Below are positions 1 through 64,000 of a stretch of 64,000 bases of DNA, one piece after another. Below the pieces are notes generated by a model that saw only the letters and a list, made by a program, of their open reading frames with translations, had not been told where the DNA came from and made no database searches. Location of the stretch: NCBI GenBank assembly GCA_000218745.1, contig GL947595.1, forward strand, positions 744,532 to 808,531, read 5' to 3'. Source of the DNA: Prochlorococcus marinus bv. HNLC2 (lineage in GTDB: Bacteria; Cyanobacteriota; Cyanobacteriia; PCC-6307; Cyanobiaceae). Both the position numbers and the translations under genes were made by a program. Within the stretch, counting starts at the first letter, position 1, and each line of letters starts with the position of its first letter.

Positions 1-80
1 AACAACACGGCTATCCCCCGTTCCATGGTATAGCTCGGACTGCGCTCCTTTTGGAGTGAACGAATAGTAGCAATGCTACA
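1..80. other. GC-rich left-edge element, unidentified
   Basis: The first 80 bases are about 50% G+C, while the following 150 bases are extremely AT-rich. They hold a short inverted repeat (CTCC, TTTT, GGAG) near 46-57 and a 5-bp hairpin GTAGC-AAT-GCTAC at 67-79, followed by AT-rich sequence. All three plus-strand frames close here, so it could be the 3' end and terminator of an upstream plus-strand gene. It could also be the beginning of a minus-strand gene or an RNA that runs out of the window. I do not recognise it. Confidence 0.3.
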
Positions 81-237
81 TATTTATTATAGACCTAATT
101 TTTAATAAAAGTCTATAAAAATTAATTTTGATAGTAAATTTTTTTAATTAATATGTTATTTAAAGTAAATTTTGTAAAAATTTAACGTATTTAGGTATTA
201 ATCTTTAATTTAGTAAACAAATTAAACTTTATTAGAT

Positions 238-495
238 ATGACTGGTTTTCTTTATTTTTTGGGTAACACATTAAGATGGCCCGCTTTGAAAACCAGAGAA
301 TTCATTTCTCTTCATGCTTATCTATTAGTTATTTATTTAATAACTTATATTCTCAGCCAAAACGGTATAAATCAAGCTAATTTAGTTTTTACTCTTGGAA
401 TTTTAGCTCCACTTCTTATATCAATTGGTCAAGGCCTACCTGTAGATTGTTTAGATTATAAAACTGCACTTGCAAAAGAATTAGAGGGAAATTAA
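238..495 (+). CDS. small hypothetical membrane protein
   Basis: An 85-residue protein with two hydrophobic stretches (about residues 25-41 and 47-65), so probably a small inner or thylakoid membrane protein. I recognise no family or motif. It starts at ATG after an AT-rich spacer and ends 14 bases before the stop codon of the convergent NfuA-like gene. The ORF is clean and has the codon use of its neighbours, so it is likely real; its function is unknown. Confidence 0.6.
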   Translation: MTGFLYFLGNTLRWPALKTREFISLHAYLLVIYLITYILSQNGINQANLVFTLGILAPLLISIGQGLPVDCLDYKTALAKELEGN

Positions 496-509
496 TTCAT
501 CTATAAATA

Positions 510-755
510 CTATAAAACTTGAACCACTTCACTAATTTCAGGAATCATTTCTTTCAATTTTCTCTCAATTCCCATTTTTAAAGTCATAGTGCTGCTAGGA
601 CAACTTCCACATGCGCCCTGAAGTCTAACTTTTACAATTGGTCCATCAATTTCTGCAATCTCAACATTGCCTCCATCAGAAATTAAAAATGGTCTTAGTT
701 CATCAAGAACTTTTTCAACATTTTCATTTGTGAGTGCAAGAGTCTCAGTACTCAT
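510..755 (-). CDS. nfuA: NifU-like Fe-S scaffold protein (Nfu domain)
   Basis: An 81-residue protein made only of the NifU C-terminal (Nfu) domain. The diagnostic Cys-Gly-Ser-Cys pair is at residues 49-52. In this family the two cysteines hold a transient [4Fe-4S] cluster, across a dimer, that is passed to apo-proteins; in cyanobacteria this short form is the general scaffold used for photosystem I and other Fe-S proteins. It lacks the A-type domain of E. coli NfuA, as expected for cyanobacterial NifU. It is divergent from the malate:quinone oxidoreductase gene, with about 70 bases between the two starts. The symbol is by family; the cyanobacterial label is often nifU. Confidence 0.9.
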
Positions 756-825
756 AATTTTTAATTAACTTATAATTAGAGTAGAAAATAATTTCATTCT
801 TTGCAAAAAAAATAAATTTTTTATA

Positions 826-2313
826 ATGATTACTGAAAAAAATTTTTCCATTAATAGTAAATATGATGCAGTTTTAATTGGTGCAGGGATAATGAGCGCT
901 ACATTAGCGTTATTAATTAGTGAACTTTTTCCAGATATTAATATTTTAGTTATTGAGAAGTTATCGACATCAGGACAAGAAAGTAGTGGTGCATTTAATA
1001 ATGCAGGTACTGGTCATGCTGCTAATTGTGAATTGAACTATACACCTACAGATGAGAATAATAAAATTAATATAGAAAAAGCCCTTTCAATAAATAATTC
1101 TTTTGAAGAATCGTTAAATTTATGGGCTTATCTATATGAGAGAGATCAAATAAATATAAAAAATTTTTTAACATTTCTTCCCCATATAAGTTTTGTCAAT
1201 AATTCCGAAGATGTAGCTTTTCTTAAAAAAAGATTTGAATTGATGAAAAAATGTAGAGAATTCCAAGATATGGAATTTACTACTTCATATGATGAGATTT
1301 CTAATTGGTCGCCATTGATAATGAAAGATAGAGATAACAAACAAAAAATTGCTGCAACTAGGTTGAAAAGAGGAACAGATATAAATTTTGAAGCTTTAAC
1401 AAGAGAATATTTTAAGTATCTTTCAAGAAAAGCAAATTTTGAAATTAGCTATAATACAAATTTATTAAATTTAAAAAGGATTAAAAATCATGAGTGGGAT
1501 TTATATGTAAGTAAAGACGGTAATAAAAAAATTTTAAAAGCCAATTTTGTATTTATTGGGGCTGGTGGAAAAACAATTAATCTTCTTCAAAAATCTAATA
1601 TCCCTGAGAGTAAAAATTATGGTGGATTTCCAGTAAGTGGGAAATGGCTAATTTCCGAAAATCAAGAGTTAAATTTAAATCATCATGCAAAAGTATATAG
1701 TAAAGCACCTATTGGCTCGCCTCCAATGTCTGTTCCTCATTTGGATTCTAGATGGATTGATGGAAAAAAATATCTTCTTTTTGGACCTTTTGCAGGTTTT
1801 ACAACAAAGTTTTTAAAAAAAGGATCATATTTTGATCTTTTTGATTCATTTAAAAAAGATAATCTTTTACCAATTTTTGATGTTGGATTTAAAAATTTTG
1901 AATTAATAAAATATCTTGCTTTACAGCTACTAAAAATCATTTATCAAGAATTAAGGATCTTCAAGAAATCATGCCATCTGCTTGTAAAGAGGATTGGTAT
2001 TTGAAAAATGCGGGTCAGAGAGTTCAAATTATTAAAAAAACAAATAATGGCGGTGCTCTGAAATTTGGTACCGAAATTGTTAATTCTTCTGATGGATCCT
2101 TATTTGCTTTATTGGGAGCATCTCCAGGAGCTAGTACAGCAGTAAATATTATGTTACAAGTTTTAAAAAAATCAAATTTTTATAGATGAAAATAAAGCAG
2201 CTTTAGATGAAAAAATAAATAAATTAATTCCACTGAATAATACATTATTAAACTCTAATGATTTAGAAATTATAAAGAGAAGGAATAATGACATTTTAGG
2301 ATTCCACCAATAA
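826..2313 (+). pseudogene. mqo: malate:quinone oxidoreductase, frameshifted twice
   Basis: A membrane-associated FAD enzyme that oxidises malate to oxaloacetate and passes electrons to quinone. The N-terminus has the FAD-binding beta-alpha-beta motif (IGAGIMSAT, residues 17-25) and the [14 protein letters not shown] region typical of Mqo. As written the frame breaks twice. At A5 (1932-1936) one A appears to be missing; the next frame continues with [11 protein letters not shown]. At T5 (2177-2181) one T appears to be extra; the original frame then resumes with IDENKAAL and ends GFHQ at 2313. The rebuilt protein is about 495 residues, normal for the family. Both breaks are in homopolymers and cancel each other, so sequencing error is at least as likely as true decay. 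The first frame alone stops at 2004. Confidence 0.85.
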
Positions 2314-2362
2314 TTTTAATTAGCTAGTATTTATTTATAAGGTATGTTATTTAATCAATTGT

Positions 2363-4171
2363 ATGACAAATATTCCTGTTTCAAAGTTAAGAAATTTCTG
2401 CATTATAGCTCATATTGATCATGGTAAATCTACTCTCGCAGATAGGTTATTGCAAGATACAGGCACTGTATCAACAAGAGACATGCAAGATCAATTTCTT
2501 GATAGCATGGACCTCGAGAGAGAAAGGGGGATAACCATAAAATTACAAGCTGCAAGAATGAAATATAAAGCAAAAAATAATGATGAATATGTTTTGAATT
2601 TAATAGATACGCCTGGGCATGTAGATTTTTCTTACGAGGTAAGTAGATCACTGCAAGCCTGCGAAGGGGCATTGTTAGTGGTAGATGCTAGTCAAGGAGT
2701 TGAAGCTCAAACCTTAGCTAATGTTTATTTGGCTATTGAAAATAATTTAGAAATTATTCCTGTTTTAAATAAAGTTGATTTACCAGGAGCTGATCCTGAA
2801 AAGATAAAAAAAGAAATTGAAGCAATAATTGGGTTAGATACATCAAATGCTATTCATTGTTCAGCTAAAACAGGAGAAGGTATTGAGGATATTTTAGAGG
2901 CAATTGTAAATGATATTCCAGCCCCAAAAGATACTACAAATATGCCTACTAAAGCTCTTATTTTCGATTCCTATTATGATCCATATAGAGGAGTTGTAGT
3001 TTATTTTAGAATTGTATCTGGATCAATTAGATCCAAAGATAAAATTTTATTGATGGCAAGTAATAAATTTTATGAATTAGATGAAATTGGAATAATGGCC
3101 CCTGATCAACAAAAAGTTAATGATTTACATGCTGGAGAAGTTGGATATCTAGCTGCATCAATTAAATCGGTAGCTGATGCAAGAGTTGGTGATACTATTA
3201 CACTTTTTAATGCACCAGCTAAAGATGCCTTACCTGGTTATAAAGAAGCTAATCCTATGGTCTTCTGTGGATTATTTCCTACTGATGCTGATCAGTATCC
3301 TGATTTAAGAGAGTCTTTAGAAAAACTACAACTATCTGATGCCGCATTGAAATATGAACCTGAGACAAGTAGCGCGATGGGATTTGGTTTTAGATGTGGC
3401 TTCTTGGGTCTTTTACATATGGAAATTGTTCAAGAGAGATTAGAAAGAGAATACGATCTAGATTTAATTGTTACTGCTCCATCTGTTATTTATAAAGTAA
3501 ATCTTAATGATGGTGAAAATATTTTTATTGATAATCCCTCTACAATTCCTGATCCGCAATTAAGAGATTCTATAGAAGAGCCCTATGTGAAAATGGAAAT
3601 TTATGCTCCTAATGAATTTAATGGGACTTTAATGGGTTTATGCCAAGAAAGAAGAGGAATTTTTGTCGATATGAAATACATTACAACAGATAGAGTAACT
3701 TTGATCTATGAAATACCTTTAGCAGAAGTAGTTACAGATTTTTTTGATCAAATGAAAAGTAGAACCCAAGGTTATGCTTCGATGGAATATCATCTTATAG
3801 GTTATAGAAAAAATGATTTAGTAAGATTAGATGTCCTTATTAATTCTGAGAAAGCTGATCCTTTAACATCAATCGTTCATAAAGATAAAGCTTATGGGAT
3901 TGGAAGAGGATTAGTTGAAAAATTAAAAGATCTCATTCCTAAACAACAATTCAAGATTCCAATACAAGCATCAATAGGGAGTAGAGTTATTGCAAGTGAA
4001 AGTATTAGCGCTCTTAGAAAAGATGTTCTATCTAAATGTTATGGAGGGGATATTTCAAGGAAAAAGAAACTTCTTAAAAAGCAGGCTAAAGGTAAAAAAA
4101 GAATGAAAGCTATGGGAAAAGTGGATGTTCCTCAAGAAGCATTTATGGCAGTATTGAAACTTAACCAATAA
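2363..4171 (+). CDS. lepA: elongation factor 4 (LepA), translational GTPase
   Basis: A 602-residue ribosome-associated GTPase that acts on stalled or mis-translocated ribosomes. All G motifs are visible: P-loop AHIDHGKS at 16-23, switch region [13 protein letters not shown], and NKVD for guanine recognition. The central EF-G-like domains and the LepA-specific C-terminal domain ([20 protein letters not shown]) are complete. The length is the family norm. It starts at ATG 50 bases after the mqo stop and is followed by a peptide-type permease on the same strand. Confidence 0.97.
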
Positions 4172-4224
4172 TAAATGTCAATATAAGAAGATAGCTCTTT
4201 TTGTGATTTAAATCTAAAGTTATA

Positions 4225-5082
4225 TTGAGATTATTATGCCTTAAAGTAAATTTGATTCAAATAAATTCATTTAATAATATTTCTGCGAATATAAGAAAAA
4301 CTGGATTTATTATTTTATTTTTATACCTTTTCATAGCTATCTTATTCAAAATATTAGAGCTAAATAATAGTATTGATTTTTCTATATCTTTTAACAATGA
4401 AATATATGAACCACCCTCATTAAATCATTTATGTGGCACTGATCGATTAGGAAGAGATGTTTGCTTAAGAACTTTACAAGGTTCAAATATTGCTATTGAA
4501 ATTGTATTTTTATCTTTAATTTTCGCAATTGGATTAGGCCTTCCATTGGGTTTAGTAAGTGGATATTTCGGAGGTTTTTTTGATAGATCATTATCATTGA
4601 TAATGGATACTATTTTTTCAATCCCAGTCATTTTACTCTCTGTTGTTATTGCGTTTGTTTTTGGTAAAGGAATAATAAATGCAGCTTTTGCTCTATGTAT
4701 CGTTTATTCTCCACAATATTTTAGGCTTATTAGAAATCAAACAATTTCAATTAAATCTTCTGATTATGTTCAGGCAGCACAAATTTCAGGGGCTAGTAAT
4801 TTTAGGATAATAAGAAAGTACATAATTCCAAATATAATTACGCCGCTACCAATACTTTTGACTCTAAATGCAGCAGATGCTGTACTAGTTTTGGGTAGTT
4901 TGGGATTCTTGGGTTTAGGTGTCCCTGCAGATATACCTGAATGGGGAAGTGATCTTAATTTAGCAATTGCAGCTTTGCCAACTGGTATATGGTGGACTGC
5001 TTTATTCCCAGGATTAGCAATATTTTTTCTTGTTTTAGCACTTTCTTTTATCGGAGAAGGTATGGAAGATCAGTTAGGATAA
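4225..5082 (+). CDS. dppC: DppC-type ABC transporter permease
   Basis: A 285-residue membrane protein of the dipeptide/oligopeptide/nickel permease family (DppC/OppC/NikC). It has an N-terminal membrane segment (about 25-43), a short periplasmic loop with the family motif HLCGTDRLGRDV, then about five more segments. A cytoplasmic EAA loop (YVQAAQISGASNFRIIRKYI) would contact the ATPase. No ATPase, partner permease or binding protein of the same system lies nearby, so the partners must be elsewhere. The listed start is a TTG; an in-frame TTG at 4252 is also possible. The substrate cannot be inferred. Confidence 0.85.
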   Translation: MRLLCLKVNLIQINSFNNISANIRKTGFIILFLYLFIAILFKILELNNSIDFSISFNNEIYEPPSLNHLCGTDRLGRDVCLRTLQGSNIAIEIVFLSLIFAIGLGLPLGLVSGYFGGFFDRSLSLIMDTIFSIPVILLSVVIAFVFGKGIINAAFALCIVYSPQYFRLIRNQTISIKSSDYVQAAQISGASNFRIIRKYIIPNIITPLPILLTLNAADAVLVLGSLGFLGLGVPADIPEWGSDLNLAIAALPTGIWWTALFPGLAIFFLVLALSFIGEGMEDQLG

Positions 5083-5085
5083 AAA

Positions 5086-5748
5086 TTATTTGCAAATTTC
5101 TCCATTTTCATCAATTTCAGGATATTCATAATTATTTTCTTTGTAAGAATCTTTGATTTCAGGATATGCCCATTCAAATAATGTCTTTTGATATTTTTGT
5201 TGATCAATTCCTTCACCATTTTTAGGAAGTAAACCTACTCGATCTCTTTGACGTATGGCTTCAAAAAGTAAAATTGAGGCTGCTACAGATACATTTAAAG
5301 ATTGAACCATCCCGTACATAGGTATATAGATACATTCATCAACCTCTGCAAGTAAGTCGTCACTTAGCCCCCATTTTTCTGCTCCTAGAATAAAACAAGT
5401 ATTTTGTGTGAAATCTAATTTTCTGTAATCAATAGATTTTTTATTTAAAGTTGTTCCAAATAATTTAAATCCTTTTTTTTTAAGTTTTTTTGCAGCATCA
5501 ATTGATGAAGAGTGATTATTTAGGTTTACCCACTTTTGACTACCTTGAGCAGTACTATTAAAAGTTTTAACCTCATTCTTTTTACATATAAAATTCGCTT
5601 CAAAAACACCAGCGGCATCGCATGTTCTTAAAATTGCAGATAAATTGTGGGGTTTACTAACTCCCTCAACTAATACTGTTAGATCTTGTATCCTTCTATT
5701 TAAAACGCTTTTTATTCTTTTGAATCTTCGAGGCAATACCGACATCAA
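5086..5748 (-). CDS. trmH: tRNA (guanosine-2'-O-)-methyltransferase, SpoU family
   Basis: A 220-residue SPOUT methyltransferase that methylates the 2'-OH of G18 in tRNA. The three SpoU motifs are present: NLSAILRTCDAAG near residue 36 with the catalytic Arg, LGAEKWGLS near 121, and the knot-forming MVQSLNVSVAASILLFEAIR near 144. The short C-terminal extension after the knot fits TrmH more than TrmL. It converges on the upstream permease gene with a 3-base gap. ATG codons at 5748 and 5745 are adjacent alternatives. Confidence 0.88.
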   Translation of the reverse strand: MMSVLPRRFKRIKSVLNRRIQDLTVLVEGVSKPHNLSAILRTCDAAGVFEANFICKKNEVKTFNSTAQGSQKWVNLNNHSSSIDAAKKLKKKGFKLFGTTLNKKSIDYRKLDFTQNTCFILGAEKWGLSDDLLAEVDECIYIPMYGMVQSLNVSVAASILLFEAIRQRDRVGLLPKNGEGIDQQKYQKTLFEWAYPEIKDSYKENNYEYPEIDENGEICK

Positions 5749-5920
5749 ATAAATTAATAGTAATAGTTTATTATAAGTTTTTAGAAACTAATTTCTTAAA
5801 CAAAATATAGCTGGCTTATATTTTAATTTCAATTAATTAATTTTTTATTCTTTTTATAAGAAATTATGATTTTGAAAATAAAAAGATAAATTATAATATT
5901 AAAAGTAATAATTGAATTTT

Positions 5921-6043
5921 ATGGCATACATCGAGTGGGACTATACGGTTATAACAAGCATGGTTGAAACCCAAGGATGGACTTTGCCAGATAAAGGATC
6001 TGATGAATGGGAAAGTTTAATGATGAATTGGGAGAAACCATGA
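5921..6043 (+). CDS. small hypothetical protein (40 aa)
   Basis: An ORF of 40 residues starting MAYIEWDYTVITSMVETQGW, rich in Trp and acidic residues and with no membrane segment. Its stop TGA overlaps the ATG of the next tiny ORF (ATGA), a translational-coupling arrangement. It is preceded by a very AT-rich spacer from 5749 in which I see nothing else. The Trp content (four in 40) is hard to explain by chance in such AT-rich DNA, which supports coding. I do not recognise a family. Confidence 0.5.
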   Translation: MAYIEWDYTVITSMVETQGWTLPDKGSDEWESLMMNWEKP

Positions 6044-6123
6044 GAAAGGTTGGAATAGTTTTTGAAAAATATTGCGATTTCAAACCTGATGTTGGAGAGG
6101 GTGTTCATCTTTTAGATGAATAA
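6040..6123 (+). CDS. tiny hypothetical ORF (27 aa), coupled to the previous
   Basis: An ORF of 27 residues beginning MRKVGIVFEKYCDF, overlapping the preceding 40-residue ORF by four bases (ATGA). It may be translated by coupling, or it may be a fragment of a decayed gene. Support is only the overlap and non-repetitive composition. Confidence 0.3.
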   Translation: MRKVGIVFEKYCDFKPDVGEGVHLLDE

Positions 6124-6153
6124 AAGTTGAACCATTGACGTATCCCTTAATCA

Positions 6154-6309
6154 ATGGTTGGTATATATAAAATAAATCAAATTCATTCAGATTTGAGTGT
6201 AGAATTATTAAGGCTTTATAAAGCTTCTCATTCTCATATTCAAAAAAATAGGTTGTTCTTAATAAAACTACAAATGTTTTTATCTATATTTCCACAATTG
6301 AAAGATTAA
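6154..6309 (+). CDS. small hypothetical protein (51 aa)
   Basis: A 51-residue ORF starting MVGIYKINQIHSDLSVELLR, predicted helical and basic with no clear membrane span. It ends 24 bases before the DCC-family gene and is on the same strand, so it could be the first gene of that operon. No family is recognised; coding status rests on position and composition only. Confidence 0.35.
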   Translation: MVGIYKINQIHSDLSVELLRLYKASHSHIQKNRLFLIKLQMFLSIFPQLKD

Positions 6310-6333
6310 GTTTTTATATTTGATATAAAACAT

Positions 6334-6732
6334 ATGCAAAATAAACTAACTTTTTTATACGATGGCGGTTGTCCTCTATGCAGAAGAGAAACCGATTTTT
6401 TAAAAGGAAGAGATAAATTTGGAAATATTAAATTCGTTGATATTAATAGTGATGATTATGATCCAACAAATTACCAAAATATATCTTTCGAAAAAGCTAT
6501 GTCTAATTTACATGGTATTTTGCATAATGGAAACTTAATTCAAGGACTTGATGTCTTAGCATATGCTTATCAACTTGTTGGTCTTGGTTGGGTATATTTC
6601 CCAATCAAGATACCGATTATTTCAAATCTTTTAAAAATTTTTTATAGTTTCTGGGCAAAATATAGGTTAAAGATTACAGGTAGAAATTCATTAGAAATTT
6701 TATGTGATTCAGAATGTAAAGAGTTGATATAA
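6334..6732 (+). CDS. DCC-family thiol-disulfide protein (DUF393)
   Basis: A 132-residue protein of the DCC family (DUF393), named for the conserved Asp-x-x-C-x-x-C motif. Here it is LYDGGCPLCRRE with cysteines at 13 and 16, in the thioredoxin-like position at the end of the first strand. Members are predicted thiol-disulfide oxidoreductases. No signal peptide is seen, so it is probably cytoplasmic, although the centre (about residues 85-110) is hydrophobic. It is the first of four tightly packed genes ending in a photolyase-like gene: 2 bases separate it from the next ORF. The reaction partner is unknown. Confidence 0.85.
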   Translation: MQNKLTFLYDGGCPLCRRETDFLKGRDKFGNIKFVDINSDDYDPTNYQNISFEKAMSNLHGILHNGNLIQGLDVLAYAYQLVGLGWVYFPIKIPIISNLLKIFYSFWAKYRLKITGRNSLEILCDSECKELI

Positions 6733-6734
6733 CT

Positions 6735-6971
6735 ATGGATATTCGAGAGATTGATAGAATTATCGAAATGTGCTGGGAGGATAGAACACCTTTTGAGGCA
6801 ATAGAATTTCAATTCGGTTTAAAAGAGAAAGAAGCTATTGAATTAATGAGAAAAAATCTTAAAGAAAAATCTTTTAAGGTATGGAGAAAAAGAGTATCAG
6901 GAAGGAAAACAAAACATATGGAATTAAAATTATCGGATCGTTTTAAATCTACTCATAAAAGATCAATCTAA
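6735..6971 (+). CDS. TIGR03643 / DUF2805 family protein
   Basis: A 78-residue protein matching the small family TIGR03643 (DUF2805) as I remember it: an N-terminal half resembling a helix-turn-helix ([20 protein letters not shown], then [15 protein letters not shown]) and a basic Trp/Arg tail ([13 protein letters not shown]). The fold and charge suggest nucleic-acid binding, but no function is established to my knowledge. It lies 2 bases after the DCC gene and 1 base before the DUF2256 ORF, so it is translated as part of that operon. Confidence 0.8.
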
Positions 6972-6972
6972 T

Positions 6973-7104
6973 TTGAAAAATCTACCTCAAAAAATTTGTC
7001 CAGTTTGTCAGCGTAAATTTGATTGGAGAAAAAAATGGTCTTTATGTTGGGACGAAGTAGTTTACTGCTCTAAAAGATGTAGAAATAGGAAATCAAAAGC
7101 ATGA
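6973..7104 (+). CDS. DUF2256 Cys-rich mini-protein
   Basis: A 43-residue ORF with a TTG start, reading [20 protein letters not shown] and onward. It has the DUF2256 pattern: CPVC near the start, a Trp-rich middle, and CSKRCR near the end, four well-spaced cysteines that would form a zinc ribbon. It overlaps the photolyase-like gene by four bases (ATGA), so translation is probably coupled. It is easily missed because it is short and starts with TTG. The biochemical role is unknown; the neighbourhood suggests association with the photolyase-like protein. Confidence 0.8.
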
Positions 7105-8588
7105 AGCAAATTTCAATAATATTCCCGAATCAACTTTTTGAGGAAAGTCCGATTTTAGATTTTAAATGTGAAATCTTGATGCTGGAAGACTCATTATTTT
7201 GGGGAAACGATAAAAAATATAAGTGTATCAACCATATAAATAAAATTATTTTTTTACGTTCCGCCATGTATTCCTACAGGGAATATTTGCAGAAATCTGG
7301 TTTTAAAGTTATTTATGGATTTAATGAGAAAAATTTTGATACTTCTGATTATCTTTCAAAATATCGAGTAGAAAATTATGATAATGTAAATATTATCGAA
7401 CCACATGATTACTTACTTTCAAGAAGATTAAATAATTTTTTTAAAAAAAATAATATTAAAGTGAATATTTTAAATTCACCAATGTTCCTTATAAAAGATG
7501 CATTAAAAAATAAATTCGAAGCTAATAATAAAAAGCCTTTAATGGCAAGATTCTATGAGAATCAAAGAAAAGATTTAAAAATTTTAGTCGATTCGAATGG
7601 TTCACCAATTGGTGGGAAATGGAGTTTTGATGAATTAAATAGGAAAAAGTTACCAAAAAACCAGAAAATACCAGATTTAAAAAATATACAAAAAAATAAA
7701 AATTTGATTGAAGCGGAAAAAACAATCCGTCAAAGTGATATTGAATATTTAGGAACTAGTGAATTTTTCTTTTATCCAACAAATTTTAAAGAGGCAAAAG
7801 ATTGGTTGAGTGATTTTTTTGAAAACCGATTTTCTTTATTTGGTGATTATGAAGATGCAATAACAAAAAATGAAAGCTTCTTATGGCACAGTTTATTATC
7901 ACCTCTTCTAAACTCAGGTTTGCTTACCCCAAAAGATGTAATTGATAAGGCACTTCTTTATTCAGAGAAAAATAATATTCCACTTAATTCCCTTGAAGGA
8001 TTTATAAGACAGATTATTGGATGGCGAGAATTTATCTGTCTTACCTATAAAAAATATGGAAATAAAATGAGAACAACAAATTTTTGGAATTTTCCTAAAA
8101 AGACAATTCCTGAATCCTTTTATAATGCTTCTACTGGGATAGAACCGGTAGATAATGTAATAAGAAATATACTTAAATATGGGTATTGTCATCATATTGA
8201 AAGGTTAATGATATTAGGCAATTTTATGTTGCTTTGTAGAATCCATCCTGATGAAGTTTATAAATGGTTTATGGAAATGTTCATAGATTCATATGATTGG
8301 GTAATGGTTCCAAATGTTTATGGAATGAGTCAATTTAGTGATGGAGGGATATTTTCAACAAAGCCCTATATATCAAGTTCAAACTACATTAAGAAAATGT
8401 CAGATTATAAATCAGATCACTGGTGTGTTATCTGGGATGCACTTTTTTGGAAATTTATTCATGATTATGAAAGTTACTTTAGGAAACAATATAGATTGGC
8501 GATGTTAACTAGAAATTTGGATAAAATGGAAAGCTCAAAATTAAATAATCATTTAGCAATAGGAGCAGATTTTTTAAAAAATCTTTGA
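7101..8588 (+). CDS. cryptochrome/photolyase-related protein (FeS-BCP family) lacking Fe-S cysteines
   Basis: A 495-residue flavoprotein of the bacterial cryptochrome / prokaryotic (6-4) photolyase family. The N-terminal half is the Rossmann-like antenna domain; the C-terminal half is the helical FAD domain with [24 protein letters not shown] and the [13 protein letters not shown] stretch. Characterised members carry four cysteines for a [4Fe-4S] cluster, including a Cys-x-x-Cys just after the MSDY segment. Here the segment reads [20 protein letters not shown]: the loop is shorter and the CxxC is gone, and the Cys before HHIERLM is also replaced. It is therefore probably an Fe-S-less branch. 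Repair activity or photoreceptor role cannot be told apart from sequence. Confidence 0.85.
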
Positions 8589-8693
8589 TCAAAACATATA
8601 TTATTCATTCTCAGAAATGAAAGATTAAAAGATTATTATATTATTACGAAATGTAAAGAAAGGTGTTAATTTAATATTACACGTCTTAATTAA

Positions 8694-8873
8694 ATGAATT
8701 TAGGTTCACTTTATTTAAAAATAAATTCAACAGGTATTATTACTCTTTCAGAATTAGATTGGGTTACTAAACAACAGTTTAATTTTTCTAGAGTTGAGGA
8801 AGCTTTAGCTATAAAGCTAGGAAGATTACTTGACTCAGGTGATATTAATATCGGCTGCCGTATATATTGTTAA
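8694..8873 (+). CDS. small hypothetical protein (59 aa)
   Basis: A 59-residue ORF starting MNLGSLYLKINSTGIITLSE and ending GDINIGCRIYC. It looks like a small alpha/beta protein: an N-terminal strand pair, then an amphipathic helix (VEEALAIKLGRLLDSG). It ends with a Cys pair around Arg-Ile-Tyr. I have the impression of a conserved picocyanobacterial small protein, but cannot name a family. The 105 bases before it, after the photolyase-like gene, show nothing else. Confidence 0.55.
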   Translation: MNLGSLYLKINSTGIITLSELDWVTKQQFNFSRVEEALAIKLGRLLDSGDINIGCRIYC

Positions 8874-8885
8874 GGTCTTTCATCT

Positions 8886-9038
8886 ATGGTTAACTTCAAA
8901 AATAAAATAGCTGGTTTAAAACTTACTAAAGAAAATATTCATAATTTAAATATCTATATTTTTCTTGGTTTTAATTTAACACTTGTATCTATTTTAGGTT
9001 TTTTCTGGTTTAACTCTTCTGTTAAAGATGTTGTCTAG
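8886..9038 (+). CDS. small single-span membrane protein (50 aa)
   Basis: A 50-residue ORF starting MVNFKNKIAGLKLTKENIHN with one hydrophobic segment (about residues 23-42, IYIFLGFNLTLVSILGFFWF). The charge pattern predicts a single-span membrane protein with a basic cytoplasmic N-terminus. It follows the 59-residue ORF by 12 bases and precedes rsmB by 44. No family recognised. Confidence 0.5.
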   Translation: MVNFKNKIAGLKLTKENIHNLNIYIFLGFNLTLVSILGFFWFNSSVKDVV

Positions 9039-9082
9039 ATAAAAATTTTTTTAGTATATTTATAATAAATTTTCATAAATAT

Positions 9083-10399
9083 TTGACTGAAGGATATTTG
9101 CAAAGGAAAGCATCATGGCAGGTTCTTTTAAAGGTAAGTTCTGGTAGATATTCTGATCGTGCTATAGATGAAGTATTATCAGATTATAGATTTAATTCGT
9201 TAGATATAGCTTTTATAACTGAACTATCATTTGGTTGCATAAGGTATAGGAAATACCTTGATTTATGGATAGACCATACATCTAAATTGTCACATAAAAA
9301 GCAGCCACCGAAATTACGTTGGTTGCTTCATATAGGTTTATACCAAATATTAAAAATGAGTAAAATTCCTTATTCCGCTTCTATTTCTACTACAGTTGAG
9401 AGCGCTAAAAAGTCAGACTTAAATAAGTTATCTGGTGTTGTTAATGCAATTTTAAGAAATGCAATTAAAAAAATAGAAAATAAAAATTATCCTAATATTC
9501 CAAATAATAAAATTGATAAAATTGCTTTTTTAGATTCATTACCTGAATGGTTAGTAGAGGAAATTATTGATTGGGTAGGAATTAATAATGCGGAAATTAT
9601 TGCTAAATCTTTTAATAAAAAACCTTCAATTGACTTTAGAATAAATACCCTTAAAACAAATATGAAAGATGTAATAGAAGAATTTCGAAATTCAAATTTG
9701 GTTGCGATCGAGATCAAAGATCTTAAAACTGGTGTTGAATTAAAAAGTAAGGCAAGATCTATAAAAAAATTACCCGGTTTTATTGAAGGTAAATGGGTAA
9801 TTCAAGATAGATCTTCTCAATCGATTGCCCCATTATTAAATCCTAAAAAGGGCGATAAAATATTAGATTTATGCGCTGCTCCTGGAACTAAAACAACACA
9901 TTTAGCAGAATTAATAAAAGATGATGGGGAAATATGGGCTATTGATAGATCTAAAGTAAGATTAGATTTATTAAAAGATAATTTAAAAAGACTTGAAATT
10001 AAATGTGTTAAAACTTTTGTAGCTGATACAAATGAATTATTAAAATTAAAGCCAGATTTTTTAAATTATTTTGATAAAGTTCTTTTAGACGCCCCTTGCT
10101 CAGGTATAGGAACATTATCAAGAAATCCAGACGCAAGATGGTCTCTAAGTAATAGGAAAATTGATGAATTAATACAGCTCCAAATAAAATTACTTGAAAG
10201 TAGTAAATATTTTTTAAAAAATAATGGTACTTTAGTTTATTCGACATGCACAATATGCCCAAGGGAGAATAATTTATTAATAAATAGTTTCTTAACAAAA
10301 AATAGTGATATGCATTTAATTAGTGAAAAGCAAATACTTCCTGGTTTTAAAGATAATGGTGATGGATTTTATGCAGCTGTTATTAAGAATAAAAAATAA
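9083..10399 (+). CDS. rsmB: 16S rRNA m5C967 methyltransferase RsmB
   Basis: A 438-residue enzyme that methylates C5 of a 16S rRNA cytosine near the P site. It has an N-terminal NusB-like RNA-binding domain (residues 1-140) and a C-terminal Rossmann methyltransferase domain with the SAM motif LDLCAAPGTKTTHLAEL. The two catalytic cysteines of RNA m5C enzymes are present: PCSGIGT (Cys about 339) and the TCTICPRENN motif (Cys about 387). The start is a TTG. It converges on the penicillin-binding protein gene with a 1-base gap. Confidence 0.93.
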   Translation: MTEGYLQRKASWQVLLKVSSGRYSDRAIDEVLSDYRFNSLDIAFITELSFGCIRYRKYLDLWIDHTSKLSHKKQPPKLRWLLHIGLYQILKMSKIPYSASISTTVESAKKSDLNKLSGVVNAILRNAIKKIENKNYPNIPNNKIDKIAFLDSLPEWLVEEIIDWVGINNAEIIAKSFNKKPSIDFRINTLKTNMKDVIEEFRNSNLVAIEIKDLKTGVELKSKARSIKKLPGFIEGKWVIQDRSSQSIAPLLNPKKGDKILDLCAAPGTKTTHLAELIKDDGEIWAIDRSKVRLDLLKDNLKRLEIKCVKTFVADTNELLKLKPDFLNYFDKVLLDAPCSGIGTLSRNPDARWSLSNRKIDELIQLQIKLLESSKYFLKNNGTLVYSTCTICPRENNLLINSFLTKNSDMHLISEKQILPGFKDNGDGFYAAVIKNKK

Positions 10400-10400
10400 T

Positions 10401-12173
10401 TTATTTACTTAGTAATGATTTTGTTTTATATATTTTCCAAAAACTTGCTGCATCTCCACTAGATAAAATAGTTTTTCTATTATCGTCAAATCCAATCCAA
10501 ATACCTGTAGTGGTATTTTTGATAGAGCCTATAAACCATAAGTCTCGATAATTATCAGAGGTTCCTGTTTTACCAAATACTCTTTCGCTATTTATTGCAG
10601 CGGCTATTCCATTACCCTCTGTTATTGATTTTTCAAGTAATTTATTAATATTATTTATAACTTTTTTACTCATAATTCTTTTTTCAATAGGTTTATTTAA
10701 CCAAATAATTTTTTCATTATTGAATTTAATTTTTTCAATTATTTCTGGTTTAATTATTTTTCCATCATTATTAATTGCAGAATATGCATTACTTATATTC
10801 AATAGACTATCTCCATATGCACCTATAGCTAAAGGTAAAACCTCATCAAATTTTTGGTTATAACCTAATCCAAATAAATTAGCTAAGGTTATTATATTTT
10901 TTAATCCTATTTCTTTAGATATTTTTATTGGAACAATATTTGAAGAATATTTAAATGAATCAATTAATGAGATTTTTCCTCTATATTTCTGTGAAAAATT
11001 TCTTGGACAATATCCATCCCAACATGTTGGTTCATCATAATAAAAATCATTTATATTTTTCCCAATAGAAAGGATGCCAATATATGGAATAATTTTAAAT
11101 GTTGAGCCTAAAGGCCTTATTGCATTTATTACTCTATTAAATTCATTTACTAGTGGACTTCTCCCACTAACAAATGCTCTTATTAAACCACTATTTGATT
11201 CAATTGAAATTAATGCTACTTCAATATCTTTTGGCTTAATATTAGAGGCTAGTTTTTGTGCTTCTTTCTGCCATTGCATAAATAGACTTGATTTAATAAC
11301 GATATAATCATCAAGTTTGAGATCATGATTTAATTTAAATTTTTTAATGGCCTCCTCAAGTATGAAATTAATCAATAATTTGTCATCTTCTAGATTTATT
11401 TCGCTAGATTTTTGATTTAATTTTATTTTCTCTTTTGTTGATTCATAAAGTTCTGTTTTATTGATAAACCCATTTTTATATAAAGAATTTAAAACTTTAT
11501 TTCTATTTTGAATAGCTAAATCATAATTTTTGTAAGGAGAATAAATTGATGGGGCTGGAGTTAATCCAGCTAACAAAGCAACTTCAGATAAAGTTAATTC
11601 ATGAATGAATTTACCAAAATAGATTTTTGCTGCCTCATTGATACCGTTAGCACCAGAACCTAAGTATATTTTATTCAAATAAATTTTAAGAATTTGATTT
11701 TTACTAAATCTCAAATCCATAATTAATGAAATAAGTATTTCTTTAATTTTTCTAAAAAAACTTAATTCATTATTTAAAAATATTAATCTTGATGCTTGTT
11801 GGGTAATAGTACTTCCACCCTCTACGATAGATCCATTCTTAAGATTTATAAGTGAGGCTCTGATTAAGCCCATAATATCAATTCCATGATGTTTTAAAAA
11901 TCTTTTATCCTCTGCAGAGATAAATGCATTTTTAATTAATTGAGGTACTGTTTCTTTCTCATTTGAAATATCAAATTTGCGACTTAATTTACTAATAACT
12001 TCATTATTAGAAGACTCAATTCTATAGCTAAAGCTAACTTGATTTATTGAATTATCTTTGTAAGGGTCATAACTTAATGTGGATTTAATTATATTTGCGA
12101 GGAAAAAATATAACCATATGAAAAAGACTAAAGATGGTAAATAAAAAAGAAATTTTTGCTTTTGGGCTGGCAC
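10401..12173 (-). CDS. class A penicillin-binding protein (glycosyltransferase/transpeptidase)
   Basis: A 590-residue bifunctional peptidoglycan synthase, anchored by one membrane segment (residues 9-29). The GT51 domain has EDKRF with the catalytic Glu near 88, EGGSTITQQ at 118-126, and the following RKIKE motif. The transpeptidase domain has the serine motif SxxK at 357-360, SxN at 410-412, and KTGT at 535-538. It polymerises glycan strands and cross-links peptides in the periplasm. It ends right after the last active-site region with no C-terminal extension. It starts 1 base after the chlG stop on the same strand. Confidence 0.92.
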   Translation of the reverse strand: MPAQKQKFLFYLPSLVFFIWLYFFLANIIKSTLSYDPYKDNSINQVSFSYRIESSNNEVISKLSRKFDISNEKETVPQLIKNAFISAEDKRFLKHHGIDIMGLIRASLINLKNGSIVEGGSTITQQASRLIFLNNELSFFRKIKEILISLIMDLRFSKNQILKIYLNKIYLGSGANGINEAAKIYFGKFIHELTLSEVALLAGLTPAPSIYSPYKNYDLAIQNRNKVLNSLYKNGFINKTELYESTKEKIKLNQKSSEINLEDDKLLINFILEEAIKKFKLNHDLKLDDYIVIKSSLFMQWQKEAQKLASNIKPKDIEVALISIESNSGLIRAFVSGRSPLVNEFNRVINAIRPLGSTFKIIPYIGILSIGKNINDFYYDEPTCWDGYCPRNFSQKYRGKISLIDSFKYSSNIVPIKISKEIGLKNIITLANLFGLGYNQKFDEVLPLAIGAYGDSLLNISNAYSAINNDGKIIKPEIIEKIKFNNEKIIWLNKPIEKRIMSKKVINNINKLLEKSITEGNGIAAAINSERVFGKTGTSDNYRDLWFIGSIKNTTTGIWIGFDDNRKTILSSGDAASFWKIYKTKSLLSK

Positions 12174-12174
12174 C

Positions 12175-13122
12175 TTAAGCGACTAAAAAACTATGGCCAA
12201 TTGCTAAAGCAGTTATTAACATCCCAGTAATTAGAAATGGCTGAGCACTAGCTTGATATTTAACATCATATTTCAAGGGATCTTTTAGTAACCACATATC
12301 TTGAAAAGTAATCTGAGGTATTACTAATAAAACTAGTATGACTGATGCTAAATGTTGGCCAATAGAAATTAATACAATAACCATAGCTAATTGAAAAATA
12401 TCAATTAGAGCTGCACTTATTCTGCTTGCGTTTTTAATTCCAAAAATTACAGGTAATGAATTAAGACCTAATTTAGAATCACCCTCTACACTTTTAAAGT
12501 CATTTATAACCGCTATTCCTAAACCTGAAAGGGAGTAAGCCAAAGTTAATATCGCGGTAATAAAAGTTAACTTACCAAATAAAGCTTGTCCAGCCCACCA
12601 CGGAAGAGCTATATAAGATGCTCCTAAAGCATAATTACCCAACCAGCCATTTTGTTTTAATTTTAAAGGCGGTGCAGAATAGATATAGCTTACAAAAGAT
12701 CCCCCTAGAGCAAGAAGAAAAACAGAAGGGAATTGATGTTTGGCATATAAATCTAATAGATAAGCTACTACTAAACCTAGAATTAAAAGTACCCAAATTT
12801 GAATTTTTACTTGTTTTATTGAAATTGCTCCTGAAGGGATAGGTCTATTAGGCTCATTTATAGCATCAATTTCTTTATCGAAAAAATCATTAATTGTTTG
12901 AGTATAACCTGCAAGTAAGGGACCACTCATAAGCATGCAAGCAAGAGATGCTAGAACATTAGAAAATGTCCAAGTAAAATTGCCGCTTGCAGCCGCTCCG
13001 CAAATTACTCCCCATATTAAAGGAATCCAAGTTATTGGCTTCATAAGTTGGATTCTAAGTTTCCACAAACTTTTAGTTTCCGAAGCTCCTTTTATTCCTA
13101 AGAGTTGTTTTGGATCATTCAC
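12175..13122 (-). CDS. chlG: chlorophyll synthase
   Basis: A 315-residue integral membrane prenyltransferase that esterifies (divinyl-)chlorophyllide a with phytyl or geranylgeranyl diphosphate. The Mg-diphosphate motif NDFFDKEID is at residues 78-86, followed by EPNRPIPSG; the second Asp-rich motif is near NDFKSVEGD. About eight membrane segments follow in the UbiA-family pattern. The N-terminal KGASETKSLWKLR stretch is typical of cyanobacterial ChlG. It lies between a PetP-like gene and a peptidoglycan synthase on the same strand. Confidence 0.96.
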   Translation of the reverse strand: MNDPKQLLGIKGASETKSLWKLRIQLMKPITWIPLIWGVICGAAASGNFTWTFSNVLASLACMLMSGPLLAGYTQTINDFFDKEIDAINEPNRPIPSGAISIKQVKIQIWVLLILGLVVAYLLDLYAKHQFPSVFLLALGGSFVSYIYSAPPLKLKQNGWLGNYALGASYIALPWWAGQALFGKLTFITAILTLAYSLSGLGIAVINDFKSVEGDSKLGLNSLPVIFGIKNASRISAALIDIFQLAMVIVLISIGQHLASVILVLLVIPQITFQDMWLLKDPLKYDVKYQASAQPFLITGMLITALAIGHSFLVA

Positions 13123-13129
13123 TTAACAA

Positions 13130-13354
13130 TTAACCTCGTTCAATTTCTTCAGGGAAAAACCAATTTTCCTGACCAGATTGGAATTGTACTACTAAGCCAA
13201 TACTTCTCCCATCTGACATTTTATATCCTTTAATTGTAGCTCTTGAATCAATTGATATTTGTTCAATAAGCTTACTCGGTAATCTATCTTTAACTTTATC
13301 TATATTTATTTTAATTTTACTACCTATTCTTGGTAATAATTTTGTGTCATCCAT
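13130..13354 (-). CDS. petP: DUF2862 protein, PetP-like cytochrome b6f subunit
   Basis: A 74-residue SH3-like protein of family DUF2862. It starts with PRIGSKIKI and ends with GQENWFFPEEIE, the pattern of the family. Its Synechocystis homologue (Ssr2998) was found with the cytochrome b6f complex and tunes electron flow. The assignment here is by family; no gene of the complex is adjacent. It lies 7 bases upstream of chlG on the same strand and is divergent from hisF. Confidence 0.7.
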   Translation of the reverse strand: MDDTKLLPRIGSKIKINIDKVKDRLPSKLIEQISIDSRATIKGYKMSDGRSIGLVVQFQSGQENWFFPEEIERG

Positions 13355-13413
13355 AACGTTATAAAATAGAATCTATAAGCAAGATTAACAGTATTTGGAC
13401 AAATTTTTTTAAA

Positions 13414-14184
13414 ATGGTTGCTCTTCGTTTAATACCCTGTTTAGATATAGCGAATGGACGAGTTGTAAAAGGCGTCAATTTTGTAAACCTTAGAGATGCT
13501 GGAGATCCTGTTGAATTAGCTTGCCTTTACTCGGATGAAGGTGCTGATGAACTTGTCTTCTTAGATATTAAAGCTACTTTTGAAAACAGAAAAACATTAA
13601 TTGATTTAGTCTCTAGAACAGCTAAAACTTTGAAAATTCCTTTTACAGTCGGGGGAGGCATTAATTCTGTAGAGTCTATTAATGAATTATTAAGGGCTGG
13701 AGCTGATAAAGTGAGCATTAATTCATCAGCAGTAAAAAATCCTGCACTCATATCTGAAAGTTCAAAAAAATTTGGTAGACAATGTATTGTTGTAGCAATT
13801 GATGCTAGAAAAAAATTTAATAAATCTGATGAATGGGAAGTTTATATAAAAGGTGGTAGAGAGAATACACAATTAGATGTAATAAGTTGGGCTAAAAGAG
13901 TTGAAAAACTTGGCGCTGGTGAAATCTTATTAACTTCTATGGATGGAGATGGTACTCAATTAGGATATGATTTACTTCTTACTGAAAAAGTATCAAGCGC
14001 TGTAAATATTCCTGTTATCGCATCTGGAGGAGCTGGTAGTTTAGATGATATCTTTGAAGCTTTTGTCAAAGGTAAAGCATCAGCAGCTCTTCTAGCTTCT
14101 TTATTACATGATAAAAAACTTACAATTAAAGAAATAAAATCTTATCTTTTAGAAAAAAATCTTGTTATTAGGCCTTATGAATGA
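13414..14184 (+). CDS. hisF: imidazole glycerol phosphate synthase subunit HisF
   Basis: A 256-residue (beta/alpha)8 barrel that, with the glutaminase HisH, converts PRFAR plus ammonia to IGP and AICAR in histidine synthesis. The catalytic Asp11 is in [15 protein letters not shown], and the second catalytic Asp lies in VVAIDARKK near residue 131. Phosphate-binding loops TVGGGINS and ASGGAG are intact. Complete with the usual length. hisH is not in the window. Confidence 0.96.
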
Positions 14185-14215
14185 AGAACTTAATAACAAA
14201 ACTATGAATTGATTA

Positions 14216-14917
14216 ATGTTTTTTCGGACTTCAAAAAATGTAAAAAATATTTTTAATAATGTTTCTTACAAATATGATTTTTTAAATGATTTATTAAGTT
14301 TAGGTCTTCATAACTTATGGAAACGAGAATTAGTAAGTCTTGCGAACCCAAGGGCTGGAGAAAATTGGGGGGATTTATGTTGTGGTACTGGAGATATTTC
14401 TTTTATTATAAATAAAAAGGTATTACCTAATGGGAGGGTTATAGGAATTGATAATGCAGAATCAATTTTAGATATTGCTAAGAAAAAATCAGAAAATGTA
14501 AAAAATAATTCTATCATTTGGCATCAAGAGGATATCTTTAATATTAAAAAAGAAGACTATAGATTTGACGGGATATGTATGTCATATGGTTTGAGAAATT
14601 TAAATAATGTTTATAAGGGATTAACAAAAGTTTATGAAATCTTAAAAGAAGATGGAAAAGCAGCCTTTTTAGATTTTAATCATGCAAAAGAAAAATCTTT
14701 GACGGATAAATTTCAGAAATTATATTTACGTAATATTGTTGTACCTATTTCATCTATATTTAAACTTAGCAAAGAGTATTCTTATATTGAAAAAAGTATT
14801 GAAGATTTTCCCTGCGGTGAAGAATTAATTAAAATTTCGAATAAAATTGGTTTTAAAAAGATCCAATTTAAGACACTATTTTTTGGACAAATGTGTATTT
14901 TATTAATACAAAAATAG
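14216..14917 (+). CDS. menG: demethylphylloquinone/demethylmenaquinone C-methyltransferase (UbiE/MenG family)
   Basis: A 233-residue SAM-dependent methyltransferase of the UbiE family. The SAM site GDLCCGTGDISF is near residue 52 and the family signature YDFLNDLLSLGLHNLWKR is near the N-terminus. In cyanobacteria this enzyme completes phylloquinone, the photosystem I A1 cofactor, by methylating 2-phytyl-naphthoquinone. The start is ATG 31 bases after hisF. It converges on the DciA-like gene. Confidence 0.9.
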   Translation: MFFRTSKNVKNIFNNVSYKYDFLNDLLSLGLHNLWKRELVSLANPRAGENWGDLCCGTGDISFIINKKVLPNGRVIGIDNAESILDIAKKKSENVKNNSIIWHQEDIFNIKKEDYRFDGICMSYGLRNLNNVYKGLTKVYEILKEDGKAAFLDFNHAKEKSLTDKFQKLYLRNIVVPISSIFKLSKEYSYIEKSIEDFPCGEELIKISNKIGFKKIQFKTLFFGQMCILLIQK

Positions 14918-14924
14918 TTAAAAC

Positions 14925-15383
14925 TTAGTTTTTATTTCTCCAGCAGAAAGTACAACTGCCCCATCTTTCAATTTCTCCTTTTGGGGCGGGTCTATTACAA
15001 TTCTTACATAATATTATTTCTTTATTTTTAACTCTGCTTGGGTGATTATCCCAAATTTTTTTTGTATCAATAAAATTATTTTCATACTTATTATCTTGAT
15101 AATTTTGAATAATCCTTATATTTTTTACATGAATTCCTAATCGAATAATTGACTCTTTTAATTTATGTTTGTTATAAAGCAACGCCTGCCTCCATTGGGG
15201 ATTATTCGCAACAATAGTAAGAATATTATTTTCAATTTTTAATGGTCTACATTCCTTAGCTAAATCTGCTCCAACAATGTTTATCCATTGAGAAGATAAT
15301 GATAATATTACATCTAATTCTGACCAAGACTTTTTAAATTGTTTAAGACAATTTTTTAAGGTTTCTGGTTTTCTTTTATCCAA
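14925..15383 (-). CDS. DUF721 protein, DciA-like helicase loader candidate
   Basis: A 152-residue protein. Residues 1-95 form a DUF721 domain (SLSSQWINIVGADLAKECRP, then NPQWRQALLYNK), the domain of DciA, a bacterial loader or operator of the DnaB replicative helicase. A linker is followed by a C-terminal zinc-ribbon-like tail with two Cys pairs (CKNC and CTFC). The tail is extra compared with minimal DciA. Replication role is inference from the domain. It is divergent from birA. Confidence 0.75.
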   Translation of the reverse strand: MDKRKPETLKNCLKQFKKSWSELDVILSLSSQWINIVGADLAKECRPLKIENNILTIVANNPQWRQALLYNKHKLKESIIRLGIHVKNIRIIQNYQDNKYENNFIDTKKIWDNHPSRVKNKEIILCKNCNRPAPKGEIERWGSCTFCWRNKN

Positions 15384-15484
15384 TTTTAAAAAATAGTTGC
15401 TTATTAATTTTAAAAATTAAGGTTATTATTAAAATTTATAATCTCATAATAAGTATTATGTATTAGTTAAGTGCTTAAAAATTT

Positions 15485-16228
15485 GTGAAAATTAATGGAT
15501 CTGCAGCTAAAACTTCATATTTTTATAAGAAAACAAAGCAATATTTCCCTAACTGGAAATTAATTTATAAATTTAAATGTACTAGCACAGAACATTTGCT
15601 TGATGAATATTTAAAATTAAATAATTTAAAAAATATTCCAATTGCAATCTTCTCTAGATCTCAATCTTTAGGATTTGGACGTTATGAAAGAAAATGGTTT
15701 TCCCCTAATGGAGGGATCTGGTTTAGTGCAGCTTATCCTATTAAATCAAAAACATTTATCTCAGAACTCTTTTCTATTTCAATAGCTTATAAATTATGCG
15801 AAATGTTATCTGAGGAATCGATAAACGTTAGTTTAAAATGGCCTAATGATATTTTTTATGGATCAAAGAAGCTAATTGGATTTTTACCAAAAGTTGTAAC
15901 TAGAGGAGAACAAACTAATTATGTAAGAGTTGGATTTGGTATGAATTTAAATAATAAAAGTCCTTTGAAAGGAATATCCTTATGCAAAATTTTAAATAAA
16001 AAGAATTTATGTGAGTCTTATTGGTCATCAAAAATTCTCCATGTTTTTAATGAAGCAATTAATATCAATAAAAAGAGAGATTTTATTATACATGGAGCTA
16101 ATAAATTCTTAAATAAAACTTATTTACCAAAAGAATATATTGAAAATGATTGGATAATAAAAAATATTGATTCAAGAGGTGGTTTAGTTATTTCTAAAGA
16201 TGAAGATCAAAAAATAATAAATTTGTAG
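15485..16228 (+). CDS. birA: biotin--[acetyl-CoA carboxylase] ligase
   Basis: A 247-residue ligase that adenylates biotin and attaches it to the AccB lysine, needed for fatty acid synthesis. The biotinyl-AMP loop region reads SLGFGRYERKWFSPNGGIWFS, a variant of the usual GRGRxGRxW, and the catalytic lysine block is LKWPNDIFYGSKKLIGFLP. There is no N-terminal helix-turn-helix, so it is a ligase without repressor function. The start is GTG. It converges on an ABC ATPase gene with a 1-base gap. Confidence 0.85.
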   Translation: MKINGSAAKTSYFYKKTKQYFPNWKLIYKFKCTSTEHLLDEYLKLNNLKNIPIAIFSRSQSLGFGRYERKWFSPNGGIWFSAAYPIKSKTFISELFSISIAYKLCEMLSEESINVSLKWPNDIFYGSKKLIGFLPKVVTRGEQTNYVRVGFGMNLNNKSPLKGISLCKILNKKNLCESYWSSKILHVFNEAININKKRDFIIHGANKFLNKTYLPKEYIENDWIIKNIDSRGGLVISKDEDQKIINL

Positions 16229-16229
16229 A

Positions 16230-16916
16230 TTATTTATTTTTAGATAATTCAATTAACTTACCATCTTTAAATCTTGCAATTTTTTGAGCTCTTCTAGCTA
16301 CTTCATTCTCATGAGTGACAAGTACTATTGTGATTCCAGATTGGTGAAGTTTATCAAAAAGATCAAGCACATCTTCTGTAGTCTGAGAATCTAAAGCTCC
16401 AGTAGGTTCATCTGCTAATAATAGTGAAGGTTTATTAATAATTGCTCTTGCGATAGCAACTCTTTGTTGTTGTCCCCCAGATAATTGGTTCGGTTTATTG
16501 TTGATTCGTTCATTAAGGCCAACTCTCATTAAGGCTTCTTTGGCTCTCTTTTCTCTCTCCTCAGAATTTACACCTGCATAAATCATTGGAAGCATTACGT
16601 TCTCCAATGCTGTTGCATCCATTAATAGATGAAATTGTTGAAAAACAAAACCTAATTTTTGATTTCTTAATTCTGCTAATTCGTCATCAGATAAATGTTC
16701 TACCGAATAATCATTTAATTTATATTGACCAGAAGAAGGCCTATCTAAGCAGCCTAAAATATTCATAGCCGTACTTTTGCCTGATCCACTAGCACCCATT
16801 ACAGCAAGATAGTCTCCTCTATGTATATCTATGCTTACTTCATCTAATGCTTTTACAATAAGATTATCTTTACCGTATGTTTTTGATACATTTTCTAAAC
16901 AAGCAACAACACTCAT
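16230..16916 (-). CDS. ABC transporter ATP-binding protein, MacB/LolD/DevA type
   Basis: A 228-residue ABC ATPase with Walker A GASGSGKST at 41-49, signature LSGGQQQRVAIARA near 144, Walker B LLLADEPTGALDS, and the H-loop VTHE. The sequence resembles MacB, LolD and cyanobacterial DevA, ATPases of mechanotransmission-type exporters. No permease is adjacent, so the substrate is unknown. It lies 5 bases downstream of ndhB on the same strand. Confidence 0.88.
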   Translation of the reverse strand: MSVVACLENVSKTYGKDNLIVKALDEVSIDIHRGDYLAVMGASGSGKSTAMNILGCLDRPSSGQYKLNDYSVEHLSDDELAELRNQKLGFVFQQFHLLMDATALENVMLPMIYAGVNSEEREKRAKEALMRVGLNERINNKPNQLSGGQQQRVAIARAIINKPSLLLADEPTGALDSQTTEDVLDLFDKLHQSGITIVLVTHENEVARRAQKIARFKDGKLIELSKNK

Positions 16917-16921
16917 TATTT

Positions 16922-18451
16922 TTAATTAATTAATGAATAGAAATTAATAGTAGCTAAGCTTTTTTGAAGAAAAGGAGTTTCGGAGACAGCTGTATTAGCT
17001 AGTTTAAAAAGAGGATTGGAGAGAATTCCTCCAAGAGCGGTCACTGCTAAACATGTATATAATGCAACTCTTAGCGGAGGTAAGCCAACAACATCCCATT
17101 TTGTTTCAGGATAAGATTTTACAATTTCTGATGCTTCTTGAGGTTCTTTTACTACCATCATTTTTATTACAGAGATGTAGTAGTAAATAGATATTACGGA
17201 AGTAACTAAACCTACTATTACTAATAGATATTGTTGATCAGCCCACCCTGCAAAAAAGAGATAAATTTTTCCAAAGAAACCTAACATTGGAGGTAATCCT
17301 CCAAGAGATAGCAAGCATATACTTAAACCCAAGGTTATCAAGGGATCTTTTTGATACAAACCTGAATAATCAGTTATTTTATCTGAACCAGTTCTTAAAG
17401 AGAAAAGAATTACGCATGAAAAAGCTCCTAAATTCATAAATAAGTATGCAGCAAGATAAAGAACAGCTGCAGAAAGACCATCCTGTGTGCCTGATACTAT
17501 TCCAATCATTACGAAACCTGCTTGTCCAATGGAACTATAAGCCAACATTCTTTTCATTGAAGTCTGCGCTAAAGCAACAACGTTTCCAAGTACCATACTT
17601 AGGATGGCTAATATTGTAAAAAGTAATTTCCATTGAGCATCAAAAGAAGTAAAGCTAGTAATTAATATTCTGATTGCAAATGCAAATCCTGCTGTCTTAG
17701 ATCCAACAGAAAGAAAAGCAACTACTGGGGTTGGCGAACCTTCATATACGTCTGGAGTCCATTGGTGAAAAGGAACTGCAGCAATTTTAAAGGCTACTGT
17801 TGATAATACAAAAACAAGCGCTATAGAGGTAATGAAGGAGGGTTTATTTATTAATTCAATGCCAATATTTTCAAGATTAGTTGATCCACTTAGTCCATAA
17901 AGAAGTGATGATCCATATAGGTAGACAGCAGCAGCTGCTGATCCAACGAGAAGATATTTTAATGCAGCTTCAGAGCTTCTTGGATCTCTCTTTAAATATC
18001 CAGAAAGTAAATAACTTGCAACTGATAATGTTTCTAGAGATATAAATACACTTACTAAGTCAGTAGATCCACACAAAAGCATTGCTCCTAGTGTCGCTGA
18101 TAAAACTATTGCTGCAAACTCTCCTATAGGACTTCCACTCTGTTCTGTATAACGCCAACTGATAGATAATGATATTAGCGTTGAAAGTGAAATAATACCT
18201 CTAAATGCTAATGATAAATTGTCAGAAATAAATGAGCCAAGAAAAGCGCTATCAGCTGGATTACTCCATTGAAAAGCTAATGCGACAAGGGAACTACCAA
18301 GTGATACGTAACAAATAATCGGAGCCCATTTGGATGCTGTTTTTTCTCCTGCTAGATCAACTATTAGGGTCCCAACAATTCCAAGCAATATAAAAGCTTC
18401 AGGAATAATTGCCTGAGCATTAAGATTAAATGTGAGGATTTCGTTAGGCAC
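16922..18451 (-). CDS. ndhB: NAD(P)H-quinone oxidoreductase subunit 2 (NDH-1)
   Basis: A 509-residue proton-pumping membrane subunit of NDH-1, with about 14 membrane segments. The conserved Lys-containing segment and the [16 protein letters not shown] motif identify subunit 2/NdhB. NDH-1 carries cyclic electron flow around photosystem I and respiration from reduced ferredoxin. Length matches cyanobacterial NdhB. It is divergent from topA with about 150 AT-rich bases between. Confidence 0.95.
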
Positions 18452-18603
18452 TAATTTAAAAAATTTGTTTGAATTTAGGATTAATAGTTAATATTAACTT
18501 GATTATAATTTGTAGGCGGGTTAATTGTAATTCTCAAGAATTAATACTTGAGGATTTTCAATTAACCATAATATGCCTAAATGGAATAAAAAACTAATTT
18601 TTA

Positions 18604-21200
18604 TTGAATTCTTCCTTGGAACACACACTAGTTATCGTTGAAAGTCCTACTAAAGCAAGAACTATTAGACAGTTTTTGCCTTCTAACTTTGAAGTACTTG
18701 CTTCAATGGGGCATGTCAGAGATTTGCCTAAAGGAGCTGGCGAAATACCAGCAGCTATGAAGAAAGAAAAGTGGTCAAGAATTGGTGTTAATACAACTGA
18801 AGATTTTGAACCTCTTTATGTTGTCCCTAAAGAAAAGAAAAAAGTGGTTAAAAACTTAAAAGATGCATTAAAAGGGGCTACCCAACTTTTACTTGCCACT
18901 GATGAAGATAGAGAGGGAGAAAGTATTAGTTGGCATTTAATGCAATTGTTAAAGCCTAAAATCCCAACTCGAAGAATGGTTTTTCATGAGATAACTAAGA
19001 AGGCAATTAATAAGGCACTTGGGGAAACACGTGAAATTGATATGGAATTAGTTCAAGCGCAAGAAACAAGAAGAATACTTGATAGACTTTTTGGTTATGA
19101 ACTTTCCCCACTTTTATGGAAAAAAGTTGCTCCCAGATTATCAGCTGGACGAGTTCAATCTGTTTCAGTAAGATTATTAGTAAAAAGAGAGAGAGAAAGA
19201 AGGTCTTTTAAAAAAGCTTCTTATTGGGATTTAAAAGCGTTATTATCCAAAGACGAAATAAATTTTGAATCAAAATTATTTAGTGTAGATGGTAAGAAAG
19301 TAGCTAATGGTTCTGATTTTGATGAGAAGACTGGCCTCCTAAAAGTGGGAAACAAATCGTTGATATTAGATGAAAAGCAAGCCTTAAACTTATTAAATTC
19401 TCTCAAAAAAGAGAAATGGGAAGTAAATAAAATCGAGAAAAAGCCAACAACGAGGAGACCTGTACCGCCTTTTACTACCAGCACATTGCAGCAGGAATCA
19501 AACAGAAAATTGAGATTATCCGCTAGAGAAACAATGAGATGTGCTCAAGGCTTATATGAGAGAGGCTACATAACATATATGAGAACAGACTCAGTACATT
19601 TATCTCAGCAGGCTATAGATGCCTCTAGACAATGCGTTTTAAAAAAATATGGAAGTAAATATCTTTCTGAAAAACCCTCGTCAATATAATGCAAATGCAA
19701 TAAATGCTCAGGAAGCTCATGAAGCGATAAGGCCAGCAGGAGAGCAATTTAAAACTCCAGCCGAAACTGAATTAGTTGGTAGAGATCTTGCCTTATATGA
19801 ACTCATATGGAAAAGAACTGTAGCAAGCCAGATGGCTGATGCAAAACTAACAATGCTTAATACAGAAATTTCTGTGGGAGATGCAATATTCAAATCTAGC
19901 GGTAAAACCATTGATTTTGCTGGCTTTTTTAGAGCTTATGTTGAAGGTAGTGATGATCCTAGTGCTGCATTAGAACAACAAGAAGTGATACTGCCTAATT
20001 TATTGGTTGGTTCAAGTCTTAATATTGTTAAAAATGAAATTATTCCACATGAAACAAAACCCCCATCACGATATACAGAAGCAGCCTTAGTAAAAATTTT
20101 AGAAAAGGAGGGGATCGGGAGACCTTCTACTTATGCGAGCATAATTGGAACAATCGTGGATCGTGGTTATGCTCAAATATCATCAAATTCACTTGCCCCT
20201 ACTTTTACTGCATTTGCAGTCACTGCCTTACTTGAAGAGCATTTTCCTGAATTAGTTGATACAACCTTTACCGCCAAAATGGAATCATCATTGGATGAAA
20301 TCTCATCTGGTAATTTAGAGTGGCTTCCATACCTAGAAACCTTTTATAAAGGTAAAAATGGTTTAGAAATAAAAGTACAAAAAACTGAGGGTAATATTGA
20401 TGGCAAAGCATATCGGCAAGTTGATTTCGATGATTTACCTTGTGTAGTTCGTATTGGTTCAAATGGTCCTTGGTTGGAAGGAACAAAACTAGATGATTCT
20501 GGTAATGAAATTCAAGCTAAGGGAAATTTGCCTATGGATATAACTCCTGGAGATCTTGATAAAAAGAAAGTTGATCAAATTTTAAGTGGTCCTTCAGATT
20601 TGGGGCAAGATCCTAAAAGTGGAGAAAAAGTATTTTTAAGATTTGGACCTTATGGTCCTTATGTTCAATTAGGTAATAATGAAAATAATCAAGAAAAACC
20701 TAGAAGAGCATCACTACCCAAGGAATTAAAAACTGATGATCTAACTCTTGAGCAGGCATTAGAATTACTAAGTTTACCTAGATTACTTGGGGAACATCCT
20801 GAAGGAGGAATTATAGAGGCTGACAGAGGAAGATTTGGTCCCTATGTAAGATGGATTAAAAATGAAAAAGATTCTGAGAATAGATCTCTGAAAAAAGAGG
20901 ATAATGTGTTTACTGTTGATTTAAAAAGAGCTTTAGAGGTTCTCTCAATGCCAAAATTAGGAAGAGGAGGTAGAGAAGTTTTAAAAGATTTAGGAAAACC
21001 AGATGGATCCAAAGATAAAATACAAATCTTTAACGGTCCATATGGAATGTATGCAAAATATGGAAAAGTAAATGTCTCTTTACCAAAAGATACAGATTTA
21101 GAAAAATTATCGCTTAGATGAAGTTTTAAATTTGCTTAATGAAAAATTAAAAGATAAAAAATCGAATCCTAGAAGAAAAATTTCGAAAAAGAAAAAATAA
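18604..21200 (+). CDS. topA: DNA topoisomerase I, frameshifted twice as written
   Basis: A type IA topoisomerase that relaxes negative supercoils. The Toprim motifs [10 protein letters not shown] (8-17) and [12 protein letters not shown], and the active-site segment [13 protein letters not shown], are intact. C-terminal Gly-rich repeats ([33 protein letters not shown]) follow. The frame shifts +1 at about 19671-19678 (aaaaaccctcg; the next frame continues NPRQYNANA) and +1 again near 21111-21114, after which [11 protein letters not shown] and a lysine-rich tail end at 21200. Each looks like one extra base. The gene is essential and every domain is preserved, so errors in the sequence are the best explanation. 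Start is TTG. Rebuilt length is about 864 residues. Confidence 0.92.
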
Positions 21201-21217
21201 TAAATTATATTTAAGCT

Positions 21218-21715
21218 GTGATTTTTAAACTTTTTAATTATTTTTTGATTCTTTTTCTTCTTCAATCTTGCTCGGGAGGAAGAGTTGGAAATTTTCTTGA
21301 ATTAAGTTTCAGTAATATAAAAGAAGATGAATTAAAAAGTATTGAAAATAATGTTAAAAGTGAGAAAGTTCTCATAAATAACAAAAATTTAAAAGATTCT
21401 AATAAACCTGAAATTATTAAAACTAATAAGGATTTTCCAAAACCAACTAATAAAATTAATACACAAAAACAAAATTTAAAATCTGATGAAATTAATAATA
21501 AGAAAAAAAAAGTTATTAAACAAAATATAATTAAAGATAAGAATAAAAAAATAAAAACTAATTATGAGCCTCAATCATATAGGGTCGTAATTATTTTAAA
21601 AGGAGTTGATCCAACAGATCCTTCACAAAAATTTTCAAATGTTCTTAAAAATGCAAATATTATTTTTGAAATAGAAAAAATTGAACGTTTTCAAGAAAAT
21701 GATTTAAAAAATTAA
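21218..21715 (+). CDS. hypothetical lipoprotein with Lys/Asn-rich linker
   Basis: A 165-residue protein with a GTG start. A signal peptide ends in the lipobox FLLQSC, so Cys18 would be lipidated. A low-complexity Lys/Asn linker (about 45-115) follows, then a short globular end (SYRVVIILKGVDPTDPSQKF and on). The architecture is a membrane-anchored tether. It begins 17 bases after topA. No family recognised. Confidence 0.65.
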   Translation: MIFKLFNYFLILFLLQSCSGGRVGNFLELSFSNIKEDELKSIENNVKSEKVLINNKNLKDSNKPEIIKTNKDFPKPTNKINTQKQNLKSDEINNKKKKVIKQNIIKDKNKKIKTNYEPQSYRVVIILKGVDPTDPSQKFSNVLKNANIIFEIEKIERFQENDLKN

Positions 21716-21738
21716 AATGTATAATAATCTGAAGAGAA

Positions 21739-22377
21739 ATGAAAATAATAAATAAATCAAAAGCTTTAAATATTATCGAGCCATCTTACATGGCTTCTTT
21801 AGCAGCTTTATTGTGGATTGCACTTTACTATCTTCCTGTTGGAGGAGCTTTGTTTAGACTTGCCCTTCCTCTACCTATAGCACTTCTTCACTTAAGAAGA
21901 GGTACAAGAGTAGCTTTAGATGGGGTAATTGTTCAGTTTTTTCTATTAATAATTCTTATGGGTCCAATTAGGGGACCATTATTCTTATTCCCATATGGTC
22001 TTTTATCTTTTTGGCTAGGTTGGTCATGGCTTAAATCTAAAAATTGGTGGTTTAGTTGGTTTTTTGGAATAATCATTGGTACCTTTGGATTTCTCATTAG
22101 AGTATTAGCTCTATCAACTTTGGTAGGAGAAAATCTTTGGGTTGTAATAACTAGGGCAAGTTACTCCCTAATAGAAAAAATTTGCTCATTATTGAATATT
22201 GCATCTTCACCTTCCTTAATAACTGTACAAATAGTTGCGATTTTATTAATAATATTTCAAGAGATAATATATGTTTTGACTATTCATATTATTGCATATG
22301 CAGTTTTTCCTAAACTTAGATCTAAAATACCCGAACCTCCTGAAGTAATGAGCGGATTTGTAGACTTAAACCTTTAA
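21739..22377 (+). CDS. DUF2232 integral membrane protein
   Basis: A 212-residue protein with about six membrane segments. It fits DUF2232, a family related in topology to the substrate-binding S components of ECF vitamin transporters (this relation is from memory, not tested). It sits 12 bases before cobT. That position suggests a link to cobamide or vitamin transport, but nothing in the sequence shows the ligand. Confidence 0.7.
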   Translation: MKIINKSKALNIIEPSYMASLAALLWIALYYLPVGGALFRLALPLPIALLHLRRGTRVALDGVIVQFFLLIILMGPIRGPLFLFPYGLLSFWLGWSWLKSKNWWFSWFFGIIIGTFGFLIRVLALSTLVGENLWVVITRASYSLIEKICSLLNIASSPSLITVQIVAILLIIFQEIIYVLTIHIIAYAVFPKLRSKIPEPPEVMSGFVDLNL

Positions 22378-22389
22378 AAATTTAAAAAT

Positions 22390-23553
22390 ATGGAAGAATC
22401 AAATTTTAAAATAAAATTTTTTGGAAGCAAATTAGATAAAAATAAAATCATTAGTAAGATAAATTTAATAAAGCATCAAATAAATCAATATAAATTTTTT
22501 TTAATAATTGCTGGGACTAATACATCACAAGTAGAAGGAATATCATCTGCAGGGATTGATTCAGAATCAAGAAAAATTACACCCTTAGCGGATGCAGAAT
22601 TTTTGATTTATGGACCAACTAAAAATCATAAGTATACATTACCTTCTCTAAAAGCTGGAGTTACTCCAGCACTTATAAGTAATGTGTGTGCCGCTTTACT
22701 AAAAACAAAATTTGATATAGTGCCACTTGGTGTTTATCATAAACCTTACTTTAAATATTTAAGCATAGATAATTATTTGATAAAGCCTGCAAATTGCCTC
22801 TCTTCAGGAAATGCAATGCCAAAAAAAAGAGTTAAGAATCTTTTTGATAAAGGTTTTGAAATGGCAAAGAACTTAGATAGACCAATCTTTATTTCTGAAT
22901 CAGTTCCAGGAGGTACCACTACTGCACAGGCAATTATGGAGGCTTTCGGATTAAATGTTTCTAATTTAGTAGGGAGTAGTTTACTAAAGCCCCCAAGAAA
23001 ATTAAAAAAGGAAATTATCTCTAAGGGGATTCTTAATTCAAATTTAAAAAAAAATTTTAATTCAATTGATGTTATCGCATCATTAGGAGATCCATTTCAA
23101 GCATTTTCTATGGGCTTATTAATAGGTGCTAGAAAAAAAAATAAAACAGTCATACTTGCTGGAGGTAGCCAAATGATAACTGTTTTGTTGCTGGCTTTAG
23201 AGTACTTAGACTTTAAAGATAAACAAAATTTTGTAGATCAAATTTTTATTATTACAACAAGTTGGTTGGTACGTGATAATGCATTGAATCAATTATTAGA
23301 TTTAGTTTCTAAAAGACATAAAGTAAATTTATATGGTTTTGCAAGCTGTTTAAATTTTAATTCTTCAAAGTTAAAAGAACTGAAAGATTATGAGATTGGT
23401 TATGTAAAAGAAGGGGTAGGAGCGGGTGCATTGTCATTGTTGGCTTATTTGAAAGGTTTTAAATATGAAGAAATAGTTTCAAAATGCGAACATTCCCTTT
23501 TAAGGATGAGGAAGTTTGGTCAAATTTCTAAATATGATGAAAAAAATGATTAA
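22390..23553 (+). CDS. cobT: CobT-like nicotinate-nucleotide phosphoribosyltransferase (TIGR00303 type)
   Basis: A 387-residue protein of the cyanobacterial/archaeal CobT-like family, which prepares the lower-ligand base as an alpha-ribotide for cobamide assembly. The Gly-rich region ESVPGGTTTAQAIMEAFG and the later AGGSQMITVLLLALEYL are family landmarks. Marine picocyanobacteria make pseudocobalamin (adenine lower ligand), so the base used may be adenine instead of dimethylbenzimidazole. Its 3' end overlaps the next gene. Confidence 0.85.
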   Translation: MEESNFKIKFFGSKLDKNKIISKINLIKHQINQYKFFLIIAGTNTSQVEGISSAGIDSESRKITPLADAEFLIYGPTKNHKYTLPSLKAGVTPALISNVCAALLKTKFDIVPLGVYHKPYFKYLSIDNYLIKPANCLSSGNAMPKKRVKNLFDKGFEMAKNLDRPIFISESVPGGTTTAQAIMEAFGLNVSNLVGSSLLKPPRKLKKEIISKGILNSNLKKNFNSIDVIASLGDPFQAFSMGLLIGARKKNKTVILAGGSQMITVLLLALEYLDFKDKQNFVDQIFIITTSWLVRDNALNQLLDLVSKRHKVNLYGFASCLNFNSSKLKELKDYEIGYVKEGVGAGALSLLAYLKGFKYEEIVSKCEHSLLRMRKFGQISKYDEKND

Positions 23554-24553
23554 TAAATTTTTATCTAGAAGAAAATTTATTAATGTTGCAAAATTATCTT
23601 TTTTATTCCTTTTAAGTTCCTGTCGGAATTTTTCTGAAAAGGTTAATATCGCTTTTCAAAAACAATTTTATCCTCTGCAGTTTATAGATTTAATTCCAAA
23701 TCTTTGGCATCAAAAAGCTATTAGCCTAAATAAGTTTTCTAAAAAAAGTAATCTTGAAGATTTAAAAAAAATAGATTTATTACTTATTACTGATGGTTGG
23801 TTGAACAAAATTAATTTTGATGATTTTGAAAATATCAATCCTTCTTTACTTTCCAAACTAGACGATAGATCAAAAACTTATCTTAGTAATTATGATAAAT
23901 CTAAGCAGGATAAATTAATGCCCATAGGAATTAATCCTTACGTAGTAATAATTAAAAATAATAAAAACTATAAAATTGATAATAATAATTCCTGGGATTT
24001 TTTATTTTCAAACGATTTCAAAGGAAAAATAATTTTACCTAAGAGTGCGAGAATTGTCCTTTCAATAATGCAAAGGATTAAAAATAGAGATCTATTACAA
24101 AATATCGCAAAACAAGAATTTATTTATGATGATAAGAATTCTTTAGATTTGTTAGTTAATACTGAAGCAGCTATCGCAATTACTCCATTTAGCTTATCCC
24201 AAAAATATTTAAAAATTGATTCCAGACTTTCTATCTTTTTTCCAGATGATGGAGTTCCATTGCTATGGAATTTTGCAATGATTAAATCTTCTTTGAATAT
24301 TGAAGAATTTAATAACTGGATAGATTTATTATCGGAGCCTAAAACAGCAAAAATGTTGGTTAAGGCTGGTTGGTATCTCCCTTTCCAAACTGTTACTATG
24401 AATCAACTATATAGCGAAAATATAAAGCAATTTTCTGGGTTGAATCTTCGTCCCTCTAAAAAATGTTGGGATAATAGTTGGTCATTTCCCCCTTTGAATC
24501 CCCAAGAAAAAAAAGAATTGGAAATTTTAGGGAATAAGTTATTAAACCCATAA
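23534..24553 (+). CDS. periplasmic solute-binding lipoprotein (ABC-type)
   Basis: A protein of about 339 residues. The N-terminus has a basic SRRKF stretch, a hydrophobic core and the lipobox LLSSC, so it is an exported lipoprotein. The body resembles periplasmic binding proteins of the polyamine/iron type (GINPYVVII, NSWDFLF, FKGKIILPKSARIVL, DGVPLLWNFAMI). No permease or ATPase is nearby. The frame is open from a TTG at 23516; ATG codons at 23534 or 23546 are better starts, inside the cobT 3' end. The ligand is unknown. Confidence 0.7.
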   Translation: MMKKMINKFLSRRKFINVAKLSFLFLLSSCRNFSEKVNIAFQKQFYPLQFIDLIPNLWHQKAISLNKFSKKSNLEDLKKIDLLLITDGWLNKINFDDFENINPSLLSKLDDRSKTYLSNYDKSKQDKLMPIGINPYVVIIKNNKNYKIDNNNSWDFLFSNDFKGKIILPKSARIVLSIMQRIKNRDLLQNIAKQEFIYDDKNSLDLLVNTEAAIAITPFSLSQKYLKIDSRLSIFFPDDGVPLLWNFAMIKSSLNIEEFNNWIDLLSEPKTAKMLVKAGWYLPFQTVTMNQLYSENIKQFSGLNLRPSKKCWDNSWSFPPLNPQEKKELEILGNKLLNP

Positions 24554-25696
24554 TTATCCCCATAATCTTTTTCTGGGAGTTTCAATTAATAGATTATGAG
24601 TCTCTTTCAATAAGTTAGGGATATCTAATTCATGTGGACATTTTGAAATACAAATATTGCAGCTATCACAGGAATTGGCATTTTTCAGTTCCCACCAGTG
24701 TCCAGCGCGACCTATTAAATTGTATCTTTCTTTAGCAAATTCGGTTTGACCGTTTCCAATATATATATTCCTTAATCTTAATATTTCTGGAATAGGGACA
24801 TCATTTGGGCATGGTAGACATGCTCTACATTGCTCGCATTTAGTCTCACCCAATCTTGAAGCAGAAAGATCCTCAATATTACCTATAATCTTTATCTCCT
24901 CTTTGGTAAGTTTATGAGTTGCATTAGCTAGTTTTATTGCTAAATCAAAATCCTCTGGTTTATTAGCTCCTAAAGAAAGAGTAGTGATTCCCTCAGAGAA
25001 AAGAAATCTATATGCTATTTCTAGCGGGTGGTATGGTTTTGATGCTTCAAGTAGTATTTGACTGGGTAGGTAAAGCTTCCCTCCTTTATCTGCTGGAGAA
25101 ATTGCTAAAACACCCATATTTTTTTTTAAAGCTTTTTGAGCTAAAGGTAATTTTGATTTATCTAATAAATGCACATGGAGATTACAAAAATCAAATAAAT
25201 TTGATTCGATGGCATCATCTATTAACTTAAATCCCCCATGAGAGCTAAATCCTATTTGATCAACTAATCCCATCTCTTTAGCCCAATAAATAAATTGCTT
25301 GCCCTCGCCACTCAGGACCCAATCAAGATGTTCGTTTAAATTTATTCCGTGGATAGCTAAATTATGAATTTTTTTTAAATTTAAATCACTTAAAGACTGA
25401 TAAAAATTTTTTTTAAGATAATTAAAATCGCCTTTTGGTAAAACTTTTGTAGTAACAATCCAATTTTTTTTATTAAAATCATTTTTATTTTGAAGCTGTT
25501 CTAGTGCTTTCCCAATAAAGTATTCTGCTCTCCCATAAGATTGTGCAGTTTCTATGTGATTAATACCTGCAAAATAGGCATGTTTGATAACTTGATACAT
25601 TTTTTCAGCATTATCTACAGCCCTCATTGTTCCAAGAGTAAATGAACTAACTTTAGTTCTTCCCCCATAAAGCCTTTTTTGTGAATTAACAATCAC
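24554..25696 (-). CDS. aldo/keto reductase with C-terminal ferredoxin domain
   Basis: A 380-residue protein. Residues 1-275 form an aldo/keto reductase barrel (start HIETAQSYGRAEYFIG with the catalytic Tyr and Asp region). The C-terminus carries Fe-S cysteine motifs: CEQCRACLPCP and CDSCNICISKCP, as for a two-[4Fe-4S] ferredoxin. This fused family occurs in many bacteria; its substrate is unknown. It converges on the lipoprotein gene with adjacent stops. Confidence 0.85.
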   Translation of the reverse strand: MIVNSQKRLYGGRTKVSSFTLGTMRAVDNAEKMYQVIKHAYFAGINHIETAQSYGRAEYFIGKALEQLQNKNDFNKKNWIVTTKVLPKGDFNYLKKNFYQSLSDLNLKKIHNLAIHGINLNEHLDWVLSGEGKQFIYWAKEMGLVDQIGFSSHGGFKLIDDAIESNLFDFCNLHVHLLDKSKLPLAQKALKKNMGVLAISPADKGGKLYLPSQILLEASKPYHPLEIAYRFLFSEGITTLSLGANKPEDFDLAIKLANATHKLTKEEIKIIGNIEDLSASRLGETKCEQCRACLPCPNDVPIPEILRLRNIYIGNGQTEFAKERYNLIGRAGHWWELKNANSCDSCNICISKCPHELDIPNLLKETHNLLIETPRKRLWG

Positions 25697-25789
25697 TTCT
25701 TTAGCAAATAAGAATTTTGGATAAGTCTTAATCTATTTATAGTGGTTTATCATTTAAAGTAAATAAAAATATTTAAATTTTTCTAATTT

Positions 25790-26443
25790 ATGTTTACAGG
25801 TATAGTTAAAGCAATTGGTAAATTAAGAAAAAATAATAACCAATTGAGTATAGAAATTTTAGATAATTACTTTGATATAAATATTGGAGATAGCATTGCA
25901 GTTGATGGAATTTGTCTCACAGCTAAAGAAATATTCGAGCATACTTTTACAGTCGATGTAAGTGAAGAAACATTAGAAAAAACTACATTAGGTAATAAAT
26001 CTAATTTTGATGGAATAGTAAATATTGAACCAGCACTAAGAATATCAGACCGATTAGGAGGACACATTGTAAGTGGACATGTAGATGGTTTAGGGGAAAT
26101 TGTAAAAATAGATAAGTTGGAAAAATCTTGGTTATTGTCTATTAAGTGGGAGGATTCATATTTTTCTAAATATATTTCTTTAAAAGGAAGTATTTGTGTC
26201 AATGGGATTAGTCTTACAATTGCTGATCAGAAAAATAATGGTGAGATTTTTTCAATAGCAATTATTCCTCATACTTGGGAAAATACTAATTTAAAGTTTC
26301 TTAGTGTGGGGCAAAAAGTAAATCTTGAAGCTGATACATTGATAAAATATGTTGAGAGACTTTTATTATCTGGAGAAAATAAAACATCTCCATCATCTGA
26401 AATTATTAATTCAAATTGGTTGAAAGATAATGGTTGGAATTAA
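25790..26443 (+). CDS. ribE: riboflavin synthase, alpha subunit
   Basis: A 217-residue protein with two similar barrel domains. It opens with MFTGIV, the invariant start of riboflavin synthase, and each half has its repeat signature (GDSIAVDGICLTA and GSICVNGISLTIA). It dismutates two 6,7-dimethyl-8-ribityllumazines to riboflavin, the FMN/FAD precursor. It converges on the cyAbrB gene with 3 bases between. Confidence 0.95.
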   Translation: MFTGIVKAIGKLRKNNNQLSIEILDNYFDINIGDSIAVDGICLTAKEIFEHTFTVDVSEETLEKTTLGNKSNFDGIVNIEPALRISDRLGGHIVSGHVDGLGEIVKIDKLEKSWLLSIKWEDSYFSKYISLKGSICVNGISLTIADQKNNGEIFSIAIIPHTWENTNLKFLSVGQKVNLEADTLIKYVERLLLSGENKTSPSSEIINSNWLKDNGWN

Positions 26444-26446
26444 TAT

Positions 26447-26800
26447 TTACTTTATTGGAATTAGATAAATAGTTTTTGAATCTTTTTTAATATCAATTTT
26501 AAATTCTTGTCCTGGAGTTAAGCCTAGTTTTTTAGTATAGGCGTGACCAATTAAGAGATTTCCATTGCCATGAACTTTTGTTTTAAAAACAGCTTGCCTT
26601 CCTCTGACTGATCTATTTCCAGCTCTACCAGGTCCGCTATTTCCCAATTTATATCCTTTGGCTTCGACTAAAGCCCTATAAAAACTTTTTCTTAATACCC
26701 TTCCGCTAGGACCAACATAACCACATCCTCTAGCTATTTCATCCTCAGATTTTTTACTTAATAATTTTGATTTTTCAAGGAGTTCTTTTCCTACAAGCAT
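26447..26800 (-). CDS. cyanobacterial AbrB-family regulator (cyAbrB)
   Basis: A 117-residue protein of the cyAbrB family. The N-terminus has the conserved SEDEIARGCGYVGPSGRVLR stretch, and the C-terminal half has the AbrB-like DNA-binding part (LLIGHAYTKKLGLTPGQEF). Cyanobacterial AbrB proteins act as global regulators of carbon and nitrogen metabolism. A 17-base palindrome lies just upstream of its start. Confidence 0.88.
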   Translation of the reverse strand: MLVGKELLEKSKLLSKKSEDEIARGCGYVGPSGRVLRKSFYRALVEAKGYKLGNSGPGRAGNRSVRGRQAVFKTKVHGNGNLLIGHAYTKKLGLTPGQEFKIDIKKDSKTIYLIPIK

Positions 26801-26823
26801 TATTAAATAGGTTTTGTTCCTAT

Positions 26824-26840
26824 CAATAATATTATTATTG
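26824..26840. promoter_or_regulatory. perfect 17-base palindrome upstream of cyAbrB
   Basis: The sequence CAATAATATTATTATTG is its own reverse complement around a central base. It lies 23 bases upstream of the cyAbrB start codon and also about 50 bases downstream of the ctaE stop. It could be an operator, for example for autoregulation. In such AT-rich DNA a palindrome of this length may also arise by chance. Confidence 0.3.
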
Positions 26841-26891
26841 TGGGGATATAGATTTAATAAAAAATATATTGTAATGAGTTGAATTTTCGTA

Positions 26892-27491
26892 TCATAAGAG
26901 ATACAAAATAATAAATAAAATTACCCAAATACCATCCACAAAATGCCAATATAACTCAACGGCTTCAAAAGGGAACATATTCTTATAAGATATTCGACCT
27001 CCCTCGATTCTTGTTTGCCAAAGGATTATGAGTATCATTAAAGTCCCCAAAGTTACATGCAACCCATGAAAACCTGTAAGAGCATAAAAAGTACTTGCAA
27101 ATAAATTATCTGTTAAGCCAAATGGCAAATGAAAATATTCGAAGAGCTGACAAATTAAAAAAGATATACCTAAAACTGCAGTAATTAATAGCCATTTCTG
27201 TGATTCAACATTATTTTTTTTTAAGAGAGCTTTTCCAGCTTTATGGAAGGTGGCACTGCTGACAAGCAATAAAATTGTATTAATTGTAGGAATTGGTAAT
27301 TCAAGTTCGTATATAGCACCATCAGGGAGAGGATTTACTGCTTTATAGGTTAGGTAAGCTGCAAAAAAGCCTGCAAATGTCATTCCATCTGCAATTAAAA
27401 AAGTAATTAATCCAAATAATCGAAAATCTTCATGATGTCCATTATCTTCGTTAGATGAATTCTCAAGTTTTTTAGGATTAATAGTGGTCAT
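26892..27491 (-). CDS. ctaE: cytochrome c oxidase subunit III
   Basis: A 199-residue membrane protein with about five spans; cyanobacterial subunit III lacks the first two helices of the mitochondrial form. Typical segments are LITFLIADGMTFAGFFAAYL, the GFHGLHVTLG motif and WHFVDGIWVILF near the C-terminus. It is the last gene of ctaCDE, 15 bases after ctaD. Confidence 0.94.
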   Translation of the reverse strand: MTTINPKKLENSSNEDNGHHEDFRLFGLITFLIADGMTFAGFFAAYLTYKAVNPLPDGAIYELELPIPTINTILLLVSSATFHKAGKALLKKNNVESQKWLLITAVLGISFLICQLFEYFHLPFGLTDNLFASTFYALTGFHGLHVTLGTLMILIILWQTRIEGGRISYKNMFPFEAVELYWHFVDGIWVILFIILYLL

Positions 27492-27506
27492 AGAAATAGT
27501 TAATTA

Positions 27507-29123
27507 TCAGTAGTTATCACTTCCATAACCGTATGGCTCAGTAACTAGGGGTGCTTCACCCTTCCAATTTTCTACTGGGGGTGGAGAAGAAGTTAACCAC
27601 TCTGGAGTTAGAGCTTTCCATGGATTATCACCTGCTTTTTTGCCATTTTTAACACTTAAAAAAATATTGATTAAAAAAGGAATAGTACTTATTGCCATGA
27701 ACAAAGCACCTAAACTACTTATCTGATTTACAAATTGAAATTGAGGATCATATTCTGCGACTCTTCTTGGCATACCATTTAATCCAAGCCAGTGTTGCGG
27801 TGCAAAACATAAATTGAAACCAATGAAAGTTAAGGCAAAGTGAAGTATACCTAATTTCTCATCTAAAAGTTTTCCTGTTACCTTTGGAAACCAATGATAA
27901 ATAGATGAAAAAATCACAAAGACAGAACCTCCATAAACAATGTAGTGAAAATGCGCAACCACGAAATATGTATCATGGACATGAATATCAAAAGGTACTT
28001 GTGCAAGAGCAACTCCTGTTATGCCTCCAAAAACAAAATTTATTATGAAACCGCAAGAAAATAGCATTGCACTATTTATCGAAATTTTCCCGCCCCACAT
28101 AGTAGCTACCCAGTTAAAGAATTTTATTCCAGTAGGAACGGCAATAAATGCTGTTGCAATCGTAAAAAACAACCTCATCCATGGAGGTGTTCCACTTGTG
28201 AACATATGATGTGCCCAAACAACAAGACCTAAAACTACTATTCCCATTATTGAAAAAACCATTGTCTTATATCCAAAAAGGGGTTTTCTGCAATGAATAG
28301 GAAGGATTTCGCTTACCAAGCCAAATGCTGGTAGCACCATGATATAAACTGCTGGGTGAGAATAAAACCAGAATAAATGCTGATAAACAACAACGTTGCC
28401 ACCTAAAACAGGATTAAAAAAACCAGTATTTGCAACGATATCAAAACTTAATAAAATAAGAGTCCCTGCTAAGACAGGTGTAGATAGAACTACAAGTATG
28501 CTAGTTCCTAACATTGCCCAGCAATACATGGGTAATTGCATTAACTTAAGACCTGGTCTTCTTAATTTTAAAATTGTTGCTATAAAGTTAATCCCTCCAA
28601 AAATGGAACTCCCACCAAGTAAAAGGACACTTAAAATCCATACAATCTGTCCAGATTGAGGAGTGGTTATACTAAGAGGCGGATATGCCGTCCAACCTGC
28701 TTGAGCAGCACCATCGATAAAATAACTAGTAATTAGCATTAAACCAGAGGGTGGTATCAACCAAAAAGCGACAGCATTTAATCTTGGGAAAGCCATATCT
28801 CTCGCCCCAACGTAAAAAGGTATTAAATAATTTCCAAACGCTCCATTTACTACTGGAACAATCCATAGAAAAATCATAATTGTTCCATGTAATGTTAGAA
28901 CCTGGTTATAAACATCTCTTGGCATGAAATCAGACATTGGACTAGTAAGCTCAATTCTTATGGCACTAGCTAAAGTTCCACCAACTAAATAAAAAAGGAA
29001 TCCACAAACAAGATATTGAATACCAATTACTTTATGGTCCAAACTAAAACTAAAATATCTTAGAAAACCTTTAGGTTGGATTTTCTCTGTAACTTGATTT
29101 TTTTTATCTATTAATATTGTCAT
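27507..29123 (-). CDS. ctaD: cytochrome c oxidase subunit I
   Basis: A 538-residue haem-copper oxidase core subunit with 12 spans, binding haem a and the a3-CuB centre. The low-spin haem His is in VLTLHGTIMIF, the CuB His-Tyr cross-link motif is WFYSHPAVYIM, paired His in WAHHMFTSG, and the last haem ligands are in FVVAHFHYIVYGG. The ctaC stop overlaps the ctaD start by four bases (ATGA type). Confidence 0.97.
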   Translation of the reverse strand: MTILIDKKNQVTEKIQPKGFLRYFSFSLDHKVIGIQYLVCGFLFYLVGGTLASAIRIELTSPMSDFMPRDVYNQVLTLHGTIMIFLWIVPVVNGAFGNYLIPFYVGARDMAFPRLNAVAFWLIPPSGLMLITSYFIDGAAQAGWTAYPPLSITTPQSGQIVWILSVLLLGGSSIFGGINFIATILKLRRPGLKLMQLPMYCWAMLGTSILVVLSTPVLAGTLILLSFDIVANTGFFNPVLGGNVVVYQHLFWFYSHPAVYIMVLPAFGLVSEILPIHCRKPLFGYKTMVFSIMGIVVLGLVVWAHHMFTSGTPPWMRLFFTIATAFIAVPTGIKFFNWVATMWGGKISINSAMLFSCGFIINFVFGGITGVALAQVPFDIHVHDTYFVVAHFHYIVYGGSVFVIFSSIYHWFPKVTGKLLDEKLGILHFALTFIGFNLCFAPQHWLGLNGMPRRVAEYDPQFQFVNQISSLGALFMAISTIPFLINIFLSVKNGKKAGDNPWKALTPEWLTSSPPPVENWKGEAPLVTEPYGYGSDNY

Positions 29124-29920
29124 GCTTTTAACTCATCTTTCTTATTTTGATTAAACCAATTTTCATAATCAGATTGTTCTTCAACAATTATTGATGCTCT
29201 CATGCCTCCATGGTAGGGACCACATAATTCAGCACAAATTATTGGATATTTACCTACCTTTGTGGGAGTAAAATTTAAAACAGTTGGCTGTCCAGGAATA
29301 ATATCTTGTTTTATTCGAAATTCTGGAATCCAAAATGCATGAATAACATCTTTTGATTCCATTTTTACTGATATCTCTTTATTAACAGGAACATGAAGCT
29401 CCCCAGATATAAAATCTCCTTTTGGGTAATTGAATAAGAAAGCGAATTGCATTGCAGAAACTTCAATATTGGTATCTATCAAACTAAGATTATTATTAGA
29501 CTGACTTATTCCGGCCCAAATTTTTTCTGAATTATTTCCCATTGCACTGTGGTCATGATTAAGTTCATTCATGCCTCCCATTCGGTCATAAATGTTGTAA
29601 CTATATAAACCTACTAATAGAACAATGATTGATGGAATTACTGTCCAAATTATTTCTAACTTTAAATTTCCCTCTAATGCAATTCCATCACCAATTTGAC
29701 CTTTTCTTTTTCTAAATTTAATTAAACTGTATACAACTAATAGAGACATTCCAATAAATAATATTAAACCGATAATAAAAAGAATCTTGAACAACTCATC
29801 ATAAATCGGAGCATTAATACTAGCTTCAGTTGGCAGTAAATTAACATTAAATCCAATCCAAAAAGATATACCAATTACTCCAGAGATAATAAAAATTAAA
29901 TAAGAAGATTTACTTAACAA
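29120..29920 (-). CDS. ctaC: cytochrome c oxidase subunit II
   Basis: A 266-residue protein with two N-terminal spans (about 8-26 and 45-66) and a soluble CuA domain. The CuA ligands are complete: His in DVIHAFWIPEF and the ICAELCGPYHGGM motif. Between span 2 and the cupredoxin core lies an insertion with a His/Met-rich stretch (NHDHSAMGNN). First gene of ctaCDE, divergent from ctaA. Confidence 0.95.
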   Translation of the reverse strand: MLSKSSYLIFIISGVIGISFWIGFNVNLLPTEASINAPIYDELFKILFIIGLILFIGMSLLVVYSLIKFRKRKGQIGDGIALEGNLKLEIIWTVIPSIIVLLVGLYSYNIYDRMGGMNELNHDHSAMGNNSEKIWAGISQSNNNLSLIDTNIEVSAMQFAFLFNYPKGDFISGELHVPVNKEISVKMESKDVIHAFWIPEFRIKQDIIPGQPTVLNFTPTKVGKYPIICAELCGPYHGGMRASIIVEEQSDYENWFNQNKKDELKA

Positions 29921-30148
29921 ATTTAGATTAAAACTTTTATATTTTTACGTTATTACCTTTTTAGATTTTTGCATTATTTTTAAAAGGAATAATCTATAAA
30001 TTCACAACTTCTTAATAATTAAAAAAAAAATATTCATTATCTATTGATTTTTTAATATGAATGTCAGGAAAGGAAAACGATGAAAGAGTAAATATAATAC
30101 TCCTAAAAAGATTTGGTTTTTATTAATATTCTATCTTTGAAATTAAAT

Positions 30149-30166
30149 TATTATGCAAACATAATA
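30149..30166. promoter_or_regulatory. inverted repeat in the ctaC-ctaA divergent region
   Basis: The 7-base arms TATTATG and CATAATA are separated by CAAA, 13 bases before the GTG start of ctaA. A TATAAT-like hexamer lies at 30093-30098. The 259-base divergent region is otherwise AT-rich with no ORF. The repeat could be an operator or a leader hairpin. Confidence 0.3.
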
Positions 30167-30179
30167 GGCTTTATTCTTT

Positions 30180-31103
30180 GTGAATAAGTTAGAAAATTAT
30201 CAAACAAAATATATACCAACACTTATTAAATTAGGCAATCATTCTGTTTTGGCAATTATAGCTTTAATTGCCATCGGAAGTGCTACCAGAGTTATGGAAG
30301 CTGGGTTAGCTTGTCCTGATTGGCCTCTATGTTACGGAACTTTTCTTCCTCTTGGTCATATGAATATGAGGGTATTCTTGGAGTGGTTCCATAGATTAGA
30401 TGCATTTTTAGTGGGTATATTAATTCTTGTACAATTCTCTTTATCTATTATTTGGAGAAGATTTCTACCAAAAGGATTGATAAAAATTTATTCATTTTTA
30501 CTTTTTTTAGTTGTTTTCCAAGGCTCTTTAGGAGCATTAACCGTTATCAATACATTAGCTTCATACGCAGTCATTAGTCATTTATTAATAGCTTTCTCTC
30601 TCTTAATAACTGCAACTTATATTATTCAAAGTCTTCAAAATGAAAGCTCTATAAATTCAAAATTTTGGTGGAGGTCTTTATTATGTATTCCTCTAATTTT
30701 AACATTAATTCAATCTGCAATTGGTGTAAGACTCTCCTCTACCTGGTCTGCTCATTTATGTTTATCAGTTAATCAAAATTGCCTTATTTTAAATTCTCAT
30801 AAATTATTTGCATTGCCTGTAGCTATTTCAATTTTTGCAATAATTATTGTTGCGGCAATTGATCGAATTTTATTCATAAATAATTGGAAATTTTTAATTT
30901 CTTTACTTATTCTTCTTGGATCACAAATAACCTTAGGTGTTTTAAGCTTAAAAACAAATTTAAATCAACCTTTATTAATTGTTAGTCATCAATTAGTTGC
31001 TTCATTATTAATTGCTAATTTGTCCACTTTAGTTTTTAGAAATCAAGATAAGAATTTTAATGTTAATTCTCTTAAAAAGAAAGTTATTTTTAGTTACAAC
31101 TAA
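30180..31103 (+). CDS. ctaA: haem A synthase (CtaA)
   Basis: A 307-residue membrane protein with eight predicted spans in two related four-helix halves. Haem-ligand histidines are in the [12 protein letters not shown] motif of the first half and near NSHKLFALP in the second. It oxidises the C8 methyl of haem O to give haem A for the adjacent aa3 oxidase. The GTG start follows an inverted repeat. The stop overlaps the ctaB start by one base. Confidence 0.93.
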
Positions 31104-32113
31104 TGAAAAGTAATTTTGACAACCTAAATATGCAATCCTCATTAAGGGAAGAAGTAGTACCATCCCGAAAAAAAATTAAACTTCCTCCTTGGTTAGAGGT
31201 CGCTAAGCCAAGATTAATACCACTCCTACTCGCTACAACACTTGGAGGAATGGCATTAAGTGAAGAATGGCCATTATCATCTCCTAAATTAGTTTGTACT
31301 CTTGGAGGTGGTGCATTAGCTGCTGCAGCTGCTGGAGCATTAAATTGCTTATGGGAAATGGATTTAGATAAGAGAATGAACCGCACAAGTAGCAGAGCAT
31401 TACCATCTGGCAAATTATCTTTTAATTCTGTTTTTTTTGGTGCGGTATCTTGTACATTAGCTGCTTCAATGCTTTTAGTTAGCGGAGTTAATTATCTTGC
31501 TGCAGGTCTTACATTATTAGGCTTATGCAGTTATGTACTTTTGTATACTATCGTCCTTAAACCAAGAACTACACAGAATATTGTTTTTGGAGGAGTTGCG
31601 GGTGCTATCCCTCCCCTTGTTGGAGCTTCAGCAGCTTCTGGTCATATTGGATTAAGTGGTTGGTGGCTTTTTGGTTTAGTTATGGTTTGGACACCTGCTC
31701 ATTTTTGGGCTTTAGCAATTTTATTAAAAGATGATTATGCCTCTGTAGGTATACCAATGTTGCCATCAGTAAAAGGATCAGTATTTACAGTCAAGGCTAT
31801 ATCGCGCTATGGAATAGCGACTGTAATTATGAGTATTTTTGGTATTTTTGCTTTACCAGAAGGTGGTTTGATTTATGAAATTTTAGTTCTTCCATTTAAT
31901 GCTCGGCTATTACAACTTATTTTTAGATTAAAAAATTCACCAGATGATTTATCTTTAGCTAAAGGTTTATTTAGATGGTCAATTTTATATATGTTTGGAA
32001 TATGTCTATTATTAATTATTGCCAGAACAAATCTTTCTGTTGGATTTGAACAACAGACTTTAACAATAGCTTCAGCAATTTTTTCAGAAATCAATAATTT
32101 ACTAAATTTTTGA
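31103..32113 (+). CDS. ctaB: protohaem IX farnesyltransferase (haem O synthase)
   Basis: A 336-residue UbiA-family membrane enzyme that adds a farnesyl group to haem B. The Asp-rich motif is present in a form typical of CtaB ([23 protein letters not shown]), as is the later [17 protein letters not shown]. Acts before CtaA in the same pathway; the two genes overlap by one base. Confidence 0.95.
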
Positions 32114-32136
32114 TATAAATAAATTAAATTAACTAA

Positions 32137-33156
32137 TTGATGAATTACATTCAGATTAAAAATCTATCAAAAAGATACTTTGATGTTAATGCTCTTGAAA
32201 ATATTAATATTAAAATTTCTAAGGGAAGTTTATTTGGTTTATTAGGCCCTAATGGTGCAGGTAAAACGACACTATTAAAAATTCTTGCAACTTTAATTTC
32301 ACCCGATGATGGGAAAGTTGAAATTAATGAAATTGATTTAGTAAAAAAACCAAGACAAATTCGTGAACTAATTGGTTATGTAGCCCAAGAGATTTCTTTA
32401 GATAAGATTCTTACTGGAAGGGAATTATTAGATTTTCAAGCAGACCTTTACCATATTCCAAAAACAAAAAAATTGCAAAGAATTCAAGATCTGATTATTA
32501 AATTAGATATGGAAGATTGGATTGATAGAAAATGTGGAACATATTCTGGTGGTATGAAAAGAAGAATTGATTTAGCTGCAGGCCTATTGCATCTTCCCAA
32601 GGTCTTAATTCTTGATGAGCCTACGGTTGGACTTGACATAGAGAGTAGAAATATAATTTGGGATTTATTAAAAAATTTAAAGGATGATGGAATGACAATA
32701 ATTTTAAGCAGTCATTATCTTAATGAAATAGATTACTTAGCTGATACTGTTGTAATTATCAACGATGGTAAAGTTATAGATCAGGGGAATCCTAATTATC
32801 TTAAAAGTAAACTAGGAGGTGAGAGAATTTCATTAAAAGTAAGAGAATTTAGTTCGCCAGAAGAGTCTGAAAAGGTCAAAGAAATTTTAAATAAAATAGA
32901 TGGAATTCGCCAAATAGTAATAAACTCCGCTCAAGGTTATTCCTTAAACTTTATCGCTGAGAAAGAAAAAGATTTTTTAACAAAATTAAAAGTTGAATTA
33001 GCTTTTTCAAAATTTGAAATATTTTCTCTTACTCAGAGTCAGCCAAGCCTTGATGACGTTTATCTTCAAGCTACAGGAAAAACATTGCAAGACGCAGAAA
33101 TATTCATGGCAGGTAAAAGAGATCTTAAAAAAGAATCTAAACAATCTATGAGATGA
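32137..33156 (+). CDS. ABC transporter ATP-binding protein, DrrA type
   Basis: A 339-residue ABC ATPase with Walker A GPNGAGKTT near 38, signature YSGGMKRRIDLAAGLLHLP, Walker B VLILDEPTVGLDIES, and H-loop SSHYLNE. A C-terminal domain of about 100 residues after the ATPase core is typical of DrrA-like export ATPases. It pairs with the DrrB-like permease 55 bases downstream. Substrate unknown. Confidence 0.88.
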   Translation: MMNYIQIKNLSKRYFDVNALENINIKISKGSLFGLLGPNGAGKTTLLKILATLISPDDGKVEINEIDLVKKPRQIRELIGYVAQEISLDKILTGRELLDFQADLYHIPKTKKLQRIQDLIIKLDMEDWIDRKCGTYSGGMKRRIDLAAGLLHLPKVLILDEPTVGLDIESRNIIWDLLKNLKDDGMTIILSSHYLNEIDYLADTVVIINDGKVIDQGNPNYLKSKLGGERISLKVREFSSPEESEKVKEILNKIDGIRQIVINSAQGYSLNFIAEKEKDFLTKLKVELAFSKFEIFSLTQSQPSLDDVYLQATGKTLQDAEIFMAGKRDLKKESKQSMR

Positions 33157-33211
33157 TTTTATGTTTAGTTGAAATATCAAACTATAATTAAAAAAAAATA
33201 TAATTTCATTA

Positions 33212-34036
33212 ATGGAACTTAAGCAATTTAATTTTTTATTTCTTTATCAAGAAACTTTTGCTTTAACTAAGAGATTATTTATACAGCTAAAAAGAAGACC
33301 CTCAACTCTCGTAGCGGGTATTTTACAACCCATTATCTGGCTGTTTTTGTTTGGAGCTTTATTTTCAAACGCGCCAAAAGATTTTTTACCAGGTGTTGAT
33401 TCGTATGGTAATTTTTTGGGTGCAGGACTAATTGTGTTTACGGCATTCAGCGGAGCATTAAATTCAGGCTTGCCACTTATGTTTGATAGAGAATTTGGTT
33501 TTTTAAATAGATTATTGGTTGCCCCTTTAACAAGTAGATTATCAATTGTTTTGTCATCCTTTTTGTATATTACTATTCTGAGTTTTATTCAAAGTATTGC
33601 GATAATGTTTATCTCTTATTTACTTGGTTATGGATTCCCAGAATTTTTTGGATTAGGGATAGTATTTGCTACTTTAATTTTATTGGTTTTGTTCGTAACT
33701 TCAATTAGTTTATGTTTAGCTTTTATTCTCCCAGGACATATTGAATTAATAGCTTTGATTTTTGTAGTTAATCTTCCCTTATTGTTTGCAAGTACGGCTT
33801 TAGCTCCAATATCTTTTATGCCTGCATGGCTTGGGTGGATTGCATCTTTTAATCCTTTAACATTTGCAATTGAACCAATAAGGGTATCATATACTTCAAG
33901 TATTAATTTAGACTTTATCGCTTTACATGCACCCTATGGAGATTTGACTTGTAGAAATTGTATTTCACTACTTTTTATATTGACCATTTCCTCCTTAATA
34001 GTCATAAATCCATTACTTAATAAAAAACTTAATTAA
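33212..34036 (+). CDS. ABC-2 type permease, DrrB type
   Basis: A 274-residue membrane protein with six spans in the ABC-2 pattern, with the family motif region FDREFGFLNRLLVAPLTSRLSI after span 2. It should form an exporter with the preceding DrrA-type ATPase. Location after haem A synthesis genes is common in marine picocyanobacteria, but the cargo is unknown. Confidence 0.87.
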   Translation: MELKQFNFLFLYQETFALTKRLFIQLKRRPSTLVAGILQPIIWLFLFGALFSNAPKDFLPGVDSYGNFLGAGLIVFTAFSGALNSGLPLMFDREFGFLNRLLVAPLTSRLSIVLSSFLYITILSFIQSIAIMFISYLLGYGFPEFFGLGIVFATLILLVLFVTSISLCLAFILPGHIELIALIFVVNLPLLFASTALAPISFMPAWLGWIASFNPLTFAIEPIRVSYTSSINLDFIALHAPYGDLTCRNCISLLFILTISSLIVINPLLNKKLN

Positions 34037-34114
34037 ATTTATAAATTTTAAAATTCAAATTTTTAAATTCTAGTAAATAAATATCTCTTATTGATATAAA
34101 AATAATACTTGAAA

Positions 34115-35854
34115 TTACATCATACCAGGCATTCCCATGCCACCCATACCAGGCATTCCCATGCCACCCATACCAGGCATTCCCATGCCACCCATACCAG
34201 GCATTCCCATGCCACCCATACCAGGCATGCCCATACCACCCATGCCTCCCATAGGATCTCCTGGTGCTCCAGCTGGAGCTTCTGGTTCAGGTATATCTGC
34301 AACTGCTACTTCAGTGGTTAATAGCATTGAGGCTATTGATATAGCATCCTCTAAAGATAAACGTAAAACTTTTGATGGATCTAGGATCCCAGATTTATTC
34401 AAGTCTTCATATTTACCGGTAAGAACATTAAATCCTTTTTTTAGACGTAGGATATCTGAAACAACAACTTCCCCGTTATATCCTCCATTCGATGCAATTT
34501 GCTTGGCAGGTTCTTTGAGAGCCTTTGCAACAATTTGTATTCCAGTTTTTTGATCTAGTGAGATTTTTGTATCTAATTTTGTAAGACTTTCTGAAATTTC
34601 AATTAAAGTTTGACCTCCACCAGAAACAACGCCTTCTTCTATCGCTGCCTTGGTAGCATTTAAAGAGTCCTCTATTCTTAATTTTTTATACTTCATTTCT
34701 GTTTCAGTAGCGGCTCCTACTTTGATTAATGCAACTCCTCCAGAAAGTTTTGCAATTCTCTCATTAATCTTATCTTTGTCGTATTCCAAATCAGTTAAAT
34801 CAACTTCCTTTTTAAGCTTTTCAACCCTTGCTTTTACAGAATCTTTTGTATCTTCAAAAGCTACTATGGTTGTATTGTCCTTCGAGATAGTTATTTTTTT
34901 TGCTTTTCCTAAATCATTTATTGTTACTTTCTCAAGTGACATTGATTTATCCTCACTTATTAATTTCCCCCCTGTAAGAATCGCAATATCCTCTAAAGCA
35001 GCTTTTCTTCTTTCTCCAAAAGATGGTGCTCTCACCGCAGAAACATTTAAAATACCTGCATTTTTATTCATTACAAGAGTTGTTAAAGCTTCTCCTTCAA
35101 TATCTTCTGCAATAATTAGAAAAGGTGAACTAGATTTCTGAATCTCTTCAAGAATCGGAACTAAATTATTTAAAGTTGATATTTTTTGATCTGTAATTAA
35201 TATCTTTGGGTTATCAAGTTCACATATTTGTCTATCTTGATCTGTAATAAAATATGGTGAACTATAACCTCTGTCAAAAGACATACCCTCTGTAATATCT
35301 AACTCTGTTTCTAATGATTGAGATTCTTCAACAGTTATAACTCCATCTGAGGTTACTTTATCCATGGCGTTTGCAATTATTAAGCCAATTTCTTCATCAC
35401 CTCCAGCACTAACAGAAGCAACTTTTTTGATGTCGCCTCCAGCTACTTGGATACTTTTATCTTTTAGTTGTTTAACTATGAGTGATAAAGCGATATTCAT
35501 ACCTTTTTTAATCTCTATAGGACTTGCTCCTGCTGCAATATTTTTTAACCCTTCTTGAACCATAATTTGAGTGAGTATTGTCGCAGTAGTGGTTCCATCT
35601 CCGGCTTTCTCTTTTGTCTTGGAGGCTACTTGTTCAATTAATTTGGCGCCTAAATTCGAAAAAGGATTTTCAAGTTCAATTTCTTTAGCAACAGTTGATC
35701 CATCTCTTACAACATCAGGTGTGCCAAATTGTTTCTCAATAACAACATTTTTTGCTTTTGGTCCAAGTGTTACTTTTACAGCATTTGCAACAGTATTAAC
35801 CCCTCTTTCAAGTGCATCTCTTGATTCATCTGAAAAACTTAATTGCTTTGGCAT
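34115..35854 (-). CDS. groL: chaperonin GroEL with expanded Gly-Met tail
   Basis: A 579-residue chaperonin subunit that forms 14-mers and folds proteins with GroES. The N-terminal [17 protein letters not shown]-binding DGTTTATIL, and apical domain are complete. GroES is not adjacent, which fits the GroEL2 copy of cyanobacteria. The C-terminal tail, normally a short GGM repeat, is here expanded to four perfect copies and one variant copy of an octapeptide GGMGMPGM. I see no CIRCE operator upstream. Confidence 0.95.
34121..34240 (-). repeat. 24-base tandem repeat in the groL 3' end
   Basis: Four perfect copies of a 24-base unit at 34121-34144, 34145-34168, 34169-34192 and 34193-34216, then a variant copy at 34217-34240. 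Read on the minus strand each encodes GGMGMPGM. The copies are base-identical, including at synonymous positions, which points to recent duplication by slippage or unequal recombination. Confidence 0.95.
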
Positions 35855-35881
35855 CTTTAATTAATTCATTTATTACTCTAA

Positions 35882-35928
35882 TTTCCCACAGAAAAGTTAA
35901 TTAAATCATTGTTGATTAAGTGGGGAAA
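35882..35928. promoter_or_regulatory. long-loop inverted repeat upstream of groL
   Basis: TTTCCCAC (35882-35889) can pair with GTGGGGAAA (35920-35928), with about 30 bases between. It lies about 28 bases upstream of the groL start. It is not a CIRCE element, whose arms are TTAGCACTC/GAGTGCTAA. Regulatory meaning is inferred from position only. Confidence 0.25.
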
Positions 35929-35985
35929 GCCGAATTTGTCCAAAATTTTTACCACATTTTATTAAATAGATAGTATCTTTAGAGT

Positions 35986-36165
35986 ATGGATGATACAGGA
36001 AATTTTGTTTTTACATTAACTGCAACCCTAGCAGTAGCAATGACACTTGTATATTTCCCCTTAAGATTTTTCTTGACCTTGACAGCTAGAAGTAGAAGAT
36101 TAAAACTATTACAAAGAATAAGGAGATTAAGAGACGAATTAGGTCAACCTTACGAAAGTATTTGA
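35986..36165 (+). CDS. small membrane-anchored hypothetical protein (59 aa)
   Basis: A 59-residue ORF starting MDDTGNFVFTLTATLAVAMT with one N-terminal membrane span (about 8-30) and a strongly basic amphipathic C-terminus (RSRRLKLLQRIRRLRDELGQ). Composition and position in a gap between divergent groL and convergent fabG support a real gene. No family recognised; possibly a thylakoid-associated mini-protein. Confidence 0.6.
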   Translation: MDDTGNFVFTLTATLAVAMTLVYFPLRFFLTLTARSRRLKLLQRIRRLRDELGQPYESI

Positions 36166-36167
36166 AC

Positions 36168-36917
36168 TTATATATTCATTCCCCCATCTATGCTAATAGT
36201 TTGTCCAGTGATGTAATCACTCGCATAACTAGAAGCTAAAAATCCAGAGAGCTCAGCAATTTGCTTCGTTTGACCAAGTTTATTTAATGGGATCATTTTT
36301 AAAATTTCATCAGTATTTAACTTTTCAGTCATTTCGGTTTCAATAAAACCGGGAGCGATTGCATTAACATTAATACCCCTTGAAGCAAATTCTTTTGCAC
36401 AAGTCTTTGTAAATCCTATTACTCCAGCTTTCGCTGAAGAATAATTGGCTTGACCTGGATTGCCAATTAAACCAACAATTGAAGTTATATTTATAATTTT
36501 CCCACTTCTTTGCTTGAGCATAAATTTTGATACATACTTTGTGCAAAGAAAAACTCCTTTCAAATTAGTATTCATAACATCGTCCCATTGAGAAGATTTC
36601 ATTCTCATCAATAAGTTATCGCGAGTAATGCCTGCATTATTAACAAGAATATCAATTGATCCGCTTTGTTTAATAATCGTTTCAATTGAATTATTTACAT
36701 CATCCTCATCCGAAACATCAAATTTTATTTTGTAAGACTTTCTTCCAAAAGTTTTAATTGTTTCTACAACTTCCTTTGCCTTCTCATCAGATGATGAGTA
36801 ATTTACAATTACTTCTGCACCTAATTCTCCTAAATGTAAAGCTATTGCTTTCCCAATGCCTCTACTAGCTCCTGTAATTAAGGCAACTTTTCCTGAGAGA
36901 TCTTTTGGCTGATACAT
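36168..36917 (-). CDS. fabG: 3-oxoacyl-[acyl-carrier-protein] reductase
   Basis: A 249-residue short-chain dehydrogenase that reduces 3-oxoacyl-ACP with NADPH in fatty acid elongation. The cofactor motif TGASRGIGKA (16-25), NNAG, and the catalytic Ser and YSSAKAG Tyr-x-x-x-Lys are in place. The C-terminal SDYITGQTISIDGGMNI is typical FabG. It ends 2 bases from the converging small ORF. Confidence 0.93.
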   Translation of the reverse strand: MYQPKDLSGKVALITGASRGIGKAIALHLGELGAEVIVNYSSSDEKAKEVVETIKTFGRKSYKIKFDVSDEDDVNNSIETIIKQSGSIDILVNNAGITRDNLLMRMKSSQWDDVMNTNLKGVFLCTKYVSKFMLKQRSGKIINITSIVGLIGNPGQANYSSAKAGVIGFTKTCAKEFASRGINVNAIAPGFIETEMTEKLNTDEILKMIPLNKLGQTKQIAELSGFLASSYASDYITGQTISIDGGMNI

Positions 36918-37018
36918 TTTAAATTTCTAGTAATTTTTCTAATAATTTAAAATCGTAGTACTATTTGTGTAAATAATAGTGATTTATTTATAATAATTAG
37001 AATATTAAAAAGATTATT

Positions 37019-37690
37019 GTGCATTTATTAATTCCTGCTGCAGGTAAGGGAAGCAGAATGAAAGCTGGAAAGAATAAATTACTTATAAATTTAAAAGGAG
37101 AATCACTTTTATATTGGACATTGAAATCTGTATTTTGTTCAAAATCTATAAGTTGGGTCGGCATTATTGGACAACCTTTTGATAAGGAAAATATTATGCA
37201 TTCAATAAAAGAATACTCAAAAAATATCAAATGGATAAATGGGGGAAACACAAGGCAAGAATCAGTCAAAAATGGTTTAAATAATTTGCCAAATAATGCA
37301 AAAAAAGTATTAATTCATGATGGAGCTAGATGTTTAATTAAACCCGCTGATATCGATAAATGTTCCTTAGAGTTGGATTCTCATGATGCTGTAGTTTTAG
37401 CCGTAAGAGTTACAGATACAATAAAAGTTGTCAATAAGTTTGGATTTATAAAAGAAACTCCAAATAGAGAAAATCTTTGGGCAGCACAAACTCCTCAGGG
37501 TTTTTTGGTCGAGAAATTGAAAAAGGCTCATAATATAGCAATTAAAAATGACTGGATTGTTACTGATGATGCATCCTTATTTGAAAGGTTAAGTTGGGAA
37601 GTAAAAATTATTGAGGGTGATTCTTTGAATATAAAGATAACAAGACCAATTGATATCGAAATAGCAAATTTGTTCTTAAATTCTGGTTGA
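37019..37690 (+). CDS. ispD: 2-C-methyl-D-erythritol 4-phosphate cytidylyltransferase
   Basis: A 223-residue enzyme of the MEP isoprenoid pathway. The CTP-binding start LIPAAGKGSRMKAGKNK matches the family, as do the downstream VLIHDGARC and WAAQTPQGF segments. Isoprenoids feed carotenoids, phytyl chains and quinones made by other genes here. The start is GTG; convergent with the S66 peptidase gene. Confidence 0.93.
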   Translation: MHLLIPAAGKGSRMKAGKNKLLINLKGESLLYWTLKSVFCSKSISWVGIIGQPFDKENIMHSIKEYSKNIKWINGGNTRQESVKNGLNNLPNNAKKVLIHDGARCLIKPADIDKCSLELDSHDAVVLAVRVTDTIKVVNKFGFIKETPNRENLWAAQTPQGFLVEKLKKAHNIAIKNDWIVTDDASLFERLSWEVKIIEGDSLNIKITRPIDIEIANLFLNSG

Positions 37691-37695
37691 TGGAT

Positions 37696-38562
37696 TTATA
37701 AATCTACTGAGAATGTACCAGTATTGCCATTTAATGTTGAATCAAATCCTATCGGAACACATGCATTTCCATTGAAATGTCCTATCGGAAGGTCAATAAC
37801 TATTGGGATATTATATTTTTTGAATCTCTCATGAATTAAATTTTTTAGTAAGTTTTTTTCTTCAAAATTTTTGACCTCACTTTTAAAAAAATTTCCAAAA
37901 CCTAAACCTATTATTTCATCAAATTTATTGGACATTCTTAAATAGGTAAATATTCTATCTAACTTATAAATATCTTCATTAACATCCTCAAAAATTATTA
38001 TTTTGCCTTTTAAATCAGGAAGATGATTTGTTCCAATTAAATAAGAGAAAATAGTGAGATTTGAAACAATAACATCTCCTTTAGCAATACCTCCTATTAA
38101 GGGTTCTCCAATAATATCTTCAACATAGCCTTCAAAAAGTAAGTTTTTTAATCTTTGCAAACTCCAAGATGGCTCTTCAGACAATGTTGTTATCATCGGT
38201 CCATGAATTGAGCCTAAATAGCCTTTAGCGTATTTTGATAAAAGTAAAGAACATGTATCAGAGAATCCAAGCATCCATGAGTTCTTCCACTTAGGATCAT
38301 TTTCAAGCAATCTTGCAGATCCCCATCCCCCTTTTGCAAATATTATTAACTTATTATTTTGCCCATTTTCAAGCTCAATTAATCTTTGACTATCATTAGC
38401 TGCAAAATATCCATATTTTCTATTTAAATTAAAGTTTTTATTTATTCTTAAGCCCCATTTTTCTAAAATTTCAATGCCAAGATTAAATTTTGCTCCATCT
38501 TCAATATATGAAGCTGGAGCTACTATCTCTATTTCATCTCCTTTTTCTAATCTATTAAGCAT
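37696..38562 (-). CDS. peptidase S66 family, LD-carboxypeptidase-like
   Basis: A 288-residue protein of peptidase family S66, cytoplasmic Ser-Glu-His carboxypeptidases that trim murein tetrapeptides during recycling or cleave microcin-like substrates. The nucleophile region is MLGFSDTCSLL, the catalytic Glu region IIFEDVNEDIYKLDRIF, and the His-containing end DLPIGHFNGNACVPIG. Which substrate is used cannot be told. Confidence 0.85.
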   Translation of the reverse strand: MLNRLEKGDEIEIVAPASYIEDGAKFNLGIEILEKWGLRINKNFNLNRKYGYFAANDSQRLIELENGQNNKLIIFAKGGWGSARLLENDPKWKNSWMLGFSDTCSLLLSKYAKGYLGSIHGPMITTLSEEPSWSLQRLKNLLFEGYVEDIIGEPLIGGIAKGDVIVSNLTIFSYLIGTNHLPDLKGKIIIFEDVNEDIYKLDRIFTYLRMSNKFDEIIGLGFGNFFKSEVKNFEEKNLLKNLIHERFKKYNIPIVIDLPIGHFNGNACVPIGFDSTLNGNTGTFSVDL

Positions 38563-38574
38563 TTTCTTAAATAA

Positions 38575-39459
38575 TTAAGCAATAATTAAAGCTCCTAAAA
38601 TCAGACCTCCATATATAGCTTGGTTCTTAAAGTGATTACTAATCTTTTTTAAATTAATTTCCTTACTTTTAAAAACTCTATTGATATCTTTTTGCATTAG
38701 TAGAGCCACAATTAATAAAATGATCCAAAAGACTATATCTAATTGATTTATTATTCCACAAATTCCAATAAACAAACATGTTCCAAAATAACAAAAATGA
38801 ACAGAGTTTTTTGTTAATGCTCCTAAGGTAATTGCTGAGCTATTTACCCCAATTTTTAAATCATAATCCTTGTCCGCCAATGCATAAATAGTATCAAAAC
38901 CAAAAGTCCACAGAACTGTGGCTAACCAACAACATAAGAGAACAGGGTTAAAGATATTTCCTTCATGCGCTGCCCATGGGATTAAGACTGCAAAGCCCCA
39001 ACAAATTGATAAAATGAGTTGTGGAAATTTAAACCATCTCTTTGAAGATGGATAAATTAATATCAAAGGTAAAGCTAAAAAAGCTAAAAATAATGAAAGA
39101 TATCTACCTTCTTCAGGAAGAGATAATGTGATTAGGAAACTTAAAAATAAAAGTAAAAATAGTAAGCTAAATGCAAATTTAATATCTATTTTATCTGAGG
39201 CAAGCGGCCTATTTCTAGTTCTCAATACCTTTTTATCTATATCTTTATCCCAAATATCATTTGCAATACATCCCAAGCCACTGACAAATATACCTCCAAT
39301 AATAATCTTAAAAACTGTTTGATAATCAGGCTGATCATTTGGTGTTAACCATAAACTCCAACATGCCGGTATTAATAATATTATCCTTCCAGTTGGTTTA
39401 TTCCACCTTAAAATTTCAAAAATTGGTTGCAGATAAACTTTTAATTTTTGAAAAATCAC
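38575..39459 (-). CDS. ubiA: 4-hydroxybenzoate polyprenyltransferase
   Basis: A 294-residue membrane prenyltransferase with the first Asp motif NDIWDKDIDKKV, the RTRNRPLAS block, and a second motif around ALADKDYDLKIG. In cyanobacteria it starts plastoquinone synthesis by prenylating 4-hydroxybenzoate. Lies 12 bases upstream of the S66 peptidase gene on the same strand, and divergent from ppx. Confidence 0.92.
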   Translation of the reverse strand: MIFQKLKVYLQPIFEILRWNKPTGRIILLIPACWSLWLTPNDQPDYQTVFKIIIGGIFVSGLGCIANDIWDKDIDKKVLRTRNRPLASDKIDIKFAFSLLFLLLFLSFLITLSLPEEGRYLSLFLAFLALPLILIYPSSKRWFKFPQLILSICWGFAVLIPWAAHEGNIFNPVLLCCWLATVLWTFGFDTIYALADKDYDLKIGVNSSAITLGALTKNSVHFCYFGTCLFIGICGIINQLDIVFWIILLIVALLMQKDINRVFKSKEINLKKISNHFKNQAIYGGLILGALIIA

Positions 39460-39582
39460 AATAAATTTATTTCATAACTTTAAATAATCTAACCATGATA
39501 GGGCTTAATTAGAAAATAAATAATCAAACTTAAGTATATTATTAAATGTGTTTTATATCTTCAGGAATATAAGATTAAAGAA

Positions 39583-41172
39583 ATGCCAAATACCTCGAAT
39601 GAAAATAAAAATGAAGATATATATGTAGCTTCAATTGATATTGGCACGAATTCAACACATCTTTTAATTGCACAAATTAATACAGATTTGAAAACTTTTT
39701 CAATTAAATTTACAGAGAAATCGACTACTAGACTTGGAGAAAGAGATGATGAAGGAAATTTAACTGAGGAGTCAATAAAACGAGTTTTAGAGACTTTAAA
39801 AAGATTTAAAGAATATTGCTTAAGTTATGGTGTGGAAAAAATTCTTGCTGCTGCTACTAGTGCAGTTAGGGAATCTCCTAATGGTAGAGATTTCATAAAG
39901 ACTATTAAAGATAGTATTGGATTTAATATTGAGTTAATAAGTGGCTCAGAAGAAGCAAGACTTATATATTTAGGAGTATTATCAGGAATGGCACTTGATA
40001 ACAAATCACATTTAATAATAGATATTGGAGGAGGGTCTACAGAAATAATTCTTGCAGATAGTGAAGATACAAGAGCTTTAACAAGCGCTCGTGTCGGAGC
40101 GGTAAGGTTGAAAAACGATTTTTTTGATGAAGCTCCTTTAACTAATTCAAGAATGAAATTTATAAAAACTTTTATTCAGGGCTCTTTAGAGCCATCAATT
40201 GGGAAAATTAATAGGAGAATAGATAAGAACAAACCAATTTCTTTGATAGCAACTAGTGGTACAGCAATTGCATTAGCGAACTTGATATCTGCTGAGTTAG
40301 GAGAGCCAAAACAAAAAATGCATGGATATAAGTTTAAAAAAGATAACTTAGATGCTTTACTTGAGAAATTGATAAAAATGTCAGCTAATGAAAGACGCAA
40401 AATTCCCTCACTAAGTGATCGAAGATCAGAAATAATAGTTCCTGGAGGACTGATTTTAGAAACATCTTTAAGATTATTAAATATTGATGAACTGACAATT
40501 AGTGAGAGAGCACTCAGAGAGGGATTAGTAGTTGATTGGATGATTAGAAAAGGTATGTTAAAAAGTAAATTTAGTATGCAGAGCAATATAAGAAAAACTA
40601 CTGTAATACATCAAGCGGATAAATTCGGAGTCAACAAAGTTAGAGCAGAGAAAGTGGCTAATTTAGCTCTTGAAATTTATGATCAAACTCAAGATATTCT
40701 TCATATTGATCATAAAAAGTATGGAAGAAATCTTTTATGGGCAGCATGCTTTTTATGTAATTGCGGCAAACAAATTAATTTAAGTGCTTACCATAAACAT
40801 TCATGGTACTTAATTAAAAATTGTGAATTATTAGGATATTCAATTTCCGAAAAAAATATAATTGCTTCAATAGCTAGATACCATAGAAAAAATATGCCTA
40901 AAAAGAGGCATGAATCTTGGCAAAGTATTATTTCTAGGGAAGATAAAGAAACAGTATTAGATATGTCTTTAATTCTAAGATTAGCTTCTTCCATGGATAA
41001 GAGGCCAGATCCTTCAATAGCTTCTGTCAAAATATCTTTAATAAATAATGATATTACTTTTAAATTAATCCCAAAAAAAATAAGAGACGATCTTTTATTA
41101 GAAAAGTGGAATTTGAAGTCTTGTGAAGAGTTACTTAGAGAGTTGAAGGGCTTAAATTTAATTGTTATCTGA
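39583..41172 (+). CDS. ppx: exopolyphosphatase / pppGpp phosphohydrolase
   Basis: A 529-residue protein of the Ppx/GppA family. The N-terminal ASKHA fold has SIDIGTNSTHLLI and DIGGGSTEI for phosphate binding, and a C-terminal HD-like helical domain carries the HIDHKKYGR and SAYHKHSWYLI histidines. It removes terminal phosphate from polyphosphate or pppGpp. Its 3' end overlaps the convergent RodZ-like gene by eight bases. Confidence 0.93.
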   Translation: MPNTSNENKNEDIYVASIDIGTNSTHLLIAQINTDLKTFSIKFTEKSTTRLGERDDEGNLTEESIKRVLETLKRFKEYCLSYGVEKILAAATSAVRESPNGRDFIKTIKDSIGFNIELISGSEEARLIYLGVLSGMALDNKSHLIIDIGGGSTEIILADSEDTRALTSARVGAVRLKNDFFDEAPLTNSRMKFIKTFIQGSLEPSIGKINRRIDKNKPISLIATSGTAIALANLISAELGEPKQKMHGYKFKKDNLDALLEKLIKMSANERRKIPSLSDRRSEIIVPGGLILETSLRLLNIDELTISERALREGLVVDWMIRKGMLKSKFSMQSNIRKTTVIHQADKFGVNKVRAEKVANLALEIYDQTQDILHIDHKKYGRNLLWAACFLCNCGKQINLSAYHKHSWYLIKNCELLGYSISEKNIIASIARYHRKNMPKKRHESWQSIISREDKETVLDMSLILRLASSMDKRPDPSIASVKISLINNDITFKLIPKKIRDDLLLEKWNLKSCEELLRELKGLNLIVI

Positions 41173-41638
41173 TTTTTTCGATCAATTCTTTTTGATCAAT
41201 ATCTACTTTCGTCTCAACGAAAAAATTAAATATTAAAGAGGAAAATAAGTATCCAATAATTCCAGAAATTGCAATGAGTGCAAAAAATGCTAATTGAGAC
41301 TTTTTGGAATCTTTATTCTCTCTAGAATTAGAAACCTCTTCAATAATTTCTTCAATCTTTATTTTATCTTCTGGTTTGTCTAATTCACTTTCAATAAAAG
41401 AAGTATCTAGTTTTAGTCTTTCTGATATCCTTTTTATCATAGCTTTAACAAATACACTTTCTGGTAAAAGATCTTCTCTTCCTTCTTCAATGGCTTTTAA
41501 TTGTTGTATGCTTATTTTTAAATCTGTTGCTAATTCGCTGACTGATTGATTCCTGCTTAGTCTTGCTTCTTTTATAAAATTGCCAATTTTTTGTAATGGG
41601 AAATTTAGGCTTGAATTTTTACCTTTTATCTTTTCCAA
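41165..41638 (-). CDS. RodZ-like helix-turn-helix membrane protein, short
   Basis: A 157-residue protein. Residues 12-85 form the Xre/RodZ-type helix-turn-helix (FIKEARLSRNQSVSELATDL, then QLKAIEEGREDLLPESVFVK). One membrane segment lies near 115-138. The periplasmic DUF4115 domain of classical RodZ is missing; only about 18 residues follow the span. RodZ links MreB to the envelope; role here is inference. Confidence 0.7.
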   Translation of the reverse strand: MEKIKGKNSSLNFPLQKIGNFIKEARLSRNQSVSELATDLKISIQQLKAIEEGREDLLPESVFVKAMIKRISERLKLDTSFIESELDKPEDKIKIEEIIEEVSNSRENKDSKKSQLAFFALIAISGIIGYLFSSLIFNFFVETKVDIDQKELIEKIR

Positions 41639-41726
41639 AATAGTTTTTACTAATTATACAAGGTAAATTTTTTATAACAACTTGATGAGTTTTTCAAAAA
41701 GAATCTATCAATAAATCAATGCAAAA

Positions 41727-42482
41727 TCAGCTCATTCTGAATAAATGGTTGTAATTTGGATCATAAAGATTTGAGGGTTTTATAAAATTCCCTAGGGCAG
41801 GACTCACTATGTATATTGTTGTTCTTATAAGTTTTTTTTCTTTTGAAAACTTTTGCATGTCTTTAAGATTTATTAATGATGTCCAGCCATCCTCCCAAGA
41901 AACCCTATACCCAACAATTACTTTTGTATTAGGAGAATAAAACTCTAATAAAGTCTTTTCTGCTTCCTTAATATGTCTTGCACTAAGATATAAACATAAA
42001 GAGGACTTATGTTGAGCTAAATTTTTCAGAGACTCTCTTTCTGGCATACCAGTTCTCCCTCCAGCCCTTGATAGTATGATTGTCTGAGTTATGTCAGGAA
42101 TAGTAAGTTCCGCCTGATGATAAGAGGCAGTTACTTGAAAAGCGCTAATTCCTGGAATTACTTCTACTCTAATATTTTCTTGTCTTAAAATTTCTATTTG
42201 TTCAGTAATTGCGCCAAAAAGGCATGGATCTCCATCGTGTAATCTGATAACTTTTTTCCCTTCTTTATATTTTTCAATCATTTTTTGCATAATTTCATTT
42301 AAATTTAGTGAACTTGTTCTAATCTTCTCGCTATTCTTATTTGCAAAATTTATAATTTTTTCTGGGATTAAGGAATCAGCCCAAAATATAACTTCTGAAC
42401 TTTTTATCTCCTTCATTGCTTTAATAGTTAAAAGATCAGGATCGCCTGGCCCAACTCCAATAAATAAGATTTTTCTAACCAT
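41727..42482 (-). CDS. cobM: precorrin-4 C11-methyltransferase
   Basis: A 251-residue tetrapyrrole methylase of the CobM/CbiF type in the corrin ring pathway. SAM-binding landmarks are [28 protein letters not shown], and VIPGISAFQ; the [13 protein letters not shown] stretch separates CobM from other corrin methylases. It overlaps the lgt 3' end by eight bases. With cobT in the window it shows cobamide synthesis capacity. Confidence 0.92.
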
Positions 42483-43361
42483 TTTTTCTACTTTTATTCA
42501 ATTTAAAATTTAAATTGTAGAGCCAAATAAGTCCGGATGAGAATAAAAATATACTAATAAATTGGGCTATTCTCAAACCTCCTTCGCAAAAAGGTGGATA
42601 TCCCCCTAAACATAGTGGATCAGTCCTTAACCCTTCTATCCAAAATCTACCAAAACTATAGGTAATGAGATAGATACAAGAAATTAGACCTGGCTTAACT
42701 GAATTGATTTTAGTTTGTCTTTTAAAGATGTAAATTAAAATAAAAAAATTATTAAATTCCATAATGATTCATACAAAAATGTTGGATGAAAAAACTCATA
42801 ATTAGCAAACTCCATAGGTCTATTTTGTATGGGTATAAATAATTTCCATGGAGAATTTGTAGGTAGACCAAATGCTTCATTATTAAAAAAATTACCCCAT
42901 CTGCCAATTGATTGCCCAAGAATTAAAGAGGGCATTATTAAATCTAGAATTGTTTTGAAATGTAGTTTATTTGATTTACAAAATATTAATAAAGATATAA
43001 AACCGCCAATTAAAGCTCCATGAATAGCTATTCCTCCTTCCCATATTGCAAGGAAAGATGGAAGTTTAATTTTTAAATTTAGGAAATAAATAGAAGTAAA
43101 AAAATTATTTCCACTGAATAATCTATATTCAAAAATAACGTAGTAAATTCTTGCGCCAACGATAGAACTGAATACTAAGGATGGTAATAATTTATTAATA
43201 TATTCAGGATTAATACCTCTTGATTTCGCAAGTTTTTTTGATAAAAATAAACCAAAAAATAATGCAAATGAAATTAAAAATCCGTACCACCTAATGTATA
43301 TGGGGCCAATATTTAAAAGCTCAGAACCAGGAGATTTTAAAAAAGCATAATTTATAAACAT
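42475..43361 (-). CDS. lgt: prolipoprotein diacylglyceryl transferase, frameshifted as written
   Basis: A membrane enzyme that transfers diacylglycerol from phosphatidylglycerol to the lipobox Cys of prolipoproteins. The signature [13 protein letters not shown] is intact in the N-terminal part, which ends early at 42735 after [11 protein letters not shown]. The rest continues in another frame ([10 protein letters not shown], then the [14 protein letters not shown] motif) to 42475. The break is at an A7 run on the plus strand (42742-42748); one more A restores the frame. Lgt is usually essential and both halves are conserved, so a sequence error is likely. Rebuilt length is about 295. Confidence 0.9.
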
Positions 43362-43374
43362 TATATAGTTTGGA

Positions 43375-44328
43375 CTATATCCCTTCAGCTGCCTGCACTT
43401 TTTCCACTTGCTTTTTCTTCAGTACTAATAATATTTGTGTTAGACCAACTCCTATAAAGAACGCAATTAATCCAATAATTCTATAGGGACTCTGCAATAC
43501 AACCTCTTTGTCTAATTGACCAAATCCTCCAACATTAGGATCTGATGTTAATGATTCGCCGGATTTAATCTCGTCATTTACTTTTACAATTAATTGGGAG
43601 CCTATAGGGAGAATTTCTGAGAATATTTGATCATTGTCATCAAGAATATCAATTTTGTAAGTTCCATCTTCATTGGTTTCAATTGAGTTAATAATTCCTG
43701 AGTGGGATGTTGTAAATAGTGCATTATTACTTTTATCTCCATTTGGGTAAACTTGGCCTCTTCCTCGATTAGCCCCAACATGAATTGAATACTTACCATA
43801 GTGATATTCTTTATTAGTTGATGGATTAGGTGATAAAACTGGAAAAATAATTTCTTTATTATTGTCTCCTGGTAGTGGACCAACAATAATAATATTTTCT
43901 TTCTCTTCACTATAATTTGTAAAATAAACACCCTCGGTCTCTTCTTTTATTTCATCAGTCCATCTATCTTGTGGAGCTAGTTTGAAGCCTTCAGGTAGCA
44001 TCACGACAGCCCCAACTTGTAATGGCACTTCTGTTCCATCAGCACCTATTTCTTTTAAATCTTGTTTATATGGGATTTTCACAACTGCTTTAAATACACT
44101 ATCAGCACCTACTGATTGTGGAACTTCTGCTATTGTTGGCATTTGGGCTAGATGACAATTTGCACAAACGATTTTACCAGTAGCTTCTCTTGGAGATTCG
44201 TAGTTTTGTTGTGCCCAGAATGGGTAAGCGTCAGCAAAATTAGGATTTGCAATTAAACAAAAAACTGCTAAGAGAGAAAAAAGATGAGTAATTAAATTTT
44301 TCATAATTAATTGTTGGAGATTTTTCAT
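43375..44328 (-). CDS. petA: apocytochrome f
   Basis: Cytochrome f, the haem-c subunit of the b6f complex, which hands electrons to plastocyanin or cytochrome c6. A signal peptide ends at FADA, so the mature chain starts YPFWAQQNY, with the N-terminal Tyr that ligates haem. The haem motif is CANCH. One C-terminal span ([20 protein letters not shown]) anchors it. The frame is open to ATG at 44346, overlapping petC; the ATG at 44328 gives 317 residues, the usual length, and 44304 is also possible. Confidence 0.95.
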
Positions 44329-44333
44329 GATTT

Positions 44334-44870
44334 CTATGCCCACCATGGTTTTTCATTAGTTCTAAAATCAGTTTCACTCCACTGCTTTACAAGAACAGCT
44401 TCCTCTTCAATATCTACATGAGCTAATGCAAGCGACAGAGGAGCGGGGCCACGAACTACTTTGCCATTCGTATCATATTGGCTACCGTGGCAGGGGCAAA
44501 TAAATTTATTTGCCCCACTATCCCAAGGAACTACGCATCCTAAGTGTGTACAAATAGCATTTAAACCGAAATTACTAATATTGCCATCATTTTGAACAAT
44601 AATATATGTAGGGTCTCCTTTTAAACCTTGAACTAAACTTCGATCACCTGGCTGATGATCAGATAACCAACCAGTTTTAGTAATGGGATTTCCTAACTCG
44701 TCTTTTGCGGAGGTTCCTCCTCCGCTTCCCCCTGATCTGAGGGGCATGAAATAATTTGCAACTGGATATAGTGCTCCAAGGGCTACACCAGTGGCAGTAC
44801 CAAATGTAAGAAGATTCATAAATTGCCTACGTCCCATTGAGGGGACATCGTTGGAACTTATTTGAGTCAT
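44334..44870 (-). CDS. petC: cytochrome b6f Rieske iron-sulfur protein
   Basis: A 178-residue Rieske protein. It has an N-terminal twin-arginine-like motif ([11 protein letters not shown]) and one membrane anchor, a Gly-rich hinge (GGSGGGTS), then the [2Fe-2S] boxes CTHLGC and CPCHGS. It accepts electrons from plastoquinol and passes them to cytochrome f (petA, directly downstream). The neighbouring tatC fits its Tat-dependent export. Confidence 0.96.
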
Positions 44871-44990
44871 TCGATACTTAAGACTGTTATTTATAAGTTA
44901 TTATGAACTACTTTCAATCAAATTTCCTCATAATAGAAAAGACTTTTAATATTTTGAGAATTTATTTAATTTTAAGGAATTATATAAACT

Positions 44991-45308
44991 ATGAAACCAT
45001 TAGTACTTGAAGAAATAATATATTACTTAATAAATAGATGGGGGAGAAGATATGATTTTAGGCTTTTTACAAGAAAAAATGTTTTATATTTTCAAATGAT
45101 GTGGAAATTTTTAGAACAAGAGTCATTCCCATTATCAGAAGAGGAATATAAACAGTCTTTAGCTGAAAAAATAGAAATTCTAAATAGATGTGGATATTCA
45201 GATGATGTAAGAAATTGGCTCCAAACAGTTAATTCTAAGCCAAGACTAGGAAGGGCAGTAAGTCTGCAATTAAAGATTAATGAGAAGATGAAAGAGTTTT
45301 TGATTTAA
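44991..45308 (+). CDS. DUF3067 family protein
   Basis: A 105-residue soluble protein, Trp/Arg-rich near the start (YYLINRWGRRYDFRLFTRKN) and helical after. It fits DUF3067, found in cyanobacteria and plastids (family call from memory). It lies between petC (divergent) and tatC (convergent, overlapping by 32 bases). The context suggests thylakoid protein biogenesis, but this is inference. Confidence 0.7.
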   Translation: MKPLVLEEIIYYLINRWGRRYDFRLFTRKNVLYFQMMWKFLEQESFPLSEEEYKQSLAEKIEILNRCGYSDDVRNWLQTVNSKPRLGRAVSLQLKINEKMKEFLI

Positions 45309-46044
45309 ATGATTCTGATATAAATGTTAGTCCTGTTCCAATAAAGAATAAAAAGACAATTGAAATAGATAATAAAGACATAGTTAGGGGATCTGTTGAG
45401 GGGGTAATTATTGCTGATAATATTGCAGAGGAAATTACTACTAGCCTCCAATTCGAAAGCATTTTTTGAGTAGTAATTATACCTAATGATCCTAAAATAA
45501 ATTGTAACACCGGTAATTGAAATGCTAAGGCGGTGCTGGACATTAATAGTAAGACAAAATCAAAATATTTTTCGATTGACCAAATTGGCTCAACAATATC
45601 AGCACCAAATTTTATAAAAAAGCTTATTGCTGCTGGTACTAATATCCACCACGAAAAAAATAATCCTAAAAAAAACAATATGCCAGATGCTAAGAAGGCT
45701 GGAAAAATCAAACTTTTTTCTTTTTCTGTGAGACCAGGAGAGACAAATAAAATTACTTGGTACAAGATATAAGGGAGGGCAACTATTAATCCGCTATACC
45801 CAGCAACTTTTATTGCGACAAATAAAAATTCACCTGGAGAAAGTTGTAGCAAGCGTATATTTTTGGCAGGTATTTCTAAAAATTGAATTAGTGGCTTAAT
45901 CACTAAAAAACTAAAAACTATGCAAATTAAAGTCGCAAAAATGGAATTGAGTATTCTTTGTCTAAGCTCCTCAAGATGATCACTAAAGGGCATCATACTA
46001 CTATTTACTTCTAACTTTTTATTAGACTCGTTCATTTGATTCAA
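45277..46044 (-). CDS. tatC: Sec-independent protein translocase TatC
   Basis: A 255-residue membrane protein with six spans. The N-terminal cytoplasmic motif DHLEELRQRI (signal-peptide recognition, with Glu) and the FVAIKVAGYSGLIVALPYILYQ region mark TatC. It recognises twin-arginine precursors such as the Rieske protein. Its 3' end overlaps the DUF3067 gene on the other strand. Confidence 0.95.
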   Translation of the reverse strand: MNQMNESNKKLEVNSSMMPFSDHLEELRQRILNSIFATLICIVFSFLVIKPLIQFLEIPAKNIRLLQLSPGEFLFVAIKVAGYSGLIVALPYILYQVILFVSPGLTEKEKSLIFPAFLASGILFFLGLFFSWWILVPAAISFFIKFGADIVEPIWSIEKYFDFVLLLMSSTALAFQLPVLQFILGSLGIITTQKMLSNWRLVVISSAILSAIITPSTDPLTMSLLSISIVFLFFIGTGLTFISESFKSKTLSSSH

Positions 46045-46079
46045 TATTGATCAAAATTAAAAATTTTCAAAGATCAAAA

Positions 46080-46361
46080 TTATTTATTGAATTTTGGATT
46101 AGTTGGATCAGGTAAAAGGAATGGAGGACAATCATTAAGAGTAGACTCACCATATGTTTCATATTCTCGATAACCTCCCATTTTTCCATTGGTTTTCATC
46201 AATGCACTAATAAATGCCAAAAGTAAAAACACTGTTGGTGCGCCTATTATTAAAGCTGCGCCAAATATATATCCAACTAAAAACTCTGGAATACTATGAT
46301 TACCTAGAAATTCGTGCGTTCCAAGGAGAAATTCAATCATAACTTCTTTCAATTTTTCCAA
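46080..46361 (-). CDS. conserved single-span membrane protein (93 aa)
   Basis: A 93-residue protein with a short N-terminal helix, one hydrophobic span (about 28-54, FLVGYIFGAALIIGAPTVFL), and a polar tail ending PPFLLPDPTNPKFNK. It lies between the NFACT gene and tatC on the same strand, 35 bases before tatC. It looks like a conserved cyanobacterial membrane protein; I do not recognise it. Position suggests photosynthetic membrane biogenesis. Confidence 0.65.
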   Translation of the reverse strand: MEKLKEVMIEFLLGTHEFLGNHSIPEFLVGYIFGAALIIGAPTVFLLLAFISALMKTNGKMGGYREYETYGESTLNDCPPFLLPDPTNPKFNK

Positions 46362-46377
46362 TTATATATCAAATTAA

Positions 46378-48092
46378 TCATTCAGTATTTTTTTTTATAT
46401 ATTCTTTGCCTCTTGTAGGATTGCCCCAGATAATTTCGCTGTTTTTAAAAGAAACGCAACCTAATCCAGCTTTACTGATTTTTTGTAAATCTTTTACTTT
46501 AACTTGGTTAATAGGAACTTTTATATTCCCTTTGGCTCTACAAAAAAATGCAGCAAGATCTGCAGCTATTTGAATATCATCATCGTTTGGCACTTTACTT
46601 GAGGACTTTAAAAGAACATGACTCCCTGGTGATTCTTGAGCATGAAACCATAAATCTTGTTTCTTTGAAAGTTTAAAAGTTATTAAATCATTTTGTCTCA
46701 TATTTCTACCAATTAATATGTTCAACCCCCCAGGAGAAATAATTTGTATAGGAGAAGATTGGGTTTTTACAAAATTTATTTTACTTGGATTTAACCTTTT
46801 TTTTCTTAGATTAAATTCATTGGATAATTCGTATTTAAGTTCTTCTAATAAATCCAATTTATTGGTATGTTACCAATGTTATTAGATTTAATATTATCTA
46901 GCATAAATCTATATTCTTCTAATCGATTAAGTTTATTTTCATAAATATCTAGTCTTTCTTTAATAAGATTTATAGCTCTTTTAAGTTTCTTAGATTTCTT
47001 ATATAGTTTTTCAGCTTCTAAGATATCCTTTTTTTCTAAATTTAATTTTAAAAAAATATTATCTGCTTTATTTTTAAGACTCTCAAAGTTTTCAGAATTT
47101 TCAAGAAGTTTTCTTTGGAGATTGTGGTTTCTCCTTTCAATAGAAATTTGTTTAAAAATTAATCCATCAATTTGAGAAACAATTCCATTCATTTTTTTTA
47201 AATTCAAATATTGATTGTAATAGTTACTTAATCCCTCGCAAAGATCTATTTTATTATTATCTTTAACTTCAGTTTCTGAAAACCAAACACTATAAAAATA
47301 ATGATTAAATATTGAAAATTTAAACTTATTATTTTTGTATCTATCAATCCATTTATTCCAAATAATAAAAATTTCTTTTAAGTATTTATCTTCAATTAAA
47401 TCAACAGATTGATTCATGACATTATTGCTTTCTAGATTTGAAAGATATTCAATTTGTTTAATTAAAATCGGACTTACTCCCTGATAATTTCTCAATAAAG
47501 CATTTTTTAGGGTATCTGGTACAACGTTTAATAATGATTTCCATTCTTGAAAAGTTTCATTTTCGTTAGGTTCTTTTTTGTTATTTAAGGGAGGTTGTTT
47601 ATATATATTTCCAGTAGATATTGTTCTGTAGCTTGACTGAGTTGATTTAACTTGTTTGCCTGCGGCAATTATTTTTAAATTTTTGTCTAAATAAAAAATA
47701 TTACTGTGTTTTCCCATAAGTTCAAAAATCAGGTATTTGTCAATCAAATCTCCAGGTTTTTTTGCAAATGCAAATTTTATGACTCTTTCAAATTTATCTT
47801 GCTCAATAAATACTAAAGCCATATATTTAAGTCCATAACTCAATTGTTTGGCAAGTGTGCTTTGTGAACCAAGTTTATCTGGACGATTTATTTTAACAAT
47901 TCTTGCGCAATCTCCTTGCCAGCTGACTTCTATCCAACTAGTATTATTTATCCCTCTTAAACCTATCTGTATTGTATTTGGCTCTGGTTGTTGAGCTGTC
48001 TCAAATCTTGAGGGTAGAATTTCTCTTGATAGATAATGCAAGATAGATTTAATGGAAGTTACATCCATTATTTGGGGAATACCTTTTTGCAT
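46378..48092 (-). CDS. rqcH: NFACT family protein (RqcH/Rqc2 homologue), frameshifted as written
   Basis: An NFACT protein. In bacteria RqcH binds stalled 50S subunits with peptidyl-tRNA and adds alanine tails; older annotations say fibronectin-binding. The first part (415 residues) has NFACT-N and the coiled coil. It stops just before the C-terminal NFACT-R domain, which is in another frame (LIGRNMRQND, then DLWFHAQESPGSHVLLK). The break is near 46858-46868; one extra base restores IPNKLDLLEELKYEL. Rebuilt length is about 570, normal for the family. Likely sequence error or recent mutation. Confidence 0.85.
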
Positions 48093-48141
48093 TATTTATT
48101 AAGCTTTCTCAAGAATTCTATTTTACAGCAAAGTATTTAAT

Positions 48142-48696
48142 ATGAAAAACTTCAATCAACTAATTATTCTAACTGGCCCAAGCGGCGTTGGTAAGGGAAC
48201 TATAATTGAAAAAATTATTAAAAAAGATAAGAGGTTTTGGGTCTCAATCTCAGCTACGACAAGAAAACCAAGAGAGGGTGAGGTAGAAGGTGAAAATTAT
48301 TATTTTTTGAGTAATTCGCAATTTGAAGAGATGATAAAGAATGATTTGTTAATTGAGTGGGCTAAGTTTGCGGATAATTATTATGGGACTCTTTTAAAAC
48401 CAGTTATTGAAAAGATTAATAAAGGATTTAAGGTTATTCTTGAAATTGAAGTAGATGGCGCTGAGCAAATAAGAAAAAAATTTCCGGATGCATTATCAAT
48501 CTTTTTAATGCCTCCCAGTAAGAATGAACTTGAGAAAAGGATAAGGAATAGAGGTACTGAAAATGAAGAATCAATAATAAAAAGACTTGAAAGGGCTTCT
48601 TTTGAAATTGATTCATCTAAAAAATTCGATCACGTCATAACTAATCTGGACGTAGACGAAACTGTAAAAACAATATTGGAAGTTATTTCTCTATAA
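48142..48696 (+). CDS. gmk: guanylate kinase
   Basis: A 184-residue kinase that converts GMP to GDP with ATP. P-loop LTGPSGVGKGT near residues 10-20, the GMP-binding SATTRKPREGEVEGENYYF, and the lid region with RRG-type arginines (RIRNRGTENEES) are present. Essential in nucleotide metabolism. Convergent with psaJ, with 12 bases between. Confidence 0.95.
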   Translation: MKNFNQLIILTGPSGVGKGTIIEKIIKKDKRFWVSISATTRKPREGEVEGENYYFLSNSQFEEMIKNDLLIEWAKFADNYYGTLLKPVIEKINKGFKVILEIEVDGAEQIRKKFPDALSIFLMPPSKNELEKRIRNRGTENEESIIKRLERASFEIDSSKKFDHVITNLDVDETVKTILEVISL

Positions 48697-48708
48697 ATTA
48701 TTTATTAT

Positions 48709-48843
48709 TTAACTCATTGGATGGAATAAAAGATCTGGGAAAAATCTATTAAATTCAATAATTATTCCCGCAGTAATTGAGAGCCATATTGCTGCTACAA
48801 CAGGGGCTGATCTCATGAATTTTGTATTAAAAATTTTGAACAT
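48709..48843 (-). CDS. psaJ: photosystem I subunit IX (PsaJ)
   Basis: A 44-residue single-span protein starting [20 protein letters not shown] and ending [10 protein letters not shown]. The pattern (short N-terminus, one helix ending in [12 protein letters not shown] near the end) is that of PsaJ. It stabilises PsaF at the electron-donor side of photosystem I. It lies 29 bases after psaF on the same strand, the normal psaFJ arrangement. Confidence 0.92.
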
Positions 48844-48872
48844 TTTGAAAAAGATTTGAAGTTAAAAGTAAT

Positions 48873-49436
48873 TTAGCGAGGACCATTTACGGTGATATTT
48901 TTATCCTTTTCTCGTAAATCACCATTTCTACCTTGTCTGTTTGCAAGTAAAGGCCATTGAGCTCCTTTTACAAGACATCTTCTCGCAAGCTTGAAATCAA
49001 TTATTATTTCCATATCAGCAGGATCTTTGGTTTTCTTAGATTCAATTAAATATTCTCTCCCTGACCAACCAATGATTCCAGCTATGTAAATAAATAGAAC
49101 TCCTGGTATAAGTAAATCTCCTTCATGACCTCTATTAAGTAACGCTCCAAAAGGTTCAAGTGGAGGACCAATAATTAAATGTGGTAAACCATCATCTCCG
49201 CATAATGCTTTACCATAACGCTCGAATCTAATAATGTCTTTTTGAGTTGTTGCAGAACTAGCTCTTTCGATGAATTTTGGATTTTCTGAACATCTTTGTA
49301 GTTGAGATGCAGTATATTCTGTACTAGCTCTATCAGCATTAAGAGTGGCTCCTTTTGCCGCAAAAGCACTTGGAGCTATTCCTATAATCAGTAAAACCGA
49401 AGTTATTATTGAAAATAAAAGTTTCATAGTTTGCAA
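48873..49436 (-). CDS. psaF: photosystem I subunit III (PsaF)
   Basis: A 187-residue protein with a cleaved signal peptide (core LLFSIITSVLLIIG, site at AFA/AKG), a lumenal domain with two cysteines (LQRCSENP, ALCGDDGLPHL), and one membrane span (LLIPGVLFIYIAGIIGWSGR). It docks the soluble electron donor to photosystem I. Followed by psaJ; divergent from tsaD across 61 bases. Confidence 0.95.
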   Translation of the reverse strand: MQTMKLLFSIITSVLLIIGIAPSAFAAKGATLNADRASTEYTASQLQRCSENPKFIERASSATTQKDIIRFERYGKALCGDDGLPHLIIGPPLEPFGALLNRGHEGDLLIPGVLFIYIAGIIGWSGREYLIESKKTKDPADMEIIIDFKLARRCLVKGAQWPLLANRQGRNGDLREKDKNITVNGPR

Positions 49437-49497
49437 TCTTTAATGCATTAAGGTAATAAACTAATGAGTAATACTCTAAACTGATTAAGTTAATTAT

Positions 49498-50568
49498 ATG
49501 ACAAAAGTTCTTGCTATTGAAACAAGTTGTGATGAGACTGCAGCTTCTGTAGTTTCTAATAAAAAAGGTATTTATACAATTAATTCTAATGTAGTAGCTT
49601 CGCAAATAAAAGATCACTCTAAGTGGGGAGGCGTAGTACCAGAACTCGCAGCCAGAAAGCATTTAGAATTAATTCATTTTGTTATTTCGGAAGCAATTGA
49701 AGTAGCAGATGTTAATTATCAAGAAATTGATGTAATTGCTTCAACAGTAGCTCCTGGATTAGTTGGTTCATTAAGGATTGGATCTGTAGCGGCCAGAACA
49801 CTTTGTGCCTTTTATTCAAAACCTTTTTTAGGTATACATCACCTGGAAGGGCATCTTTCATCAATTTTATTTTCAGAGAACCCACCTAAACCCCCATTTA
49901 TTGTTTTATTGGTAAGCGGAGGCCATACAGAATTAATTAAAGTTGGAGAGAGGAGAGAGATGGAAAGACTTGGTAGAAGTTATGATGATGCGGCGGGCGA
50001 GGCTTTTGATAAAGTTGGCAGGTTATTGGGATTAAGTTATCCAGGAGGTCCTGCAATTGAAAAGGCTGCAAAGGAGGGAGATTCATTTAAATTTGATCTT
50101 CCAAAATGTAAAATATCAGATAAAAAAGGAGGGTTTCTTAAATACGATTTTTCTTTCAGTGGGTTAAAAACAGCTGTATTAAGATTAACGGAAAAAATTA
50201 ATAAAAATAATGTAACTTTGCCTATTGAAGATATTGCAGCTAGCTTTGAGAGAGTAGTTGCAGAGGTTTTAGTTGAAAGATCGATTAATTGTGTAATTGA
50301 CAATGATTTATTAGATCTTGTTGTAGTAGGTGGAGTAGCGGCAAATAATACGTTAAGAAAAATGATGATTAGTGAAGCAGCTAAAAAATCTATTAGAGTT
50401 CATTTAGCACCCTTATACTTATGTACTGATAATGCAGCAATGATTGGCGCAGCAGCTTTATCTAGATTAAATATGGGTGATTATGAAAGTTCCTTAAAAT
50501 TAGGTGTCTCCGCAAGACTGCCTATAGATGAGGCACTTTCTCTTTATCACAAGATTCCCCCCTTTTGA
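49498..50568 (+). CDS. tsaD: tRNA N6-adenosine threonylcarbamoyltransferase TsaD
   Basis: A 356-residue ASKHA-fold enzyme that transfers the threonylcarbamoyl group to A37 of ANN-decoding tRNAs. The start VLAIETSCDETAAS and the metal-binding HHLEGH motif identify it; VSGGHTEL and the DDAAGEAFDK segment also match. Essential in most bacteria. Length is normal. Confidence 0.96.
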   Translation: MTKVLAIETSCDETAASVVSNKKGIYTINSNVVASQIKDHSKWGGVVPELAARKHLELIHFVISEAIEVADVNYQEIDVIASTVAPGLVGSLRIGSVAARTLCAFYSKPFLGIHHLEGHLSSILFSENPPKPPFIVLLVSGGHTELIKVGERREMERLGRSYDDAAGEAFDKVGRLLGLSYPGGPAIEKAAKEGDSFKFDLPKCKISDKKGGFLKYDFSFSGLKTAVLRLTEKINKNNVTLPIEDIAASFERVVAEVLVERSINCVIDNDLLDLVVVGGVAANNTLRKMMISEAAKKSIRVHLAPLYLCTDNAAMIGAAALSRLNMGDYESSLKLGVSARLPIDEALSLYHKIPPF

Positions 50569-50577
50569 TTAACTTCA

Positions 50578-50757
50578 ATGAGTAAAAAAATGAACAAAAT
50601 TGAACCTGAAGCAAAACAACTTGTTGGCAAAGAAGAATTGAATCTTTGGAAAAGAGGCTTTACTCCTCAGGCTGAAATATGGAATGGAAGAATGGCTACA
50701 GTAGGAATTGGTTTTATTTTGATTTTAATTACTATTTTTAATAGATTTTCCTCTTAA
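50578..50757 (+). CDS. hli: high-light-inducible protein (HLI/Scp)
   Basis: A 59-residue single-span protein with a soluble N-terminus and the chlorophyll-binding motif AEIWNGRMATVGIGF, the ExxNGRxA pattern of HLI proteins. HLI proteins bind chlorophyll and carotenoid and protect photosystem II assembly under light stress. It lies 9 bases after tsaD and may share its transcript. Confidence 0.93.
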   Translation: MSKKMNKIEPEAKQLVGKEELNLWKRGFTPQAEIWNGRMATVGIGFILILITIFNRFSS

Positions 50758-50903
50758 ATTTCATAGATTAAAATCCTATTTATTAAAACTTTAAGTGTAA
50801 ATTCTTCTACAAAAGATTAATTACTATTTTTATATAAGTGGACTAAAGTTATTATTATTGATTTAATCAAATAAATTGATAAAATTTTTTATCGGAAATC
50901 TAT

Positions 50904-52100
50904 ATGACGCCTGAACGGCTAGGTTTGTTATGGGGAATTACTGTCTTTGCAGGAGCAATAGCCCGTTTATTTTCTTCTATTACTGGGTTTCCAAGTGTTG
51001 TATTGCTTTTGCTTTCTGGATTGCTTATAGGAAGGTCTGGCTTTGGCTTGGTTGAGCCTTTGGATTTGGGACAAGGATTAGAAACAATTGTGGGGCTTCT
51101 AGTATGTCTTGTTTTATTTGAGGGAGGACTCAATCTGAAATTACCAGAAGGAAATATCAGAAATACTGTTCTAAGGATTTCTTTGCTCAGGCTTATTATT
51201 TCGCTAACAGGAGGAGTATTGGTTGCTCATCTTTTTGCAGGTTTGTCCTGGCCTGTGGCGGGCGTATATAGTGCTATCGTTTTGGCAACTGGGCCGACAG
51301 TTATATCGCCTTTAGTGGAACAAATTAACTTAGCTTCTCCTTTATCAGATGTGTTAAAGGCAGAGGGGTTAGTCTTAGAACCCATTGGTGCGGTATTGGC
51401 ATTACTTTTACTTGAGCTATTATTAGGCGATTTGCATGGATTTAAAGAAGTCTTAATAGCTTTAATGCAAAGATTAGGAGGCGGAGTCCTAATTGGCGTG
51501 ATCGCTGGTTGGTTTTTGTCAGAAATACTTAAAAGGATTAAAAATCAATCATCATTTGGGATTGAATTGCAAATTACAGTGGGAATAATTTTTTTAGTTT
51601 ATGGAATTTGCGAATATTTTCTCCCAGAATCTGGTTTGCCAGCTTCTGTAGCAGCAGGTTTTATTGTTGGTAAAAGAGAAGTAATTGATAAAGATAGGTT
51701 AGATAATTTAATCAGTGAATTAGCTCAATTGGCCATTACAGTTTTATTCCCACTTCTTGCATCTGATGTCTCTTGGGGTGAATTAAGTCCTCTTGGCTGG
51801 GGAGGTGTGATTTGCGTATTATTAATGATGATATTAGTTAGACCAATTGCAATATCCTTGGCGACAATAGGTCAAGAATTAGAGATTAAAGAGAGAGTAT
51901 TTTTAGCTTGGTTGGCGCCAAGAGGAATTGTTACAGCCGCAGTTGCATCTTTATTCTCAATAAGACTGGAGCAGGCGGGTGTGTTAGGTGCTGGACGCTT
52001 GCAAGGACTTGTTTTTCTTACTATTTTAATGACAGTAGGTATTCAAGGTTTAACTGCAAAGCCCTTGGCAAATTTTTTGAATTTAATAGAGTCTAAATAA
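50904..52100 (+). CDS. CPA1-type Na+/H+ antiporter
   Basis: A 398-residue membrane protein of the cation:proton antiporter family with about 12 spans. Family landmarks are LVLFEGGLNLKL near the first third, ATGPTVISPLVEQ (half-helix), and the LAWLAPRGIVTAAVAS segment. It resembles NhaP-type carriers. The C-terminal cytoplasmic tail is very short. Convergent with gltX, stops adjacent. Confidence 0.88.
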   Translation: MTPERLGLLWGITVFAGAIARLFSSITGFPSVVLLLLSGLLIGRSGFGLVEPLDLGQGLETIVGLLVCLVLFEGGLNLKLPEGNIRNTVLRISLLRLIISLTGGVLVAHLFAGLSWPVAGVYSAIVLATGPTVISPLVEQINLASPLSDVLKAEGLVLEPIGAVLALLLLELLLGDLHGFKEVLIALMQRLGGGVLIGVIAGWFLSEILKRIKNQSSFGIELQITVGIIFLVYGICEYFLPESGLPASVAAGFIVGKREVIDKDRLDNLISELAQLAITVLFPLLASDVSWGELSPLGWGGVICVLLMMILVRPIAISLATIGQELEIKERVFLAWLAPRGIVTAAVASLFSIRLEQAGVLGAGRLQGLVFLTILMTVGIQGLTAKPLANFLNLIESK

Positions 52101-53534
52101 TTAATTCGTATCTAAGCATCTTTGAATTCTTTTTATATCATCTTTGTTTGCCGAGAATAGTTCCCAACTTTTTACTAAATCAGGTCCACTTAAACACCCA
52201 AAAAAGGCAACTCTGAGAGATCTCATTACAATGCCCTTTTTTAATGAATTTTCAAGACTTACCTTATCAATAAGATTTTTTGCAACAGTTGTATTAACGT
52301 GTATATCCTCTTGATTCAATAATTCATAAATTTTTTCTAAAGAGAGTTTACTATTTTCCTCTAGAAAAACTTCACCATCATTATCTATATTTGGCATTAC
52401 AAAAAAAGGAGCTGATTGATCGACAATATCATTTAAAACTGTAATTGAATCTTGTAATAAGTTGGTTAATTCCAGCCCCCATTTATTAGTGTGAGGTTTC
52501 CAAGCTTTTTCTTGCCAATATTTTTTAAAAATTTCATATAAATCATTAACTTGCATTTTTTTTATATGTTGAGAATTTATCCAGTTAAGTTTTTCCCAAT
52601 TAAATTTTGCTCCGGCTTTATTTACATCTGTTAATTCAAAATTTTTCGCAATCTCATCTAAGTTTTGAATCTCATTATCATCAGGTTTTACCGACCAACC
52701 TAAGAGGGCCATATAATTAGCCATTGCTTTGGGAAGGTAACCCATTTTTTTAAAATCGTCTATTGAAGTTACAGAATCTCTTTTTGATAATTTTTTCCCC
52801 TCACTATTCAAAATTAATGGAGTGTGAGAAAAAATTGGTAATTTATAATTTAAAGCTTTGTAGATTAGGATTTGTTTTGCAGTATTTGAAATATGATCTT
52901 CACCTCTAACAACATGAGTGATTTCCATAAAGTTATCATCTACTACTACTGCTAAATTATAAAGTGGAGATCCAATGTCATAACCAAAAGACCTTCTTGA
53001 TAAAACCATATCTCCACCAAGATCTTTTCCTCTCCATTTAATTTCTCCCCTTATTTGATCTTCCCAAGTTATTTCTTGATCATCATTAATCTTAAATCTA
53101 ATAACTGAAGATCTACCTTCTGCAATGAATTTATCGATTTCTTCTTTAGTCAGAGATCTGTGCCTATTATCATGCTTGGGTGGTAGCCCATTTAATTTTT
53201 GTTCCTCTCTTAATTCTTTAATCTCTTCTTCAGAAGTAAAACATCTATAGGCAAAGCCTTGATCTAAAAGTTTATTAATGACTGATTTATGAATTTCTAT
53301 CCTTGTGCTTTGTCTTATAAGATCGTCATCCCAGGTTAAGCCGAGCCAATTTAATCCATTTAAAATATTTTCAGTAAATTCTGATTTTGAACGATTCGTA
53401 TCAGTATCTTCAATTCTTAATAGGAATTTACCATTTGTTTTCTTAGCATATAACCAATTAAACAAGGCTGTTCTTGCTGTTCCGATATGTAAGAGCCCTG
53501 TGGGGCTAGGTGCTAACCTTAATCGATTTTCCAA
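52101..53534 (-). CDS. gltX: glutamyl-tRNA synthetase
   Basis: A 477-residue class I synthetase. The HIGH-type motif is [12 protein letters not shown] and the KMSKS-type motif is [11 protein letters not shown]. It charges tRNA-Glu, which also feeds chlorophyll and haem synthesis through glutamyl-tRNA reductase. Length is usual. It is downstream of tRNA-Asp, hcp and tRNA-Trp on the same strand. Confidence 0.96.
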
Positions 53535-53551
53535 TTACTCTAGATTGAGAA

Positions 53552-53625
53552 CGGGACCGACGGGATTCGAACCCGCAACTTCCGCCGTGACAGGGCGGTG
53601 CTCTAACCAGTTGAACTACGGTCCC
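53552..53625 (-). tRNA. tRNA-Asp (GTC)
   Basis: A 74-base cloverleaf on the minus strand. The acceptor stem is GGGACCG / CGGTCCC, and the anticodon loop CCTGTCACG has anticodon GTC. The T arm carries GGGTTCGAATCCC. CCA is not encoded. It lies between gltX and hcp. Confidence 0.96.
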
Positions 53626-53761
53626 AAAGTTAGTTATGTATTTTTACCATAACTACTATAAATTATCAGAGGATAAAGCTGGAATAATATTGTTGTAATG
53701 AAAACTTTTTTTTAATATCTAGAAATGATTTCATCTTTTAAAAAAGACAATCATAAAAATG

Positions 53762-53950
53762 TCACGGTCTAAATCCAGCAGGTTCTATTAGTCTTACTTG
53801 ATTACCGCGAGCTGTAAATTCTCTGCCTTGATCACTTTGAACTACAACTCTACCCCCAGATTTAACTCTGATAACACGAGCACGCACCCATCCTAGTGCT
53901 GCTGATTCTAGGACTTTAACTACGTCCCCAGGTTGAAGGTCTAACTCCAT
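53762..53950 (-). CDS. hcp: hyperconserved picocyanobacterial protein Hcp
   Basis: A 62-residue protein starting MELDLQPGDVVKVLESAALG and ending in QVRLIEPAGFRP. It matches the hyperconserved protein described in Prochlorococcus and marine Synechococcus, set between tRNA-Trp, tRNA-Asp, rplS and gltX exactly as here. The GDVV, WVRARVIRV and VVVQSD strands suggest an SH3/KOW-like barrel. A longer frame opens at 54016, but its upstream part would overlap the tRNA-Trp gene, so ATG at 53950 is the right start. Function unknown; the context suggests translation. Confidence 0.9.
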   Translation of the reverse strand: MELDLQPGDVVKVLESAALGWVRARVIRVKSGGRVVVQSDQGREFTARGNQVRLIEPAGFRP

Positions 53951-53986
53951 CTCAAAAAAAATTAAATTACAAATTGTTGATTTTAA

Positions 53987-54059
53987 CGCGCCGTGGAGGA
54001 TTTGAACCCCCGACATCAGGTTTTGGAGACCTGCGTTCTACCAACTGAACTAACGGCGC
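53987..54059 (-). tRNA. tRNA-Trp (CCA)
   Basis: A 73-base cloverleaf on the minus strand. Acceptor stem GCGCCGT / ACGGCGC, anticodon loop TCTCCAAAA with anticodon CCA, and T arm GGGGTTCAAATCC. Located between rplS and hcp. Confidence 0.96.
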
Positions 54060-54114
54060 ATTAAGTTGATTATAAGCGCCTGTTTGACCACAAGGCTGAA
54101 TCTACTTTACAACT

Positions 54115-54588
54115 CTATCGGTCGAAGCGTTGTTTAACACGAGTAGCCTTACCTACTCTGTCTCTCAAATAGAATAGCTTAGCTCTTCTAACTTTGCCTC
54201 TCCTTTCAACTTTTAATGAGGCAACTTGTGGACTATGTAACATAAAAATTCTTTCAACACCAATTCCCTGAAAGATCCTTCTGACTGTAATGGTTTGGTT
54301 CAAACCACCATGCCTTTTGGCTATGACAACACCTTCATAAGGTTGAACCCTCTCTTTGTTACCTTCTGTAATTTTTACGCCAACCTTAACTGTGTCGCCA
54401 ACATATATTTCAGGTAATTCTTTTTTTAATTGAGAAGCTTCAAAATCTGTGACAAGATTATAAGAATTTATTTGTTGAACCTTTATGGTATTTGAAGTTT
54501 CTAATTCCTTAGTTTGTGGTGATTGAGATGTAACTTCTTTACTTTCACTAATTTCTTCAGAATTAATAATTTTAGTCTCTTTTGTCAT
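54115..54588 (-). CDS. rplS: 50S ribosomal protein L19
   Basis: A 157-residue ribosomal protein. The L19 core starts near residue 57 ([20 protein letters not shown]) and includes [27 protein letters not shown] and the basic end [20 protein letters not shown]. The N-terminal 50 residues are an acidic, Ser/Thr/Glu-rich extension, seen in marine picocyanobacteria. First gene of the rplS to gltX block. Confidence 0.95.
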
Positions 54589-54867
54589 AAAATCTTAAAA
54601 AAACCGGAGATAACTATCTTACCCTCTCGAATGGCTTTTAGAAAACTTTTTATGAAACAAATTTATTTGTATCCTCGTAAAACTTAAAATTTTTAAATAA
54701 TTTTTAAAAAATACTTTAATAAATTTGGTTTAAAAAATAATATTTATAATTTTTTAAAAGGTTGATGTAATAAATTTCGTTTCTTTTTTGATATTTAGCC
54801 ATTGATAAGACTACAATTATTAAAGATAAGTTTATATTCGATATTATTAAATTATCAGCCTTTCAAG

Positions 54868-55707
54868 ATGAAACATTTTGTAGAACTTTTGTTAAATAAA
54901 AATAATTCAAAATCTAATGGTCAAGTCCCTTTTATAGAGAGAAGAAAGGGTATTGAGATTAAATCATCTCGAGAAATAAAATTAATGAAAAAATCAAGCA
55001 GGATAGTAGCAACAGTCTTAAGAGAAATTATTGACTTTGTAAAGCCTGGTATGAGTACACTGGAATTAGATGAATTTGCTGAACAAAGAATTACTGATAT
55101 GGGAGCTAAGCCAAGCTTCAAAGGATATCATGGGTTCCCTGGAAGTATATGTTCAAGTATTAATAATGAAGTTGTTCATGGCATTCCAAACAAGAAAAAA
55201 ATAATTAGATCAGGCGATCTTGTCAAAATTGATACGGGTGCTTACTTAAATGGTTATCACGGAGATAGTTGCGTAACTATTTGTATTGGGAAGGTAGATG
55301 AAAGTGTACAACTTCTAAGTGATGTTGCCCATCAAGCTTTAACTGCTGGATTAAATAAAATTAAAGCAGGTAATAGTCTTTTGGATATTGCTGGAGCTAT
55401 TGAAGATGTTGTTTTATCTAATGGGTTTAGTGTTGTAGAGGATTACACTGGTCATGGTGTAGGTAGAAATCTACATGAGGAACCTTCAGTTTTTAATTTT
55501 CGTACAAAGGATCTCCCCAATATCACTCTAAGAGAAGGAATGACTTTAGCTGTTGAGCCAATTATTAATCAAGGTAGTAAATTTTGTAAAACACTTAATG
55601 ATAGATGGACAGTTGTTACTAAGGATGGCAAATTATCTTCACAATGGGAGCATACTGTTGTCGTTTTAAGTGATGGAATTGAAATTTTAACAGATAGAAA
55701 TTTTTAA
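54868..55707 (+). CDS. map: methionine aminopeptidase
   Basis: A 279-residue type I enzyme removing N-terminal methionine. The metal ligands are present: Asp in [16 protein letters not shown] (two), His in [12 protein letters not shown], Glu in LAVEPI, and Glu in QWEHTVVV. The frame opens at a TTG (54802), but the ATG at 54868 gives the length I expect. The N-terminal 40 residues precede the catalytic fold ([16 protein letters not shown]). Its stop overlaps the convergent SDR gene. Confidence 0.9.
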
Positions 55708-56421
55708 GTTTTAATTAATTTAAATACAATCAAGAGCTTGCAATAAATAAAAAAATAAAATTCTTTAATTGGAAAAACTATATAAGTTAGTGGATTTGGA
55801 CTAATTATAATTAAGAAAGTAGTTTACTTTAGATAGAAGAAAAATTAATGTAGCTACCAAATCTGGGGTCATTATTCCAATTGGATTAAGGTTGGATTTA
55901 AATGGTCCAAGTATGATTTTTCTAATAGTAAATTTTTTTTCCTGATTTTTTGTGAGGAAATTTTTCTTAAATGTAATTATTTGTCCAATTAATAATTTAC
56001 TTATTTCGTAAGAAGGATTAATAGCTGGCAGGATTTCTGCTTCTGAAGTATTTATCCATATTTCTTTTTTTTTGTCATCTTCATTATTAATAGCAATTTC
56101 CTCAAATATATTTAGTAGTCTTAATTTGCTTAATGCATTGATTTCTATTGAATTTTGATAGTTAGTGTTATCAATACCAGATTGATAAACACCATGATTA
56201 AGAATTAAAATATCTATCTTTTTTAACTTATCCTCTAATAAATATTCTTTTCCGCACTCCCATTTTACCCACTCATCAGGTTCTGACTCCCCCAAAGAGT
56301 TAGAAAATTGGCTGTGACTAAAACCAGTGATTTTATAGCCTTTAGATTTAAATTTCTTTGTTAAAGATTTACCAAGAGCACCACCTGCACCGGTTATTCC
56401 AATGTTTATTTTTTCATTCAT
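55704..56421 (-). CDS. short-chain dehydrogenase-like protein, frameshifted near the C-terminus
   Basis: An SDR-like Rossmann protein: cofactor loop [18 protein letters not shown] in the place of NNAG, and a TSEAEI plus YEISKL catalytic region. As written it stops at 55801 after [11 protein letters not shown]. One base less near 55808-55818 opens a frame that reads [16 protein letters not shown] and ends at 55704, a convincing continuation for this group. Rebuilt length is about 238. The substrate is unknown. Confidence 0.7.
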
Positions 56422-56562
56422 TTTCTAATTGTAAATTATATTTCATACCTAAATAAATAAATAATTTGAAGAAATCGTAAAATTATTATGATTAATTTCT
56501 AATTAAATATTTGAATCCAATAGGAAAAAATACTAACCTAAAATATATATAAATAATTTTTT

Positions 56563-57672
56563 ATGAGCGATATTTTATTAATCGGTTCATGTGAACCTTT
56601 TAGCGGAAAATCTGCTTTGGTTTTAGGAATAGCAAAAAAAATTATTTCTTCTCAAAAAAAAGTTCGCTTGGGTAAGCCATTAGCTACTTGTATTGAACTT
56701 ACTAATTTACCTTCGATGGCCTACGAAGGATTAATCGATGATGATATGAAATTTATTAGTTCAACACTTGGTATTGAAGAAAAAAATTTAATATCTTCAG
56801 TAGGTTTATTAGATAATATTTCTGCAGAAAAAAGAATTTACAATAAAGATATTTCACCTGGTAGGGGGTTTGAGCAAATTAAAGAACTTCTAAACGATAA
56901 TTTTGAGGGTTTAAATATTCTTGAAGGAGCAGGAAGTCTTCATGAAGGTTTGGTATATGGATTAAGTTTGCCTCAGTTAGCAAAAGCATTGAGGTCAAAG
57001 GTTGTAGTTGTCAATTTATGGGAAGATAGTAAAAGTGTTGATGCCTTACTTAATGCAAAAAAAGAATTAGGTGAATTTTTTGCAGGAGCTGTATTAAATT
57101 CAGTTCAGCCATCTGAGGTAAAAAAAATCGAAGAAAAAATAATACCATCCTTAAATGAATTAGGAATTGAGGTATTTGGCGTTATGCCAAAGTCGCCCCT
57201 ACTTAGAAGCGTTACAGTTGGAGAACTTATTAGAAGATTAAAGGCAAAAGTGATTTGTTGCCCAGATAAAGATGAATTATTGGTAGAGACACTAAGTATT
57301 GGAGCAATGGGCGTTAATTCGGCTATGGAATTTTTCAAAAGGAGGAGAAATATGGCAGTTGTTACTGGAGCTGATAGAACAGATATTCAATTAGCAGCCT
57401 TAGAAGCTTCAACTCAATGTTTAATTTTAACTGGTATTGGAGATCCCTTACCTCAACTGATACACAGAGCTGAAGAGTTGGAGGTCCCAATTCTAAAAGT
57501 TGATATAGATACCCTCGCTTCTGTTGAAGTTATTGAACAAGCTTTTGGACATGTTAGGTTACATGAATCTATCAAAGCTTCATATGCAATTCAATTGGTT
57601 CAAGAAAATGTAAATATAAAGGGAATATTGGAAAAAATTGGTTTTGACTGCAATTTTTCTAAAAATTGCTAA
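56563..57672 (+). CDS. phosphotransacetylase-like AAA/DRTGG domain protein
   Basis: A 369-residue protein. The N-terminal part is a dethiobiotin-synthetase-like P-loop domain (GSCEPFSGKSALVLG near 7-21, EGAGSLHEG near 127). A DRTGG domain follows in the middle (GVMPKSPLLRSVTVGEL), and a C-terminal region has VTGADRTDIQLAALEAS. The same layout forms the N-terminus of large Pta enzymes, without the catalytic transferase domain. Likely a nucleotide-dependent regulator; function unknown. Confidence 0.8.
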   Translation: MSDILLIGSCEPFSGKSALVLGIAKKIISSQKKVRLGKPLATCIELTNLPSMAYEGLIDDDMKFISSTLGIEEKNLISSVGLLDNISAEKRIYNKDISPGRGFEQIKELLNDNFEGLNILEGAGSLHEGLVYGLSLPQLAKALRSKVVVVNLWEDSKSVDALLNAKKELGEFFAGAVLNSVQPSEVKKIEEKIIPSLNELGIEVFGVMPKSPLLRSVTVGELIRRLKAKVICCPDKDELLVETLSIGAMGVNSAMEFFKRRRNMAVVTGADRTDIQLAALEASTQCLILTGIGDPLPQLIHRAEELEVPILKVDIDTLASVEVIEQAFGHVRLHESIKASYAIQLVQENVNIKGILEKIGFDCNFSKNC

Positions 57673-57698
57673 TTTCAAAATATAGTACTTAGGTTATT

Positions 57699-58211
57699 TT
57701 GAGTCGCTCCTTAGATCTCCCCTCAACTGAAAGTGTTGATACCTTAGCGCAAGAGCTAGCTAAAATTCAAGATCATGGCAAGAGAAGGATAGCATTTCTT
57801 GGCAGTAGGCATGTACCTGTTGTGGATATTCATCTTATTGAATTAATAGCAAGGTCATTAGCTGAAGAAGGTCACTCTATTATTACTTCTGGTTCTCAGG
57901 GAGTTAATGCTGCAGTTATAAGAGCAGTTTTAGATATAAATCCCTCTCTTTTAACTGTTTTGCTTCCTCAAAGTTTAGATAGACAATTGCCAGAGATTAA
58001 AGATCAGTTAGAAAAAGTAATTCATCTTGTTGAGAAAACAGAGAATAATGATTTGCCATTGCCTCTTGCGAGTAGTTTGTGTAATCAAGAAATTATAAAT
58101 AGATGTGATCAATTAATTTGTTTTGCGTTTCACGATAGCGAAACATTGCTAAATAGTTGTAGATGTGCCGAAGATATGGGCAAAATGGTAAGTTTATTAT
58201 TTTTTGATTAA
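57699..58211 (+). CDS. DprA/Smf-like Rossmann protein
   Basis: A 170-residue protein resembling the Rossmann core of DprA, the RecA loader for single-stranded DNA in transformation (AFLGSRHVPVVDIHLI, then HSIITSGSQGVNAAVIRAVL). It is much shorter than true DprA, so a nucleotide-binding (LOG/DprA superfamily) role is also possible. Start is TTG, 27 bases after the DRTGG gene. Confidence 0.75.
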   Translation: MSRSLDLPSTESVDTLAQELAKIQDHGKRRIAFLGSRHVPVVDIHLIELIARSLAEEGHSIITSGSQGVNAAVIRAVLDINPSLLTVLLPQSLDRQLPEIKDQLEKVIHLVEKTENNDLPLPLASSLCNQEIINRCDQLICFAFHDSETLLNSCRCAEDMGKMVSLLFFD

Positions 58212-58277
58212 ATTTTTAATAAGAAATTTTCTTGAAATCTTTTTTAGAGTAATAATTGGTGTAGTAAATAGAAGCTT

Positions 58278-58775
58278 ATGGCAGAAAATTTTTCATTCGA
58301 TATTGTTTCTGATTTTGATAGACAAGAATTGGTTAACACCATTGATCAGGTTAATAGGGAAACAAGCCAGAGATATGATTTAAAAGGTACAAATACTTCA
58401 ATCGAATTAGATCAAGAAAATATTTTTATTATTACGGATAGTGAATTAACGTTAAATTCTGTAATTGATATTCTCAGACAAAAAGCTACAAAAAGAAAGT
58501 TGTCTCTAAAAATTTTTGATTTTCAATCTATTGAAGTTATATCCGGAAATAGAATTAAACAAACTATTAATTTAAAAAAAGGCTTAAATCAGGAAATTGC
58601 AAAAAAAATAAGTAAAGAAATTAGAAATGAATTTAAGAAGATAAATGTGAGTATTCAAGGAGATAATCTTAGAGTTGCAAGTAAGAGTAAAAATGATCTT
58701 CAACTAGTAATAAAAATGCTTGATAAATTTGAAGAGAGCTTAAATGTGCCACTTCAAACAAACAATTATCGTTGA
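58278..58775 (+). CDS. yajQ: YajQ family nucleotide-binding protein
   Basis: A 165-residue protein of the YajQ family. It has the conserved start FDIVSDFDRQELVNTIDQ and TSQRYDLKGT, with two ferredoxin-like halves. Members bind nucleotides, and some are reported to bind cyclic di-GMP. Role in this organism is unknown. Confidence 0.92.
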   Translation: MAENFSFDIVSDFDRQELVNTIDQVNRETSQRYDLKGTNTSIELDQENIFIITDSELTLNSVIDILRQKATKRKLSLKIFDFQSIEVISGNRIKQTINLKKGLNQEIAKKISKEIRNEFKKINVSIQGDNLRVASKSKNDLQLVIKMLDKFEESLNVPLQTNNYR

Positions 58776-58809
58776 AATTTAATATTATGATATTAATCAA
58801 ATATTATTA

Positions 58810-59022
58810 ATGTCTAACTACTCTGATTTATTAATTAAAAAGCTATGTTTAAAAGTTAGAAATTATCCACGTTTCTCAAACAAAGAAATTGATAAATTTT
58901 GTTGGATGGCAGCTCATGAATATAAACATGGAATTTTACCAAGCGAATACGATATTAGAGAGATAGATGAAGATCTTTATTTATTATTATTAAAAGAATT
59001 TAATTCTAAAATTAATGATTAA
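58810..59022 (+). CDS. small hypothetical protein (70 aa)
   Basis: A 70-residue soluble, helical, charge-rich protein (FCWMAAHEYKHGILPSEYDI in the middle). The AAHEYKHG stretch resembles a metal-binding helix only loosely. It lies 34 bases after yajQ on the same strand. No family recognised. Confidence 0.6.
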   Translation: MSNYSDLLIKKLCLKVRNYPRFSNKEIDKFCWMAAHEYKHGILPSEYDIREIDEDLYLLLLKEFNSKIND

Positions 59023-59143
59023 TCTTTATAGTGAGTATTTCTAAAAATAAATCTTCAATATAATTATTAAAAATATATTTATTTAAATAATTTTGTGATG
59101 CACTTATTAATTAATTTAAATAAAATAAAAAAAAATTACTTAA

Positions 59144-59950
59144 ATGTCATCTTCTTTTAAAAATGTCACTCCAGCAGGACCTGGTGGGACAGCCACATTT
59201 CTAATAGTCCTCTCTTTTACAGGTTTTCTCCTCCTTACTCAAGCTTTATTTGTAGTCCCATCTGGCCAAGTAGCAGTTGTTACTACACTTGGTAAAGTTA
59301 CAGGCGGATCTAGAAGAGCTGGCCTAAACGTCAAAATTCCATTTATCCAATCTGTTTTCCCCTTTGATATAAAAACTCAGGTGCAACCTGAAAAGTTTGA
59401 AACTTTAACAAAAGATTTACAAGTAATTAGAGCAACAGCCACAGTTAAATATTCTGTAAAACCTAGTGAAGCTGGTAGAATCTTTGCCACAATTGCAAAT
59501 AGAAATAGTGATGTTTACCAAAAAATAGTTCAGCCATCTCTGCTTAAAGCTCTTAAATCAGTTTTCTCTCAATATGAATTAGAAACAATTGCTACTGAAT
59601 TCAATGTTATTTCAGAAAAAGTTGCTGATACTGTCGCGGAAGAATTGAATTCCTTTGATTATGTTGATGTAAAAAGCTTAGACCTTACTGGACTTGAGAT
59701 CGCTGAGGAATATAGAGCTGCTATTGAGCAAAAGCAAATTGCAGGTCAGCTACTTTTAAGGGCTAAAACAGAAGTTGAAATTGCAGAACAAGAAGCTTTA
59801 CGATACGAGACTCTTAACAAAGGGTTAAATGATCAAGTTTTATTTAAGCTTTTTCTTGATAAATGGGATGGTCAGACACAAGTTGTACCTGGTTTACCAG
59901 GTACTTCAGGGAGTACTCCGCCTGTAATTGTTAATGGTAATAGAAGGTAA
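59144..59950 (+). CDS. prohibitin-like SPFH domain protein
   Basis: A 268-residue protein with one N-terminal span (about 20-40, FLIVLSFTGFLLLTQALFVV), an SPFH domain (GQVAVVTTLGKVTGGSRRAG and onward) and a helical region (IAEEYRAAIEQKQIAGQLLL). Prohibitin-type proteins form large membrane rings that scaffold or regulate proteases such as FtsH. The Pro/Gly-rich tail ends VVPGLPGTSG. Convergent with hemL. Confidence 0.88.
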   Translation: MSSSFKNVTPAGPGGTATFLIVLSFTGFLLLTQALFVVPSGQVAVVTTLGKVTGGSRRAGLNVKIPFIQSVFPFDIKTQVQPEKFETLTKDLQVIRATATVKYSVKPSEAGRIFATIANRNSDVYQKIVQPSLLKALKSVFSQYELETIATEFNVISEKVADTVAEELNSFDYVDVKSLDLTGLEIAEEYRAAIEQKQIAGQLLLRAKTEVEIAEQEALRYETLNKGLNDQVLFKLFLDKWDGQTQVVPGLPGTSGSTPPVIVNGNRR

Positions 59951-59953
59951 TCT

Positions 59954-61258
59954 TTAATTATCTTTTAAAGCTTTAAATGATTGATCAAATGCTTCGATTG
60001 TTTGATCAATCTCTTCTTCTGTATGTGCTAAAGAGGTAAATCCTGCTTCATAAGAACTAGGTGCTAAATAAACACCTCTGTTTAGCATTTCTCTATGCAA
60101 TTTTCCAAATAATTCTGAATTGGTTGATTTAGCCTCTTCAAAATTTCTGACTGGTCCATTACATAAAAAGAATCCAAACATTGCACTGACACTTCCACCA
60201 GTAATCTCTATTCCATTTTTACTGGCAACCTCTTTGATACCCTCTATCAATCTGGATGTTGTAGTTTCTAATTTTTCATAGGTACCCTCTTGTTTAAGTA
60301 ATTCAAGGGTTTTTATACCTGCTGTCATCGCTAAAGGATTACCACTTAATGTACCAGCTTGATAAACAGGCCCAGAAGGAGCTATTAAAGACATAATTTC
60401 CTTTCTTCCTCCATAAGCCCCAACAGGCAGTCCACCTCCTATAACTTTTCCAAGAGTTGTTAAATCAGGAGTAACTCCAAATCTTTCTTGAGCTCCGCCA
60501 TAACTTATCCTAAAGCCAGTCATCACCTCATCAAAGACTAATAGGGCACCATTCTCAGTTGTTAATTCTCTCAAGCCCTCTAAGAAACCTGGTTCAGGTG
60601 TAATAAAACCAGCATTCCCAACAATGGGTTCAAGAATTACTCCTGATATCGCATCTGGATTTTCAGAGAATAATTTTTTTACTGCTTCTAAATCATTGTA
60701 CGGTGCAGTAAGTGTATTGGATGTAGTCGTTCTTGGTACTCCTGGAGAATCTGGTAAGCCTAAAGTTGCTACTCCTGATCCAGCCTTTACTAAAAACATA
60801 TCGGCATGGCCATGATAACAACCATCAAACTTTATAACTTTATCTCTACCTGTATGTGCCCTCATAAGTCTTAGAACTGCCATGCATGCTTCTGTGCCGC
60901 TATTTACGAAACGAACCATTTCAACGGAAGGAACAGCATCTATAACCATTTGAGCAAGTTTATTCTCTAATACACATGGAGCACCAAAACTTGTTCCTTT
61001 CTCTATCGCCTCTTGTAATGCAGTGATTACCTCAGGATGAGCATGTCCACAAATTGCTGGTCCCCAGCTCCCAATGTAGTCAATATATCTATTCCCATCT
61101 ATGTCCCATGCAAATGGTCCCTTAACCCTGTCAAACACAATAGGTTGCCCATTAACTGATTTAAAAGCTCGTACAGGGGAACTGACACCCCCAGGCATAA
61201 GATCTTGGGCAGAAGCAAATACTTCTCGAGAATTTGAGATATTTAAAATATCAGTCAC
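59954..61258 (-). CDS. hemL: glutamate-1-semialdehyde 2,1-aminomutase
   Basis: A 434-residue PLP enzyme that makes 5-aminolevulinate from glutamate-1-semialdehyde, first committed steps to haem and chlorophyll. The PLP lysine is in [17 protein letters not shown] near residue 268; [18 protein letters not shown] and [12 protein letters not shown] are family landmarks. Complete and of normal length. Confidence 0.96.
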
Positions 61259-61472
61259 TTTATAATAGTTGTAGTTTTTTGGAATAATACATCATGCCCT
61301 AACTTAGATATAAGAAAAAAATTTGTCAATCAAGTTGAAATTCTACATTATGAAAGTTAGTTTTTATTTATTGGACTTAAAATTATGTTTTATTAAATTA
61401 AAATGGGAATAGATTCTTATATTAGTTGAGAGACTGTTAATAATGTTTTTATTAGATAATTTTATCTAAAGA

Positions 61473-62321
61473 TTACAGTTCAAATAAATCATCATCATCA
61501 TCATCACTAATATCAACGAACTCTTCCTGAAAGCTTAATTCAATCATAACTGGTGCATGATCGCTTGGTTGGTCTAATTCCCTTTGATCCTTTTCAATTA
61601 CTGAACTTTTTATATTTGAGAGAAGACTATTACATATATAAATATGGTCTATTCTCCAACCTTTGTTTAATTCAAAAGAATTATTACGGTAATCCCACCA
61701 ACTCCAATAGCCACTATTTTTTTCAAAAATACGAAATGAGTCAATAAATTTTCCTTTAATTATCTCCTCTAAATAAAACCTTTCCTTTTCGGATGCCATA
61801 ATACCACCTTCAAAAATTTCTTGATCATGAATATCTTTACTAGAAGGAGCAATATTAAAATCTCCAAGAAGACATATTTTTTCATCTCTTTTGAGTGGCT
61901 GCTCCAAATATATTTTTAACTGCTTAAGCCAAGAAAGTTTATATTCAAATTTATCTGAACTTAACGATGAACCATTGGGAACGTAAACATTGATAATTCT
62001 TACACCATTAATTAGCGCGCTGATTACTCTTTTTTGATCATCAAATTGTTTTGCAGAATCACATTGAGCTAATTCTCCACAGAAGCCGTACTTTAAATCA
62101 ACAAAATCAAATTTACTTATAATCGCAACACCGTTATATGATTTTTGCCCAAAAGCTTTAACTTTATAACCTAGTTTTTCAAATGATTCAAATGGGAAAT
62201 CTGCATCTAAAACTTTTGTTTCTTGTAGGCATAATACATCTGGATTTTTATTCTCAAGCCAAAGTAATACTTGATTAAGTCTCATTCTGATGGAATTTAC
62301 ATTCCAAGATGCTATTAACAA
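61473..62321 (-). CDS. xthA: exodeoxyribonuclease III (AP endonuclease)
   Basis: A 282-residue base-excision repair nuclease. Motifs: SWNVNSIRMRL at the start, LQETKV (metal Glu), LLGDFNIAPSSKDIHD (catalytic Asp/Asn), and QPSDHAPVMIEL (Asp-His). The C-terminus carries an unusual acidic tail with six Asp in a row, encoded by an ATC repeat on the plus strand at 61488-61505. The 215 bases downstream, up to hemL, show no gene. Confidence 0.94.
   Translation of the reverse strand: MLIASWNVNSIRMRLNQVLLWLENKNPDVLCLQETKVLDADFPFESFEKLGYKVKAFGQKSYNGVAIISKFDFVDLKYGFCGELAQCDSAKQFDDQKRVISALINGVRIINVYVPNGSSLSSDKFEYKLSWLKQLKIYLEQPLKRDEKICLLGDFNIAPSSKDIHDQEIFEGGIMASEKERFYLEEIIKGKFIDSFRIFEKNSGYWSWWDYRNNSFELNKGWRIDHIYICNSLLSNIKSSVIEKDQRELDQPSDHAPVMIELSFQEEFVDISDDDDDDLFEL
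61488..61505 (-). repeat. trinucleotide repeat (ATC)6 in the xthA 3' end
   Basis: Six tandem ATC triplets on the plus strand encode six Asp on the minus strand. Such runs can change length by slippage. Confidence 0.9.
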
Positions 62322-62377
62322 TTTGTTGAATATTTATGTAAAATTAAATTAGCAAATTTTTAATCTAATATAAAGTT

Positions 62378-62684
62378 TTGAAATTATTCAGAAAAAATCT
62401 TTTACATAGAAAAAAATTATCTATATTTGCCTTATTTTTTTACTCTTTGGGATTTTTCTATAATGACTTAGTTTTTAGTTCTCAGGAAAATTATTTTGAA
62501 GAAATAGAATTAAATAATAATACTCAAGATGGATTTGAAAGTAACAAGTCTATTCCAACAAATCCTTTTGAAATTGTTGATATGCTTAAGAAAAGCAAAT
62601 AGTATGAATGATGCGACAAGTCCATCTGATGCTATAGATGAAGCTATTAAGACTTTTGACAATCTTAAATTAAACAATAATTAA
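62378..62684 (+). CDS. small secreted hypothetical protein, frameshifted as written
   Basis: A TTG-started ORF with a basic N-terminus and a signal-like hydrophobic stretch (SIFALFFYSLGFFY), then an acidic, Asn-rich mature part. As written it stops at 62602 after VDMLKKSK. One A less in the A4 run at 62591-62594 restores the frame, giving KKANSMNDATSPSDAIDEAI and an end at 62684. Rebuilt length is about 101 residues. No family recognised. Confidence 0.6.
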
Positions 62685-62689
62685 ATATT

Positions 62690-63307
62690 TTGACTTTTTT
62701 CTACACAAAAATAATGATTAAAAGCCCGATCCAAAAAGTTACAGAAAATCTTCAAAATAGAGCTATTGGAATCATTTACGGTTCATATAAACCCTCAAAT
62801 ACAGAGTCTTTAAACAAGGGTATACTAAAAGATCAAAACAACTTACCCTTAGATGCAGTTGTTTTGGGCAAAACGTTACCTTTGATCAAAAAATATATTG
62901 ATTTCAATAAAAAATACTTTTTTATTGTCTATCCTAGAAATAAGAATTCTGATAGTTTACATCTCCAAATCGCTGGAATATGGGATCCTAATAGTCTAAA
63001 TAAAGAGCAAAAAGATCATTCTCAAAATCCTCATGAAATATTAAAAAATTTTGATTTAAAAGATAATTACTTTTCCATAAGGGGAAAATTAATATTTGTA
63101 AAAATTCCAGAGAAAGAAGTGATTATTAAAATAACACCTTCAAAACTTTTAAATAATAAAAATAAATCCTTTAAATTAATTTTAAAAGCAGAATTACCGC
63201 TTAATTTAATAAATTCTTTCTTAAGTATTGATGCCTTAAGAGAGGGGAATGCTTTGCGTATGGAAAATTTTGAAGTCATTGAAAATAAATCAATTATTAT
63301 TGATTAA
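62690..63307 (+). CDS. hypothetical protein (conserved in appearance)
   Basis: A 205-residue soluble protein of no recognised family; an ATG at 62714 (MIKSPIQKVTENLQNRAIGI) is the more likely start, giving 197 residues. The IGIIYGSYKPSN start and repeated beta-type segments suggest an all-beta fold. It follows the small secreted protein closely and precedes larC. Confidence 0.6.
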   Translation: MTFFYTKIMIKSPIQKVTENLQNRAIGIIYGSYKPSNTESLNKGILKDQNNLPLDAVVLGKTLPLIKKYIDFNKKYFFIVYPRNKNSDSLHLQIAGIWDPNSLNKEQKDHSQNPHEILKNFDLKDNYFSIRGKLIFVKIPEKEVIIKITPSKLLNNKNKSFKLILKAELPLNLINSFLSIDALREGNALRMENFEVIENKSIIID

Positions 63308-63358
63308 GTGATGATTTTATGATGTATATCAAGATCAATTTTTTTATGCCATTTTGCT

Positions 63359-64000
63359 ATGGAAGATTTACTAATTGAATGTTCTCCAGGCATATCAGGT
63401 GATATGTTATTAGCGGCTTTCTATGATCTTGGAGTCCCAAAAGAGGTTATTGAAAAACCATTAATTGATCTTGGATTAGGAGGTTGTTATTTATTATCTT
63501 TTAGTGAAGCTAAGAGTAAATCTTTAAGAGGTATTAAAACAAATGTAAAGATATTAGAAAATTCACAAAAAAGGACTTGGAAAGATATAAAAAAATTAAT
63601 ACTTAAAGGTAATTTAGAAAAATCATTAGAAAAAAATATTATTGAAGTTTTTAGTGCTTTAGCAAAAGCAGAAAGTACTGTTCATGGTATAGCTCAAGAA
63701 GATGTTTATTTTCATGAAATAGGTTCTATAGATTCATTAGTAGATATTATTGGAGTTTGTGCGGCTATTAACTTCTTAAGGCCTAAAAAAATTTATTGTA
63801 ATACTCCAACATTGGGGAGTGGAATAACAGAAACTGAGCATGGCAAAATATCAATTCCATCTCCAGCTGTAGTTGATCTAATAGCCAAATTTAAAATTGA
63901 GGTTTGTTCAGACCTAGAATTTATTAATGATGAATTATCTACACCTACAGGCATAGCAATAATTTGTACTTTGGTGAATTCTTTTAAACTACCAATTAAA
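63359..64000 (+). CDS. larC: LarC-like nickel insertion protein (partial, 5' part)
   Basis: The first 214 codons of an ORF that runs off the window. It opens MEDLLIECSPGISGDMLLAA, the typical LarC/DUF111 start, and contains VYFHEIGSIDSLVDIIG, TPTLGSGITETEHGKI and PTGIAI, all family landmarks. LarC inserts nickel into the pincer cofactor of lactate racemase-type enzymes. larA, larB and larE are not in the window. Confidence 0.85.
   Translation, partial: MEDLLIECSPGISGDMLLAAFYDLGVPKEVIEKPLIDLGLGGCYLLSFSEAKSKSLRGIKTNVKILENSQKRTWKDIKKLILKGNLEKSLEKNIIEVFSALAKAESTVHGIAQEDVYFHEIGSIDSLVDIIGVCAAINFLRPKKIYCNTPTLGSGITETEHGKISIPSPAVVDLIAKFKIEVCSDLEFINDELSTPTGIAIICTLVNSFKLPIK

Follow-up and report, generated by a model that had tools for sequence, protein, structure and literature searches.

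Two small proteins as candidate partners of a Prochlorococcus photolyase

A probable four-gene photolyase operon

Photorepair is regarded as the work of a single enzyme. The closest described relatives of the enzyme considered here are PromaPL and Phr2, picocyanobacterial members of the Fe-S-free prokaryotic (6-4) photolyases (subgroup M), which have DPRP and FAD domains and no Fe-S cysteines. PromaPL is called a (6-4) photolyase (PMC9178010), and CPD activity is predicted for the Fe-S-free Phr2 in PMC9426592. The same paper describes phr2 downstream of uvrC in Synechococcus RS9916, where disruption of this orthologous gene lowers UV-B survival about 1,000-fold, and reports that orthologous phr2 alone confers light-dependent UV protection on E. 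coli. Partners are thus not essential for catalysis. Cyanobacterial photolyase operons are also known from MED4 (mutT-phrB) and PCC 7335 (UV-B-inducible) but there the companion gene encodes a nudix hydrolase or another photolyase, unlike those described below (PMC2955971, PMC9649867). Word searches of PMC9426592 and PMC9178010 for the DUF families and gene neighbours returned no mention of our three small proteins, and our literature search found no report linking DUF2256 or DUF2805 to photolyases.

The window, the whole 64 000-nucleotide stretch of Prochlorococcus marinus bv. HNLC2 DNA analysed here, carries four plus-strand genes at positions 6334–8588, in the order DCC1-like, DUF2805/TIGR03643, DUF2256 and DPRP photolyase. 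They are separated by a 2-base gap, a 1-base gap and, at the DUF2256/photolyase junction, a 4-base ATGA overlap, in exact agreement with a preliminary description. The photolyase (7101–8588, 495 aa, PromaPL type) matches PF04244 (DPRP; E 8.3e-44, 150.5 bits, cut-off 22.1) and PF03441 (FAD_binding_7; 30.1 bits, cut-off 27), and has relatives in the PDB (best E 9.5e-69). Alignments place the motifs HHI.RLM and GM..F.DGG in both this protein and the FeS-BCP enzymes of the same family (PhrB, CryB, SePhrB). However, the four Fe-S cysteines of the latter are all missing from the window photolyase, whose ligand columns read P, gap, gap, V; it falls within a 32-tip clade in which every tip lacks them. 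Judged by its sequence, the flavoprotein is an Fe-S-free Prochlorococcus photolyase (PromaPL/Phr2) and holds no mystery: we found no difference from that group in the enzyme itself.

The first gene (6334–6732) encodes a 132-residue DCC1-like, thiol-disulfide oxidoreductase-like protein that has both the PF04134 domain (E 1.4e-26, 94.4 bits, cut-off 27.8) and, near its N terminus, the CxxC motif (CPLC) expected of this group. A DUF2805-centred scan, which favours close relatives because the best matches were kept, yielded 80 loci. The four-gene set was adjacent and in the same order in 23 of these, a frequency that exceeds chance, and both the position of the DCC1-like gene and the ATGA junction were retained in all 23, although one of these loci (L051) has interrupted frames for DCC and the photolyase. 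DCC joins the set mainly in Prochlorococcus-type loci. Whole-genome-level searches covered 32 of the 80 loci in one case and 33 in another, and in the locus counts one entry labelled ‘uncultured bacterium’ (L119) was placed among cyanobacteria by guess. Compared with six Prochlorococcus-type relatives, all four genes are under purifying selection, with dN of 0.13–0.32 (0.25–0.32 for the DCC1-like gene) and dS of 1.16–2.54 where computable (no dS in 2 of 24 comparisons). Gene order and spacing indicate that the three small proteins would be made together with the photolyase, and spacing and conservation together point to probable co-transcription of the four genes.

Predicted folds of the DUF2256 and DUF2805 proteins

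The DUF2256 mini-protein (6973–7104, plus strand, TTG start) has 43 residues and matches PF10013 (E 2.7e-19, 69.5 bits, cut-off 25). Its four cysteines (CPVC...YCSKRC) are invariant in 26 of 26 aligned sequences. The AlphaFold2 model (pLDDT 85.7) has YacG and the FCS finger of LMBL2 as its nearest solved folds; YacG was the best Foldseek match (E 0.51, prob 0.82), and VIA comparisons were weak for both 2w0t (Z 3.8, rmsd 3.0, 37 aligned) and YacG 4tma (Z 3.2, rmsd 2.5, 36 aligned). No convincing sequence relative was found in the PDB. The gyrase inhibitor YacG, which we take to be DUF329, is likewise a tiny four-cysteine protein, but DUF2256 differs from YacG, TRASH and FCS proteins by a conserved WRKKW...W loop, and DUF2256 was the only Pfam family matched by the window protein at E≤0.001, with no match to DUF329. 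The two families are named together as TRASH-clan members in PMC4047054. The most likely identity of DUF2256 is a YacG/FCS-like zinc finger, which may bind zinc and DNA.

The basic, 78-residue DUF2805 protein (6735–6971, plus strand) matches PF10985 (E 2.7e-31, 108.2 bits, cut-off 22.5) and TIGR03643 (118.2 bits, cut-off 66.55). Its AlphaFold2 model (mean pLDDT 83.4) comprises four helices (residues 3–14, 20–27, 31–41 and 44–55) with a helix-turn-helix-like core. Comparison with 2rn7 gave a weak VIA score (Z 3.4, rmsd 2.8, 46 aligned), TnpE and sigma-28 were among the weak structural neighbours, no Foldseek match reached E≤0.001 and a PDB search gave no convincing sequence relative. A small HTH-like nucleic-acid-binding protein is the most likely assignment, with DNA as the candidate ligand. 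According to PMC3597751, a metagenome correlation study groups DUF2805 with translation-linked domains.

Co-occurrence and linkage in other bacteria

DUF2256 accompanies DPRP in 46 of 148 Bacteroidota genomes, against 16.6 expected, and in 44 of 248 Pseudomonadota, against 10.5, by a test that ignores phylogeny and class I photolyases. The second count omits G178, an assembly containing a contaminant Prochlorococcus-type contig, and includes weak DUF2256 matches (G189, G260) among those kept. The two genes lie within 3 kb of each other in 21 of the 46 and 20 of the 44 genomes, respectively, and we regard their distributions as near-congruent. The 20 linked Pseudomonadota differ in arrangement: DUF2256 follows DPRP in the same orientation in 10, precedes it in six and lies on the opposite strand in four, so a single operon passed down by inheritance does not account for the link. 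Caulobacter vibrioides, used as a control, carries DUF2256 and DPRP and lacks DUF2805. Among DUF2256 genes distant from DPRP, another photolyase is less than 300 bases away in 5 of 24 cases in Pseudomonadota and 11 of 25 in Bacteroidota; in seven Pseudomonadota with DUF2256 and no DPRP, a photolyase was within 3 kb at one of eight places. Across 100 loci, the top neighbours of DUF2256 were photolyases (26), SDR (21) and DPRP (16), the next family reaching at most seven. These figures cover all far (24), linked (20) and DPRP-lacking (eight places) neighbourhoods in Pseudomonadota and, for Bacteroidota, 25 of 25 far, three of four DPRP-lacking and none of 21 linked ones. Ten of the 19 photolyases adjoining DUF2256 were classified, and distant photolyases may be missed because the class I profile was built from Bacteroidota-island sequences.

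Of the 64 genomes of the window's class, 61 carry DUF2256, including 24 that lack DPRP, and no photolyase was near it at the 20 cyanobacterial places examined (of 65); 20 of 84 DPRP places in the window's family were also inspected. DUF2805 and DPRP co-occur in 37 of 148 Bacteroidota (14.2 expected, the test again ignoring phylogeny and class I photolyases), lie within 5 kb in only nine of the 37, and show no association within the window's class (p=0.52). All three families are absent together from two of six window-family members of the phylum sample.

DUF2256 and DUF2805 thus stand beside photolyases in unrelated bacteria, which makes them candidates for unrecognised partners in DNA photorepair; most likely they belong to a photolyase-centred module of three phyla, the Prochlorococcus-type Cyanobacteria, Bacteroidota and Pseudomonadota. 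The preliminary description had mentioned such neighbourhoods and named rare co-occurrence elsewhere as grounds against its reading. In other phyla DUF2256, DUF2805 and DPRP are found together and in clusters, which bears out the suggested neighbourhood and removes that objection. Its further suggestion, that the flavoprotein could be maintained, regulated or targeted by the thiol and zinc proteins, gained no support: orthologous phr2 alone protects E. coli in the light, and DUF2256 also adjoins photolyases whose Fe-S ligands are intact.

Alternative explanations and a possible mechanism

We consider the best explanation, with a probability of roughly 45%, to be a light-dependent DNA-repair operon in which DUF2256 and DUF2805 are partners of the photolyase module. 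The gene layout, the conserved junctions, the purifying selection, the joint absence of the three families and the linkage in other phyla favour it. The distribution of DUF2256 and DUF2805 within the window's class, the rarity of photolyases near DUF2256 in Pseudomonadota without DPRP, the grouping of DUF2805 with translation-linked domains, the weak fold matches and the activity of phr2 alone in E. coli speak against it. So do the viral loci: a photolyase is missing from the stretch in 35 of the 36 that carry DUF2256, and 78 of the 79 with DUF2805 have neither DPRP nor DUF2256 there. A plausible though somewhat improbable alternative is that these are co-regulated light-stress genes with separate jobs in redox, regulation or other DNA metabolism, sharing a promoter or regulon and no direct partnership. 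In Bacteroidota islands photolyases do sit among genes for flavin reductase, TspO, glutathione peroxidase, SDR and ABC1 kinase, a Prochlorococcus cluster (L084) has AhpC/TSA peroxiredoxin and SDR genes beside photolyases, and the self-sufficiency of phr2 in E. coli (PMC9426592) fits as well. Against this, DUF2256 keeps to photolyases across rearranged gene orders and phyla and no other family, SDR aside, is its neighbour at more than 7 of 100 loci.

Rather unlikely, in our estimate, is that both proteins serve DNA handling at large, the photolyase link reflecting a shared need. DUF2256 is found in the early regions of temperate phages, alongside replication O, SSB or ERF genes. DUF2805 occurs on viral contigs in the vicinity of genes for thymidylate synthase and flavodoxin-fold proteins, and adjoins an AlkB-like gene in five Flavobacteria-type loci. 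Such a general role does not by itself explain the near-congruent distribution of DPRP and DUF2256. Searches of named phages for the three window proteins, and a DNA search with one viral DUF2256, gave no match.

Less likely still, DUF2805 would be a small HTH protein that represses or activates photolyase operons, with DUF2256 its partner. Its site might be a 12-base perfect palindrome (GCTTTATAAAGC) at 6213–6224, some 110 bases before the start of DCC, which is a candidate operator or promoter element. The window has no other exact match, and a version two bases longer (AGGCTTTATAAAGC) occurs unchanged in 20 of the 23 four-gene loci. Among 269 loci, 28 contain one match each (some being repeat stretches of the same genome), all of them Prochlorococcus-type with this operon. 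The HTH-like model and the operon specificity of the palindrome suit a regulator, whereas the low structural scores (VIA Z≤3.4), the three four-gene loci lacking an exact palindrome in this count of exact matches, and the frequent location of DUF2805 far from photolyases do not. Further upstream, an inverted repeat with 9-base arms (AACCATTGA / TCAATGGTT) at 6130–6159, whose core can be seen when 23 upstream sequences are aligned, may mark the end of the upstream unit or belong to the operon 5' region; no terminator-like site was found there. Neither an Rfam search of 5700–9100 nor a tRNA search of 1–12000 gave a match.

Chance packing by streamlining is very improbable: Prochlorococcus genomes are compact and DCC joins the set mainly there, but DUF2256 and DPRP also co-occur and are linked in Bacteroidota and Pseudomonadota.

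Under the photorepair reading, the PromaPL/Phr2-type photolyase would reverse UV lesions using FAD and visible light. DUF2256 could be an adaptor binding the photolyase and/or DNA and improving repair in the cell through access, turnover or hand-off at lesions; DUF2805 might have a local regulatory or accessory role on DNA; and DCC, and in the L084 cluster an AhpC/TSA peroxiredoxin, could handle the thiol or oxidative side of light stress. The operon proteins may interact, and we read both DUF2256 and DUF2805 as putative accessories to photorepair. A bolder version is doubtful, namely that DUF2256 serves the photolyase/cryptochrome family throughout bacteria as a dedicated partner not recognised before. 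It would be a mini zinc finger, 43 residues long here, binding the photolyase or lesion-flanking DNA, with DUF2805 as its DNA-side companion. By analogy with YacG and gyrase, DUF2256 might act on local DNA topology or enzyme turnover.

Two other ideas were rejected. All 20 photolyases beside DUF2256 in the linked Pseudomonadota keep the four cysteines, so DUF2256 is no stand-in for a lost Fe-S cluster. Gene fusions of DUF2256 and photolyase had no same-frame case in the loci tested, the long open frames being stop-to-stop lengths.

If the photorepair reading is correct, work on photolyases would need to take account of accessory factors, DUF2256 and DUF2805, in three phyla, and the function of both would be directly testable by survival under UV and light. 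It would also explain why these genes are retained in surface-ocean genomes that rank among the most streamlined.

The predicted photorepair operon and its photolyase

Within the 1.48 Mb genome that bears the window, four consecutive + strand genes have profile matches above curated cut-offs: DCC1-like (6334–6732), DUF2805/TIGR03643 (6735–6971), DUF2256 (6973–7104) and a photolyase with DPRP and photolyase FAD domains (7101–8588). The tight packing noted in the preliminary description is borne out by the ORF coordinates, with gaps of 2 and 1 bases followed by a 4-base overlap, and purifying selection acts on all four ORFs. DUF2256 starts with a TTG directly 3' of the DUF2805 stop; a TTG likewise comes after this stop in the 23 relatives carrying all four genes adjacent, where DUF2256 ends in an ATGA that doubles as the photolyase start. 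By its anatomy, the cluster is a predicted photorepair operon. The genome's closest named relatives at this locus, among the matches listed in a DUF2805-centred scan of genome contigs, are Prochlorococcus.

Upstream lies a candidate control element, the 12-base palindrome GCTTTATAAAGC (6213–6224). A version two bases longer matches exactly in 20 of the 23 four-gene loci; in total, it has one match each in 28 of 269 loci, some of them repeat stretches of one genome. The palindrome is the sole exact match in the window, where near matches do not exceed the number expected by chance. An inverted repeat with 9-base arms (6130–6159), its core kept in relatives, yielded no Rfam match.

The assignment of the last gene to the photolyase/cryptochrome flavoproteins also held: besides its two domains, its relatives of known structure belong to the cryptochrome/photolyase family, PhrB among them (best E 9.5e-69). 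When 114 DPRP proteins were aligned, all four Fe-S cysteines were present in 64 and none in the window photolyase and 48 others, one further sequence being a fragment. The window protein belongs to a clade of Prochlorococcus-type sequences with 32 tips, and is itself already known. PromaPL of Prochlorococcus is described as a (6-4) photolyase without an Fe-S cluster, the four cysteines occurring in every sequence of that study except those of the 20-member subgroup M, which includes PromaPL (PMC9178010, available portion). The accessible part of PMC9426592 equates Phr2 with PromaPL and reports that phr2 disruption in Synechococcus RS9916 lowers UV-B survival approximately 1,000-fold, that vector-borne phr2 gives E. 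coli light-dependent protection, and that photolyases are missing altogether from Prochlorococcus clades LLII to LLV. The same source predicts that the Fe-S-free form acts on CPDs and not on (6-4) lesions, so the two papers differ on the substrate.

Co-occurrence in other phyla

The preliminary description proposed these families as neighbours in other marine bacteria, and DUF2256 and DPRP do co-occur and are linked in Bacteroidota and Pseudomonadota. Among 148 Bacteroidota genomes, 49 had DPRP, 50 DUF2256 and 46 both (16.6 expected; Fisher 7.8e-30), while DUF2805, present in 43, accompanied DPRP in 37 (14.2 expected; 2.7e-18) and DUF2256 in 38 (14.5 expected; 2.1e-19), all computed as if genomes were independent, which they are not. 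With the same simplification, the 248 Pseudomonadota genomes kept after removal of one contaminated assembly gave 51 with DPRP, 51 with DUF2256 and 44 with both (10.5 expected; 7.1e-34). The two genes lay within 3 kb of each other in 21/46 Bacteroidota and 20/44 Pseudomonadota genomes with both, in three relative orientations in the linked Pseudomonadota. In Bacteroidota, DUF2805 was within 5 kb of DPRP in 9/37 genomes and of DUF2256 in 14/38. DUF2256 is strongly tied to photolyases in other phyla, and DUF2805 less so and not everywhere.

Among 14 named control genomes, DPRP was found in Caulobacter vibrioides, Synechococcus elongatus and Haloferax volcanii, DUF2256 in the first two and DUF2805 in none. 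On plasmids, DUF2256 adjoins an annotated cryptochrome/photolyase gene in three of ten neighbourhoods (Acinetobacter, Novosphingobium and Rhizobium); the other seven have no photolyase-annotated gene beside the DUF2805 or DUF2256 match, and in one of these, Pseudoalteromonas THAF3, the two small genes are adjacent. A Thioclava plasmid (L038) has DUF2256 and then directly an SOS response-associated peptidase gene; a Spirosoma plasmid (L037) carries an interrupted DUF2805, the result of decay or an assembly error.

The DUF2805-centred scan leans to close relatives, since of 586 confirmed matches it kept the 80 that scored best. All four genes were adjacent in 23 of these 80 loci; in the other 57 stretches, DPRP occurred in 18, DUF2256 in 21, both in 16 and neither in 34. 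DUF2256, DPRP and DUF2805 were together in 14 of the 45 loci not counted as cyanobacterial, several of which form photolyase islands (in L091: DUF2256, photolyase, DPRP, photolyase, DUF2805, SDR, glutathione peroxidase, TspO, photolyase). Whole-genome searches from these 80 loci found DPRP in 28/32 DUF2805 genomes and DUF2256 in 27/33, the larger set including one genome added to gain a centre. DPRP frames are broken at two loci (L051 and L087), through decay or assembly errors. A contig labelled as a Rhodobacteraceae MAG (L047, JABSSB010000278.1) carries a Prochlorococcus-type four-gene operon, its DUF2805 78% identical to that of the window; this is most likely contamination.

A DCC gene next to the set is found chiefly in the window and the 23 four-gene loci. 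Elsewhere, it directly follows DUF2805 in another cyanobacterium (L004), directly precedes a photolyase and then DUF2256 (L150), or lies 0.8 kb before DUF2256-DPRP (L218), 3.4 kb past DPRP on the opposite strand (L211) or 2.5 kb before a DUF2256 with no photolyase (L246). Prochlorococcus-type loci L084 and L250–L253 have DUF2805-DUF2256-DPRP without an adjoining DCC, and a second photolyase-like gene downstream; in L084 the genes after these three encode an AhpC/TSA protein, a photolyase-like FAD protein and an SDR.

Cyanobacterial and viral loci

Evidence against the link came from cyanobacteria and viruses. DUF2256 is present in 61 of 64 sampled genomes of the window's class, 37 of them with DPRP; at the 20 cyanobacterial DUF2256 sites retrieved, no photolyase was nearby. 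DUF2805 occurs in 27 of 146 cyanobacteria and is not associated with DPRP within the class (16 together versus 15.6 expected, p = 0.52). In the window's family, all three small families were absent from the 1.5-kb flanks, which are partly the gene itself, of the 30 best-scoring DPRP loci (29 with four cysteines, one a fragment), and no DUF2256 was found in 11 of the 20 stretches whose DPRP is of the Fe-S-free type. In marine metagenomes, DUF2805 was placed in a spoke of translation-linked domains (PMC3597751, part of the text).

DUF2805/TIGR03643 occurs on 79 IMG/VR viral loci (L306–L384), 78 of whose stretches contain neither DPRP nor DUF2256; 37 have a flavodoxin-fold (reductase) gene nearby and 19 a thymidylate synthase gene, and some of the contigs exceed 150 kb. 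It is possibly a viral auxiliary gene. Of 36 viral DUF2256 loci (L270–L305), 35 lack a photolyase in the stretch, and many resemble the early regions of temperate phages, their gene clusters being represented by replication O (17 loci), S24 repressor (17), SSB (12) and ERF (9). The exception is one viral contig (L270 and L367) with DPRP, DUF2256 and DUF2805 together. At L285, DUF2256 and its larger neighbours are on opposite strands.

Outside these groups, five Flavobacteria-type loci (L064, L067, L081, L114 and L115) have an AraC-type regulator, an AlkB-like 2OG-Fe(II) oxygenase gene and then directly DUF2805; one gene intervenes between oxygenase and DUF2805 in L079, L082 and L096.

The small proteins and their photolyase neighbours

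The predicted DUF2256 model (pLDDT 85.7) gave weak Foldseek matches, the top four rows being YacG (DUF329) on gyrase (E 0.51 to 1.2) and the next the FCS finger of LMBL2; VIA Z-scores, also weak, were 3.8 to the LMBL2 finger and 3.2 to YacG. The TRASH clan includes DUF2256 and DUF329 (PMC4047054, as far as its text was available). These lines agree, if weakly, in suggesting that DUF2256 may resemble YacG/FCS/TRASH fingers. The four-helix DUF2805 model (pLDDT 83.4) had no significant structural match (best VIA Z 3.4) and would be HTH-like at most.

Where DUF2256 is not near DPRP, another photolyase lies less than 300 bases away in 5/24 Pseudomonadota and 11/25 Bacteroidota loci. Ten such photolyases, from all groups, were scanned: three (L154, L184 and L185) pass the DASH cryptochrome cut-off and the other seven fall below every cut-off listed. 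Across 100 clustered loci, the recurrent DUF2256 neighbours are photolyases (26), SDR (21) and DPRP (16), with every next family in seven or fewer; SDR carries less meaning, because SDR genes are common everywhere. Searches of a paper library whose coverage leaves out most subscription literature showed no report that associates DUF2256 (COG4338) or DUF2805/TIGR03643 with photolyases. Because non-DPRP photolyases often adjoin it, DUF2256 seems to accompany the photolyase/cryptochrome family at large, not (6-4) repair alone. The two uncharacterized small families of this operon are tied to photolyases in other phyla, DUF2256 strongly and DUF2805 less and not in every group.
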